DNA of 64,000 nucleotides. It comes from Telopea speciosissima. Taxonomy: Eukaryota; Streptophyta; Magnoliopsida; Proteales; Proteaceae. How positions within the stretch are numbered: position 1 is the first letter of the stretch; each line of letters begins with the position of its first letter. Shown here piece by piece: positions 1 to 64,000 of the stretch. A model generated the notes under the pieces. That model saw nothing but the letters and a program-made list of their open reading frames with translations, did not search any database and had not been told where the DNA came from. A program made the position numbers and the translations under genes. The stretch is taken from positions 10,677,563-10,741,562 of the forward strand of contig NC_057922.1 in NCBI RefSeq assembly GCF_018873765.1, given 5' to 3'.

Positions 1-74
1 ATTCTCTCTCTGAGAACATGGTCCTTTTACGTTATTTATGTCATACTTAGACTATGGGGCTTCTAATTCAACCA

Positions 75-596
75 TCAACATATTTACATCTTCAAGCCCT
101 TCAATGATGCCGATTGGGTCAAATGCCTTGATGATTTCCACTTTATGAGCGGTCATTGTATTTATTTTGGGAACAATCTTACCACACTGTCTTCTCGCAA
201 ACAAGTTAGAGTTTCTTGCTAGAGCACAAAATCAAAATACATAAGTTTGGCACAAATGTCTACTGAAATCAATTGGTTACAATCCCTAATTGGTGAACTT
301 AATTGGTTTACCTCTTTGTCAACCTCCCACTTTATAGTGTGGCAAAATATGTGCAACCTAGTTAGTTGCCAATCCTATCTTCTACTCCAATTTGTATAAG
401 AAAAAATAGCTCGAAAGGATTAAGATGTCGAATATACCTCTCCACTCATGATCAGGTAGCTAACATATTTACAAAGCCTTTGTCATTTACCTATTTTCAA
501 TTTCTTCGAGTCAAGCTCACAATCTGTTATAGGCCATTTCGCTTAAAGGGACGTATAGAAAACTATTCTTATAGACAATCTTCTCAATGTTACTGA
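75..596 (+). mobile_element. Ty1/Copia retrotransposon relic, RNase H end of pol
   Basis: Several frames joined across stops and frameshifts read like the C-terminal RNase H region of a Copia polyprotein. Recognisable pieces, in order, are a DADW-like motif near 107-118, a SGHCIYFGNN-like stretch near 150-172, an STxSKY..LA piece near 222-250, a WLQSL.GEL piece near 272-300, and the closing DQVANIFTKPLS motif near 450-486, followed by FQFLR.KL. The order and strand fit the family. The region is too broken to code, and no long terminal repeat was found inside the window, so the element probably runs off the left edge. Confidence 0.75.
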
Positions 597-617
597 GTTC
601 GAACTCTTCTCAAATGG

Positions 618-802
618 GGATCAGGATCATCTTCAGGGAGCCCAGCACCCAAGGTCCTGCGGTGCTACCAAGGGGCATCCAACGACTGAGCTGTGCCGCA
701 CACATATTGGTGCACGCCTAGGGATGTATGCGGTACAGCCCAACGGCTGGTAGCACCCTAGGCGTGCTGGCGTGATGGGCTCCCTGGAGATGAGCTAAAT
801 TC
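618..802. mobile_element. Mutator-type MITE with 9-bp target duplication
   Basis: A 185-bp fold-back element. The two ends are inverted copies (GGATCAGG..CATCTTCAGGGAGCCC at the left; GGAATTTAGCTCATCTCCAG read on the other strand at the right) and pair over most of their length. The element is flanked by CTCAAATGG at 609-617 and again at 803-811, a perfect 9-bp duplication typical of Mutator-like insertions. It is markedly more GC-rich than its surroundings and has no coding capacity. Confidence 0.8.
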
Positions 803-811
803 CTCAAATGG

Positions 812-2570
812 TGAAATCTTCTCAAGCATTACAATTGTAGCAAAATGTGTCATATCATTAACATTCAATTCCCTAAAATTTTCAGTCATTACCACTGTAA
901 CAACCTATGCCACATTAGTTTCCCTAAATCTTGTATTTTTATTTTTATTTTTGGGTAATCTAAAATCTTGTATTCTATCCATAGCTATTACGTAACTGAA
1001 CTTTTATTTTCAATTGTTGGATTTCAAATGTATAAATCAATATAAATACAATACAAGCTCTTCACCTTTGGTTAAGGTGATTCATGTGTGGTTTGTGTGA
1101 TTACACTTTGTTTCATCAAAAAAAAAATAAAATACAAGCTCTTCACCTTTGGTTAAGCTGAGCAAGCCTCATATTCTCCATAACCAAATTCTCTTCAGAG
1201 TTTACTATTCTTCTTCGTCTTATCAATTGTTTGTCCAAAAAAAAAATCTTCGCCTTATCAATTATAACACCAAAATATCAACTTTTCATTTGAAGGATCA
1301 CGTGAGCCATCACCATATCACGAGAAGTTTGGTCATAAATCGATTTCTTGTCCCTCATCTCTAATGGTTCTTCTTGATGCCCCCTTTTTTTTTATTTTTT
1401 TATGAACTTGTGTTTACGATTGTCTTTACAAGTAAAATAGAAGGAAAGGGAAGGTTTGTGAAACCAGTTTTAAAAAAAAAGGGAGAAGGATAGGTATGCT
1501 AGCGGTATATCATATGCTAGCACCCTATGTCTCTACCTCTCTCTTCCACCCTTTGAAATGATTCCCTTATCCCTCAAAGGGAGGAAGAGAGAGATAGATA
1601 CATATAATCCATACCCAGTCTTTTCCCAAAAAGAAAATAACAATTGTTGTTATCATGATTTTTGTAACTACTTTAGATTCTTATTAGATATGTGTGATGT
1701 TCATAATTTTCAAATGGAATCTTCATTTTACTTTAAAACCAAGAAATTTGATTGTAAAATAAATAAAATTTAAGGCTAAATGTTCTGTGTTTGGACGCAA
1801 GCTGCGCTGCGACACAGAAAACATCAGCTCAATTTAACAAACAGATTTTGAATATTTTGGAATTAGTTAGACTCATTTTATGTAAAGATTATAAACTTTT
1901 CATTAGAGTTTTGATTTGATTTTACTTCCTTCCCTCACAGCCAGAGCCCAAAGGATTTAAAACTCATTATAGTTAAGTCTTTTCCTCAAACTGTCCACTT
2001 AGGAAGCCTTATCAGGCTTACCTAACCTCCCTAAATCTGCCTCATGGCTGATCAGATGAAATCCTTCTATCAACCAAAAAAAAAAAAAAAATCAGATGAA
2101 ATCCAAATCTTGTGGACATATAGAACCTAGCTCCCCCGCCCCATTCACATGTCAAGTTTTAGATTTTTGTGGCAAGTGGAAAAATAAAACTTTTAAATTT
2201 TAATAGGTGGTTAATCTATGCATGGTCGGTATCCAATGATCAGAATTACCGCATCATTTTTGCACATGACGGAAATGGGGTCATGTAAAGGTAGTTTTCC
2301 CTTGAAAAAACCATTACTAATTATGTGAAAGCCTCTACCAAAAAAAATAATTATGTGAGCCTTTTTGTTATCCGCAGTTTTTCTTAGTCTAATCACACCC
2401 AGTTGTACCATATAGATAGGTGATCTGACAATTTTGATGATTTTTTTTTTTTAGGTAAAAACAGTTTTGATCCTGAAGTTTTTAATATTTTATTTTGCCA
2501 AGTGCCAAACTTCCTTTGGGCTGAAATTTGCCATGTGATAGAAAGATATTGGGTGTATTTGTTCAAATCG
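812..2570. other. Intergenic, no gene seen
   Basis: AT-rich sequence with homopolymer runs and no credible coding exon. The only structure noted is a perfect 27-bp direct repeat (AATACAAGCTCTTCACC...) at 1050-1076 and 1131-1157, 81 bp apart. This looks like a small local duplication. Confidence 0.5.
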
Positions 2571-2726
2571 TTATCCCCTTTAATTCGCTGCCCACTTCAA
2601 TTCCTCCAATTCCTTACATAGAGGGTAAAAATGACCATCCTACCCTTTGTCTGAACACACTACCCAAGGTGGGATCCATTCCCCCTGTTAGAGGAATTGG
2701 AGGTGTCCACGAATTGGAGGTGATAA
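2571..2726. mobile_element. Fold-back MITE, TTATC..CCAATTC family
   Basis: An inverted-repeat element of about 156 bp. The left end TTATCCCCTTTAATTC pairs with the right end GAATTGGAGGTGATAA. Internal arms also pair (CAATTCCTC / GAGGAATTG). Related hairpins occur at 11085-11256 and 54806-54970. No clean target duplication was seen. Confidence 0.65.
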
Positions 2727-2864
2727 TTATTCGTATTTTTCATAGAATTTCAACCCCATCCAACCTGCCATATGACAACAAAAATTTTGGTTACCTAACA
2801 TGGAAAACATAGCCCCATTAATTATAAGAGAAAAAGAACACCAATCAAACAAGTGGTTCCTGGG

Positions 2865-3000
2865 TCAAGCAGGCAAAAAGACTACTTAGCCCCCAATGAA
2901 ATTAAAAATCTCATCCAAACCAATGCTTCTATGCGCATTCTTATTGGTCCTCACACTGGTGTAAGGGCTACACGACCGGTTAGCATTCTCTTGCCTTAAT
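2865..3000. repeat. Dispersed repeat end, also at 56985-57080 and 63246-63334
   Basis: The stretch from AAATCTCATCCAAACCAATGC through GGCTACACGACCGGTTAGC to TTCTCTTGCC recurs in reverse orientation in the distal part of both dioxygenase duplicons (57080 down to 56990, and 63334 down to 63246). It appears to be one terminus of a dispersed element whose full length is not clear here. Confidence 0.6.
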
Positions 3001-4453
3001 TATTATTAGAGAGAGGGATTTACATACCACCCACTTTTATTTGGGGTAACAAAATACTGTTCACTTAAACGTTAAACCAATATTGATGAAAGAAATTCTA
3101 TATTTAATGAAAGAAGGGGAAATCCACATATTTAATAAGGAGAGAAAGGAGAGAGACTATGGTTTACCAAAAAAACAAAAAAAAAGGAGAGAGACTATGA
3201 GAAGGAAATACAAACTACTAACATATACTTCTTTTTCCTTTACCAAAAACCTGAAAAGGCCCACAGCCTCAAACGTTGCCTAGACCCCAAAAAAACTCTA
3301 GTTTTGATCAATAATTGATATGACCATGTAGTTCAGATGGGACCTCAAATTTGAAGTGGTTAACACATAGGGTACACATGTCATCCAACATGTTATGGAC
3401 ACTATCCATGTGGCATAAAAGTGACTTGTTGATTATGTCACAAGGTGTATCAAAGATTCTAAGATGATGTGGACAGCTAGTTCACAAAAATTCAGGACAA
3501 ATGAAGCTGTCATATAGAAATCAACCCCCCCCCCCCCCCCAAAACACACACACCCTCCCCCACAAGCGATTCATACTCAACAGGCACTGCTAGATTCAAT
3601 ATATCATATATTTGGATCATTTCCTTCCCCAATCTTCACAAAAATATGATTTCATAGATTCTGAAAACCCTATGTTCCCTGTTTCTCAAGATTGAATGAA
3701 TCCAATTTAGCTTGCTTTGTCCTAACATTCCACAGGCTACTTACTATAACTATTGTCTAATAACACAGGATTAGCAATTTTATTCCACACCCAAACTCCA
3801 TACGAAGCGTGCATCTATCCCAGCACACAATCTAGTAATTGGGAACCTGATAACCCTACAAGCAACAAGCTTGCTAATTTTTTACACACTAGCACTTAAT
3901 TTTGAGAATGAGAAGATAGAGCCGAAAATTGGAATAGATGTCAACCCCATTGGAATCACCAAAACTAAATTGCAGAAGTTGGATAATTGGACACATGAGC
4001 CGTATACTAACAGTACATTTTAATTTATGATGGAGCCTCAAAATAAAGAAAAATCCACACCATATTCAGTAGATTGTATTAAGAATTATTGCTGACTAAG
4101 GTTATAAATTGTTCAACAAACAATGACAAAAGTGACCAGCCTCCCTCCCGTGTGTTCCCAAGTACTAGTCTGGAATTTGAGCAACTAGAGGGTTGCTCTC
4201 AAAAATTGACTGGGAAGAAACACAACCACTGGAGAAGAGCAGCATCTACAGATATGTTCCTTTTATCTTTCACATCCAAATGCAAGGCAGAAACAATAAT
4301 CAGGAGTCTGATGCCTCCAAATGCATTTTGTTTCAGCACAAACATGAATAATTTATAATTGAGACCATATGTTGCTCCTACATAATGAATAACAGAAATA
4401 TATAGAAAGCTATAAAACAGAATGGGGGGAAAACTGCAGCATCGAGTTGTTAT
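3001..4453. other. Intergenic, no gene seen
   Basis: AT-rich sequence with a C-run near 3527-3540 and scattered short open frames that lack splice context or family resemblance. No supported feature. Confidence 0.45.
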
Positions 4454-4462
4454 AACTTTTAT

Positions 4463-4624
4463 GGGAAAAAGTTTTCTGTCCACGCCACACCAGCACTCTC
4501 ATGAGTCTATCTCTCTCCCTCCCATGTGAAAAGACACGTACCTCTGCCCCCTTGTTTTAAGGAGAGATATAGACACATGGGAGTGCTGGCGTAGGCCACA
4601 CTCCCGGACAGAAAACTGTTTCCC
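4463..4624. mobile_element. Mutator-type MITE, GGGAAA..GTTTTCTGTCC family, copy 1
   Basis: A 162-bp hairpin. The left end GGGAAAAAGTTTTCTGTCC and the right end, read on the other strand, GGGAAACAGTTTTCTGTCC are near-identical, and the arms continue through a GTCTATCTCTCTCC segment. AACTTTTAT is present at both 4454-4462 and 4625-4633, giving a perfect 9-bp target duplication. A second member lies at 51829-51988. Confidence 0.85.
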
Positions 4625-4633
4625 AACTTTTAT

Positions 4634-5907
4634 TATTAAACTTATTATTATTTTCTTTTACAACTATTGATTTCATTGACGTATAAAGCAGTCAAATGAC
4701 TAAGAGACTGCCTTTGAATCATCATCAGACAATCTCTCCATGCCTGCACAAGTGGCTCCTGTGCAGGGGAGGGTAGGACCGACCATTCAAGTCCCCTAAA
4801 CATAAAAATCAGTCCAAATTGATGAGCACACAACATGCAATATCATATATTCTTTTAATATTTCACTCTGCTGGAGAAACTCAAAGTGGATCATACATAC
4901 AGTTAACAGGAAGATATTAGACTGGCCATCAACCATACCCCAGATGAAGATACTCATAGTATCCCTTTGAGGATTTTTTTTTTAATTCAACTACATTCAA
5001 ACCCTATACAAAATATACACTGATGCAATACCATAGAACAAGAAGAAAGGCAAATTTTAGGTTTTAATCTGGCCTGTCTGCCGAGCTATGTTCAACAAAA
5101 GCAATTCAGGGGAAACGTAATGAATTGGCTATCACACAGGAAGGTATTTTTATTGTGTTTTGATTACTAACATTTGATTGAAGTTTCGGGAAAGGTTTTG
5201 CAAAGATAGTGTAAGTAATTTTAATTGGGCTAAGATTCTGCATTAACCCAATTCAAACCCCCCCCCCCTCTTGGGTTGCCTACACGATCATACACACAAG
5301 AAAGTATTTTTTTCTTTCCCATATAAATGTTGACATTTTGATGTTTTACGTCCATTTGCAACAACAAAATGGATATTCAGTTATAACTACTCCAGAATAA
5401 AGGTGTAAGAATGCCACCTTGACATAATTTATAACAATGACCAAAGTATATTTTGTGTCCATAATAAAGAAAGGCTAAAAGCAAAGAAATTAAAAAATTC
5501 TATGAATACCATAGTGAGTCAAGAAAATACAATATCATACAGTTTGAAAATACATTTTAGTTGTTTTAGAGAAATTGAATCTTCTATTTATTTATTTTAT
5601 GTGTTGGTGAAAGAACCTTTTGATTGAAGATGACACACACCCAAGAAAGTTACCTGAAAGAAGCAGCCTTCACTTATAATAAAGATGGTACTATCAGCAC
5701 AACAATTGAAGCTATTACAGAATATTTGAAAAAACTCTTCTCTAAGTGAACCCCAGATAGACAGCACTGTAACAATCTAAGAATCAGAAACCTGGAAACA
5801 GAATGTGATTCCAAAACATCAGCCTGTAAAACCCTCTGCCTGAAATGTAAGAATCACCCAATTTTCTCTGGATCTAACCTTAATTAAGGTAAATCCATCT
5901 GTACAAT
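4634..5907. other. Downstream region of the RING gene, no other gene seen
   Basis: AT-rich sequence 3' of the minus-strand RING gene. It probably includes that gene's 3' untranslated region next to 5908, but no single poly(A) signal could be chosen with confidence. No other coding signal was recognised. Confidence 0.4.
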
Positions 5908-7543
5908 TCATTCTTGGCCTCTTGAGGCATCCACCTTCGATGGCCATTCAACACACAATGGACATGGGGGATCCCATCTGTCTGCCTCAGAAGTTCTCTG
6001 CTCCAAGCAGTCTGCATGATAAACGTGACCACAAACTAAAATTGCAGCAACAGACAGATCACTAGACAACAGTGGGTTACCCAAAGCATAAGCTTTATGC
6101 CTTAACAGCTTCAGACATATGCCACACACCATCTTAACTGCATCGGGTGATAATGCAGTCATTGCCAAGGGAATGGAACTTATTCTTTCTGGCCTGTGGA
6201 AAGGCCTTCTATCTGGGGGAAGAAAGAAAAAGAAAAGGCAAAAATAAATTAAGAAAATGTGGGAGAATTAAAAATTAAGCATAGACGAGCATACCATTAT
6301 CTTTGGGTTACCTCCATGATATCCAGACTCGGAGCTGCATCGACTAGCAAACTTGAAAGAGAGTTTCTCGTCACACAATGGAGAAGCACCCTTGCAAAGT
6401 GTGCTTAATGTATCAGCATGACAACCTGAGTTTCGCCAAGAGTAACGATTTCCATATTTATGACATGACCGTCTTAAGAACATTGCTCGACTAAGATTGT
6501 AATGATGATGTGCATGTGAAGGGTGTGTGTTTTGTAGCTTAACAGAACTATCTGTGGTATCCATAACAGATGTAAGAGGATGTACTACAGTATAATCGAC
6601 TGAAGAAACACAAGGGGGAGATTTCTGCAGGCAGAAAACAGATGAATTAGGAAAGAAAATGTAAGGCTCAACCCACATTCAATTATTAGGAAGAGAAAAC
6701 AATGACATCTGGGTTGAGAAACATAATATTGCAATGAACAGGACTAATCAAGTAACTAACCACTTCGGTTGACAAATCCATCCCAATGGTACATGGAATG
6801 ATATCTGCAATACAAAAAAAAAATCCAGTCACCCTGATATCTAATTGAAGGAGCATAATACTGTCACATAATGTAATTCTTATGAGTAATATAAACACTG
6901 CAAATTCATACATCAATATTTTGAACCTTTAATATGGCTCAGAAACTGACTGTGTGTTGAATGGAGGAGTCATGTATTTTACCAAACCCAAACATGGCAT
7001 GCAGATCATTCATTTTAAAGAAGATCTAATCCTCCAGACATTAAAGATAGTTAAGCATAAACAAACAGTTTTGCAGACTGAGCAATCTCCACCACCATGA
7101 ACATAAAAGCTAAGTAATTGGAGCTAAAGATGCAACCAATGAAGCAGTAAAAAGATTATCCACAACTGATCTTTATGTTCAGAATCAATTTATCAGGAGA
7201 GGGCAATTTTAAGTTAAAGTCGAATGGAAGGATGTCTATCAAAGCTCAAACTAGTAAGGATCAGCTTACACATGATCAGGGAAAATACAGTAATGCCGAG
7301 AATGCATGAGATGGAAAATGAGTAACAAAAGTTCTGCGGATTTGAAATGAGATCTCATCATCAAGTATTAAACAGCAGTATGAATTTATTTGACACAATC
7401 AGGACATTGTCTAATCAAATTAGAAGCACAGTGAAATCGATGAAATTGATCCCATCACAAGCTGACAAAAAATAAGAGGAGCGTACCATACTTTCAGATT
7501 TACACCTCATGGGATCTGGCACAATTACATTGGCCATATTCAT
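5908..7543 (-). CDS. RING-H2 zinc-finger protein (probable E3 ubiquitin ligase)
   Basis: Modelled exons on the minus strand are 7543-7492, 6804-6761, 6624-6312 and 6212-5908. All have GT-AG borders and phases that join cleanly to a 237-aa protein. The C-terminal RING-H2 has eight ligands in C3H2C3 order: C166, C169 (CGIC), C197, H199, H202, C205 (CGHVYHADC), C220 and C223 (CPLC), with an unusually long first loop. Upstream lies a basic Ser/Arg-rich stretch (YNLSRAMFLRRS) that I recall from a plant family of RING/U-box proteins of unknown substrate. RING-H2 domains recruit an E2 enzyme, so ubiquitin ligation is inferred. The chosen ATG at 7543 is the first in frame, but the frame stays open a little further upstream, so another 5' exon is possible. 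The middle 44-bp exon is the least certain. Confidence 0.7.
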
Positions 7544-8100
7544 TTGAGGCTTAATCCTTGAGCTTGAAAAGACAATTAGGCATATTCATTAAGTTGCATG
7601 CCTTAAAAGTGTGAGACATATGAAGTCCATCACTAACTACGTGAAACCATGTGCTTTGTACTCGTGGAACTTACGGATAAAACTCAGTCCTAGTAGTTTA
7701 TGGCTCCTTGTGATTTTTAATGTAAATTCCTCCCATTTTCAAGAGTTTTTGAATTTAGAGTTGATCTCACCCCCCCCCCCCCTCTTCTCCACCCAAAAAA
7801 AAATTCATTCTGTTTAATCAAAGTTTTAGAGGATTTCAGTAACTAACATAAATGACAGTCACTAAATTCAGTCAAATAATTCCAGCTGGAGTTTTGAGGG
7901 CCATGATTACTTCATGTTTAACTCAGTCATGATATGATCTTCGGGAACCTTCAAAATCTTAAACATTGTATTTTGGGTAGTCCTTCTTGCTTTAGACCTA
8001 TGTTCAAACATAATATATCAATCTTTTCATTTATATGTGACACTTTACGAAGAGATTGTTGAAGTCAGTCATAGAAGCATTAGAGAAAAAAGCCACTCCA
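7544..8100. other. Intergenic, possible upstream part of the RING gene
   Basis: No recognisable coding exon. A C-run (7771-7783) and AT-rich sequence. It may hold the promoter or 5' untranslated exon of the minus-strand RING gene, but no TATA box was convincing. Confidence 0.35.
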
Positions 8101-8104
8101 TTGA

Positions 8105-8700
8105 AAATTTTTCTCTTTGACGATAACAACTCAGCCTTATCCCCACTAAATGGGGTCGGCTACATGGATCCTCGACCTCCAAACAGCTCTATTCGAGATC
8201 ATACCTGATACAAGGCCTAAATTATGCATGTCTTTTCTCACTACTTCTCCTAGGATCGTTTTAGGCCTGGCCCCTAGCTCTTTTAGTTCCTTCAATCTGA
8301 ATCAAATCACTCTTCCGCACTGGAGTGTCCCAAGGCCTCAGTTGAACATGGCCATGCCACCTCAAACGACTTTCCCAAAGCTTATCATGTATCAAGGCCA
8401 CTCCCAACTCAGCTCTAATATGGTCATTCCTTACTGTAATCTTCCTAGTTTTGCCACACATCCATCTCAACATCATCATCTCCGCTACACTTAGTTTATC
8501 TTCTTAATTGCCCAACATTCCACACCATACATCATAGTCGGTCGTAAATTTTCCTTTAAGCTCTAAAGGAATGTGTCGATCATACAACACTTCAGACGCC
8601 CCTCTCCATTTCATCCGTCCTAATTTAATTCTTTGTGAAACATCATCCTCTATACCACACTTCTTCTCTTTGGTGACAAGAAGGGGAATAAACCACAAAG
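8105..8700 (-). mobile_element. LINE (non-LTR retrotransposon) 3' end relic
   Basis: Read on the minus strand, 8479-8261 gives a continuous frame with the hallmark end of plant LINE reverse-transcriptase ORFs: RWMCGKTR, then ELGVALIHDKL, then ESRLRWHGHVQLRP. The region also carries the typical LINE tail with the ATGGGGTCGGC motif near 8150. Stops and gaps outside this patch show it is dead. A sister fragment sits at 12060-12390. Confidence 0.8.
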
Positions 8701-8943
8701 GTAAGTAGCCAAATCAGTTGAATTCCTTTTACATTCTGAAGTCCTACTTATAACTGTCATACCACATTCCTTGCCATATACTCCACCCAATTACATTTTA
8801 TTTTAACTTGGTCCAAAATATTCCAAATTGCACGTGTTCAATTGTTTAAACTCAAAATTTTCATCTCCCAAAACAGAAACCAACATGCGTACAACTAAAA
8901 TTCGCAAACCAGAACAAAAAACAAGAGCACAAGGTCACTGACA

Positions 8944-10007
8944 TTAGCAGTAGCGACAGAGGGAGAGGGTGTTTTTCCTCTTCCAAGCAGCTCTTCAGGA
9001 TGGGCATGCATTGTGGTGCAAGAATGGAAGAACTCGGCCGAGGTTTGGACCGAGTTGTCTCAGTTTCGCATCCTACCGAGACGAGATAAAGGTTGAATTT
9101 ATATTCGACCAGGTTTCGATAGGTTTCACATGGTTTCGACACTCGGACATATTTCGATAATTTCGCAAGTTCCTGAAACAAAATCCCCCCGCCTCAGTTC
9201 AAAAACAAAAACCGGATTTTTTGCGATAGGTGAAATTTTCAACTTTCTAATGCTAGGGTTTTTCTAAAATCTAAAAATTCCATAAATCTTATATATGGTG
9301 AAACATTGCTAAAAACCAAAAGAACAGTAAAATATTCATTTGTTCTAATATCCAAACAAATATTTTCATTCATAGCGATTTGAGTACCAGGTTTCAACCA
9401 AGATATGGTCAAAACCTGGGAAACTCAATTTCTAGCTGGTCGAAACCAGTGTCGGCACCGAGTTCTTGATCATTGGGCACAAGTGTCACTTTCTATGGAG
9501 AACTCTGTAATTCTTTCCACCAGAAGTGAGCCCACAAAACTCATTGTGCTTGTGGACCGGCTTGCATATCCTGTTGATACTTGCGTGGATTGCATTTTGT
9601 GCAGCATACCAAGACTGCCTCATAATATTTGTAAGTCGAATCCTCATTACTCTAATAGGAATTAAGGACCTTCAACCCACCCAATTTGCGACCAGCATGT
9701 TCCTCTGCAACTGACCTCTTCTTGCACTGGAACTTGAACTGGGTGTTACCCTGATTTGTTGGCTTACCTTAGACAATACCCTTGCGGACAGCCCTCTAGC
9801 GCCCTCCACATATAACACGGAGACAATAGATCACATACCACTGCTTTGCCTTGGAAACCATTCGTCGAGCCTTGAGACTGTAGGTTGGGTGACCTGGACG
9901 ATGGATGGGAGCTGGCAGTACTCCCAGTGCTTAACTCTCTGCAAAAACGTCATGACGTCTGATTTCTTCTTCCTACATTGCTCAGAGACATACTTGTAAG
10001 CCCCCAT
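8944..10007 (-). pseudogene. Ribosomal protein L15 (eL15) pseudogene, split by a transposon
   Basis: On the minus strand, an intronless copy of cytosolic ribosomal protein L15 starts with ATG at 10007 and MGAYKYVSE. It runs through [34 protein letters not shown] and LKVLNSY, and ends with WKRKNTLSLCRYC and a stop at 8944. It is interrupted at 9023-9474 by an inserted element. The copy has frameshifts and in-frame stops (for example a TGA replacing Gly just before the insertion), so it is dead. Many family-conserved arginines are now Cys, Gln or stop, as expected from decay of methylated CpG. The 5' leader keeps an AAACCCTA telo-box, typical of ribosomal protein genes. Lack of introns suggests retrocopying, though no poly(A) tail was found. 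Confidence 0.88.
9023..9474. mobile_element. Inverted-repeat element inserted in the L15 pseudogene
   Basis: About 452 bp. The left end AATGGAAGAACTCGG matches the right end read on the other strand, AATGATCAAGAACTCGG. The flanks TGGTGCAAG (9014-9022) and GGGCACAAG (9475-9483) agree at 6 of 9 positions. This fits an aged 9-bp target duplication inside the L15 codons for His-Leu-His-His. The interior is rich in GGTTTCGAC-type words and has no coding frame. Confidence 0.65.
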
Positions 10008-10590
10008 GGTGTATTAAAGCTAGCGAAGTCTCTAGGGTTTTGGCTAGGAGAGGTTTCCCTCCACCCAATTACTTTGTTTTCTCTATGTAAAAAATAATGC
10101 ATAGATGTGTATGATACTATTATGGGAATTTCCAGTGCGGATAGTTCTGTCAAGTTTTTCTTCAATTCAACTTTTATATGTTTTGAAATATATTATGAAA
10201 ATATTACATAGCAATAAATTGATTACTTTTATGTACTAGCTCGAGGAACCAATTTATACACCCAAGTAATTAGAACCAACAAATTCACCCAAAAAAAAAA
10301 TTAGAACCAACCAGACCAATACAGGAACAATCAAACAATTCTTCGCTATGCCTAAATTAACACATTTAGAAGTTAGATTACAATTGCCAGAAAAGAACAA
10401 AAATCCAAACTTTCAATCAAACATTGCCCAAGAGAATTAAAGGTACATCATAAAAGGAGAGAATTGAAGCATACACAATACCCAGAACAGTAAAGTAACC
10501 AAAAACACAATCCAGATTCAGAAATTTAAAAACAGAATGCCAATCTATAATGCGAGCGTAAAAAACCAGAAAATAAAAGAGAAGATAGTG
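10008..10590. other. Intergenic, no gene seen
   Basis: AT-rich sequence upstream of the L15 pseudogene, including its copied 5' leader up to about 10045. No other supported feature. Confidence 0.4.
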
Positions 10591-10729
10591 AAGAACCAAC
10601 CCTAACGTTCAAGCCATGATCTGTCACAAAAAGCATATGAGACACAACTGATGAAGAAGACGACATACCAGAAGGTGAAGAAGTGATGGGAGGTTTTTTG
10701 TGATCAACTCTTCTCTTCCTTTTCCCCAT
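10590..10729 (-). other. Possible first exon of an unrecognised gene
   Basis: From an ATG at 10729 on the minus strand the frame reads MGKRKRRVDHKKPP, then a Ser-rich stretch. It meets plausible donors (GTATGT near 10673, GTTAGG near 10603). A basic start followed by Ser-rich sequence could be the 5' exon of a real gene. It might even be a distant first exon of the RING gene at 5908-7543, but the phases do not join directly. No downstream partner exon was identified. Confidence 0.25.
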
Positions 10730-11084
10730 AATGATGAAGCAAGCAAGCCTTTCGCTCTGAGCTTAAACTCCTTAAAGGCTTATAAAAATAAACGCCATTT
10801 CTAGGGCTTCTGTTATTGTGGAGAAACTCTCCGTGGTCACGCACTGTTAAAGCAATGGAGACCGGACCCCGTCCCCTTGCTCGTACGGCCATTGTAAAAA
10901 ATAAAAAGTCCAAAACACAAACAGAGACAGAGATAGCAAAATCATGGCCTTTTTAATGCTCTCGTCCACCTCATTGCTCTTTCTTTCTTTTTTTTTCTTT
11001 TTTTTTTTTTTAATAATAAATCCAAAACTTAAAGTCGGGACTGCGATTTCGCGAGCGTCACTCCAATGACCGAAATGAGTTTTT

Positions 11085-11256
11085 CTCCTCTCAGTTTCCC
11101 TATCCGATAAGGTTGGTAAGTTCCTCTCATAGGCAGGGTGGAAATGACGACCTCATCTCATCCAGGTAGTGTGTTTGGGCAGGGGGTGAGGTCGTCATTT
11201 CGGATCTCCTATAAGAGGAACCTACAAACCTAATCGGGCAGGGAACCTGAGAGGAG
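11085..11256. mobile_element. GC-rich fold-back MITE
   Basis: A 172-bp hairpin. CTCCTCTCAGTTTCCC at the left pairs with GGGAACCTGAGAGGAG at the right, and the arms continue through GGTAAGTTCCTCT / AGAGGAACCTAC and CATTTC/GAAATG blocks. It shares design and words with the hairpins at 2571-2726 and 54806-54970. No clear target duplication. Confidence 0.65.
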
Positions 11257-11525
11257 TTAAGTCATTTGGGCCCATCGTCTGCTGCCACGTCACCCAAAAC
11301 ATGATCCAAAGTATATGTCCTGCAATTGAGATCGTTGGATTGAAGCTGAAAATAGAAAAATATATGAACGATGAAGTCGAGATAAATTATCTGGAAATAC
11401 TTGATTTTTAATAAGTTTTTTTTTTTCCCGGTAACATCTTTAATAGGTTTTTTTAAACCCACCATGTGGTCAACTCCATGGAATTCATGAGCTTGACATG
11501 TGATCAAAGGACCCTCTAGTAGAGT

Positions 11526-11950
11526 AGAGCTGTAAATGGATAATCGAAAATTTGAATTCGATCCGCAATTGTATCCGATTAGGATATTTATATTCATTTA
11601 GAGATATTCGGGAAAAATTTTGAATACTTCGATAAAATTCCAATAAAAAAAATCCAAATACTTGATAATAAAACATTAAGTAAATAATGATCTTGAGGAT
11701 TATGAAGATTCAATCGACGAAAATAGATTCATGATCTAAAAGATATGGTTGAGAGTGAATTCTATCCCCTAGGGGGAAAAAGATCCGGGTTACATAATGC
11801 AAAGATGTAAATGCCTAAACGGATAGTCGAAAGTCCGAATTCAATCCGCATCCGAATCCATTTAGAGGAATCCATATTCAGGCAGGGAATATGAGGATCC
11901 AATCACATCCAAGCCGAATCTGATTTGTTTACGGGCATACCCTCTGGCCC
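11526..11950. mobile_element. hAT-like CGGAT-rich element, copy 1 (uninterrupted)
   Basis: Begins AGCTGTAAATGGATAATCG and ends near TTGTTTACGGGCATACCC, with TATCCGATT/GAATCC words throughout. The interior (AAATAATGATCTTGAGGATT through GGGTTACATAATGC) matches, block for block, the two outer pieces of copy 2 at 12806-12952 and 17383-17640. Ends of the TGTAAA(C/T)GGAT type are shared with the short element at 57107-57390, which has an 8-bp hAT-size duplication. Class assignment is by analogy. Confidence 0.6.
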
Positions 11951-12059
11951 ATTAAATCAAGCCCCTTTAATTTCTCATGTTACAAATATGAGGGCCATAT
12001 AGACCTTCATATACAACTACAACAACAACAAACTCAATCATACAGACCTTCCTATACAG

Positions 12060-12390
12060 CTACAACAACAACAAACTTAGCCTTTGTTCCAATTTAATGG
12101 GGTCGGCTATAGAAATCCAAACAAAACAAAAAATAAAGAAAACTAAGACCTTAAAAAAAAGCGAGAGGATGGAGAATGAGATTCTAAATGAAAAATGAAA
12201 AATGAAAAATGAAAGTAAGCAGAAAGAGGCACAACCCAACAGATCAAAAGAAACTCTGCTACATGGATCCTTGTCCTCCAATAGGCTCTATCTGAGGTCA
12301 TACTTGAAACGAGACTTAGACTACGCATATCCTTCCTCACAACTTCTCTTGTGGTCATTTTAGGTCTGCCTCTTGTGTTGGTACAATGAA
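12060..12390 (-). mobile_element. LINE 3' end relic, second copy
   Basis: On the minus strand, a frame between about 12385 and 12240 reads GRPKMTTREVVRKDM, then LSLVSSMTSDRAYWRTRIHVAE, the standard last segment of plant LINE ORF2. It is followed by the ATGGGGTCGGC tail near 12108-12090. It is the same family as 8105-8700 but carries a different segment of the ORF end. It is truncated and not coding. Confidence 0.75.
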
Positions 12391-12394
12391 CGAA

Positions 12395-12800
12395 AAATCC
12401 TATGTGCATTTGATTTGGGGGGGGCTATTGCGAGTCGAGTCTCGCATGATTTTGCTACTTCTAGAATTACAATACCCTTCCACGTCAAATAGGATAAACA
12501 TAGTAAAATGAGGAGTCGCTACCTAGATTAGGGTTTAAGACTCGAAAATGATGTCTTTTCTTTGTAAGGACATTATATAAACTCCAATCAACGACTGTGG
12601 TTTCCCCATACCATTAGGTAAATGTCAAGTTAGATTTGGGGAAGATGTAACTGTCCTTGGGGCGCGAAGGACAGATGGCGCGCTAGAGAGGATCTTTTTG
12701 CTCCAATGCACCCCAAAATGGGTCCTACTAATGGTGGCTCATGAGACACACATAATGATTTGTTCAATTTTTTTCCCCTATCTATGAGTCGAGTCGAGTG
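12395..12800. other. Intergenic repeat-like sequence, no gene
   Basis: Contains GGAGTCGCTACCTAGATTAGG, a word I associate with repetitive plant DNA, and no supportable gene. A minus-strand frame of 74 codons here shows no family resemblance. Confidence 0.35.
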
Positions 12801-12952
12801 AAGGGCAGTAAATAAATAATCGAATATCCGAATACGATCCCCATTCGTATCCATTTAGGGATTTTTGTATTCATTTAGAAATATCCCGGAAAAAAAAATC
12901 TGAATACTCCAATAAAAATCCATCTGCAAAAAAATCCGAATACTTAATAATA

Positions 12953-14388
12953 GAGAAAATTACTTGGACACCCCTTAGATTATGACCATTTTGGTTATTA
13001 TCCCCAATTTTTTAAATAATCACTTGAACACCCCCTATATTTTACCATTTCTTTCAAATAGATCCTGTTTGTTAGTTAAGTGATGATGTCATCGGTTAAA
13101 TTTTTTGTAATGCCTAAACTACCCTTAAAGGGTAGTTGATTCAAACCCTAATCGATTTCAGGAAAAATTCTCTGTTCTTAAACAAATTTCAAATCAAAAT
13201 AATCCAAAACCCTTTAATCGATTTCATATTCAAACCATAATAAATCTCTCCAGAATCTTCTACTAGAAAAATATTATCCACCGTGGTTTTTGCCTTAGGG
13301 AGGAAATAGCTGGGAATGAAACAGAAGAAGAATTAGTAGTAGAAAGCTTTACACCGTAGAATTGCGATTGTGATGATTGGGAGAGAATGAGGATGATTTA
13401 TGAAGTCTAAACCCTCCTTTTCCCTCTCGCTGTTCTACACTTCTAGGCCTAGAGAAGATACACATGCTTCCTTTCTGGGTTTGAAGAAATCAAATTCTGA
13501 ACTTTGAAATACAACGGTGTTCGCTCGAGGGATTAAAGTTTAGACTAAGGTGAATTTGAAAGATTTCTCATTTATGTTCTTTCCGTTCGATCTGCTATTG
13601 ATGGAATAAAATAGATCGAAAAGATTAATTATTGCTGGTTTTTCATGGAATCAATGCTTGTTTAAATGGAACGACTTGGGATTCCATTGTCCATAGATGT
13701 AAAAACTTCGATTCTTTCCTTTTGAATCTCAAAATTTGCATCTTTTTTTGGTCATTTCTCCCTCTGGTTCCTATAACTAATATTTTCTGTTACTCTTCTA
13801 TCTTTTTTACCACTATAATCTGTCCAGAATTCCATCATATTGCTTATCCCTAATTTCAGATGTCGAAACCTTTTGTTTTCGGCTGAATTGCTCCCCAATT
13901 CAACTCCATAATTTCAGTTTTTTTCTTTACTTCAGTTTCATGTTAATCTGCTAAAAACCAGTCCTTCAGTTTTTTTTGTTTTCTACTTAGCTCGGGACTT
14001 ATTGCTCTGCAACTCCACGCCTACTCCCTCTAGGGTCCCACCAATTGAAAAAACAAAAAAAGAGAAGAAGAAGAGCAGAGAGGGCAAGAAATCGAGAATC
14101 CTTCTCGATGTACCCATCAAGCGTTCATGGTGACGGTGGTGAGGTTGGCTCTTCCCTCTGCAGCTGAACTGTAGTTGCAGGAAGAAGAAGAAATAATAGT
14201 TAAAGAAGAAAGAAGGAGAAGAAAGAGGGTACGTTGGTCATTTAGCTTCATAAGTTTAAATAGATATTTCCATTTAAACACTAACAGCAGACAAACAGGG
14301 TTATGTTTCAGGGGTGTCAAGTAATGTTTGAACGTTGGTGATAGTAAGCAAAAGGCCATAGTCTGGGGGGTGTTCAAGTAATTTTCTT
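12953..14388. mobile_element. Non-autonomous Mutator-like element (1.4 kb)
   Basis: Terminal inverted repeats: GAGAAAATTACTTGGACACC at the left and, on the other strand at the right, AAGAAAATTACTTGAACACC. Both continue into an AGA(T/C)TATG block. The flanks are TTAATAATA (12944-12952) and ATAATAATA (14389-14397), 8 of 9 identical, but low-complexity. The interior has no transposase and no recognisable captured gene. A C/T-rich stretch near 13400-13500 could be host-derived 5' sequence. The insertion site is supported independently by comparison with copy 1 of the hAT-like element. Confidence 0.75.
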
Positions 14389-14414
14389 ATAATAATAAAA
14401 ACTCAAATAAATAA

Positions 14415-17373
14415 GGGAAATTTATGAAACACCCCTTGAAAATGGGCCGATACTCAAATCACCCCCTTGTATTTGAAAATACTCAGATCACCCCCTCTAC
14501 ACCTTAGTTAGTAAGTTCGGGAACGGCAATTGAACGGGAACGGATACGTACGGCAATTAAACGGACTAGACGGTAATAATACTTTTTAAAAATTCGGCAT
14601 CATAAAACGCATACGGTAATAATACGATACGCGTTTAATACGTGTATAATACGGCATAGACGGCAATAATACTTTTAAAAAAATGGGCATATATTCATTA
14701 TATAACATGCATTCACCACCTAATAAACAAAATAATATCATGATTTTATAAACTAAAATAAACACAATAATATAATATCTTATATTACATCTCTAAGATT
14801 AGCACTTAAAATATCAAAATATCAATAAAGTAGTCTCTAAACGAGAGAGACCCACACCCCATAGTGGAGAAGGTTTTTTTTTTTTTTGGTTGAACCATAG
14901 TGGAAAATGTGAGAATTTTCAACCAAAAGTGAAGTTGAGGTTAGATTTCCACAAAATTCCAATTTCAGACAATGAGAATAAGAATAAAACAGAAATAAGG
15001 AGACCTGCAAGGCATCTTAAAACGAGAACACAACAACTGAAGCTAAAAAAAAAAAAGGAAAAATTATGTGATTAACTACAAATGAGAATAGGGAAAAAAA
15101 CAGGGAAACTTGCTGTTTACCAAATTAATTAATCCTTGTAGATAAGAGTGAAACAGAGGATAGGTGAACGTGGATTGTGGTGAGAAACTGAAAATAAAAA
15201 AGGTTTCCCGTTTCTATTTTCCATGGAGATGCAGTTGGAACTTGTGATTTTTCGTTTGATTAGCAAACAATACGAAATAGAGAAAGGGATACTAACCACA
15301 ATGGAAGAAGTTCTTCCGAAGAACAACAGTGGAAGAAGAAATAAACAAGGAGAAACGCGCGCCGCCCCACATCGCCGCCATCGCCTCTGCCGCCGCTGCC
15401 GCTCGCCTCTGCCGTCATGCCGCCGCCGCTTGCGTCACCGATGTTGCTGCGTCGAAGCTTTGACGATAGGTGTTGAACGGAGATGGAGGGGCTGCCGCCT
15501 TGTTGCCTTCTAGGGTTGGACTTTGGAGTGAAAACGCAAATCACAAAAGAAGAGAAAGTGAAATCGTGAAAAATTCTAATCTTTGGGGTTTTTTTTTTTT
15601 TTTTTTTTTTAAAACATTAGAGTAAAATTTAAAAAGTATAAACGTATAATACCCGAATTATCGAGTATAATACGCGATCGATTAAAAACGCGTTTTTATA
15701 AAAATACGTTGAAAGAGTGGGTGGGAGTATTATGCCTCTGCAAAAGTTCAGGAGAAGAAATAATAGTTAGATAATACGAAGGAGAATATACGTTGCATTT
15801 GCTTACTAATAAGCTTTACACTAAGATATTTCCATTTGTTAGTTAACGAAAAGACTATTTTATCCTTATACTAAATCATTAGAATGGTTAAATTTACAAT
15901 ACTACCCTTTCCTTCATCTTCAACCTAATTTCATCCTGTTCGTCCCACCTGCAACTCAATCTCAAATAAATAAGGAAAATTTATGAAACACCCCTTGAAA
16001 ATGGGCCGATACTCAGATTACCCCCTCGTATTTGAAAATACTTAGATCACCCCCTCTACACTAACTGTGTTAGTCTGCTGTTAGTTATTGGTGTAAAAGG
16101 ACTATTTTACCCTTGTACTAAATCATTAGAATTAAATTTACAATACTACCCTTTCCTTCATCGTCAACCTAATTTCATCTTCTTCCTCCCACCTGCAACT
16201 CAATCTCAAGCATAAGTTCGTTGGAGAGAAAGAAAAAACAAAATAAAAACCAAGAGACAGCGGGTGGTAGCTGCTCCGATGGTGAGTCAATGGCGAGGCA
16301 GCTCCTTCCGATGGTGACTCACACTTGCAACTCAATCTCAAGCATAATTTCCCCTTGAAGAATCTTCTCCCAATCGGGAGGACCGTGCGAGATTCAACAA
16401 CGCAATTGGGTTTTCTTCAAAACCCTCTATTTCTCAGATTCATCTCCTCAAAACCTTCTTAGTCAACCAACAAAGCCACTGGAACAGCCGGATGGACACA
16501 TTCGGTATGCCGGATCCAATCTGAAGCATTCTGTTTGCTCTTAGTGATTGTACATCTGAAAGTTTAATATGTACCGGATTCAGATTCGGTATACCGATTT
16601 CTTCAACCAAGAGACAGGCTACAATTTGAGACTTGTGTGTAATTATAAATTATCTTCTCAGCGCAATTTGGATTTGGCTTCTACTTGCATCAAATTACAC
16701 AGTATACTGAAGAACTACAGAGAGATGAGCGTAGGCGTTTCTTCAGTATGAGTTATTCAAGCAAAATCAAATCCAACTCCAAAAACTGAAACCAGTAAGC
16801 AAGACAAAAAACCAGCCTCAATTTAAAAAATGCCAGGCTACACCATTGAGAGGCAGGCAGGCATTATCATTCATACTCACCCGTGGGGAAGTTTACATGG
16901 TTATTGAATACCTGATTCTACTAACAAAATTTCTCCAGAATCAACTGTTACATAACTGCTGCACTATCATGATGTAATAATATACCAGTGGTACCATCTG
17001 CCGGAGAAACTATTCCACAAGAGAGATAAATCAAATATCGCAAGTGGAACTACATGATTCTACTCGTTTCCCATCTTTGGCAGGTAAACCAGCATCAAAC
17101 CCTGCGTTTCGTATTTGAAAAATACTCAGATTAAGTTGGAGGTCATGTGAGGAAGAAGATGGATATTGGGGGTTTTAGATTCAAAGGTAAAATAGTAACT
17201 CTACATTAGTCAAGGGTAGTTTAGAGATTTAAATATATTTAACACTGTAAAACTAATGGTAGGGTGTAATGTGAGTATAGGACTCTAATACAAGGGGTGA
17301 TCTGAGTATTTTCAAATATGAGGGGGTGATCTGAGTATCGACTCATTTTCAGGGGGTATTTCATAAATTTCCC
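14415..17373. mobile_element. Non-autonomous Mutator-like element (3.0 kb) with internal end duplication
   Basis: Terminal inverted repeats of about 90 bp, beginning GGGAAATTTATGAAA at both ends, run through CGATACTC and AATCACCCCC / GATCACCCCC words. A perfect 9-bp target duplication AATAAATAA lies at 14406-14414 and 17374-17382. A third copy of the left end, preceded by the same AATAAATAA, sits inside at 15974. The interior from about 14508 to 15760 is rich in TAATAC..ACGG words and holds a short GC-rich CCGCCG patch at 15357-15500. No transposase was recognised. Confidence 0.8.
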
Positions 17374-17689
17374 AATAAATAATGATCTTGAGGGTTTTTG
17401 AAGATTCAATAGGTTCTAGATTATGAGGAAAAGAGAATCATGATCTAAGAGATGGATTGAAAGTGAATTGTATCCGTTAGGGAAAGGAAGTTTCGGGACT
17501 CCGGGTTACACAAGGAAGAGATATAAATGGATGGTCAAAAATCTGCTTTTGATCCACATCCGAATCTGTTTAGAGCATATTGGGATCCGATCCGTATCCG
17601 ATTCTAATCCGATCCGTTTACAAGCACTAGAGTCCAGCCGAGAGTATGGGTTTTCGAATATCTCATGTTCCGGTTAACCTTGTTTCAAG

Positions 17690-18110
17690 CCCTCTTGGTT
17701 TTCCTGTTTTCGGCCATTGCTTTTGCATTCTCTTCCCACCTCCTCCCTGAATTTCCATCGTATTACACTATTACCTCGTCTCCTGTCCTCGTATCTGCCT
17801 TTCAGTTCTTTTATTTTTTCTCTTTAGCTTTCGATATTCCTGTCATTTGGCGCCGGACAGATGCATCAGTGAAAAAAATTTGAATTCTTCGAAGAGAAAT
17901 CCAGGGAAAGTGTTTAATCCCCAATGAAGTCGCTGCAAAGATTGAGTATTGTTCGAGCGGGATGGGGAAGAAGATCATCGTTGGATGTGACGATGGCACT
18001 GTGAATTTGCTGGATCGCTGCTTGATTTCATTTGTGGTTTCAAAGATCACGGATCTTCTGTTTTATTCCTTCAGCATCTCAAGGTAGAGTTTTCGTTTTG
18101 AGATTTGGGT
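17690..18110 (+). pseudogene. Broken duplicate of VPS11 upstream region and exon 1
   Basis: This matches 23380-23790, the real VPS11 upstream sequence, first exon and first intron start. The start codon survives at 17861 (ATGCATCAG), but the fourth codon is TGA instead of TGG, and a single-base loss after AAATCCAG shifts the frame. Later blocks (ATTGAGTATTGTTCGAGCGGG, GATGTGACGATGGCACTGT, TTTGCTGGATCGC) are clearly homologous, with further indels. The exon 1 donor (AAGGTAGAG) is kept. No later VPS11 exon follows. It is a partial, non-coding duplication about 5.7 kb upstream of the real exon. Confidence 0.88.
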
Positions 18111-19690
18111 CTTCTGTTATTTGTATATTTGCTTGTTCCAAGGGGAGTAGTTTTCTCTAGTGGGACTTTTTGCAGTTATATTTTTATAGCATTTGAATGC
18201 CGAGGGATCGGAAAATCGAAGGATTCTGTAGATTCTATAGATAAGAACCCTTGGGACGAAGAAGTTGCAGTGAGCGGGAGACAACGAGGGAGAGAGAAGG
18301 ATATAGAGAGAGAGGTGTAGTAGAGGCGGTGGACAGAGTACGCCTCAGGCACCGAGAGTCACCGGTTAATTGCTGCCACGGTGACAGCCGGTTTGAGTGA
18401 AGGGGGTTTAGTTTTTGATTTACCGTATGTAAGCCACCTCGTCAATACGTGCTTCCCTTCCGGTGTGGTTGAATCAGGGAGAAGGATCGGGAGATAGACG
18501 ACAACCGTAATGGACGTTCAATCGCACGGTGGTCTTGCTCATCCGGAATCAAATAGCAAGTGGTAGCAGGAAGAACCAGGTAAATCTCTCTCTCTCTTCC
18601 TCTCGTTCCCTGTACCTCTACTGCTGCTGCTTTTGTTTATGCTCCCATTGATATTTGGAAACGAGTATAATTGCTGCGATGGTCGTCTGGAGAGAGATGA
18701 TCCTTCGCCGCTGGCAGGTACCATCCTCCCCATCTCTCACCGTATATCGCTCCATCCCTCCTTCTCTTTCTCTTTCTGCTATTTGGGTTTCCAGAATCGG
18801 AATGCAGACTCTCTGCAGCTCCTCCCCCCAATTTCCTTCTTTGACAGAAAAGGGTGACTTCCGGAGAGTGGAGACTCTGGTGGGTTGGGTTTATGGCCGA
18901 AATTTCAGGGTAAACTGAGTCTTCAAGCAGGTGCGGCATGGGCTGGATTTGGCCTGCAGCAGAACAGGGGAGAGAGAGAGAGAGAGAGGGAGAGAGATAC
19001 GGATCAAGGTTTGCAACTAGGGTCTCTGGGTATGTGCTAGTAGAGAATGATGGAGGATGTTGGGTGAAGTTTCAGGGCTAACAAAGCTGGATTGGGAAAG
19101 ATATGGAGAGTTGCAAGCATCTGGAAAATAACCCCAAAACATGGTATTTACAGGGTATGAGAATGCTAAAAGAGTTCTGACGGATCGGAAAGGTCTGTTT
19201 CTCTGGGGATATTGCCTGGAAGAGGAAGTGGAAAATAGCCCTGGCTCCATTTTCAGGCAAAAGTAATTAAGCAAACACTAATTAAAAGAGAGAGAAAGAA
19301 AACGGTGATCTTTTCCTCCGTCTCTCAACTCAGGGACTTGGGATTTGGGAAACAGAGGTTGATCTGATAGTCCATCCCTCCTCCTCCTCTAAGGCATTGT
19401 TTTATGCCTCTTTTTTTTTTTTTTTCAATCCTTTCCTTCGTATCTATATTGATGATTTACCCTTTTTTTCTTTGTTTTTCTTTGAGACTTTAATCTATTC
19501 TTTTTACAATTTCAATTTTGAAATTTCTGTCATTACTCATTTTGGTGTTTTGAGCGATAGTGTTGATGCTGAAATCGTAAAATTTCTAATGGTTCATGAA
19601 TTGTTAGATTTTGGGACGGGGAAAATTTTGGATTTTCCTATAAACTTTTGCAGTAGAGATTTTTTTTCCCATCGGGGATTTTGTTTATGT
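18111..19690. other. No gene seen; possible former bZIP upstream region
   Basis: GA/CT-rich sequence with open frames on both strands but no family resemblance. It lies between the VPS11 exon 1 copy and the bZIP fragment at 20381. It could be the latter's old promoter and leader, but there is no direct evidence. Confidence 0.35.
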
Positions 19691-19707
19691 TGTTGTTTCA
19701 TTGATAG

Positions 19708-19875
19708 AGAGGGTGGACCTTGGCTCAACGGTAAGGTTGCTCCATTGTGACCTACTGGTCACGGGTTCGAGTTTGGAAACAGCCTCTCCATGAAGCGGGG
19801 TAAGGCTGCATATATTATGACCCTCCCTAGACCCTGCAGTGGCGGGAGCCTTGTGCACTGGGTACACCCTTTTTT
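19708..19875 (+). mobile_element. Au-family SINE with 17-bp target duplication
   Basis: A 168-bp tRNA-derived SINE. It has an A box-like TTGGCTCAACGG, a B box GGTTCGAGT, the GGAAACAGCCTCT block, GGGTAAGGCTGC, and a GGCGGGAGCCTTGTGCACTGGG tail ending in a T run. This is the layout I know for the Au SINE of flowering plants. TGTTGTTTCATTGATAG is perfectly repeated at 19691-19707 and 19876-19892, so the insertion is young or well preserved. Confidence 0.92.
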
Positions 19876-20380
19876 TGTTGTTTCATTGATAGGATTTGAT
19901 TTTGAACAACATTTTGACGGTCTTCTTCAAAATCTGTGATTTACCGAATTATTCCTCTGCTTTTTCTTGATTTCGGATGAAGGAATTCTCCATTTTTCTA
20001 TGTTTATATCCTTCTTCCTTTTAATGAAAATTCACTGAAATTTAATTGCCTATTGAACAAGAGGGAAAGGAACAAAAGAAAAGGAAAACAAGAAAAAGAA
20101 AAAAAAAAAAAAAAGAGGCGATTCGTTTCAATCGATTACTATGATTACGAGGCCTGCTTCACATTGGTCCGGTTTTGCATTTTGAGCTTTGATTATTCAA
20201 GCTCATAATGAGAGGTAATTGACGAAATTGATGTTTGTGTGAGGTGTCTAGCATGATTAAAGCTTGCGTGTTCTGTTTATGTGGATGGTGAGATTTTATT
20301 TCAATGTTGGAAGCCAAGAGTGCTGGTTCATATGGATTTGAGATTGATATTTTATAGTGGTGATTCCGTAGTCGGAAGCG

Positions 20381-20735
20381 GTGGCCCATGGCAAGGAGTC
20401 GAAAACACAGCCAGCAGAGGAGGCTTCTCCTGATCACAGTCAGTGTCTTCACTGGGAAGGCAATCCTTCATCTACTCCCTCACACTCCATGAATTTCAGG
20501 ACACCCTTTGTGAGAATGGGAAGATTTCCAATCACGAAGATGGACGAGTTCCTCTCCAACATATGGACTACAGAGTTACAGTCTCAAACAAACCTCAATC
20601 GGTTGTTTATGCCACAAAATGGACCAGACTTGATGAATTTATTGCGACTCGGGTCAAATCAACTAGTCTTCATAATTATTGAGTGTAGTGACAGAAATGA
20701 TTCTGTACAAGGGCCTTCCAAAAACTGTTTCTGAT
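20381..20735 (+). pseudogene. ABI5/ABF-type bZIP gene fragment (N-terminal conserved regions only)
   Basis: Two frames together resemble the N-terminus of group A bZIP factors of abscisic acid signalling. One frame gives SLGRQSFIYSLTLHEFQDTL (20446-20505; the family's phosphorylation motif is RQGSIYSLTLDEFQ-like). After a frameshift around 20530 the other frame gives KMDEFLSNIWTTE (family: MNMDEFLKNIWTAEE). The RQxS motif is RQSF here, so the usual RQGS kinase site is altered. A further short piece near 20705-20730 resembles the LP..LSKKTVD region. No basic region or leucine zipper is found downstream, where a LINE relic begins. I read it as a decayed, truncated copy. Confidence 0.6.
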
Positions 20736-21099
20736 CCTTTTCTGTTCTGTATTTGATCCCGGATTAGATATACCAAATGCCATTTACTCCCACAGCTCAT
20801 TCTAACGGAGTGGAATCATGGGAATTCAATTCCACCTAAGATTGACTCTTGCAGTGCAGAATTGCAACCAAATTTAGGGCTTCATATCTGATCTGCTAGG
20901 TGTAGGGCTTCGAATATGATCTGCTAGGATTCACACTCATTAGCCAATTCTTTCTGGTACTATCTTATATGTGTTATCTTAATTTTTGCTTCTATTGCAC
21001 TTATCAAATTTTTTTTGGCATCTATGGCGGAAAGTTTTGGGCAAATAAAATGATATTTTCTGTGGGTTGATTAGAATGATGCATACAATATCAACTTAT

Positions 21100-22400
21100 G
21101 GATTGAAGATAAATTCTAGCTCAAAATACCAAAGGATGTTTAGGGTTTGGAAAACTACTTGTATGAATCAACCCCTACAATGGAAATGGTGTTGGAGATT
21201 TGGATGAAACCATTCAGTTTGTGGAGATGTGTTGTGGCTGCTACGTATGGAAACCAAAAAAGCATTTAGTCTGACCAAGATTGAACAAGTTGGAGCATGA
21301 TTCTTTGAAGGGAGATGGTTAATGTCAGAAACTCATTTCCTAGAATAGTTGGAATGGAAGTTTGTCTGGGTTCAAATAACGTATGATGCTTGGAGGGTTG
21401 GACCAACCATTGAACCTTGTATATCTAGACCTCTACATGTGACTGACAAGGAGGCCTAGTTTGCAGACTTTGGGCTTATGGGGGAGCTAGCTCTATTGTT
21501 TGAATTTTAAATTTTAGAGGGCATCTTAATTACTGGGATTTGCTGTTAGCAAGGAAGTTGTTGGAACTTCTATACAAGAGCATTTGTCAGACTTTGGGAA
21601 TAATATAGAGGGATTTGAGTGGGAGAGCTCTGGTCTATCGACAACAAGATCTCAATGTGAGGCCATTGATGTTGCCAGATTCTCCTCTTTGCATCTTTTA
21701 TAGTTGTGTGGACTAGAGTGAATCCTGAAGGTTTGTTTTTTTATTTTGACATTCTGCCCAATCCCTGTATTTGGTTTTGGGGATGAGGAAGGAGTTCCTC
21801 TGCCTTCTTATTTACTTTTTGTTAATGGGTGAAGTATGGGCTGAGCTCTCATTGGCGACAGGCTTGTGTTAGGTCATGCTGAAAGATGTGTCCCATCTCT
21901 TTTCTAGTGGGAAGACTAATGTGTTCAGTTTCTTTTAGGGTGGGGGTGGAAGGAGGGACTTAGAAGTGTGGTTGCTTCTGTCATGTGGTACAAGGATCAA
22001 GGGATTGGGATGGGGTTTGAATCAGTCCATGCTTAATGAACCCAAACTCAAATTCAATCATGATGGACCAGCCCCTCTACTGAAAATATTGGAGTTATCC
22101 ACTATGGATTAGTCTGATTTTGTTGTATATTAGGAGTTCGCATCCACCATGGATCAGGGTCGGAAATGGTATGAATGATCCATGAAACCTTGGTGTGGTC
22201 TATTTGGAGAGAAATGAACCATAGTATCTTCAATTACTGCGCTAAATCCATCTTTAATGTGGTTTGGAGAGCTAATGACCAAATTTATTAGGCCTCAGAA
22301 TGTAATGAGTTTATTGGGCTATTGGGCTGAGTAGAATGTGTAATCTTGTTTAAGGTCCTTGTTGAGTGCATTATGCTATCATTTCTGACCTTTATATTCA
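21100..22400 (+). mobile_element. LINE ORF2 3' relic
   Basis: Broken frames read like the zf-RVT and terminal region of a plant LINE: an R..LVYRQQD stretch near 21630, an IWRERNE piece near 22200-22220, and NVVWRANDQIY..ASECNEFIGLLG near 22256-22325. The order and strand are consistent. Many stops show it is dead. The 5' limit is uncertain. Confidence 0.55.
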
Positions 22401-23379
22401 TAGGGCCACAACTGGTTCCATACTGAAAAATCAGCACTTGTAGGTTTTTTTTCCCCCTAAATGAACTATTGTAAAAATTATCACTTGTAGGTTAGGGCCA
22501 CAAATTTGACACTTGATCAGTAGAGTGCTTTTTTCCCATTCAACTGTAAGGACATCTCCACTAGAATCCCATGTGGTAGATTTTTTTTTTTGTTTTGGGG
22601 GGGGGGGGACCTATATTCCCTGTCTACATGACCTGTTTCAAATCCTTTTCCATTAATTAGGGAACATTGCATGCAATGTGTGAGAGATGTCCTAACAAAA
22701 GGAGATATTTATTTATCTTAAAAGGCTTTTTAAAAGTTATCCAATGAAAAGCAATAAAATATACTCTTAATTTTATAGAAATTGAAAACCCCAAAAAACG
22801 TGGTCCAACCAAGGGACCAGTTCCTTTTACTACATAGTTATAAATTACATGTGTCTTCACAAACATTGCACATGTGTGTGTACATGTGCATGTGGTGTTA
22901 CAGTTTTTTTTTTTTTTTAATTTCTCATATGTGCGCATAGTTCTTCTTGTCCTTGTGACCTGGCTCTTTTTATGTAAGCTTGAGTAGGATTGATCTGACC
23001 TGTTTTCATTGTTTACTTTGTATATTTAAATTCCTATATGACCCAGGTCTGTATTCATACTTCCAGATTGCAGTCAACATGATATGGTTATCTTTCCTAT
23101 GGCATGTCTCCTACATACTCATCTTTTTATTTTTCTTAATGCGGTAAATCAACTAGGTTGGATCTACAAAATATCATCTAAGATCAAGGTGGCTACAAGT
23201 ATTCCATAGTGATCGTGATTGTTGTGATCTTGTAAGTTTTGCTTTGTACATAATCGTCAAAAATTTTGTATATGCTGTTCCCTAGTAGATAATTTTCTCA
23301 TAGACAGATTTACCCTTTTTGAATTGCATTTGTCATAAAATTTTCTCGTACACATTTTATGGAAGGACCTAGGGAGTGC
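22401..23379. other. VPS11 upstream region, no separate gene
   Basis: AT-rich sequence with G- and C-runs (22598-22608 and 23416-23431). It likely contains the VPS11 promoter near its right end, but no single TATA box or transcription start can be assigned. Confidence 0.35.
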
Positions 23380-23539
23380 TTCTAGGATTTCCTTTTTCTT
23401 CATTGTTTTCACATACCCCCCCCCCCCCCCCTTGAATTTCCATCATATTTCGATTTCTCCACTTTTCTTTCTGTCTATTAGTTCTTCTGTTTCTTTTTTC
23501 TCTTCAGTTTCGCTGTAACTGTCATTTGGTGCTGGAGAG

Positions 23540-26500
23540 ATGTATCAGTGGAGGAAATTTGAATTCTTCGAAGAGAAATCCAGCGGAAAGTGCTCGATCC
23601 CTGATGAAGTCTCTGGAAAGATTGAGTGCTGTTCGAGCGGGAGGGGGAGGATCGTCGTTGGATGCGACGATGGCACCGTAAATTTGCTGGATCGCGGCTT
23701 GAAATTCATTTATGGGTTCCAAGCTCATGTGTCTTCTGTTCTATTCCTTCAGCAGCTTAAGGTAGGATTTCATTTTGTGATTTCTTTTTCCTTTTTGGCA
23801 AAAAAAGAGGGAAAAAAAGAGAGATTCATTTTAGATCTCAAGCAGTCTTTCTAAGACTTGAAGATCGTTAAAAAGGGTGGGCTGTTGTTAAGTACAGAAA
23901 ATATTCCCAATACACTTTAATTTATGAGAGTGAAATGACAAAATGTGCCAAGGCATAGATGATAGACCATAGTTGTTTGCATTATGACCTACGAAAAGTA
24001 CAGAATATACTGAAAGCAGCAAATTTAGATGTTAGTACTCAAATCGCATCATTTACATAACAAGTGTAAAACTTCCGTACTTCTATGCCACATTTCAATG
24101 GAGATCACAAGTACTGTCTTCACAATAAAAATGTAATTCAATCTTTCTTATTTATCCACGTGCAATGTTGCCATTTTTCCAATATTCTGTGAAGACCATG
24201 ATTTGCATTTTGCATGTAAACTCAATCAGAAAGTTGCAATATGTTAACAAGATTTTGCATGTAATCCGACATAAACCACAAATATTGCTTCCTTATTGAA
24301 AACAAGTTGAAATTTCTGTATCTATGTGGAGTGGTGATTCTTCTTAGCTAATTAGCAAATCAATCAAGCAATATTAGACTGACTTGATTGTTATACCACT
24401 TCTCAACTATTACCAACATCTTAAGTATGGTATGTGGAAGCAAAGGGACTTGGTAACACACACTATTAAGCTGTAACCTACTAAAAGTTGTTTATGACCT
24501 TGCTTCAAATTGAATCATCATTACATATGTCTCTTTTGTTCTAATCTGAATTTATTCTAAAGTATACAGGTTGTGCTGCCTGTCCAAAATCTTTTTTTGT
24601 TGCTAAAACTGAAGCCTTTTCAAAACCTTCTTCTTATGCATTTTGCGATCTATCTTAGAATGTGATGTACATGTGTGTGTGCACGTTTCAGCACTTGATT
24701 TTACTCTTTCTAGTATGCTTCCATTTTTATGGTTACTCTGTCAGAATCTTTGGTAATTTGGGAGCACACATATGTAGGACCAGATAGTGGTGCAATCTTT
24801 AGGGGTTCCTGTGGGTTATGGATCTGATAGAGCCTAATGTAGGAGTTAAGGATGTATGTAATTAGGAGGAGTTTTCCTTTCTCCATTTATGGTAAGGAGT
24901 GAGGACTTCTCTGATGGGTTTGAGAAATTTTTGAAGTAGGGTCCGAGAGAAGATTTCTAAAAGATGAGAAATGGAGCAATTTGAAGATGTTGAACGTTGA
25001 GAAGATGTGGAAAAAGCAATGAATTCACTTGGGCTTATCTTGGAATCTACTAAGAGTGTTGAAAAAAAATCTGCCGTTAGGCTACGTTTGGAAGCCAAGA
25101 AAAGTAAAAACATAATGAGACAAAAAAACATGATAACATAATCATTGATTTATGTGTCTATCCCTCTAACATGATGACACAATCATTGATTTATGTGTCT
25201 ATCTCTCTCCTCAAATTCAAAATTTAAAACATAATGTGACAAAAACATGATGACACAATCATTGATTTATGTGTCTATCTCTCTCCTCAAATTCACATTT
25301 TTTTGAATTTTTTTTTTGGCTTCCAAACATAGTCTTAGTGAATATTGATGATTGAGTGCCATTTCAAAATCTAGAATACACTGGAATATATTTCTTTTGA
25401 GAGAGGGTTCCCTTGCTGCCAGTGTGGGGAGGAATCTGCATGCCACATCAGTGGTTGTCCTGAAAAAGTTATCATCCACATGGGAACCACAAATTCAGAG
25501 TTAGTGAGAGAACATAATAAAAATTTCATGTGAGAGGGAAACTGCACTTTGGCATTGTGGGGAAATTTTTTCCATTTCTTTTTTTCCTCAAAGTCAATAA
25601 TTTACATATATATATCAGGGAGGGGATGGTCATTGTGCTCTATTTCTTGCCTTCTCATTTACTTTTACTACAGGAAATTAGAGCCGGTAGGTTTCTGATT
25701 TACCTTACTTATACTACGTAAATCTTGTGCCTTTGCATTGCTGTACATTGAAATAGATTTATCTTTAATATTCTTTCCTTAGCTGACCTTAAAGGGTTGG
25801 GTAAGAGTTGATTGAGTTGATTTGATTTTTTGTAACTGAAACTTCTAAGTCTAAGACTAGCTTTGGCTTGAAAATATTAGCTCATGTGAATCTAATATTC
25901 TCCCCGGTGGCGTGATGCCAATCATTTAATACGAATTATTACATAGCTATCTATTTGAGTGGACATTTATTATGTTACCAGCCAATGTGAATCCAAGATG
26001 AACTGAACTTGCAAAAATTAGTGAAAGTGGGACATAGCTTTAAACTTCGTGGCACTGCTATTTTGTATTTTTCATTTTCTTGTTTTTGTTTCTGTTTCTT
26101 TTCCCTTTATTTGATTGTTCTCAATCAATGATGAGGATGGCTTTGATGCTATTGTAGATGGAAACTTAACTGATGTCTCATTTCTTGATAAATCAGCAAC
26201 GCAATTTCCTAGTAACTATTGGGGAAGATGAACAAACATCTCCACAGCTCTCACCTATCTGCTTAAAGGTTTTTGACCTTGATAAAACGCAGCCTGAGGA
26301 TTCCAGCACATCAAGTCCTGATTGTGTCCAAATTTTGCGAATATTCACCAATCAATTTCCTGAAGCAAAGGTAGTGCTACTTAATACTTGTTTACACCTG
26401 TTTAACTTTTAAGCATGTGAAAATTTGGTATCCTTACTGGTGGAATGCCTGAGTTGTGCCCCTGTTGCTCTGCAGATTACATCATTTCTAGTCGTTGAGG

Positions 26501-29500
26501 AAGCTCCACCAATATTACTGATCTCTATTGGGTTAGACAATGGTTCCATTTACTGCATCAAGGGGGACATTGCCCGTGAGCGTATCTCTCGTTTCAAGCT
26601 TCATGTCGAACACATTTCAGACAAGAGCCAGTCATCTATCACAGGCCTTGGGTTCCGAGTTGATGGCCCAGCCCTTCAACTCTTTGCTGTGACTCCGTGT
26701 TCAGTGAGCCTGTTCAGTTTGCAGGAGCAGCCACCTAAGCATCAAACCTTAGATAATATTGGATGTGCTTTAAGTTGTGTCACTATGAGTGATCGCTCGG
26801 TATGCAATTTTGGTTGCTCTTTTAGTATAGTTTTTGTTATATAAAAAAATTAGAGACCAGCATCATGTATCTTAAGCAATTGAGAGTTTTATTCTTGTTA
26901 ATTAATCAGGAGCTTGTTCTTGGACGCCCAGAGGCTGTTTACTTCTACGAAGCTGATGGACGTGGTCCTTGTTGGGCTTTTGAGGGAGAGAAGAAATTTC
27001 TTGGTTGGTTCCGTGGGTACCTATTATGTGTTATTGCTGATCAAAGAAATGGAAAGGTTACTTTTAATATTTATGATTTGAAGAATCGGTTGATTGCCCA
27101 GAGTCTAGTGGTTAGAGAAGTTTCTCACTTGCTTTGTGAATGGGGTAGTATAATTCTTATAATGACTGACAAAACAGCTCTATGCATAGGAGAGAAGGAT
27201 ATGGAAAGCAAGTTAGATATGCTTTTCAAGAAGAATCTGTATACTGTTGCCATCAATCTTGTCCAAAGTCAGCAAGCTGATGCAGCTGCAACTGCTGAAG
27301 TTTTAAGGAAATATGGCGATCATCTATATGGGAAACAAGACTATGATGAGGCTATGGCTCAATATATCCACACAATTGGCCACCTTGAACCTTCATATGT
27401 TATACAGAAATTTCTAGATGCGCAACGTATATACAACCTTACACATTATCTGGAGAAATTACATGAGAAGGGGTTGGCTTCTAAAGATCATACTACTCTT
27501 CTTCTTAACTGCTACACAAAACTGAAGGATGTTGAAAAGCTAAATGTATTCATCAAAAGTGAGGAGGGGATTGGGGAACATAAGTTTGATGTGGAGACTG
27601 CAATTAGAGTGTGTCGTGCTGCGGGGTATCATGAACATGCGATGTATGTTGCGAAGAAGGCAGGTAAACATGAATGGTACTTAAAGATCTTGCTTGAAGA
27701 TCTTGGTAGTTTTCAAGAAGCATTGCAATATATTTCTAGCCTTGAACCCAGTCAAGCCGGGGCCACGGTTAAGGAGTATGGTAAGATTCTTGTGGAGCAC
27801 AGACCAGTGGAGACAATTGAAATACTGATGAGACTTTGTACTGAGGAAGAAGAATCAGCTAAACAAGGGACCTCAAACAACACATTGGTATCCATGTTAC
27901 CTTCTCCTGTTGATTTTCTCAACATTTTCATTCATCACCCACTGTCCCTAATGAGTTTTCTTGAAAAATACATCAGCAAGGTGAAGGATTCACCAGCTCA
28001 GGTAGAAATACACAACACACTGCTGGAGTTGTACCTTTCCTATGATTTGAACTTCCCATCAATCTCACAAGAAAACACTGCTGGAGATTCCAATCTGAGA
28101 GCAAGAAGTGCGAAAGAAGTAGTTAGTATCTCCAAAGTGAAGTCAAGGGAAAGGTTAATAGCTGAGGACAAAGATGTAGATAAGGACAAGGATCATATTG
28201 AAAGACTTGAGAAGGGGCTGCAATTGCTTAAGAGGGCATGGCCATCCAACCTGGAACATCCACTTTATGATGTTGATCTTGCTATAATTCTTTGTGAGAT
28301 GAATGCTTTTAAAGAGGGGCTCTTATTTCTTTACGAGAAGATGAAGCTTTATAAAGAAGTGATTGCTTGCTACATGCAGGCCCATGACCATGAAGGGTTG
28401 ATTGCATGCTGCAAGAAGCTGGGAGGTTCGAATAAGGGAGGAGACCCATCACTTTGGGGAGATTTGCTGAAGTATTTTGGAGAGCTTGGGGAAGATTGCT
28501 CCAAGGAAGTAAAGGAAGTCTTAACTTATATTGAAAGGGATGACATTTTACCACCTATCATTGTTCTTCAGACTCTTTCCCGGAATCCTTGCCTCAGTCT
28601 CTCAGTTGTCAAGGATTATATTGCTCGAAAGCTTGAACAAGAATCAAAGCTGATTGAAGAGGATCGGCGATCTATTGAGAAGTACCAGGTTTGTGTTTCT
28701 AAAAATGTTTTATTTATTTTATCTGTTTGTTTCACTTTATGTGTCACTACGATGAAAAGTGCAAAAGGTTTCAGTATAACCTCTAGGATCTTGATGTAAC
28801 TTGAAGGAGGAGACAAAGAATTGGGCCCATTATTAAGCCCTGGAAGCCATCAGCATTGAGGCAGCCTTTTGGGGGAAGTTTAGTCCAGTTATGGGCCTAA
28901 CTTCCAGTCCATTAAGTGTTCTCTCAATAAGTCCCTGTGTTGGGAAGGACAGCTAGCTTCTATAATTCTTTAGAGAAAAAGAACTCTGTGGGGGAGTGTG
29001 ACCCCTGCACCCAGACACAGGGAGGGGGGGGGGGGATGAAGTGACCGTCCCGCTCCTCAGGAAAGGCGGAAATGCCCGCCCTGTTGATTATTCCACACAC
29101 AGTCTCATTGGTCCCGTGCACAGGGGCCATGCTCCCCCACAGAGAATTCTTCCCTCTTTTCTTTATTAGTAGTTTCTAATTTTTGTTTTGGCAAGATTCT
29201 ACTACATAGCCTAAGTATCTTTCCTTTTATTTGTTACCTGCTGTACAAGTCCCCTAATACTGTGCATTGGACTTCCTTTAGTTGTTTCCTTTATTATTTA
29301 TTCTCTACAGCATATTATAATATTGTAAGGAGCCTTTGAGCTCTCCCCACGATTTAATGAATGAAAGAAAAGCTTGGCTTTTTATGCCATTGTACTGTGA
29401 GATGCAGTGAGAGGTGAGATGCCTTAGGGTTAGTGAGAGGCTGGCCAAGGCCATGGGTGAGAGCCCTTGATCATATCCCCCCTCTTTGTCTACATTCTCT

Positions 29501-32500
29501 TCTTCCTAGTTTCTAATTTTTATACACAGCAACAGAGTTTCTGTTGGAGGCTGTCGAGACCACCCTTGAAGGACTACTAAGGTGCCGTTGATGATAGTCG
29601 TGATACTTAACCTGTCCTATCGAGTTTCATCCATAGCCTGAAGATTGGAATTCAAGTATACCTGCGGTTCCTATCCCTCCATTAACTCAGGCCCTTCTTT
29701 TATTATCTTGTTCTCCTTGTCCTTGGCCTCCTTCAGCAGTAGTTTGAATTATGTAGATGATAGTTTACCAAGAAACAATTCTACAGGAGGATCAATATCC
29801 TGACAAACCAGCAAGTTACAACAAGGACTCCAATGAAGAAACTGAACCGCAGGGTGTATGATTGCCTTCTCCAGTCAACAACTGATGTAATGGCAGCAAG
29901 GTACTTTTCTCAGGAACCACTAAGGATTCCAGCAGCACTAAAAGACCTTCGATTGGATCTTAGACATGCAGCAATCTTGGAACAATGAATGAAAACAGAG
30001 AATCGAATGGGGGGAATAAGAATATAAGATAAGAAGATAGAAAGGAATAAAGGATGGATCGAGCCTCTCACCTCACATAGGACTCTCTCCTTCTCTACTG
30101 TCTCTCACAGCCTCATAGTTGTAAACAACTCTTTTTCTTTTTCATTAAAATATGTTGGGGATTAGACCACTTTCTTATATTTATAATAAAGTAGGTCAGT
30201 TACAAGATCGATGGGGGAATAGAACCTCCCATACGCATGCCCAATCCAAAACAAATCTCTCCCTTACAAAATTAGAAAGTAGAAAAATAGAAATCCACAT
30301 AATGGAAACTACTAACCTATTACAATGAAAATAAAAAGTAAATAAAATAGGAAGTAGATAAGATGTTGAACAGCTTCTATTCCTTTCCTTCATATGCGAG
30401 CTGGCTTGGGCCCACAAAAATCTGGAAAATCTCCATAGATTTCTCTCTGTGCAAGCCAGCCTCCTATCTCCAAAATAACTCCACGCAACAGTCATATGGG
30501 CCCCTCCAGAGCTTCTATTATCCTTCTACCAAAAGGGAGCAATCCACTTCTGAAATCTCTCCACAAAAGGCCAGAATGGGACCCACGATATCTGATAAAT
30601 CTTCCACAGTTTCTTCAATCATGGAAGGACCCTATGGGGCCCACTAAATCTTCTCAAAATTATCTTCAAATAAATCTGATTGAAGGTCATTCTGGGGCAG
30701 AAACATGGGGCCAAATATGGGCCTGAACAGTGCCACGACCACTGTTCACGCAAATAGTACTTTCTGCCTTGAACTGCATCATTGAAGGCCATCCAATGGC
30801 TATAGACCGCGTAGTAAATTTCTAAATCTGAGTCTTTGTTTCTAATTTTATGTCACTATTATAATTGTTGTCTAGCCATCAGATGTGGCTGGATTTTTGA
30901 AGAGTTGAAGGTCTCCTCCAACCATTCCTTCAATGGAAGTAGAGCCCCATCAGAAATGGTCTTAGAGTTATTATTTCTGTTCTCATTAAGTTTCTATTTT
31001 GGGCTTATTCTGTTGCTTCAGTTTCTGGTTCTCCACTGCCGAAAGTGTGGGAACACCTTACTTTTCTTGTTAATTGCTGTTTGAACCCTATTAACGGTAT
31101 ATTGACCAATTCACCCAGAAAAACAGTATATTGACCTTTGATACATGGGTTTCCTTAGTTACTAATCTATACAGCTGGTTTTCATCAGAGTAACCTTGCT
31201 ATGAAGGGTTATTTCAGTCCTTTGACCTGCATATATTCTGTGGGTTAACCTTGTGCCAACAGCCTTGTACTGTTAGCCTTATTATTGGGCTTGTTACTGC
31301 TCTATTGTTAATGTTAAAGCGGAGTTTACATTGCTGTTCATCAATACTATTTGTCCTGTTGTTGGGTTGGGTTGTAAGCTTGCTGTTTAGTGACCCTAGT
31401 CCCATCAGATGTTTGTTGCAGTGACATTTTTTTTTGGGGGGGGGGGTAACATGGTAGTTAAAGGTCTCTGTTACTTACTAAAAAGGTGAAACATAAGGGG
31501 GCATTGCTTCTTAATATGGTAAAAGCTTTGACTGCCGTTGTAAGATGCAGATTGAAATCTTAGAACAGCCATTTAGGGTGTATATGGCAACGTTCAGGGG
31601 AGGAAAAAAAAACAAGTTCTGTTGTTTTTATGTTTTTGGTTTAGAATAAATTTGGAACATAACTTGTATGTGATGTCCGGTTTGTTTTTTGTGCTTTTTT
31701 GGAATGAACCGAGTAAAAAGAACAAATTTCTTGGTCATTGGAGAAACAGATTTAAAGTGGTCTTTAGAAAACAGAAACACAAATTTGAAACAAATGCAAC
31801 CCAATAAACCCGACTCTCTCCCTCTCTCCACCACCACCACTGCCACCCCACCAGCACCATCTTTTCCACCGTTGCTTGTTTGGTTTTATTTTCTCTGGAG
31901 TTTGCTGGGAGTTGTTTGCCTCCTGGGCGCTGCTCCGCTATGCGCTATTCATGTTGCTACTGTAGAGAAGACTGAATTTGAAGATGGTTACATTCCATGT
32001 TTTTGCTTTTCACCGCTGAAGAGACCTATGGGTCACTGCTAACCGCACCAAAACCAGCCCAATAAACCCCACTCTCTCCCTCTCCCCACTACCACCACCA
32101 CCTCCTCTTTCACTGCCACTCCACCAGCACTACCTCTTCCACCGCCATCTCTTCCTCTGCCACCACCACTTCTGTTAATTTGCATTCCATACATGTTTCT
32201 GTTCTTTTTTAGTGGCAAAAATACTTTTTTTTTTTCCTTCCAATTTTACCATTCAAAATTATTTTGTACAGAAATATTCCAAATTAACAGGTGCAAAAAA
32301 TTATTTCTGACTTAGAAATACTAATTTGAAACAGAAACATTGCATACACAGCCTTAATGCCAAATGCTGCAGGTTAAGGACCAACTCCAGTCCACCTTTC
32401 TCAGGAAACTACAAAAGCAAGACTTGGATTGGGTTACGACCCATTACTAAAAAGAGAAACATAAGTAAACAAGTCAAACAGCACTGCCCCTATCCACTTC

Positions 32501-35500
32501 AGGCTGTTAGCAAACCAAAAGGGAGTTGTGTCAACACATTCCTTAGGTTGTCTCGACTCAACACCTCTACTAGCACCATTACGAGCAACCATATTAACAT
32601 CCCAAACCTGCACACCAATCATCCAGACTACTTTTAAGATAAACAATGGAAGAAAAACACTGCCATAGCCAGGAACCAAAAGTATGATCCTTGATGTTGA
32701 TGTAAATATTCCAAATTAATGCATGGCTCCTCCCCGTCACAAAGACTCCCCGCTGTCTTGTTGTCCCTTGTACACGTATCACACATGGAGACATTGGATG
32801 CTGGCAAACATGCCTTAAAACACCCTGAAATGGTCATACGTTCTATCTGGCTAGGGGCCTTTCTCATTCAGTAGTAAACCTTACCAAGACTAGTTGCCTC
32901 AACGAATTGATATGCTTTTGCTTATTGTGACACCGGCGAATGCTGAATACAGAGGAATACAATGAAATCAGAACAAAGCAGGTAGACCAAGTGAGCTTAC
33001 AGAATTAGGGGAATAGTGTAGAGGACAAAGAACCAGGCCCAAAACTAGTTGAGAACCTGGTTCTAATAAGCCCCACGGTTAGCACCCTTTAGTGGACTTC
33101 TAGAAGATTGCACATGGGGTTGTGTGGGTAATGCAAAAATCCACCTCGAACCAGGGAAACCAGCGGGAGATCAATTGCAGCTAGGATCAGCACGATAAGG
33201 AACAAATTGAATAACTAAAATTTTTTTTTAATTGTTATTTTCTATTACATATGAATGGAGAACATAAAGGATAAAAAAGAAAGGAGAAGAAGATAAAGAA
33301 GAGAAGGGGGAAGGGGAGTGGCTCTCTCAGCCACAGCTATCCCAGCTGTTGAAACATGGAATTTCTCTCATAACCGATGGCAACAAGGCCTGAAAATTCT
33401 TTTCTCCAAATCTAATTCGAGTACAACTGATGGGGCCATTATAGCTTGGCCTAGGCTTCACAAAATAGAAAGTTGAAAATTAGAAAGTAATAAAAAAGGA
33501 AACTACTATAAGCCTCTTACAAGAGACTATTGAGGCTTGTACACCAAGTAATCTAAGACTTGACTAAGTAAACTGAAATAAAATTAGAAAGTAAACAAAA
33601 ATAGAAACTTAAGTAAATAGTAACTAACTAAAACAGCAATAAAGTCTGCCTTGTCTTGCTATCTTCAGTGGGGCCCACAGAATCTCAAATATTTGCTTGG
33701 ATTTCCTTCTCCATACCATAGTTGTCAAGGCATCGCCTAGGCATCCAGGCACTTTGGTTGACTTGGGGTAGCTATTAGACATGTAGGTAAGTTTCCAATT
33801 TGAGTTTATTTAGTTTCTATTTTTATTAGTCTAGGTTTTAGTAAGTAATTAGGAGTCTTTATTTGCTGGGTCTTATAAATAGATGTGTAACCAACGATTG
33901 AAGCAGATTTGAGAATGGCATTTGATTGAGTTTTTTATGGTGCCGGTTGGTACATAGCAATGGTCGTGTGACCTCCTTCCTCCTTTTCTGCTTCTTTCTT
34001 TCCTCCCTAGCGAATTACTGCTTCTTCTCTGTTTCTGGTGGGGACAACAGGCCCTCTCTTGGCCTTCTATTACCTTCTCTCCTCTCCTGATATTCTTCTC
34101 TCTTTGTTATTCCTTCTACATCGTTGCTGCTACTCCTGGTTCTGTTCACCCTGTTGCTGTCTAACCTATTGAACAGTAAGAGACTCGATCCAACTCTCTC
34201 ACAAGCTGTTCATTGAATCTGGGGTTTGCAGCGAAGGAAGGCCTGCCATACGCGACCTAACCGTAGAAATCTTTTCGCCTTAGTCATCTTCTGAAGTGTG
34301 GCTAACGCTCACCCATATCTGAACTTTTACCCTACCGCCAGATCCAGTTGGAGGGTCTGAAACATCTCAGATTCTGAGTTGTTGATGCTTGCTGGTGCTG
34401 GATTTATAGTAGGGCTACTGCTGCAATTCATTATCTGAAACCTCAGGTCAAGCCGTGGTGTTGTGAGCGAGAACAGCTAATCCCAAGCAACTCTATCTTA
34501 CCACAGTTTTCTGTTTGTGTATTGAGGTTGAAGATGACCATTCATCCCACGATCCTTTAGTTTTTAACTTTATTCCTTGTGTTGCCAATATACCCCTCCT
34601 TGTGTCCCTTATTACCCTCTATCCCTCGCGTTATAATTGCTTCCAACATTGCCCCCATACAAAAAATACAAAAGACTTTTGTGTCCCAAATCACATCCAT
34701 TTATCAATTTAACCCTTCGGAAATTCTGGTTATTACAAGATTGCTATTACCCTTCTATTATTTGGACTTTTGTTGTTCAGGTGGTTCCACAAGCGATCCG
34801 AAACTGGTTTTGGAACCCCGGATCTGCATCGAGCATTCAAACCGCAATGGATCAACGAAGCACACTGCTCCGCTAGGTCCTGCATTAGAGGCGATGCAGA
34901 TCTCCCAGATCTGAAGATGCTCGCTATTACGCTGCACCTTTCACAGATCAAATCTCGCAGTTGCAACTGCTACTTTGCCTGAGATGGCCGCTCAGCTCTT
35001 GTAGATCTAGAGTTGTTCGCAATTAGGATGGATTTTTCTTCGGTGATGACGACACTGCTCTCACAGGATAGGACGTTTGGAGACATGATGAGGGGGAGGG
35101 GGAGAGGAGATAGGGGTTTATGAAAAGATCACACTTTGTGGAGAGGATCACACACTTGGCGGATGGAAGTTGCAGAGCTATTTTAATGGAGGGATATGAA
35201 AGGTTGGAAAGTGGTGGGGATTGGGGAGAAGCAAAATGTCCCGAGCAGAAAAATGTCTGGCAAATATGAAATTTAGCAGGGAACATTTTACGGAAAAAAT
35301 CTACGTAAAATTTACCAAGGTGTTTTCCGGTAAATGCCCAAGTTTTGGTAAAAATTTCACTAATGAAAATTTTCCAAATAGCAAAACAAACGACGGAAAA
35401 TCTAATTTTACAGTAAAATTTGTTTTACCGATTATTTTACGTCGAAACAAACAGAGCCTTAAGAAAACCTCAAACAGTGTTAAACTTTGTCTTCCCTGGC

Positions 35501-38500
35501 ATAGGAAGTCTTCAGTTATGCATTGAACAAAGTAATCTGCCCCAATTCTTCTCTTACTCTCTTGTTAAATCCTGAAATCTGTGCATTCAGTTCTTTCCCC
35601 AAGGTTGAAATACTATTACATTTCAATATGTCCAAACTTCATGACAGAAAGAAAACTATCATGGTCCGAAGGTATTCTATTAGGTGATCTGAAGAAGAAA
35701 TGGAACATCTAAACACACTTGAGACCCAAACATCTGTAGCAAATGCCAGTGGAGTAAAAGCATAGTTCAAAAAACAAATGGGATATATTTTCAGATTCAT
35801 TCGGACAGAACTGCTCTATTTCAATAAGGTGATTAGCTGGAAATTCTTTAGTTGGAAGCAATGAGAAAAGAACTTTCCAAACAAAATTCTTTATACTGGG
35901 AATGAGAGGCAACTTCCATATTAGTTTCCGGATAAAAATTTGGTCCTGATGCAAGTTGTGGATTATATTCATATCGTGGAGGCCCTTTTGACTAGAAAGA
36001 AACCTGTTTTAGTAACAGAGACGAAGACAAGAATCCTCATTCAGATGGTCAGCATAAGGAAGGAAAGCCATTCAAAGCTCGACATTCCATTCATTCAAAT
36101 TATACAAATTAAATGTTGAACAAAACTGAAACTTTGGACAGGTTGTAAATGTTTTGGTACCAGAAAGTTTGATTCCTCAATAGACGGTATCCAGGGGTTA
36201 GACCATATTGCTGTATAGTCCTTTCCCAACTCCCACACACGTAATTTTGGATATGCCTTTAGATACAAGTCCCTCCCAATACCAAGTATCAGAATTCACC
36301 TAGAACTAACCATTTCAATTTTTTTTTTTAAAAAGTTGCACCCAGAGGTGGTCTTTATTAGATTAGAGTTTTGGAACACAAATAGTCGTGGGAGACTGGG
36401 GTTTCCTAACACCTAAACCACCCCAACTTTTTTGCTGCCAAGTCAAATCCTTACTAGAAGTAAAAAAATATTTTAAAATATTTTTTTTGGCCACTTCCCC
36501 ATAAAAAATTTCTTTCCAAAGAATCAGTTTTTCTCAGCGATGCTTTCATCTTTTTTCACTAAAAAAAGTCCTTTTTACTTTCAAATTTGCATAATCATTC
36601 TCTCAACTCATATTATTACTAAATGCCTCCCACTATTATCAAAATTAATTCCCTGTCTGAAAGCCTCACTGGGTAATCTGATATATTCATTAAATTCACC
36701 ACCTCCTGAACACCAGTCCTATGAAAGATGAAATCCACACAAAATAGAGGGTAGATTGATGGGACATTTTGAGCTGCTTTAATTCCATCTTTCAAGTTCT
36801 TTCCCCCTGCATAAAAATTTAGTCTGAATAGAACTACCATGCAGGACATGGAAAAGGGAAAATGGGGTGACCTTGTTCTAGACCTCTTGGAGCTGGAAAA
36901 AGACTACACTGACAAGTCTATTCCAAATGGTTTTCTGGTACTACTGAGAGCAAGTTTTTGTCTTTTGGCTGGAAGGAGATTGTGGGGTGGGCATTATGCA
37001 TCCTCCATTAGGTGCATCCATCGTTCGAAATTTTGAAGCTGGCAAAACGAAATAGGAAACTGACATCATTTTGCCGAAATTTCGCTTATTTCAGTCATTT
37101 CACTCATTTCGGTCTAAAAAATGCACTGTTTTGTCAGAATTTCGGTCATTTCATTACGGTCTTTCGCTCATTTCGGCTGTTTGCCTCCCAAAATGGCCAA
37201 GCGAAACTCATGGAAAAAATACACTGTTTCGGAAAAATTTCGCTGAAATTTCAGTATTTCACCCATTTTGGTCTTGACCGAAACACTGAAACGAAACGAG
37301 ATCTTGAACCTTGGGTGCATCTGCTGATCTGCATGAGGAGCAGCAGATCTTTGCTCTCTCCAAAAGCCTTAATTTGCTCCAGCGGGAGAAATCTATTCAA
37401 TTGCATTATTTACTGCAACCAAGTACAGCCGTACAAATTCTTTATGCCCTTTCGGAGCGTTTCTACACTTTGGCTTCAAGACATTACGTTCTTTCATATG
37501 TGCAAAATTTTTGAATCATGATAATGATGTCATGCTTCCAATCAAAGAAATGTAAATATGAAAATGCTTGGAATGACTATATTAAAATGTAAAGGAAAGG
37601 GGAGTAACTCCCTTGTTTTTTATAACATTTTACTCTACTCTTCAACATGAGATATGAATTCTTGAGTCTTGAGCTTTAGACTCCTGAAGATTCTCTTATC
37701 TTGAATCAAATAGCTGTAAACTTAAATGACTTGTGAATTTCTGACATCACAGTGTCAAACTAATTACTTGGTTAAGGTCATGTATACATACAGGCTTCTG
37801 TGCTGAATAAAACATCTGAAAGGAGATATGGTCATATGCTGCTTCCTGGGTAGAGGTGAAAAACATAAAAAGTACAAGTTTCTTGTATTTCTTCTGATCT
37901 AGGCATAAAACAACCCTAAATATGTACTGAAACCTTCTTCATCTCATCTGATATCCTAGGTGAAACACCCAACTGTAATTTACAGTACTCTCTCAGGCTC
38001 TTCACATTTTAAGATGGAAATAGGTTATTACATGATGTGTTTATGGTGAAAATATGGGAATTTATCCTAGTGTTGGTATTTTATTCTTTATTTTGCCTTG
38101 GACAACTTATTTTTCTGACTATCAATTTTATGCAGGAAGAAACCTCAGTAATGAGGAAAGAAATCTATGATCTTAGGACCAATGCGAGGATCTTCCAGCT
38201 TAGCAAGTGCACTGCATGCACTTTTACCCTTGATCTCCCTGCAGTCCACTTTATGTGCATGCACTCATTTCACCAACGTTGCCTTGGGGACAATGAGAAA
38301 GAGTGCCCGGAGTGTGCTCCTGAGTACAGATCTGTCCTGGAAATGAAGAGAAGCCTAGAGCAGAATGCCAAAGACCAAGATCGGTTCTTTAACCAAGTTA
38401 AGAACTCGAAGGATGGGTTCTCTGTGGTTGCTGAATATTTTGGGAAAGGCGTGATCAGCAAGACTACCATTGGCCCTAGTGATACTCAAACATCAGGCGT

Positions 38501-38525
38501 AGCTCCCTCCAGTGGTGGCTTGTGA
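23540..38525 (+). CDS. VPS11: VPS11, HOPS/CORVET tethering complex core subunit
   Basis: Five exons: 23540-23761, 26197-26370, 26476-26799, 26910-28688 and 38136-38525, all in phase 0 with GT-AG borders, giving 962 aa (I recall the Arabidopsis protein as about 930). It starts MYQWRKFEFFEEK, typical of VPS11. Residues 1 to about 330 form the predicted N-terminal beta-propeller. About 350-830 is the alpha-solenoid with clathrin-repeat character (FLDAQRIYNLTHYLEKLH). The C-terminal RING-H2 has ligands C858, C861, C874, H876, H879, C882, C890 and C893. VPS11 is a core subunit of the complexes that tether membranes at late endosome and vacuole. It is needed for vacuole biogenesis. The RING exon is separated from the rest by a 9.4-kb intron full of transposon remains. 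A decayed exon 1 copy lies upstream at 17690-18110. Confidence 0.95.
23762..26196. other. VPS11 intron 1 (2.4 kb)
   Basis: Non-coding. Apart from the Tourist-like MITE at 25080-25334 I see only AT-rich sequence. No alternative exon is required to complete VPS11. Confidence 0.6.
25080..25334. mobile_element. Tourist-like (PIF/Harbinger-type) MITE in VPS11 intron 1
   Basis: 255 bp. The ends GGCTACGTTTGGAAGCCAA and (other strand) GACTATGTTTGGAAGCCAA differ at two bases. It is flanked by TTA at 25077-25079 and 25335-25337, the 3-bp duplication of this class. The interior contains a tandemly repeated unit ACATGATGACACAATC..TATGTGTCTATC.. present about three times. Confidence 0.8.
28974..29153. 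mobile_element. GC-rich fold-back MITE in VPS11 intron 4
   Basis: About 180 bp. GAACTCTGTGGGGGAGTGTG and CCCCTGCAC at the left pair with GTGCACAGGGGCCATGCTCC and CCACAGAGAATTC at the right. A C/G-rich loop contains a G run at 29026-29036 and GGCGGAAATGCCCGCC, itself a small palindrome. No convincing target duplication. Confidence 0.65.
29787..29991 (+). other. Unidentified protein-like open stretch in intron 4
   Basis: After a CTACAG acceptor-like site at 29786 one frame is open to a TGA near 29990. It includes TPMKKLNRRVYDCLLQSTTD and MAARYFSQEPLRIPAALKDL. It has a protein-like composition, but I do not recognise the family. Including it would not fit VPS11, whose conserved sequence continues directly at 38136. 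It is most likely a fragment of another gene or element carried in by a transposon. Confidence 0.3.
29995..30800 (-). mobile_element. Possible LTR-type sequence
   Basis: Sequence with the composition of a retrotransposon leader or LTR read on the minus strand (CT-rich block TATCTTCTTATCTTATATTC near 30025, intron-like AT stretches, GGGCCCAC words). A similar arrangement recurs at 33190-33720. No element ends or coding domains were found, so this is a weak call. Confidence 0.25.
31576..32353. mobile_element. Tourist-like element (778 bp) in VPS11 intron 4
   Basis: The left end GGGTGTATATGGCAACGTTC pairs with the right end read on the other strand, GGCTGTGTATGCAATGTTTC. TTA is present on both sides (31573-31575 and 32354-32356). 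The interior carries two diverged direct copies of a CCCACTCTCTCCCTCTC..CACCACCACC block (near 31807 and 32066). No transposase was seen. Confidence 0.65.
32380..32870 (-). mobile_element. LINE relic (zf-RVT region)
   Basis: On the minus strand, pieces in neighbouring frames resemble the zinc-knuckle region near the end of LINE ORF2: FKACLPASNV near 32835-32806, SLCDGEEPC near 32750, and a FGSWLW piece near 32685. Short and frameshifted; moderate support only. Confidence 0.45.
33770..34500 (+). mobile_element. Possible Copia-type LTR or leader
   Basis: The block TTAGTTTCTATTTTTATTAG, then GTCTTATAAATAGATGTGTAA (a TATA box-like TATAAATA near 33886) and a CT-rich leader look like the promoter half of a plant LTR. 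No matching second LTR was found within the window. Confidence 0.35.
35700..36330 (-). mobile_element. LINE relic (zf-RVT region)
   Basis: The minus-strand frame 35972-35709 reads FIRKLIWKLPLIPSIKNFVW, then KVLFSLLPTKEF and CPNESENISHLFFELCF. This is the zf-RVT pattern of plant LINEs (W..KLP..IK.F.W, LPT, C..C..E...H.FF.C). Upstream frames up to about 36330 continue the same ORF in pieces. Not coding. Confidence 0.65.
37015..37320. repeat. CGAAATTTCG-word repeat block
   Basis: A run of words of the TTTCGGTCATTTC / CCGAAATTTCGC type on both strands, bounded by GCATCCATCGTTCGAAATTTTG and CTTGAACCTTGGGTGCATC. It is probably a short transposon whose ends are degenerate. The similar wording in 9023-9474 suggests a related family. 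Confidence 0.4.
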
Positions 38526-38864
38526 GAAGGCTTGTTGATTATGTTGGGTCTTCATTATTAGTCAGCCCTTGTTTGGCTGGCAAGCCTTTGCTTGCTGAAT
38601 GTTGTTTGCATAGATTTGTGGTTTGTGAAAGGACTAGAAGACCCATTTCTTTTATGGAGGGGTGATACTGGATTCTGTTGTTGCCTTGTTCTGGTTCATT
38701 GTACTGATCCACTGACCAAAGAGAGGACAGAGAAAGAAAGGCCAATGTGCTGAAATAGCAGTGGGGGAGTATATTTTTTTAAATCTGAAATCTGTTGCTT
38801 CTTACTGAGAAATCTTGAAAAAAAAAAAATGATTAGTTTCTTGTATTTCTTTCAATGTAATAAA
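38526..38864 (+). terminator. VPS11 3' untranslated region with AATAAA
   Basis: The stretch after the VPS11 stop is T-rich and ends with AATAAA at 38859-38864 within TGTAATAAATAG, a canonical poly(A) signal. The cleavage site is likely some 15-30 bases downstream. Confidence 0.6.
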
Positions 38865-38889
38865 TAGAAAAAGAGAGGTGGTATGTGGT

Positions 38890-40490
38890 TGAGTTTGAGT
38901 GACTTGACGATTTTTTTCCCCCTTCTGTGTATCAATTGAGGTTTGCAATCATTTGTTACAGCCGTCATTGGATATTAGATAGCTTTGAGCCTGATGGTTT
39001 ACTTTCAAATGTCTAGTTCCACCAAAACCCAATTTGGGTTTTGAGGGAATGTTCTTCTATTCTACAATTTGAGGGATTGGATATTCCTGCATTGAGTGTT
39101 TGTCTAAAGCTGAGGCTAACTGCACTTGTTAACCCAACCCACTGGGCCCCTTGCCCTCTTTTTTTTTTTTTTTCTATAATAATAATTGTCTTCTTGGGAT
39201 ATTGTATTATGAATATGTTTTTGGTGATTACTAAATTGTTTTTGTTGATTAAAAAGCTCAAGTATGGAAGGTTAATTGGTATTCTCAAGCATCTAGAATT
39301 TGCATGGAAGGCAAGCCCAAATAAGTGGATGTAATCGGCAAGCAAGTTTCACCCATATTGGAAAATCAAATTCAAGCTTGGACGACATTGTTGACAAAGT
39401 AGATGAGCCCAGTTGAAGATCAATCGCTTTGCTTCACTTTAGTAAGACCAAGCGGAAAGCACCTCAGAGCTAAAATGGCTATAACATCTACAAGCGTTCA
39501 ACATCGGTGTTGAAGACTTGGGGATTAGTTTTATCGTATAATGCTTTTTATTCTTAAAGTTGTAATATGATTCTCACAGCTCCTACACTCATAGGACTTA
39601 GCCTCATCAGTGCCCAAACATGACTTAATAGTCGTTTAACCTTATTGAGTGACTTTACTTATGACCATAGGGGAATATTTTGGATCTATATTGGTGTATT
39701 TGATTATGTATGTTGACCTAACAATTATGGGAGGTCATATGCCATAGAGTCAGGGTGTTAAACATCAATTTTGTCCATCCAGTCGATGTACCGGGTGATC
39801 GGCTCATTCCCTCAATTTCAATGGACATTGACATGGTCGTGTAGTTGGAATTGGACTTGGCTCAAAACATGAAAATTGTAATGCTATAAGTTTAGCTTCA
39901 TATGAAAAAAGAATCAGGTCAATCTGAGTTCTAAAGAGCGAGTTATGTTCATCTTACATAGACCACGACCTATCAACAGTCGGAGTATAGGTTGATTAGT
40001 TCATGAGACGGGGACCGGTTGGTCACAATGGTTATATAACGGGTAGAAAATGGGCATTTGATAATGGTTATTTCCTAGATGTCGACCGGTTGATAAAGCG
40101 GTTGACCGATTGAGTAAAAAATAGAGTTGTTTGAGATTCTTTTGGCCCATTCCTTCGCTGGTTTTGAGAGAGTTTTTAGAAGACTTTTGGCACTTCATTG
40201 GTACATCTTGTCTATGTTTTTAAGAGCTTATTGAATCATTATAGAACTTTTATCTAGCGTATCTTATCTTATAGAGGTTTTGTGACTTCATTCGTATATC
40301 CAGATTTTGGAGCCATTATTGCAATTTGAGTGGAAACACTCAAACATTCTTTTAAAAGACTTGTGGTAGGAGATTGAAGAATCTCCAATGTTGCAAGGGT
40401 TATGAGTAATAGTCCGAAAAATTACTTGGGTTGGATTGTGAGTCTGGAAAAACAATTGTGACTTGATCATTGTCATTTGGAAATTGATCA
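38890..40490. other. Intergenic, no gene seen
   Basis: AT-rich sequence. Around 39960-40110 there are repeated GACCGGTTGATAA / GGTTGACCGATTG words suggestive of transposon debris. No coding exon was recognised. Confidence 0.4.
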
Positions 40491-40493
40491 TAG

Positions 40494-40651
40494 TTCTGTT
40501 TATTTCGGTGTAAAAATTTACCTGGAAAATTTTACTTGAAAATTTTCACTTCAAAAAATTTGACATGTTGAAAAGTGTTCCAATATTTTTTTATGAAAAA
40601 ATATTGAAATTTTTTTCGAACATATAAATTTTACGCTGAAACAAACGGGGA
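40494..40651. mobile_element. Fold-back MITE, TTTCGGTGTAAAA family
   Basis: 158 bp. TTCTGTTTATTTCGGTGTAA at the left matches the reverse strand of the right end, TCCCCGTTTGTTTCAGCGTA. CATAG lies on both sides (40489-40493 and 40652-40656), a tentative 5-bp duplication. A related right end (TTTTACGTCGAAACAAACAG) lies near 35436-35455 without a clear left partner. Confidence 0.6.
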
Positions 40652-40825
40652 CATAGTAGAAAATCCAAGTGTGTGAATATCACTTGGTAGTGGATATAGG
40701 TAGCTATCAAACCACTCTAAATCTTTTGTGTTCACATTGTCTATTTTCCCCCTTTTTTCTCAACTATGTTTTACAATTTCTTACAACATTACATTCATCT
40801 TTTGATTGAGTAATTAAGTTTATAA

Positions 40826-41235
40826 TTGATGACCATATTCCACCACGCCCAATTCATCCCTCTTGGGTTGCCTATGGTCTTATCGAGACGAGTTTCCTTC
40901 AAGAAAGAACTTCACCATTCGATTGCAATACAAACTTCAATATGGTACGAGGACAATGAGTGTCTCTCCTTTAACAACCTTGATAATGTATATTCATTGA
41001 AAAGAGAGGAGCTAAATTGAATCCCTCAGATAAAATAAGAACATCCCCTACATTCAAAGCCCATTTTTTAACATTAGCTACAATTTGTTTCAGTTGCATT
41101 GAAGAAAATCTTGAGATAAACATTCTGATTTATGATGAATTAAGTCATACCTTTAATCAATTATTGAATGAGTATAGAAAGCTCTCTTCAAAATATCTTT
41201 CCCTCAAGAAATGTATCTCATGTTTTAGCACTTAA
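40826..41235 (+). mobile_element. Copia gag relic
   Basis: Two successive plus-strand frames resemble the end of a plant Copia Gag. The first contains [14 protein letters not shown] (near 40975-41020). The second has YDELSHTFNQLLNEYRKLSS and KYLSLKKCIS (near 41130-41220), the helical segment usually found before the zinc knuckle. It is frameshifted and no knuckle or LTR follows, because the Pack-MULE begins 430 bp further on. Confidence 0.5.
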
Positions 41236-41667
41236 CTTTTAATATTATTTATTATGAGTGTAACAAAAGGGGCATATGAATTTTCAATGTCATCTTAGGA
41301 CTAAAGAAATTGGACCCAAGTTTCAATGGATATCAAAGAGCACAAATAAATGTTTAAATATTTAGATTAAGCATTAAGAACCAAAACCCTCAAAGAATAA
41401 GAACCAAGAGTACTTGAGACAACCTACAAGGAATAAGAAGAGGTTAACCCTCCACCAAGTATGATAAGAATCCAAAACAACAAACAAGGTATAATATTAC
41501 TGATATTTACATTGAACATGTTTGTTTAATTCTATATGTTCAAGATGCTCAATGTGGAAAATGTTTGATCCCATGTCGTTTTAGATATGGTGATTCGCAT
41601 GATTGGGTGTTTGTAGTTTAATTTGAACCAAGCACATGGTGGTTGTATGTTTTTCTCATTTTAAAAC

Positions 41668-43200
41668 GGATTTTTAACAAATGCCTCCTTAAAAATGCCT
41701 ATTTATTCAAATGTACCTTTACAACTTTTTTAATTATAAATTCCCCTATACTTTTAAAATATTGTAGCACTTTGGTCCAGTCCATTAGTTTGGGATGTTA
41801 GATGTCAGTTTTAAAGAATTTAATGACCAAAATGCCTTATGACAAAAACCCATCAAAATTAAAGAGTAAAATGACCAAATTGCCCTCATCTTTCTCAAAT
41901 CATTTAGTTTAGTCTGGGACGTTAGAGGTTAGTTTCAAATAAACTAATGATCAAAATGCCCTTATGACAAAAACCCATAAAATTAAAGAATAAAATGATT
42001 AAATTGCCTTCATCCCCCCAAATCGTTTAGGTTAGTTTGGGACATTAGTGGTTAGTTTCAAAGAATCTAATGACCAAAATGCCTTTATGACAAAAACCCA
42101 TAAAATTAAAGAATAAAATAATCAAATTGCCCTCATCTTCTCCAAATCCAAATCGTTTAGGGTTTGAAACTGAATCAAACCCTAAACCATTTGAGGAAGA
42201 TGAACCCTAAAATCAAACCTCCAAAATTAAAATTAGTAATACCAATAACCAAAGAGCATAGACAAACCCAGACAAATGCAATAATCCACATTGCTTAAAA
42301 CAAATCAAATAAAAACTCTGAAACGAGAAACCCCAAAAAAATTCACCCTCTAACTACAAGAACCCAATCCAAAACGGAACACTCTTTACCCCCAATAAAC
42401 ACAATTCATCACAGAAATTACCAGCCAATGCCAACCGCCAAGCCCAACAGCTTTCTTCACCACACCTTGGAGGCCAACTAGTACGGATTTCGTCTGATTG
42501 TTTCCAGTGACAACAACTTTAGTGTGACGAGGTAGCACAGACAGCTCCTCGTCGCTACTATCTTCACAGCTGTGCAACTCTGAAAAAAACTCCATTTGAC
42601 AGAACTCTCAACTGCCTCCATCATTTCTACTCCCCAGTAGATGAATTTCTCACAGGAAAAAATCGAAGATGAATCGAATCAGTGATCAAAAACTATTTTT
42701 CATGAAATCGCAGGATCATGCATTGAAAACCCCGTAATCGAAATTCTTCAAGAAACATCAGAAAGCTACAAGAAATTAAGATACCCAGAGGAAAAAAAAC
42801 ACACAGAGAGAGAGAGAGAGGGAGTGTCTCTGAGCGAATAATTTGCTGCGTTTATTCACTGAAGGTACCACTGGAAAATCAAGAAGAATGATGAATTGAT
42901 CAATTTTTGGAGGTTTGATTTTAGGGTTCATCATCCCCAAAATGGTTTAGGGTTTGATTCAATTTCAAACCCTAAATCAAACCCCCAAACGATTTGGAGA
43001 AGATGAGATTTTGATAGGTTTTTGTCAAAGGGCATTTTGGTCATTAGATTCTCCAAAAGTAACCTTCAACGTTACAATCTAACGGATTGGACCAAAATGC
43101 TATAATGTTTTAAAAGTAAGAGAAACTTTACAATTAAAAAAATTACAGGAGTACACTTAAACAGATGGGCATTTTCAGGGAGGGCATTTGTTAAAAACCC
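41668..43200. mobile_element. Pack-MULE (1.5 kb) with perfect 9-bp target duplication
   Basis: TTTTAAAAC at 41659-41667 and 43201-43209 flanks the element. The ends GGATTTTTAACAAATGCC and (other strand) GGGTTTTTAACAAATGCC begin long inverted repeats that include AAACCCTAAA.. and CAAACCTCCAAAA words. The left arm is expanded by about three tandem units of roughly 120 bp (starting near 41788, 41905 and 42030; each has a GACCAAAATGCC.. and a ..AAAAACCCAT word), while the right arm has one. Between the arms, about 42235-42895, lies captured host gene sequence (see 42422-42624). No transposase is present, so movement would depend on an enzyme supplied elsewhere. Confidence 0.88.
42422..42624 (-). 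pseudogene. Captured first coding exon of a SAP30/AFR-like gene
   Basis: On the minus strand, an ATG pair at 42624 is followed, after a one-base shift in a run of T, by CEDSSDEELSVLPRHTKVVV, then TGNNQTKSVLVGLQGVVKKA and VGLGGWHWL. It then meets an intact donor, CTG/GTAATT, at 42422. I recognise this block as the conserved N-terminal region of plant SAP30-like proteins (AFR1/AFR2 type, Sin3-histone deacetylase complex subunits). Upstream (to about 42850) is leader-like sequence with a CTCTCT run and a possible 5' intron donor. Downstream is intron-like sequence. Intron retention means DNA-level capture. The rest of the parent gene is absent. Confidence 0.75.
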
Positions 43201-43209
43201 TTTTAAAAC

Positions 43210-45900
43210 TTGAGGGAGGATAAGATGAAGACTTAGTGATAAGCAAAGAAAGTGGACACCATTAAGTGCTCTGTTTTTTTTTTTTAATTTTTTAAAGCAA
43301 ACATGTGAAATACATGTTTGTGTTAAGTGGCGTTGGTAAGAAGGTCATGGGAAAATTTGTAACTTTCCTCCATTACAACCCGATAAAGCTTTAAAAAAAA
43401 AAAATTTGTAATTACATACAAGAAAACAAAGAATAAGGGCTTCATTGATGAATAATAATGAATAGAGAATGAAATGAAATAATACACTAAGCACCGATTG
43501 CTTGTCATTCAACAACCTACAACGATGATGGACCAGCTAATTAAGAGCTTAAATATATTATGTTCTTAATGTGTTTAGATCACCACAGTCTACCTACTTA
43601 ATAATCAATTCTTGATGTTATGAAGAACTTTGTGTTTAGATTTAGTTGTTCACAAGGTAAAATGGAAAATAAGACGGAGAAGAGTCAGATTTACTTGTAA
43701 AGATATATTATATTTCTTTTCAAATCACCCCACAAAGATTGTAAGGTTCTCGAGATTCTCAATCGTCCAAGAACTCTTGGACTCTTTAGTCTAGACGATT
43801 ACAGATGAGAAAACACTCTTATAAGCCTAAGAAGCCCGGCTGTTTCAATTTAGAACAAGATTTCCATGAGCACTCTCACCTGATGTATCACTCATCTCGC
43901 TCCCCATAGAGTGGTAAAACATCTTTTTTTGTGTTATAATCTTTACTAGATTATCTAAGAGTAGGAATATGTAGTATACGTGGTTGCTTCAAGTGTGATG
44001 TCGTAACATTCTCTGATTTTTTTTTTATAATCGCCAATTAAAAGGAGACATTTTCTCAATTATTTGTTATAACTATCTATTGCAGTCGCTATAGCGGCCA
44101 TTGGGTTAGCTATTGTTTTGTTAATTTTTTGAAACAGAAATCAACTCGTATCAATCAATCGAATTTGTTGAGTTGAAAATTAAATAAATATAAAAGAATA
44201 AAATTAGATCAAGAAAACAACGACCACACTCTCTCCATTTTGACACTTTACTAGTTTTAATGATTTTTTATGATTCAACCATCACAATCAAACATTTAGG
44301 TGGCTAAAAATATATACCAACCCATACTTTAGCATCCACAAAAAAAGGGAAACAAGAGAAAAGGTGGGTTGCGGGAGGGGGAACCAAATGTTCTTTTCTG
44401 TTTTTAATAATTTTTTTCACTTTGGTTTCACTTCCATTCTTCTTTTGTCTCAATAGATTATGGGTTTGAGCATCATCTAATTTATCATCACCCATCAATA
44501 AAGGCTTTTCTTCTCTATCTTTCTTTTCACTAGAAATCAAAAGATTGGAAGTAAGCATAATGTCCTTGAAGCTTAATGAGTAAGGCATTCTTGTAGGGGC
44601 TTCAAAAGTTGTGAAGCATGTGGGTCCCATGTCAAGGTATCTAAAGTTTTCCTTGGCTTCTATCTTACAAGTAAGTTCCTATTAAAGCAAGGGTAAGGCC
44701 GTGCACATTATGACCCCTACCTTTTAAGTATGGTATTCCAGTCTGCTCTCCTGTTGGTGTTGTCCACTAATTTACTGCAGACAGTTGTGTGTCTATTTCT
44801 TTTCCTAATTAATATTAAGGTACCCTAGTCTCAAAAAAATAGGTAGATCCAACATTCTTTAAACCTCATGAAGGAATAATTTCTTTAGGACTAAAATCCT
44901 CTCCAATTCCTTGATCACCGAGTACTGTAGTTCATGGTTGAGAGGTCGACACCTAGCAAACACAACATCCAACGGTTTGAGATCGATTGAGTTCGTTTTT
45001 CCTTTTTTTGTTTTCTTCTTTCTTCTCGAGCTCGGCACTATTGGATGACGCGCCTACTAGGTGTTAAGCTTTCGACCCCAAACTGCACTGCATTTTTAGG
45101 GAATTGGAGAGTATTCTTTTCATTTCTTTTTCAATTGTTATTATTACGAGAAATGACTATCTTACCTCCATGAAATATGCGTGTGATCTCCCAATTGCCC
45201 TCGCTCCTAGGAGCCACGCCCCCCCAACAGAGAAACACTTCCTCTATCCATATCTCAACAATGGTAATTCTATACGCGTCATAGCCTTACCCCGATCATT
45301 CCCCACGTGTCCAGCTGTCTGGTGTAATCAATTTATCATCAGAGTAGAAATTGGGATCCGAGAAATTGTAATCTTTTAAGTAGGGTGGGTTTCGTCAATC
45401 GTGAGTTAGTAGCAGGTCATCAGGTGTGTGGACCACCCGAGAACCGAGTCTCATCCCTCAACCGAACCGAATTCGTCAGCTTGTAATTTAAGACAACGGA
45501 GACAAAAACAAAAAACACAAAAAAACCAGAATTATCAAAACTACTTTTAGACTTGAGAAGGGAAAAAATCAAAGAATAATAAAAGGGTCAAAACAAACAG
45601 AAACGAATGATTATCCGTTCGGACTTCGGACGGTTTGCACGCCATTCAATACCCGCCAGGCACTGCCTCATATCCGCAACTATATAACTCCTAATTATAC
45701 CCTACTTCTAGGACCACTAAATTTTGTTGGCCCCACGTTTACCTATTTCTAGATTGGATGATCATTATCGTCTGATCTGATCTATCAGATAACTATAAAA
45801 GGCCATAAAAATCTTAGGTTTGATTATGATAATGATGAACGGTGTAGATTCGTTAATCAGGGTCTGTAGGGACCACAATCTTCAATAAATCAGAAAAAAT
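43210..45900. other. Intergenic upstream of the H+-PPase, no gene seen
   Basis: AT-rich with homopolymers. A short GGGTAAGGCCGTGCACATTATGACCCC piece near 44690-44716 resembles the middle of an Au-type SINE and may be a remnant. The right part probably contains promoter sequence of the pyrophosphatase gene. No coding exon was recognised. Confidence 0.4.
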
Positions 45901-45991
45901 GTGAAAATTTTGCCGGCTGAGCTGGACTTGAGTGTCTCTCTATAATTCTATATCTTCTCTTCTCCCTCTGGATGAGAGAGAGTGGGTTATT

Positions 45992-45999
45992 TATATAAA
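45992..45999 (+). promoter_or_regulatory. TATA box of the H+-PPase gene
   Basis: TATATAAA, in the context GTTATTTATATAAAAGCCC, lies about 136 bp before the start codon. This would place transcription start near 46020-46030 with a leader of about 110 bp. The spacing and sequence fit a plant TATA box; the start point itself is inferred. Confidence 0.6.
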
Positions 46000-46134
46000 A
46001 GCCCACGGAGAGAATGAAGCGCAAAACCCTCGCTTGGTGGTTTCCTCCTTCCGCTTCTTTCTTCCTTCTCTCCGGCCTATTTCGGACCTGGGATTTGCCA
46101 TTTTGCTGAGGCATTTTGGTTGGGATAATCGAAG

Positions 46135-49100
46135 ATGGGATCGGGGATTCTTTCAGATCTCGCGACGGAGATCATAATACCTGTGGCTGCGGTCATTGGG
46201 ATTGTGTTCTCTCTGGTTCAATGGTATTTCGTTTCTCAGGTAAAGCTCTCTCCTGAAAGACAGAATTCATCGAACGACAGTAAGAATGGTTACAACGATT
46301 ACCTTATCGAGGAAGAGGAAGGTCTAAATGATCACAATGTTGTTCTTAAATGCGCCGAAATACAGAATGCCATTGCTGAAGGTTAGATTTTTTAGTCTTA
46401 GATTTTGAGTATCTTCTAATGGTATTTATGATTCTCTTTGGGTAGATCTACTGTTGTTCCCTTTATTATTGGTTTCATTATCCCGAATTCTGTAGATCCT
46501 TGTTTCTATATCTTTTTCTTCTTCTTCTTCTTGGAGGTGTTTTTACTGTTGAAAACTTCGATGATGAATCTTGTCATCCCTCACTCGTTCTATCTGTTGT
46601 ATCCTACTACTTTCTTATTGTTTCAGAATGTAGTTTTTTGTTTAGGAGATTATTATATTAGGGAGTGAACTACCCTGCTTAGGGCAGTAGGGTTTTGTAC
46701 AAAGAATACATGAAAATATTTCGTTTTTGCTTTTGTTCCCACCTCTCCACGCCCCCCCCCCCCCACCAAAAAAAAAAGTATTTTTGCTGCAGAAGATTTA
46801 AGTTTAAGGTTTTTATGTTTTTATGAATTGATCCGTAAAAAAAAAAACGTTTCTTCTGGTTGGAATTTTTTTTTGTTGCTGTTGGTGATATGAGAACTTG
46901 GTGATCTGAAGAAAGGTGTTTCCTTGGGATCTTGTTAGCTCGAGTGGAGGCTCATGAGAATTGACGAGAGTACATGCAGTTTCGCTTCTTATGAACCTTA
47001 TATTTTAGTGGTTCAAAATTTTTTTTTTCTATTAGTTTTGCCATTAATACGGACAAGTTATGTAGAGTGGTCACTGTCTTACAGATTTAAGTGGTTTTTT
47101 CCCCTTTTGTTACAGTAATTTTCTCTTAACTCGTGGACTTTTCTTGTTCAGTTGGTCGTCTAGAGGGTTTTTATGCACCAGTTTGAATATATTTTTCTGT
47201 TTCAACTCATTGAAGACCATGGAATTGGTTTCGGTAATAGAATATAGTGGTCGGTTTATCAAAAGATTAGCTCTTCGTTCTGGTTTCTGCTCGTTTTGGT
47301 GAGGCTAACCGTAGCACTTTCTTTTGTTTGGTCGCTTCAAGGAGTTGGATCTACAGACTTTGCCTTGCAATTATTTATTTAGTTGTCAAGGGTCGTGATC
47401 ATTATTTTACCTTAGATAGCTATACCAGTTTTGCACTTAGGTTGGACTGGAATTACCTTCTGTTTGAGGTGTAGAATTTTTCACCCGTTGGGCCTTTTTT
47501 GCTTTTTTTCGGTTGGGTGGTGGGGTTGTCTTGTGAGCTAATAAGGTATGTTGCCATGTACAGCCAATTATCATGGGTCCTCTGATATTTGAATAGGCCT
47601 TTTTATTTTGCTAATTACTAATTAGTTAGGGTTATCCTCTAGATTGGCTTCCAAGGGACCATACCCTAAAATAATAAGGTATGATGCCATGCAGAGCAAT
47701 TTTTATCTTGGATCATGAGAACTCTTTTGATATCATGGACAAGTCCTGAGACCTCATATGATGGCATGAATTATGACAGATCATTACCAGTATTTGCTCT
47801 GAATCAATCAGTCTAATTTGGGATCTCAATCCCTGGTTTTTATGTTGGGTTCTCAATCATTTTGCATTTTTATATGCTAATTTTTTTTAACATTATCCAA
47901 AATATATGCTGAACTTTGGATTTCTCTAATGTCAAACATGTTCATGGATGTGACAGGAGCAACTTCTTTCCTTTTCACTGAATATCAGTATGTTGGTGTG
48001 TTTATGGTTGCTTTTGCAATTCTTATCTTCCTCTTCCTTGGTTCTGTGGAGGGATTCAGTACCAAAAGTCGACCTTGCGCTTACAGTCCTGAAAAACTCT
48101 GCAAGCCTGCTCTCGCCACTGCTGTCTTCAGTACTGTATCCTTTATCCTTGGTGCTATAACTTCAGTGGTGTCTGGCTTCCTTGGAATGAAAATTGCTAC
48201 CTATGCAAATGCCAGAACAACACTAGAAGCAAGGAAGGGAGTTGGGAAGGCTTTCATCACTGCATTCAGATCTGGTGCGGTCATGGGTTTCCTCCTGGCT
48301 GCCAATGGTCTTTTGGTATTGTACATTGCAATGAACCTCTTCAAGCTGTACTATGGTGATGATTGGGAAGGACTTTTTGAGGCTATCACTGGCTATGGTC
48401 TTGGTGGATCTTCCATGGCCCTCTTTGGAAGAGTTGGTGGAGGAATCTACACTAAGGCAGCTGATGTTGGTGCTGATCTTGTTGGCAAGGTTGAGAGAAA
48501 CATTCCTGAGGATGACCCAAGAAACCCAGCTGTAAGAAACATCACCCATTTGTTAATCCTTTTGCTTACTTGAGGTTCTGCTTCTTAAGCACGTCTCTCA
48601 TTTGTTGTTTCTATATGCTTTCAGGTCATTGCAGACAATGTTGGTGATAATGTTGGGGATATTGCTGGAATGGGATCTGATCTTTTTGGCTCATATGCCG
48701 AGTCCTCTTGTGCTGCACTTGTTGTTGCTTCCATCTCCTCTTTTGGGATTGACCATGACTGGACAGCTATGTGTTATCCATTGCTCGTTAGTTCTATTGG
48801 TATTGTAGTGTGCTTGATCACCACCCTCTTTGCAACCGACTTCTTTGAAATCAAGGCTGTCAAGGAAATTGAGCCTGCATTGAAGAAGCAACTCATTATC
48901 TCGACTGTTCTGATGACAATTGGAGTTGCACTTGTTAGTTGGCTCGCGCTCCCTCCATCGTTCACAATCTTCAATTTTGGAACTCAGAAGGTTGTGAAGA
49001 ACTGGTGAGCAACTATCACTTGTCCTGCTCATTTGTTTGTTGAATGATTAACTGAGGTGTTATTAATAATACATAAAATTTGTTTAGCATTGGAGTTAAT

Positions 49101-50621
49101 GACATTGATTTTTGTTTTCAGGCAATTATTCCTCTGTGTTGCTGTTGGTCTATGGGCTGGACTCATTATCGGGTTTGTAACGGAGTATTACACCAGCAAT
49201 GCATACAGGTTTGTCGATGTATGCCTTTCTCTCTCTTCTACTATTTTTAAGTAGTTTCTGTCGTAATACTAATGTCTAATCATGTTTTTGCAGCCCTGTT
49301 CAAGATGTGGCAGATTCCTGCAGAACTGGAGCTGCCACTAATGTCATCTTTGGGCTTGCTTTGGGATACAAGTCTGTCATTATTCCCATTTTTGCTATTG
49401 CAATCTGTATATATGTAGGTTTCAGCTTTGCTGCCATGTATGGTATTGCAGTGGCTGCTCTAGGAATGTTGGGCACCATTGCTACTGGATTGGCCATTGA
49501 TGCTTATGGCCCCATCAGTGACAATGCTGGAGGCATTGCTGAGATGGCCGGCATGAGTCACAGGATCCGAGAGAGAACTGATGCCCTTGATGCTGCGGGG
49601 AACACCACTGCTGCTATTGGGAAGGTAGCATCATTGAATTCTGCCTATATCCATATCACAGTCTGCTGTTATTTAATTTTAGCCTTTTTTTGGGGTGTTA
49701 TTGTTTCATTGTAATTCATTTTCAATATGTTCTTAGGGCTTTGCTATTGGATCTGCTGCCTTGGTGTCCCTCGCACTCTTTGGTGCTTTTGTGAGCCGTG
49801 CATCCATTACAACCGTAGATGTGCTCTCCCCAAAGGTCTTCATTGGGTTGATTGTTGGAGCAATGCTCCCGTACTGGTTCTCAGCCATGACCATGAAGAG
49901 TGTAGGAAGTGCAGCCTTGAAGATGGTCGAGGAGGTGCGCAGACAGTTCAACACAATCCCAGGTTTGATGGAGGGCCTTGCCAAGCCAGATTATGCTACT
50001 TGCGTGAAGATCTCCACAGACGCCTCCATCAAGGAAATGATCCCACCAGGTGCCTTGGTCATGTTGACACCCCTCATTGTTGGTACTATATTCGGTGTGG
50101 AGACTCTGTCAGGTATCTTGGCTGGTTCTCTCGTTTCTGGTGTGCAGGTAATCTGTGAAACACTTGCTTTTGGTCCCCCCTTCGCTTTTCATTTGATACT
50201 ATTTGCTGATCTGTTGTGTGTTTTTTTTAAATTAGATTGCAATCTCTGCATCCAACACTGGAGGTGCGTGGGACAACGCCAAGAAATACATTGAGGTAAA
50301 AATATCTTAGATGATCCTCCGTCAATAGTATCTCCAGTAGATCTTTCATGAGATAATCTTGTTATTCCATATTAAACTGTTATCCGTCTCATGATGGGTT
50401 GCTGGTGTGGACAGGCTGGTGCTTCAGATCATGCTAGATCCCTTGGTCCTAAGGGATCTGACCCACACAAGGCAGCTGTTATCGGTGACACCATTGGTGA
50501 TCCACTCAAGGACACATCTGGCCCATCACTAAACATCCTCATCAAGCTCATGGCTGTGGAATCGCTTGTATTTGCTCCATTCTTCGCCAAGCATGGTGGC
50601 ATCATTTTCAAGATCTTTTAA
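46135..50621 (+). CDS. Type I vacuolar H+-translocating pyrophosphatase
   Basis: Eight exons: 46135-46381, 47957-48531, 48625-49004, 49122-49208, 49294-49624, 49737-50147, 50236-50295 and 50415-50621. Borders are GT-AG and the total is 2298 bp, or 765 aa plus stop, the family's usual size. The protein couples pyrophosphate hydrolysis to proton pumping into the vacuole (AVP1/VHP1 class). The substrate motif DVGADLVGK is at residues 252-260, preceded by [19 protein letters not shown] and followed by [29 protein letters not shown] has the Ala that marks potassium-dependent type I enzymes. The C-terminal catalytic region [19 protein letters not shown] is intact, as are the many hydrophobic membrane segments. 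The small exon 7 (60 bp) and first intron of 1.6 kb are compatible with plant orthologues. No damage is visible, so it should be functional. Confidence 0.97.
46382..47956. other. H+-PPase intron 1 (1.6 kb)
   Basis: T-rich intron with a C-run near 46752-46763. No other coding signal. Long T-rich first introns are common in strongly expressed plant genes, but no specific enhancer motif can be claimed. Confidence 0.6.
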
Positions 50622-50685
50622 GAGATGACATACGATCTTAATGGGGGGGGGGGGGGGGTTGTTTTTGAGTCATTGGTCACCACTT

Positions 50686-50807
50686 ATTTTGTGAGTTCCC
50701 CCGACCCCACCCCTTTTCCATTCCCCTCCCCCTCCCTCTTCCCCTCATTTTGTGAGTTCCCCCGACCCCACCCCTTTTCCATTCCCATCCCCCTCCCTCT
50801 TCCCCTC
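50686..50807. repeat. Tandem 61-bp duplication in the H+-PPase 3' region
   Basis: Two head-to-tail copies (50686-50746 and 50747-50807) of a C-rich unit beginning ATTTTGTGAGTTCCCCCGAC differ by a single base (CCCCTCC versus CCCATCC). They lie just after the stop codon and a run of G (50643-50658), so probably within the 3' untranslated region. Confidence 0.85.
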
Positions 50808-51828
50808 ACCGTCACCCTCACCTCATTCAAATATACCAGACGGCCTTAACCACCCTGCCCCTTTTTATGTTCTTCACTCTTCTTAGGAGGAACTTATATT
50901 TTGATTCTGTAGTTTGGTAGTGGTTACTATTCTCAAAGCACCATAACGTCTAAGCATTGAGTTGGGGGAGAGGATATTTTGGCTGATGATGATGATGATG
51001 ACGATTGTGATAATTATCTTTTTTTTTTCTATGAATGGTAGTGCGGTTCATTTACTTTTGTTTCATATTTTTATCAGGTACCCAAATATCCATGTAACCT
51101 CATTACTTTCTTGTGAAAATAGAGAGAACATCTTCGGAAATTGTGTTCTTATCTTTCGAGTTGTTGCAACAGCGTGCTTGTGCCTTTATTCAATGATTCT
51201 GGGATTCTCTGTTTCTATGCTGTGCCTACAGTTTTGAAATCCCCCAAACTCCTCTCGTCTGGTCTGATTCTGTCACGGTAAAAGAAAGAATCTGTCGGTA
51301 TGCACCCTTGCTTGGGTTGCTATTGACTTGTTAGGTAGTGGTTAATCTCACGAATCAGCTGACCAATGTAATATACCTGAGCTTGGTGGCAGCCCCATCA
51401 CTTGTACTTGTTTCTATGGTAGCTAAACGTCTGGGTTTGCGCTGCCCAGGCCTTTGGTCTGATCCCAGATCCGAACTATAACTCTGCGGATTTGTAACAA
51501 TCCTTGATATTATTCAGTTCATATGTATAACAATATATTTTTTTTAATCTGAGTTTTGATATTCCCCGCTGGAATTGCTTCAGTCATATTTATGTTTATG
51601 TATGTAACATGTATGTATCTGGGATTTGGTTGGGGATGTAAACCTTTTTTAATGAATTTCAACACTCTATATGGTTTAGGTTTGTATATGTTGTAATAAT
51701 GTTAACTTTTAAAATTAAAGAGAAATGGAGTATGATCACGACTAATGAAGGTTCTATTAACAATAAATTAGTTAGCTTAAAAGACAATTGCAATGTGATC
51801 AATCAATGATTATGGTGAATTTATTTAA
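50808..51828. other. 3' flank of the H+-PPase gene, no other gene
   Basis: T-rich sequence with a (GAT)n microsatellite at about 50984-51004. It likely contains the end of the 3' untranslated region. No further gene was recognised. Confidence 0.5.
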
Positions 51829-51988
51829 GGGAAAAAGTTGTGTGTCCGGGAGTGTGGCCTAAGCCAGCACTCCGATGAGTCTATCTCTCTCTTTCCCATG
51901 TGAAAAGACACTTCTACCCCTTTGTTTTAAGGAAGAGAGAGATAGAGTGCTGGCGTAGGCCACACTCCCGTACAGAAAACTGCTTCCC
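51829..51988. mobile_element. Mutator-type MITE, GGGAAA..GTTTTCTGTCC family, copy 2
   Basis: 160 bp, closely similar in sequence and layout to 4463-4624 (both contain GAGTCTATCTCTCTC and CATGTGAAAAGACAC). Ends: GGGAAAAAGTTGTGTGTCCG and, on the other strand, GGGAAGCAGTTTTCTGTACG. Flanks TTTATTTAA (51820-51828) and TTTATTTTA (51989-51997) match at 8 of 9 bases. Confidence 0.85.
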
Positions 51989-52219
51989 TTTATTTTATTA
52001 CAAGGGATCGTCAATCTTGGACATAATTGTTTAAAGCTGGCGATATTGGTCTATTTAGGACCATAGGGGTATCTTAATTGGTGCTCAAATATTGTAGAAA
52101 GGTGATCCCATCATATGTTCAAGTGGTAAATTTCAATCATTTAGAACAGGAGATGACCTTTAAAATGGATTTTTTTTTTATGAGGATAATGATTTATAGC
52201 AAGAGCCTTTTCTGTTGCT

Positions 52220-52370
52220 GCAGTGGTTATTTCACTGAAGGACAGCCCAGATGGGACCATTTGGAGACCAACATTACCTCTTGCATTGCAAGAGCTGTGA
52301 ATTGCTTCTGGACTGAAGATCTTCAAGACTGGTGGAATATTTCCAGTTTGGGGATTACAATTCCTTGACT
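52220..52370 (+). pseudogene. Unidentified gene fragment, copy A (3' end)
   Basis: In plus-strand frame: VISLKDSPDGTIWRPTLPLA, then LQEL, a TGA stop, and further protein-like sequence GLKIFKTGGIFPVWGLQF. The same reading and the same internal TGA are present in copy B at 59480-59960, which retains more of the gene. The product is not recognised. It ends tail-to-tail with the dioxygenase gene. Confidence 0.55.
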
Positions 52371-52550
52371 GAAGCAGAACTTAGAAGTTAATTTTGGTTA
52401 TTCATGTGAATCATTATATATTCCTTAATATCCATTAGTTTCACATAGCAGTGAGCACTTGATGCTCTAAACTTAATACATGATAAAATAAAATTGAAAA
52501 TAAGCTGTGGAAAAAAAAAATATAGAAGAACAGGGATGAGGTTTCTGAAA

Positions 52551-54597
52551 TTAAACTTTGGCCCAGTTAATTGCTCTCTTTCCTTGTGAGTAGCTACGGT
52601 TGAATTCTTTTTCATAGTCTTTCACCTTCACCTTTCTGAACAACCTGGGCCTAACCTCATCGATCAACGCATCTGCTGGTTCGATCTCTTTCACAATTTC
52701 TAGTAGGTAGAACATGGCCAAAGAGATTCTTTCCCTATCAGGATTTGTTAACACCCTATGCATTGAGCTCTTGAATATTCCATTGCTCATTATCTGCATG
52801 AATCAGTTCCAAAATTTCCACAAATATCTCAAGTACCTGAATTAAGTTTGTAAGAGAAAAAAGGGCAAGTGCTCTGGCTGATGTATCAACCTGGAAATAT
52901 CCTTGTTGAAATCATAAATGAAGGCTGCCTCCCAAGCTGATGTGTACAATATTATAAGAAAGAAAAGGGACAGGAAAATATACCTCTGTTTGATCTGCTA
53001 CATTGATAAGTAGAGCATAAGGGACGATGGGAACTTTGATCCATTGGCCATCTTTTAGGACTTGCAGTCCTTCCACTTCTGGGTCTTGCAAGACGATAGT
53101 AATTAAGCCTCCATCAGTATGAGGTCTGATCCCATAAACAAGATCGGGCTTCGAACAAGGAGGGTAGTAGTTAAACCTTGCATAAATTCTGTACTGATCA
53201 CCAAGCTGGTTCACAAAGTAATTCTCTTCTAGACCCAACACCCTTGCCATCGCCTTGATAGTGGCCTGGGCTACCAAACTTGTCTTCATGCTATATTCAT
53301 GCAAGATTTCTCTGCAATTGTCATGGTTAAAGATGGAGTAAGTATAAGGCTTATAATCCTTTCTTCAATTAAGGGAATATATGTAACATCTCATTGTTAG
53401 GATTTTTTTTTTCAAATTTGGAAAGTATCTTTCCACCTTGAACTAAACCTTCATCCAACCATTCTTTTTGTGTTTCTTTACTGATGGACATCATTTTCTG
53501 TATCTCTTTGAAAGCAATAAATCTAAGCAGACAATATGAGCACTTATTACAGAATGGAGGCCCAGGGGAAACTCTACTCTAAAGAAGGACACCAACAGTG
53601 CTACTGCAATCCTTGTGGATTCCTCTATTCCAGCTTAGTCATTCTGCCTCTATTACCCGATCTACTCCCCAAGGAGAGAGATCCAAAGAAAGCCCAGAGA
53701 ATCAGAGATAGAGCTGCTAATCAGGCATATATTCTTGGTCTAGAACCCCAACAACACATCATGGTCGACGATGCCCTCTCGATGACCAGTTGCTGAGAAC
53801 CAAGCTCCAGAGCTCCCCTGTAGGACATAGAGACGAGGCTCAAGAAAGCCATGGCAGCTGAACCTGAGCTGCCCTAAGTATCCTACTGACTCCTGATGGA
53901 TTCCTTGGTGTTACAGTTGGGTAAGCCATACATCAAACATTAACCATGCATTTAGCAATATGAGATGCGCTAATGAAAGCACCTGAAGCGAACAGGATTG
54001 TCGGGCCAATAGCGGAGTTTCCTCTGGTTTTCTGGTCGGACTAAGAGGTAGAGTCGATCAGACCAGTTAAGAACCTGATCGTCTGAAACAACACTATCAG
54101 CCCCATACGATTCAAGGCTGCCATCAACTCCAGCGTACTTCAGTTTCTCTTCCGTCGGAAGATCAAAGAACCCTTTTGCAACGTTGCGCAAGTCATCAAG
54201 GAGAGAGCTTGGAATCCCATGTCCAATTGCCTGAAATTTCATAAACAAATCTAGTGGGGCCTTTTTATTTCTATAATAACTAAAAGAACTTTTATATCTG
54301 TAAGAGAAGGAGAGTAGACGAAACACTTCAAATTAAAACAGTGTTAATGAGTACCTGGAAGAAACCCCAAGAACGGAGTGCAGATCCAAGCTTCTCCATC
54401 TCTGCTTCTTTTTCATTTGCGGGTGTTGAAGGAGAGGATAGGAGTTGGAGATCTACAGTTGGGATTGAAGAAGAGAAAGAAGGATTGCCATCGATGATTT
54501 CGTTGTGATCAGAGTCTCTGATGATGTATCTCGGCGGTGGTTCACTGCCGTTGACTACGGCAAGTTCCTGTACGGGCTTTCCCAGCTGTGACGACAT
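52551..54597 (-). CDS. 2-oxoglutarate/Fe(II)-dependent dioxygenase, copy A
   Basis: Minus-strand exons: 54597-54355, 54230-53983, 53311-52984 and 52793-52551, with GT-AG borders, giving 353 aa. It has an N-terminal DIOX_N region (IPTVDLQLLSS at about 45-55, then the exon 2 start GHGIPSSLLD) and a C-terminal oxygenase core. Iron ligands are H228 and D230 (PHTDGG) and H285 (MHRVLTN). R295-x-S297 (RIS) is the 2-oxoglutarate carboxylate site. Such plant soluble DOXC enzymes act in specialised and hormone metabolism. The layout is closest in my memory to SRG1, LBO and the benzylisoquinoline demethylase relatives, but the substrate cannot be told. The start MSSQLGKP aligns with copy B after its longer N-terminus. 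All key residues are intact. A MITE lies about 210 bp upstream of the start codon. Confidence 0.92.
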
Positions 54598-54805
54598 GTT
54601 GGGAACTCTACCAAATTGAGTAAATGATCATTGCCGAAATTAGATGATGGAGAAACATCCTCCCCCAAACAATCAAGCAGGGAATACTGACAAGGATTTA
54701 TGAATTGACAAACATGAACCAACCATCCCACAAATTTCAAGTCAATCCAAAGAAAATAAGGAGAGAATCCTAATTAATAAAATCAGAGATTCAAAATCTG
54801 GAAAA

Positions 54806-54970
54806 TTATATCTTCCGATTTTCTGCCCGGCCCAGTTCCCAAGTTCCTCTAATAGGGGGTGGTAGACCTCACCCGGGCAGAGTGTTTGGGTAGGGATAGG
54901 GTGGTCATTCCAGTCCCCCCTTGTTAGAGGAACTAGGGAATTGGGCCGGGCAGAGAACTGGAGGTGATAA
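54806..54970. mobile_element. GC-rich fold-back MITE in the copy A promoter region
   Basis: A hairpin of about 165 bp. TTCTGCCCGGCCCAGTTCCC at the left pairs with GGGCCGGGCAGAGAACTGG at the right, and the arms continue through AAGTTCCTCTAA / TTAGAGGAACT. It is absent from the corresponding position of unit B, so it inserted after the duplication or was lost from B. Related hairpins: 2571-2726 and 11085-11256. Confidence 0.7.
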
Positions 54971-54974
54971 AGAT

Positions 54975-55960
54975 CCGAGGAGATCCTTGATGCGGTAAAA
55001 ATATTAGATCTTAACAAGTGACGTATTATGAGAAGATGAGAATAGAAGATAAATATGTACTTTTTTCCATATGAATGTATTTCAATTTAATACAATGTAT
55101 TCTATATTGGGATGTAACTTATTGCTATACGTTTTATGGACTTGAAGTACCATATCACCGCTTACTACAAATTTTTATATTAGTATAGATACAAGAAAAA
55201 TTGGGAAAGACCATATATTACAGTGTCATATCACCACTTACAATTTTAATCCATTTTTTTAATCTTATTTTTAATAAAATATAATTAAATTTATGCATAT
55301 GTTGTATACCCAAAAAATAATAATAATAAAGTTATTTAAAAATAACATATTTCAAGTTGAATCCAACTAATGGATTCATGGGTAACCAAACAATTTTGAA
55401 TATGGATTCAGGAAGATCCAACTGTCAGACTCAAGGTAACCAAACAGTCTTACATATGGATTCAGCTAGATTCCACCTGACAGAACCAGGGCAACCAAAC
55501 AGGTTTTTTTATCAGAATCTAAATCCATATGAACCAGATTTTTAAAGAAGCTGATCCAATTTAAGAATCCGACTCATCGGACACCTTCAACCAAACACAA
55601 CCTTATGGACTTTCAAAAACGTAATTCTTTTATGGAAGAGCCATCTATTGTAAAAGTTCTCATATTTCGCATTAATTATCATCAGAGATACAGTGGTATA
55701 TATATTGAGGCATACGGTACGGTGGTATATATATTGAGGCATACAGTTACATGTACATATCAACCCTATACAAGTGGACAACAGGTTTAACCGACTATGT
55801 AACCGTTGTTGAGCTGGCAACACCAACATGTGGAGACGTATCCACAACATCCATGGTGATGGATGTGATGTAATAATTCTTACCATTTCTCGAATTTCAT
55901 ATGATATCATTTGTTAGGAACTTGGGTGGAATTCATCTTTAAAAATTAGTCAGAGGAAAT
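54975..55960. other. Upstream sequence of dioxygenase copy A, no other gene
   Basis: AT-rich. Includes a two-copy tandem repeat GGTATATATATTGAGGCATAC (55694 and 55723). The part around 55615-55640 and 55855-55950 aligns with unit B at 62740-62860. The AACCAAACA..CTTACATATGGATTC words at 55380-55500 are also repeated locally. Confidence 0.5.
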
Positions 55961-55999
55961 GCCCAAATTACCCAACATGTGGGAAAGAATGTGGAACTA

Positions 56000-56620
56000 T
56001 TTTTTTCGTCTTTAAGAATGCTCGGTGCTTCAAGGCCTCGATTCCCCCTTTCTGGAGCTGGATCGTCTCGGTTAACAAGGAGATTGAAGCTGTTATCTAC
56101 CTCCCCTAGAGCCCTCCTCCATCAACAATGAGTGGACTCTCAGGTGAAGTTTCCCCCTCTCCCCCGGTGGGAACCTTCTCCTTTTTTGTGGATGTGGCTA
56201 CTAGCTCTTGCGCAAAGGCGCTGGGCGTTGGCTATGTTGCTTTTGACCCTTGTGGTGTGATTTGATTGATTGCTTTCGTTTCGGCACCGATTGTGGTTGG
56301 TGAGGCATTGGCAATCCGAATGATTCTCTCATTTGTTTGCAAGTTGGGAATCCAATCGATCCTAATATCGTCGGATTGTATCTCCCTCGTCAAATGTTTG
56401 TCCCCCTCCCCTCCTCCTATTCTCCCCAGTTTCTCTTGTATTGTTCAGGATATTTGCATCCTGAAATCTTCTTTCTCCTTCTGTGACTTTGTTCATATCA
56501 ATAGGTCTGAGAATGGTTTGGCCTCAATTTTTCTAAATGGGCCATCTCCAGCCCGTTGAATTGTTTTGGGGAGTCCCCTTTTCCTAGGAATCCCTTGAGC
56601 ATTGTAACGCCCTTTTTGAA
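56000..56620 (+). mobile_element. RNase H-like fragment of a non-LTR retrotransposon
   Basis: The plus-strand frame 56266-56559 reads EALAIRMILSFVCKLGIQSI, then ISSDCISLVKCLS, and ends with DFVHINRSENGLASIF. This is the pattern of the plant RVT_3 / RNase H-like domain (E.LAIR..L, SDC.SLV, H..RS.NGLA). It sits in unit A where unit B has no counterpart, so it was inserted after the duplication or was lost from B. Confidence 0.7.
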
Positions 56621-57106
56621 TCAGCAAAGTCAATAGATTTTCGCACCCAAAAAACAAAAAAACATATTTGACCGGATATGTGGTACAAATATATTGCCTT
56701 TGCACATAACCATCCATGAAACCTGCTCCAAAATTTTTTTTTGTTCTATTTTTCTATAATCATTATATTAAGGTTATAAAAAAACTTTCTTCTTATCCAT
56801 AATGACCCATAGATGTACTACATCAATTTTTTTTTTGAGTTGGGGACTTTGGTGCTGTTTGCAATCTACATTTGTTTATGTGGAATGATTTCTTGAACCA
56901 ACCACTTTGGAACTCTAGTAGGGCTCTAATATCGGCCACTTGGTAGGAATGTAGGATGGAGCCCAATTTTTTCAACCGATAGTAGTATTTAAAAGGGCAA
57001 GAGAACGCTAATCGGTCGTGTAGCCCCTGCATCAGTGTGAGAGTCACAAAGAGTGCACGTAGAAGCATTAATTTGAATGAGATTTTTTATTTCACTAGGG
57101 GTTGAG

Positions 57107-57390
57107 TAGGGATGTAAACGGATCGGATTCGGCTTGGATAGTGCTATATCCGCATCTGCATCCGATTAGCTTTCGGACAGATTCGGATAGTGCTAAACGA
57201 ATACGGACACGGATACGGATCGGATATTTTAGCCGCTTACATGTAAATATAGCTTTTCGGATAGCTATAGCCTATCCGTTTAGCTTTCGCATCCGTGCTT
57301 AGCTTTGAGACGGATTCGGATAAAATGCTAACTTACGTGGATACGGACACGGAGTTGGAAACGGATTTCAGCTATTCATTTACACCCCTA
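57107..57390. mobile_element. Short hAT-like element with 8-bp target duplication
   Basis: 284 bp. Ends TAGGGATGTAAACGG and, on the other strand, TAGGGGTGTAAATG. Flanks GGGTTGAG (57099-57106) and GTGTTGAG (57391-57398) agree at 7 of 8 bases. The interior is dense in CGGATTCGGATA words like the elements at 11526-11950 and 12806-17640. It lies just outside the right edge of duplication unit A. Confidence 0.75.
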
Positions 57391-57399
57391 GTGTTGAGT

Positions 57400-57845
57400 A
57401 GTCTTTTCATGCACGTGCTCCTATGTTTGGGTGTAGTAACCACATGGCCGGTTAACATTCTTTTTCTCTTAAAATTATTGCTTATTTTGCTTTGTGAAAG
57501 CAAATCCAAGGACGTCTTGGATTCAAAACTTTGAAACAACCAATCAACTTTAAAAAAACCAAAGAGGAAGTTTTAAAAATATTTTGTATGACTTAGTAGT
57601 GATCCATCCATCATCTACCTAATACAAGGATAAGCAACAGGAGTCATCTATTTAAGTAGCACAAGCAAGCCTTAATAAGTAACACCAAAGCCAAGTAGTA
57701 TTATTCTATTTAGTATTCTACCCAAAAAAATAAAATTATTCTATTTAGTACTCAAAAAGAAATGAGAAAATTATCAAATTATTCAAAAATAATTTTCATT
57801 TTGTCAAACTATCCATCAAATCTTTCGTTTAACTAAATTATCCAA
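57400..57845. other. Intergenic, no gene seen
   Basis: AT-rich sequence between the two duplication units with repeated TATTCTATTTAGTA words (57702 and 57737). No supported coding feature. Confidence 0.45.
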
Positions 57846-58014
57846 AAAAAAGGGCAAGAGATCTCTACTTGGTGTCTTGGTGACATGGTCTCTACACAAG
57901 CGTCTGAGCCAATAGGTGAACACGTCTGGGTATCTACCCAAGGGATAGAGACGACATCTCACGGTGCCCTGTGAGAGGGCATAGGAAACACCATCAAGTA
58001 GAGATCTTTTTCCT
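57846..58014. mobile_element. Fold-back MITE, AAGAGATCTCTACTTG family
   Basis: About 169 bp. AAGAGATCTCTACTTGGTG at the left pairs with CATCAAGTAGAGATCTTTTT at the right. The interior pairs through GTCTCTA / TAGAGAC and CGTCTGGGTA. No clear target duplication. Confidence 0.6.
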
Positions 58015-58164
58015 AAAAGCATATTATTGAAATGCCCTAAACAACACCCAAATCTACAACAGATCCTCACTTGAGTATGTTTTTAATATTTTTACCTCTG
58101 GCCATCGCTAAAAAAAAAAAAAAAAGGGGTTCAAAGGAGCCGATAATCCTGTGCACCACCCATG

Positions 58165-58292
58165 CTACAATTTTACTTGACTGGCTGCATATACCCTTTT
58201 AGGAACACTATCAGAGTAGCCAAGTCCAAGATGTAGTGCGGCATACAGGCCTTGCAGGCTATCTTCATCGGAATCTTCTGGCTGAATATAGG
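58165..58292 (-). other. Possible terminal exon or fragment of an unrecognised gene
   Basis: On the minus strand, after an ATATTCAG acceptor-like site, the frame reads PEDSDEDSLQGLYAALHLGL, then GYSDSVPKRVYAASQVKL and a stop at 58165. The composition and the acceptor look like a real last exon, but I do not recognise it and no upstream exon is certain. A second protein-like minus-strand stretch, GYDELSNRLRASLTAIISGH followed by REAFFRFNF, at about 58980-58890 may belong to the same broken gene. Confidence 0.3.
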
Positions 58293-59479
58293 ATAAAAAA
58301 ATTATCAAGTAACTATTGGGGTTGGAAAAACAAGCTTTCCAACTTTTTCTTTGTGACGTGAATAACACACAAAAACGATATGTGCAAGATCAACAAAACA
58401 CAAAAAGAAAAAAACAAGCACATATACAAAAAAAGAGGTAAAAGATTTATGTGGTTTGGAAAAACCACCTACGTCTATCTAGTGAGATCCAACTTCTACT
58501 ATGAATCATGAGATGAAAAAATAGTACAACCTTTACGATTTGATACCCAAATCGAAACTCCCATGTATTCCCTTCTCTCATCTTCCATGAACTCTACATC
58601 TTCACCATGGTTACTCACTTAGTCCTTGTACACCTCTTGGACTCTCATTTAAATCTTCACATCTTGGCTCCTAACTTGGATCAACACTATTCTCTTTGGT
58701 TGACACCTCTCTCCTTTTATAGGATTCATTCTCAGCTTTGTTGTTTTCTCTCCTTAGAGAAAACATGGATTTTTATCTTTCTCAAAAATTGAGCAAATGT
58801 TGAACTGTGTCTTTGGTTGGCTCGTTTTCTTGTTAGTTCCTAGGTAACACTTACCAAATGAGTCTATGATAATGTGATGAAAATGTCTACAAAAATTGAA
58901 TCTGAAGAAAGCTTCCCTATGGCCAGATATGATGGCTGTCAAGGAAGCTCTGAGTCTGTTAGAGAGTTCATCATATCCAATATCCTTTTGTCTTTTAATA
59001 ATTAATGAGTGAAATATAAAGCTATTATCACAAACCAAAAAAAAACAAAAAAAACCCTATGCATTAATAAACAAGAAAAAACTGTCTTACAAATTGCATG
59101 AGAACAGAACTGTTACATGGATAATTGAATAAAGACCGACTTTAGTTATGGCACAATGTCATGAGATTCCAATAGTTGCAGACACTTAATGTTTGTGAAG
59201 GGATTTTATCCCAACATGATGGAGCAAACCTGAAGGACTCTGTTCCACTTGAGACATTGGATTGTATCAAAATATGTTCCATCATGATTTCAAGATCTAA
59301 ATGTCATAATACCTTCACACTCCTGTTTGTTAGGCTGCATTGTCTGCCCCAATAAAAACCATCAATGATCTCCTCCATACTTGTAAGTTGTCATGTCTCT
59401 CTCCTATTTATCATTCATCCAACAATTATCTCCATTTTCTTTGTACAAGGTTTTTTTTGCTTTCTGATTTCATAACTCA

Positions 59480-59960
59480 TGCAGGGGAAGAAGCAGGATT
59501 GTTGGATAGATTCACTTTCGGCTCTGGAGAAAGAAATTAGGAGAGTTTAGACTTTTCTTGGACTGACGGCCAAGAGTTATTCTGAGGTATGTGATGTTCA
59601 AACTTGGTCAGGCATATGGTTTGCTGTTTTAAGTTCGTTTCTTAAGTTCCATTCAATTCCAACAGGTTTCTCAGCAGTAGAGAGAGAAGGCATTCAAGAG
59701 GTTATCAGAAGATCAAGTTTGCAGAATATTGTAGAAAGAACTATAGCAAGTGAAAATAAGGAGTATGAGAAATCAAATGTAATCAGAAAAGGGTTGGATG
59801 CAGTGATTATTTCACTGAAGGACAGCCCAGATGGGACCATTTGGAGACCAACATTACCTCTTGCATTGCAAGAGCTGTGAATTGCTTCTGGACTGAAGAT
59901 CTTCAAGACTGGTGGAATATTTCCAGTTTGGGGATTACAATTCCTTGACAGAAGCAGAAC
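59480..59960 (+). pseudogene. Unidentified gene fragment, copy B (longer)
   Basis: The plus-strand frame begins after a CATGCAG acceptor (59484) with KKQDCWIDSLSALEKEIRRV, then a TAG, TFLGLTAKSYSE and a GTATGT donor near 59587. It resumes after an AACAG acceptor (59666) with FSAVEREGIQEVIRRSSLQN, IVERTIASENKEYEKSNVIR and KGLDAVIISLKDSPDGTIW, then a TGA. The exon-intron structure shows a former gene; two in-frame stops show it is broken. The family is not recognised. The part from 59800 on is shared with unit A (52220-52370). Confidence 0.6.
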
Positions 59961-60138
59961 TTAGAAGTTAATTTTGGTTATTCATGCTTTCATGTGAATC
60001 ATTATATATTTTTTAATATCCATTAGTTTCACATAGTAGTGAGCACCTGATGCTCTAAACTTAATACATGATAAAATAAAATCGAAAATAAGCTGTGGAA
60101 AAAAAATATATAGAAGAACAGGGATGAGGTTTCCGAAA

Positions 60139-62187
60139 TTAAGCTTTGGCCCAGTCAATTGCTCTCTTTCCTTGTGAGTAGCTCCGGAAGAATTCTTCTT
60201 CATAGTCTTTCACCTTCACCTTTCTGAACAACCTGGGCCTAACCTCATCGATCAACACATCTGCTGGTTCGATCTCTTTCACATTTTCTGGTGCGTAGAA
60301 CATGGCTAAAGAGATTCTTTCTCTTTCAGGATTTGTTAACACCCTATGCATTGGGCTCTTGAATATTCCATTGCTCATTATCTGCAAGAATCAGTTCCAA
60401 AATTTCCACAAATATCTCAAGTACCTGAATGAAGTTTGTAAGAGAAAAAAGGACAAGTGATCTGGCTGATATATCAACCCGGACATATCCTTGTTGAAAC
60501 CATAAATGAAGGCTGCCTCCCAAGCTGATGTGCACAATAGTACAAGAAAGAAAAGGGACAGGAAAATATACCTCTATTTGATCTGCTACATTGATGAGCA
60601 GAGCATAAGGGACGATGGGAACTTTGATCCATTGGCCATCTTTTAGGACTTGCAGTCCTTCCACTTCTGGGTCTTGCAAGACGATGGTAATTACGCCACC
60701 ATCAGTATGAGGTTTGATCCCATAAACAAGATCGGGTCTCGAACAAGGAGGGTAGTTGTTAAACCTTGCATAAGTTCTGTCCTGATCGCCAATCTGGTTC
60801 ACAAAGTAATTCTCTTCTAAACCTAACACCCTTGCCGTCGCCTTGATAGTGGCTTGGGCTACCAAACTTGTCTTCATGCTATATTCATGCAAGATTTCTC
60901 TGCAATTGTCATGGTTAAAAATGGTGTTAAGTATAAGGTTTATAATCCTTTCTTCAATTAAGGGAATATATGTAACTCTCATTGTTAGGATTTTCTCAAA
61001 TTTGGAAAGTATCTTTCCACCTTGAACTAAACCCCCATCCACCCATTCTTTTTGTGTTTCTCTACTGATGGACATCATTTTCTGTATCTCTTTGAAAGCA
61101 ATAGATCTAAGCAGACAAAATGAGAACTTATTACAGAAAGGAGGCCCCAGGGGAAACTCTACAGCAAAGAAGACCCCAACAGTATTACTGCAATCCTTGT
61201 GGATTCCCCTATTCTAGCTTAGTCATTCTGCCTCTGTTACGCGATCTAGTCCCCCAGGAGAGAGATCCAAAGAAAGCCCAGAGAATCAGAGATGGAGCTG
61301 CCTAATCAGGCATACTTTCTTGATCTAGAAACCCATCAACACATCATGGTCGTGAATCCCCCTCGATGACCAGTTGCTGAGAGCCAAGCTCCAGAGCTCC
61401 CCTGCAGGACATAGAGACGGCTCAAGAAAGCCATGACAGCTGAACCTGAGCTGCACTAAGTATATCCTACTGACCATGGTGTTACAGTTGGGTAAGCCAG
61501 ACATCAAACATTAACCGTGCATCTACCAATATGAGATGAGTTATAGTGAAAGCACCTGAAGCGAACAGGATTGTCGGGCCAATAGCGGAAATTCCTCTGG
61601 TTTTCTGGTCGGACTAGGAGGTAGAGTCGATCAGACCAGTTAAGAACCTGATCGTCTGAAACAACACTGTCAGTCCCATACGAGTCAATGCTGCCATCAA
61701 TTCCAGTGTACTTGAGTTTCTCTTCCGTCGGAAGATCAAAGAACCCTTTTGCAACGTTGCGCAACTCATCAAGGAGAGAGCTTGGAATCCCATGTCCAAT
61801 TGCCTGAAATTTCATAAACAAATCTAGTGGGGCCTTTTTATTTCTATAATAACTAAAAGAACTAATATCTGTAAGAGAAGGAGAGTAGACGAAACACTTC
61901 AAAACTGTATTAATGAGTACCTGGAAGAAGCCCCAAGAACGGAGTGCAGATCCAAGCTTCTCCATCTCTGCTTCTTTCTCATTTGCAGGTGTTGAAGGAG
62001 AGGATAGGAGTTGGAGATCGACAGTTGGGATTGAAGAAGAGAGAGAAGGATTGCCATCGATGGTTTCGTTGTGGTCACCGTCTCTGATTATGTATCTCGG
62101 CGGTGGTTCTCTGCCGTTGATTGCTGCAAGTTCCTGTACGGGCTTTCCAAGTTGCGGTTCTTGGTCAGAGCCAAGACTTGAGGCCAT
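60139..62187 (-). CDS. 2-oxoglutarate/Fe(II)-dependent dioxygenase, copy B
   Basis: Minus-strand exons: 62187-61921, 61803-61556, 60899-60572 and 60381-60139, GT-AG, 361 aa. Exons 2-4 have exactly the lengths of copy A (248, 328 and 243 bp). Exon 1 is 24 bp longer because the start is MASSLGSDQEPQLGKP. An in-frame ATG at 62307 exists upstream, but that extension is not conserved in copy A, so 62187 is preferred. The iron ligands H236, D238 and H293 and the R303-x-S305 motif are intact. Protein differences from copy A are few and scattered (for example FNNYPPC versus FNYYPPC, YAPENVKEIEP versus YLLEIVKEIEP). Both copies look functional, with the same inferred class and unknown substrate. Confidence 0.92.
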
Positions 62188-62247
62188 GTTGCCTCTCAAC
62201 TTCAGTAAATGATCATGACCACTGCATGCGGAGAATTTATAGCCTTT
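62172..62247. repeat. Start-region repeat 1 of dioxygenase copy B
   Basis: AAGACTTGAGGCCATGTTG.. then AGTAAATGATCATGACC and GGAGAATTTATAG. This recurs in diverged form at 62645-62725 (AAGACTTGAGGACATGTTG, AATAAATGATCATTGACGG, GAAGAATTTATGG). The second copy is closer to the start region of copy A. It therefore looks as if the initiation region of B was duplicated and the outer copy was left behind upstream. Confidence 0.65.
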
Positions 62248-62308
62248 CTTATTTCCAATTTTGGCATCTTTCCCTGTTCCTACCTTTCCGGGAGGGCACG
62301 AGGGCAAC

Positions 62309-62375
62309 CAGACACATGGGGCGGGATGGGGCCGGGCAGGGCCGTCATTTTGGGATGCCCATCCCCATGTATCTG
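62309..62375. repeat. Short hairpin in the copy B promoter
   Basis: CCAGACACATGGGGCGGGATG pairs with CATCCCCATGTATCTGG around a GC-rich loop containing GGGCCGGGCAGGGC. It is probably the core of a GC-rich fold-back element, like the one upstream of copy A but at a different place. Confidence 0.55.
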
Positions 62376-62466
62376 GACAGAAAATATAAGCGGATCAAGG
62401 AAATCAGGCAATTTAAATTTAAATTGACTTTGACTCCATTTATTTCTATGGGTACTGGACCATGAT

Positions 62467-62652
62467 TGTCTACGGTACGCTGTCCATAACGGCCTGGGCG
62501 GCCAGAGTGCCAGACACATCGCCCTGTGCATTGTCTGCCTTATTCCTGTTACAGTGCCTTGTCCGAGCCAAGGGTAAGACGGACATTGCATATGACAATG
62601 TGTCTGACCACACAAGCCTTTACGGGCACGCCGTAGAGGATCTGAATTGGTG
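62467..62652. mobile_element. GC-rich fold-back MITE in the copy B promoter
   Basis: About 186 bp. GTCTACGGTACGC and CAGACACATCGCC..TGCATTGTCTGCCTTA at the left pair with TAAGACGGACATTGCATATG, CAATGTGTCTG and GCGTGCC..GTAGAG..C at the right, with several mismatches. It separates the two start-region repeats. Confidence 0.6.
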
Positions 62653-62725
62653 AAGACTTGAGGACATGTTGAGAACTTGATCAAATTGAATAAATGATCA
62701 TTGACGGAGACATGTGAAGAATTTA
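62645..62725. repeat. Start-region repeat 2 (outer, orphan)
   Basis: A diverged second copy of 62172-62247. On the minus strand it contains an orphan ATGTCCTCAAGTC, resembling the MSS start of the dioxygenases but leading into the fold-back element, so it does not encode the enzyme. Confidence 0.6.
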
Positions 62726-63334
62726 TGGACTTTCAAATGTTTTATGGAAGAGCCATCGATAGTGATGGATGAATTAGTGATCTGATAAGTCTTACCATTG
62801 CTCGAATTTCATATGATACTATTTGTTAGGGATTTGGATAGAATTCATCTTTAAAACTAGACGTCAAGGAGAAAAGTGTCCAAGTACTTATAAACCCTCC
62901 ACATAACCCAACATACTTGACCTGATATGTGATACAAATATGTGGCCTATGTACATAACCATCCATGAAACCTGCTCCAAAAATTTTTTATTGTTAATCT
63001 TCTATAATCAATACATTAAGGTTATAATAAAGCTTTCTTCTTATCTATAATGACGAATAGATGTACTGTATCAATTTTTTTGAGTTGGGGACTTTGGAGT
63101 TTGCAATCGATCTACATTTGTTTATGTGAAATGATTTCTTGAACCTACTACCTATCACTTAGGAAAGAACTCTAGTAGGGGTCTATTATCGGCCACTTGG
63201 TAGGAATGGAGGATGGAGCCCAAATTTTCCCGCAGATAGTATTTAAAAGTGCAAGATAACGTTAATTGGTTGTGTAGCCCTTGCATCACTGTGAGAGTCA
63301 TGAGAGTGCACACCGAAGCATTAGTTTGGATTGA

Positions 63335-64000
63335 CCAGTATCAATATCGGCTTCGACTCATACAATTCGACCAATCCAATACAATACCTCATTCCATATT
63401 CATCAATGGTCATGCCTATCTCGCAATATTTTGGTTTATAAATGGGTCCAGTCCCTCTCTCTTTTGATCAATTTCTTGGTTTGATTCCATTGCTAGCCTG
63501 ACAGAAACAACTATCAGGCTGGCTCACAGTCCTATTTGAAGGGTGTAGTTTGGATTAAGGGTATCAATCGATTGGGCCTAATCCGTCTCCTCCAATTTAA
63601 GATTCTATATTGTTACCGACCATTTAGGTAATTGGGCCTCGTAGCTCAGGGCATAGACATACTTTTATGTTGTCATCGGTTACCAGTCCATAATCGGATT
63701 AACGATAATAGGGTTTTAAATGGATTAATTGGTTAATCGGGCTCTAAATGAGCCATATCTGGTTATAATCGAATCATAAACAGGGTAGGTTAACGATTAC
63801 GGTAGGCCACGGGCCAAAGTTCCAACCCCACCCTCACAGTCCTACTAAGGTCAGGGTTATTTTTCCATTCAATACATTCAAAAGAAGAAACTTGTTTTCA
63901 GTGGTGATGAGAAATATATAACTGGATCAAAGCGGATGGTTAATAGTACCTGAAACCATTGGGATTTTTCAGCCTGTAGGGCGGCCCTGGCTGAGCCCGG
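63335..64000. other. Intergenic, no gene seen
   Basis: Beyond the right edge of duplication unit B. It contains TTAATCGGGCTC / GGTTATAATCGAATC words of a repetitive type and no coding exon that I can support. Confidence 0.4.

Follow-up and report, generated by a model that had tools for sequence, protein, structure and literature searches.

Pack-MULEs are reportedly known since Jiang et al. 2004. As described in passages of PMC3310237, those of rice, tomato and Arabidopsis have a target-site duplication (TSD) of 9-11 bp, terminal inverted repeats (TIRs) of 100-500 bp, no transposase and a fragment of a host gene. The element that we analyze here is like them. It has a TSD in the 9-11 bp range (9 bp, TTTTAAAAC on both sides), long TIRs (296 bp on the right, expanded to 559 bp on the left), no transposase coding and a host-gene fragment whose parent lies elsewhere without the repeats; measured against these passages, it differs from other Pack-MULEs in details only (the parent gene, the source pair and the tandem unit of the left arm). 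It is also like the gene-carrying MULEs with additional tandem or solo TIRs that are treated in the same text (PMC3310237), in that extra terminal-repeat sequence is present at one end. In the MULEs of Ferguson and Jiang 2012, as the excerpts of PMC3310237 have it, similarity between the extra and the outer TIR extends over 100 bp or more, whereas here a 123-bp unit is repeated on one side only and overlaps the outer 192-bp arm only partly, in its inner part. Gene-carrying Pack-TYPE elements with cargo from several loci are known as well, according to part of PMC8903248.

The gene that supplied most of the cargo also has described relatives. Arabidopsis AFR1 and AFR2 act in histone deacetylase complexes that dampen FT, and sections of PMC3760768 report that they were found by a C-terminal SAP30 region, outside which they have little similarity to yeast Sap30. 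Like AFR1 and AFR2 as presented there (PMC3760768), the parent gene on contig C5 carries a C-terminal SAP30 Sin3-binding region; unlike them, the captured fragment is the N-terminal part only.

Gene-carrying transposons are well known in plants, and this element, a real two-source Pack-MULE, is an ordinary though clear example. It adds one case, a 5′ end, to the catalogue of transposons that copy gene parts. New over an earlier, sequence-only reading of the same DNA are the parent locus, a second source of cargo, a frameshift made by two insertions and the evidence of decay.

Ends, arms and target-site duplication

The window, the whole stretch of 64,000 nucleotides that was analyzed, was placed by genome search at C7:10677563-10741562 of an 823-Mb assembly. 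The sequence-only reading had described a complete non-autonomous Mutator-like element with a perfect 9-bp TSD and long inverted repeats, and both the ends and the TSD are exactly as it claimed (Table 1). A 9-base match at exactly the TSD spacing occurs at one of 62400 window positions, which is the element itself; with 20 bases of slack either way, such a match is found at 19 of 12460 sampled window positions. Frames wholly inside the element reach 73 aa at most, and we find no transposase coding in them. The genome contains at least 150 matches to the transposase profile PF10551 (best 150 of 828 candidates scored), none of those listed being at the element site.

Table 1. Features of the element and its cargo, in window coordinates
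Feature	Position	Strand	Basis or remark
Complete non-autonomous MULE, 1533 bp	41668..43200	.	Ends, arms, TSD; terminal-repeat family elsewhere in genome
Target-site duplication, left copy TTTTAAAAC	41659..41667	.	
Target-site duplication, right copy TTTTAAAAC	43201..43209	.	
Left arm, terminal inverted repeat expanded to 559 bp	41668..42226	+	
123-bp arm unit, 2.9 tandem copies	41785..42148	+	None inside 18 siblings (TRF)
Right arm, terminal inverted repeat, 296 bp	42905..43200	-	
Cargo, 678 bp	42227..42904	-	Bounded by inner arm ends; matches elsewhere
Second-source piece, 77 bp	42828..42904	-	Match on contig C8; absent from 1 kb upstream of parent
Captured DNA upstream of parent start codon, leader-like	42625..42827	-	Parent alignment, 11/203 columns differ
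Captured first coding exon, 203 bp (201 bp in parent model)	42422..42624	-	ATGATG start kept, frame broken
GT splice donor of intron 1	42420..42421	-	Identical to parent
Captured start of intron 1	42227..42421	-	Parent match fades at arm via shared T bases
69-codon frame from second ATG	42386..42595	-	Exon block in original frame, runs into intron

The two arms of one MULE are not necessarily identical at insertion. Here, the outer 192/193 bp agree at 156 of 189 positions, and the inner arm parts (42132-42226 vs 42905-43007) agree at 87 of 93. The inner parts are more alike than the outer (Fisher p 0.011), the reverse of what conservation of the ends would lead one to expect; one arm side may, for example, have been copied from the other when the cargo was captured. 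The left arm reaches its length because the 123-bp unit is present 2.9 times. This array may have arisen by slippage or by gain of extra arm sequence. No tandem array was found inside 18 sibling elements (TRF, period at least 60); one array, at sibling L018, lies outside that element.

Sources of the cargo

A genome search with the cargo (9/9 candidates scored) finds this cargo once, in the window itself. A locus on contig C5 (C5:9953445-9954058) matches it at 91% over query 78-678; in window terms, the 91% identity spans 42217-42827, from the leader across exon 1 and its splice donor into intron 1. Two further loci match, C4:15441417-15442019 at 79% and, in the exon part of the cargo, C1:83103827-83103975 at 77%, and both carry exon series of AFR-like genes. 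Among the nine candidates only the C5, C4 and C1 matches cover exon sequence, and the lower similarity of the C4 and C1 genes favors C5 as the parent. The smaller matches are three 44-45-base places on C4, C6 and C9, at 91-95% to the intron part of the cargo, and a 97% match of 33 bases to C10, close to the CT-rich leader. The 8-kb C5 parent locus contains no match to the arms.

Downstream of the C5 match, a genome profile search places PF13867 over its cut-off at C5:9956901-9956984. Six exons spliced by GT/AG give an open protein of ~220 aa, with several border choices possible, and this protein scores 75.6 bits against PF13867 (cut-off 22.2). With a SAP30 Sin3-binding domain in its later exons, the parent is a plant AFR/SAP30-like gene, and one that appears intact. 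The sequence-only reading called for a parental locus sharing exon plus intron sequence, and the C5 locus, with its SAP30 domain downstream, is that locus. The U-box 62/63 family was considered as the parent and ruled out: PF13867 is well over its cut-off in the spliced C5 protein, PUB62-63_C is below its own (21.6 bits, cut-off 27.1) and a U-box domain is absent.

The captured stretch had been read as the N-terminal block of a SAP30/AFR-like protein. It does correspond to the N-terminal part of the parent; the SAP30 domain itself lies on later exons that were not captured, and Pfam gives no PF13867 match in the captured peptide (only PUB62-63_C, E 0.044, below cut-off). We take the captured block to be kin to AFR1 and AFR2. 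Relatives of the peptide were not found in plasmids, prokaryote genome contigs or viral contigs, a search of solved structures gave no real match (two hits, E 1.6 and 2.9), and a text search of the literature for peptide strings of the exon block found nothing. A literature search for Pack-MULE together with SAP30, in that wording only, also found nothing.

The rest of the cargo has another origin. Positions 42830-42902 match C8:23863615-23863691 at 87% (cargo query 3-75, 73 bp). Because 42828-42904 is not from the C5 gene and 73 bp of it match C8, the cargo has two sources. This 77-bp piece is found only at C8 and in the element (2/2 candidates scored), and a 41-base pattern taken from C8, with up to 3 mismatches allowed, occurs at C8 only. 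The piece was also compared, as possible diverged upstream DNA of the parent, with the kilobase upstream of that gene; this was rejected, the score being 18 and 104 of 200 shuffles being as good.

Inverted arms (76 nt, 79%) flank the C8 copy, and C8:23863337-23864430 looks like a different inverted-repeat element, adjoining an alpha/beta-hydrolase gene. An 8-bp duplication, GATAATTT, fits the ends of the C8 element; it is weak as evidence of a TSD because two other perfect 8-bp pairs appeared among the end choices scanned. Either element could have copied the piece from the other, or both could have taken it from a third, unseen source.

With the parent and the match to the second piece in the same genome, the breakpoints can be read at base level. 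On the intron side the parent has AATTATAATTTTTT and the element AATTTTAATTTTGG, with about four T common to donor and arm, and the leader-side junction falls within a CT/CA-rich tract of the parent. Such short shared bases would fit template switching, which is modeled in part of PMC8277862. The G+C content is 0.483 in the exon, 0.392 in the whole cargo, 0.309 and 0.345 in the arms, and 0.323 and 0.316 in the 1-kb flanks; in rice, MULEs are reported to favor GC-rich sequences (PMC4858842). The captured host DNA had been put at about 660 bp; the capture is real, and the length of the cargo is corrected to 678 bp.

Sibling elements and decay

The terminal repeats belong to a family of many mobile copies. 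Left-arm parts plus cargo as a query give at least 108 genome matches (best 40 of 1228 candidates scored), and the outer right arm gives at least 40 (best 40 of 1182 candidates scored), one of which is the window itself. We fetched 18 sibling elements, picked as best matches. Their TSDs are perfect over 8-9 bp in three, with one mismatch in eight, two in two and five in one, and four of the 18 have no recognized pair of ends. Interiors were usable in 8 of the 18, the other 10 being left out because inner matches blurred the boundaries. The siblings examined hold other cargo: at E 1e-3 the eight interiors have nothing in common with the window cargo, and they share at most 73 bp with each other, at or near the edges.

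The cargo of sibling L020 (C4:30729500-30731500) is present in at least four copies, 97-100% identical, all inside a C4 stretch of ~263 kb, and parts of this cargo have 91-96% matches on other contigs (both from the best 40 of 74 candidates scored). The family thus includes young multi-copy elements with composite-looking cargo, and the copies on C4 suggest recent local amplification. An autonomous partner with the same ends was not found; the one PF10551 transposase locus that was read lies ~6 kb from a sibling and lacks ends of this type.

The window element has decayed. Its arms match the consensus of 30 sibling arms at 158/190 and 154/190 positions, and sibling arms match it at a mean of 0.898 (minimum 0.827), a comparison that favors the siblings, the consensus being built from them without the window arms. 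By this measure the window element has some of the more decayed arms in the family. Of the changes in its two arms, C>T or G>A accounts for 25 of 32 and 22 of 36, a pattern that would fit deamination of methylated cytosine.

The captured gene part is also altered. The conserved block, leader-like stretch and GT donor described in the sequence-only reading are present, on the minus strand, and the parent gene model uses this donor. Divergence from the parent is alike in the leader (11/203), the exon (16/201, of which 4 columns beside the insertions depend on the alignment) and the intron (13/193). The earlier account of a single base shift in a T run needs amending, as the exon has two 1-bp insertions relative to the parent, one extra A in an A run and one extra T in a T run, through which the frame from ATGATG is lost. 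Its claim of an open frame from a second ATG stands: the frame that starts at this ATG, at 42595, keeps the original phase of the exon block and, with 69 codons, extends into the intron. The same ATG is present in the parent, where it is out of frame, and it is in frame in the element only because of an insertion.

Exon changes polarized with the C4 outgroup include 4 non-synonymous and 0 synonymous on the capture branch, and 1 non-synonymous and 3 synonymous on the parent branch (Fisher p 0.14, not significant). The polarized changes lean toward an absence of constraint, though not significantly. The differences that could not be polarized are 0 non-synonymous and 3 synonymous, and since all three are synonymous, there may be weak constraint.

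Alternative readings and genomic site

We consider it almost certain that the element is a two-source Pack-MULE that captured DNA from the C5 gene and DNA shared with C8, was inserted and has since decayed. A non-autonomous Mutator-like element with ~300-bp terminal repeats would have picked up DNA, probably by template switching in repair or replication. About 600 bp would have been taken from the AFR/SAP30-like gene on C5 (leader-like DNA, exon 1, donor and the start of intron 1), and the 77-bp stretch common to C8 would also have been acquired. Transposase supplied in trans may then have moved the element to its site between a VPS11 and an H+-pyrophosphatase gene, giving the 9-bp duplication. 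We infer that decay came later; the arms were probably methylated and silenced, as the C-to-T changes suggest, and the captured exon lost its frame. Most likely the element has no present protein function and is at most a source of small RNA.

Such RNA could make the element a working regulatory locus, in which transcripts from the arms give small or antisense RNA that silences the C5 parent in trans. Of the 658 cargo 21-mers, 129 have a perfect match in the parent locus, in runs of up to 55 nt; 95 of these 129 belong to the leader-like part plus exon, upstream of the donor, and the C4 paralogue has only 3. Gene-specific silencing, like the antisense or decoy RNA suggested in the sequence-only reading, is therefore possible in principle. 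Small RNAs from Pack-MULEs and siRNA silencing of donor genes are reported in parts of PMC8277862 and PMC13317346. Against this reading, the arms are decayed by C-to-T changes, the frame is lost, and the exon substitutions have no significant sign of constraint. An Rfam scan of the window at gathering scores detects no RNA family, which says little on siRNAs. Because of the decay we judge silencing of the parent unlikely. The more specific version, in which the captured leader and exon would give rise to small RNAs that act in trans on the C5 parent and hardly on the C4 paralogue, has a slightly slimmer chance still. If it were true, one of the paralogous genes would be tuned by whether a plant carries the insertion, and the Arabidopsis relatives of this AFR/SAP30-like parent are repressors of flowering. 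Only a regulatory effect of the captured piece on its parent, which encodes a relative of the FT-dampening Arabidopsis AFR proteins, would give the element greater weight.

It is very improbable that a small protein in competition with AFR is expressed from the 69-codon frame. No stop interrupts this frame before the donor, and the conserved block is nearly unchanged, but the block has no SAP30 Sin3-binding match, all 4 of the polarized capture-branch changes are non-synonymous, and the ATG, out of frame in the parent, is in frame in the element only through an insertion. We give next to no credence to the cargo being an AFR gene duplicate, segmental or retro, with transposon ends around it by chance. 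The cargo does contain leader-like DNA, exon and intron, as a genomic duplicate would. Against this reading, the retained intron sequence means that it is not a retrocopy, the parent-like stretch ends on one side at an inner arm end and on the other at the 77-bp C8 piece followed by the arm, a perfect TSD lies outside the arms, no further AFR exons were found in the window, and the tblastn and cargo searches show no larger duplicated C5 block around the element. In a tblastn search of the window with an AFR-like query, no later AFR exon was found; two frames match at the element site, and the rest of the matches listed have at most 21.6 bits. The exon block does not belong to an intact gene at this site, in line with the sequence-only reading, and genes for VPS11 and an H+-pyrophosphatase flank the element that we interpret as a Pack-MULE.

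The last coding frame of VPS11 ends at 38525, and the first coding frame of the H+-pyrophosphatase is 46129-46386, read by eye, with later exons found by Pfam. The coding parts of VPS11 found by Pfam (28799-38013) are ~9 kb apart, which may mean that exons were missed, that an intron is long or that a block was inserted. Farther along the window, on the minus strand, 2-oxoglutarate dioxygenase frames occur in two sets that resemble each other (52912-54332 and 60344-62394), either a tandem gene pair or a gene and a fragment.
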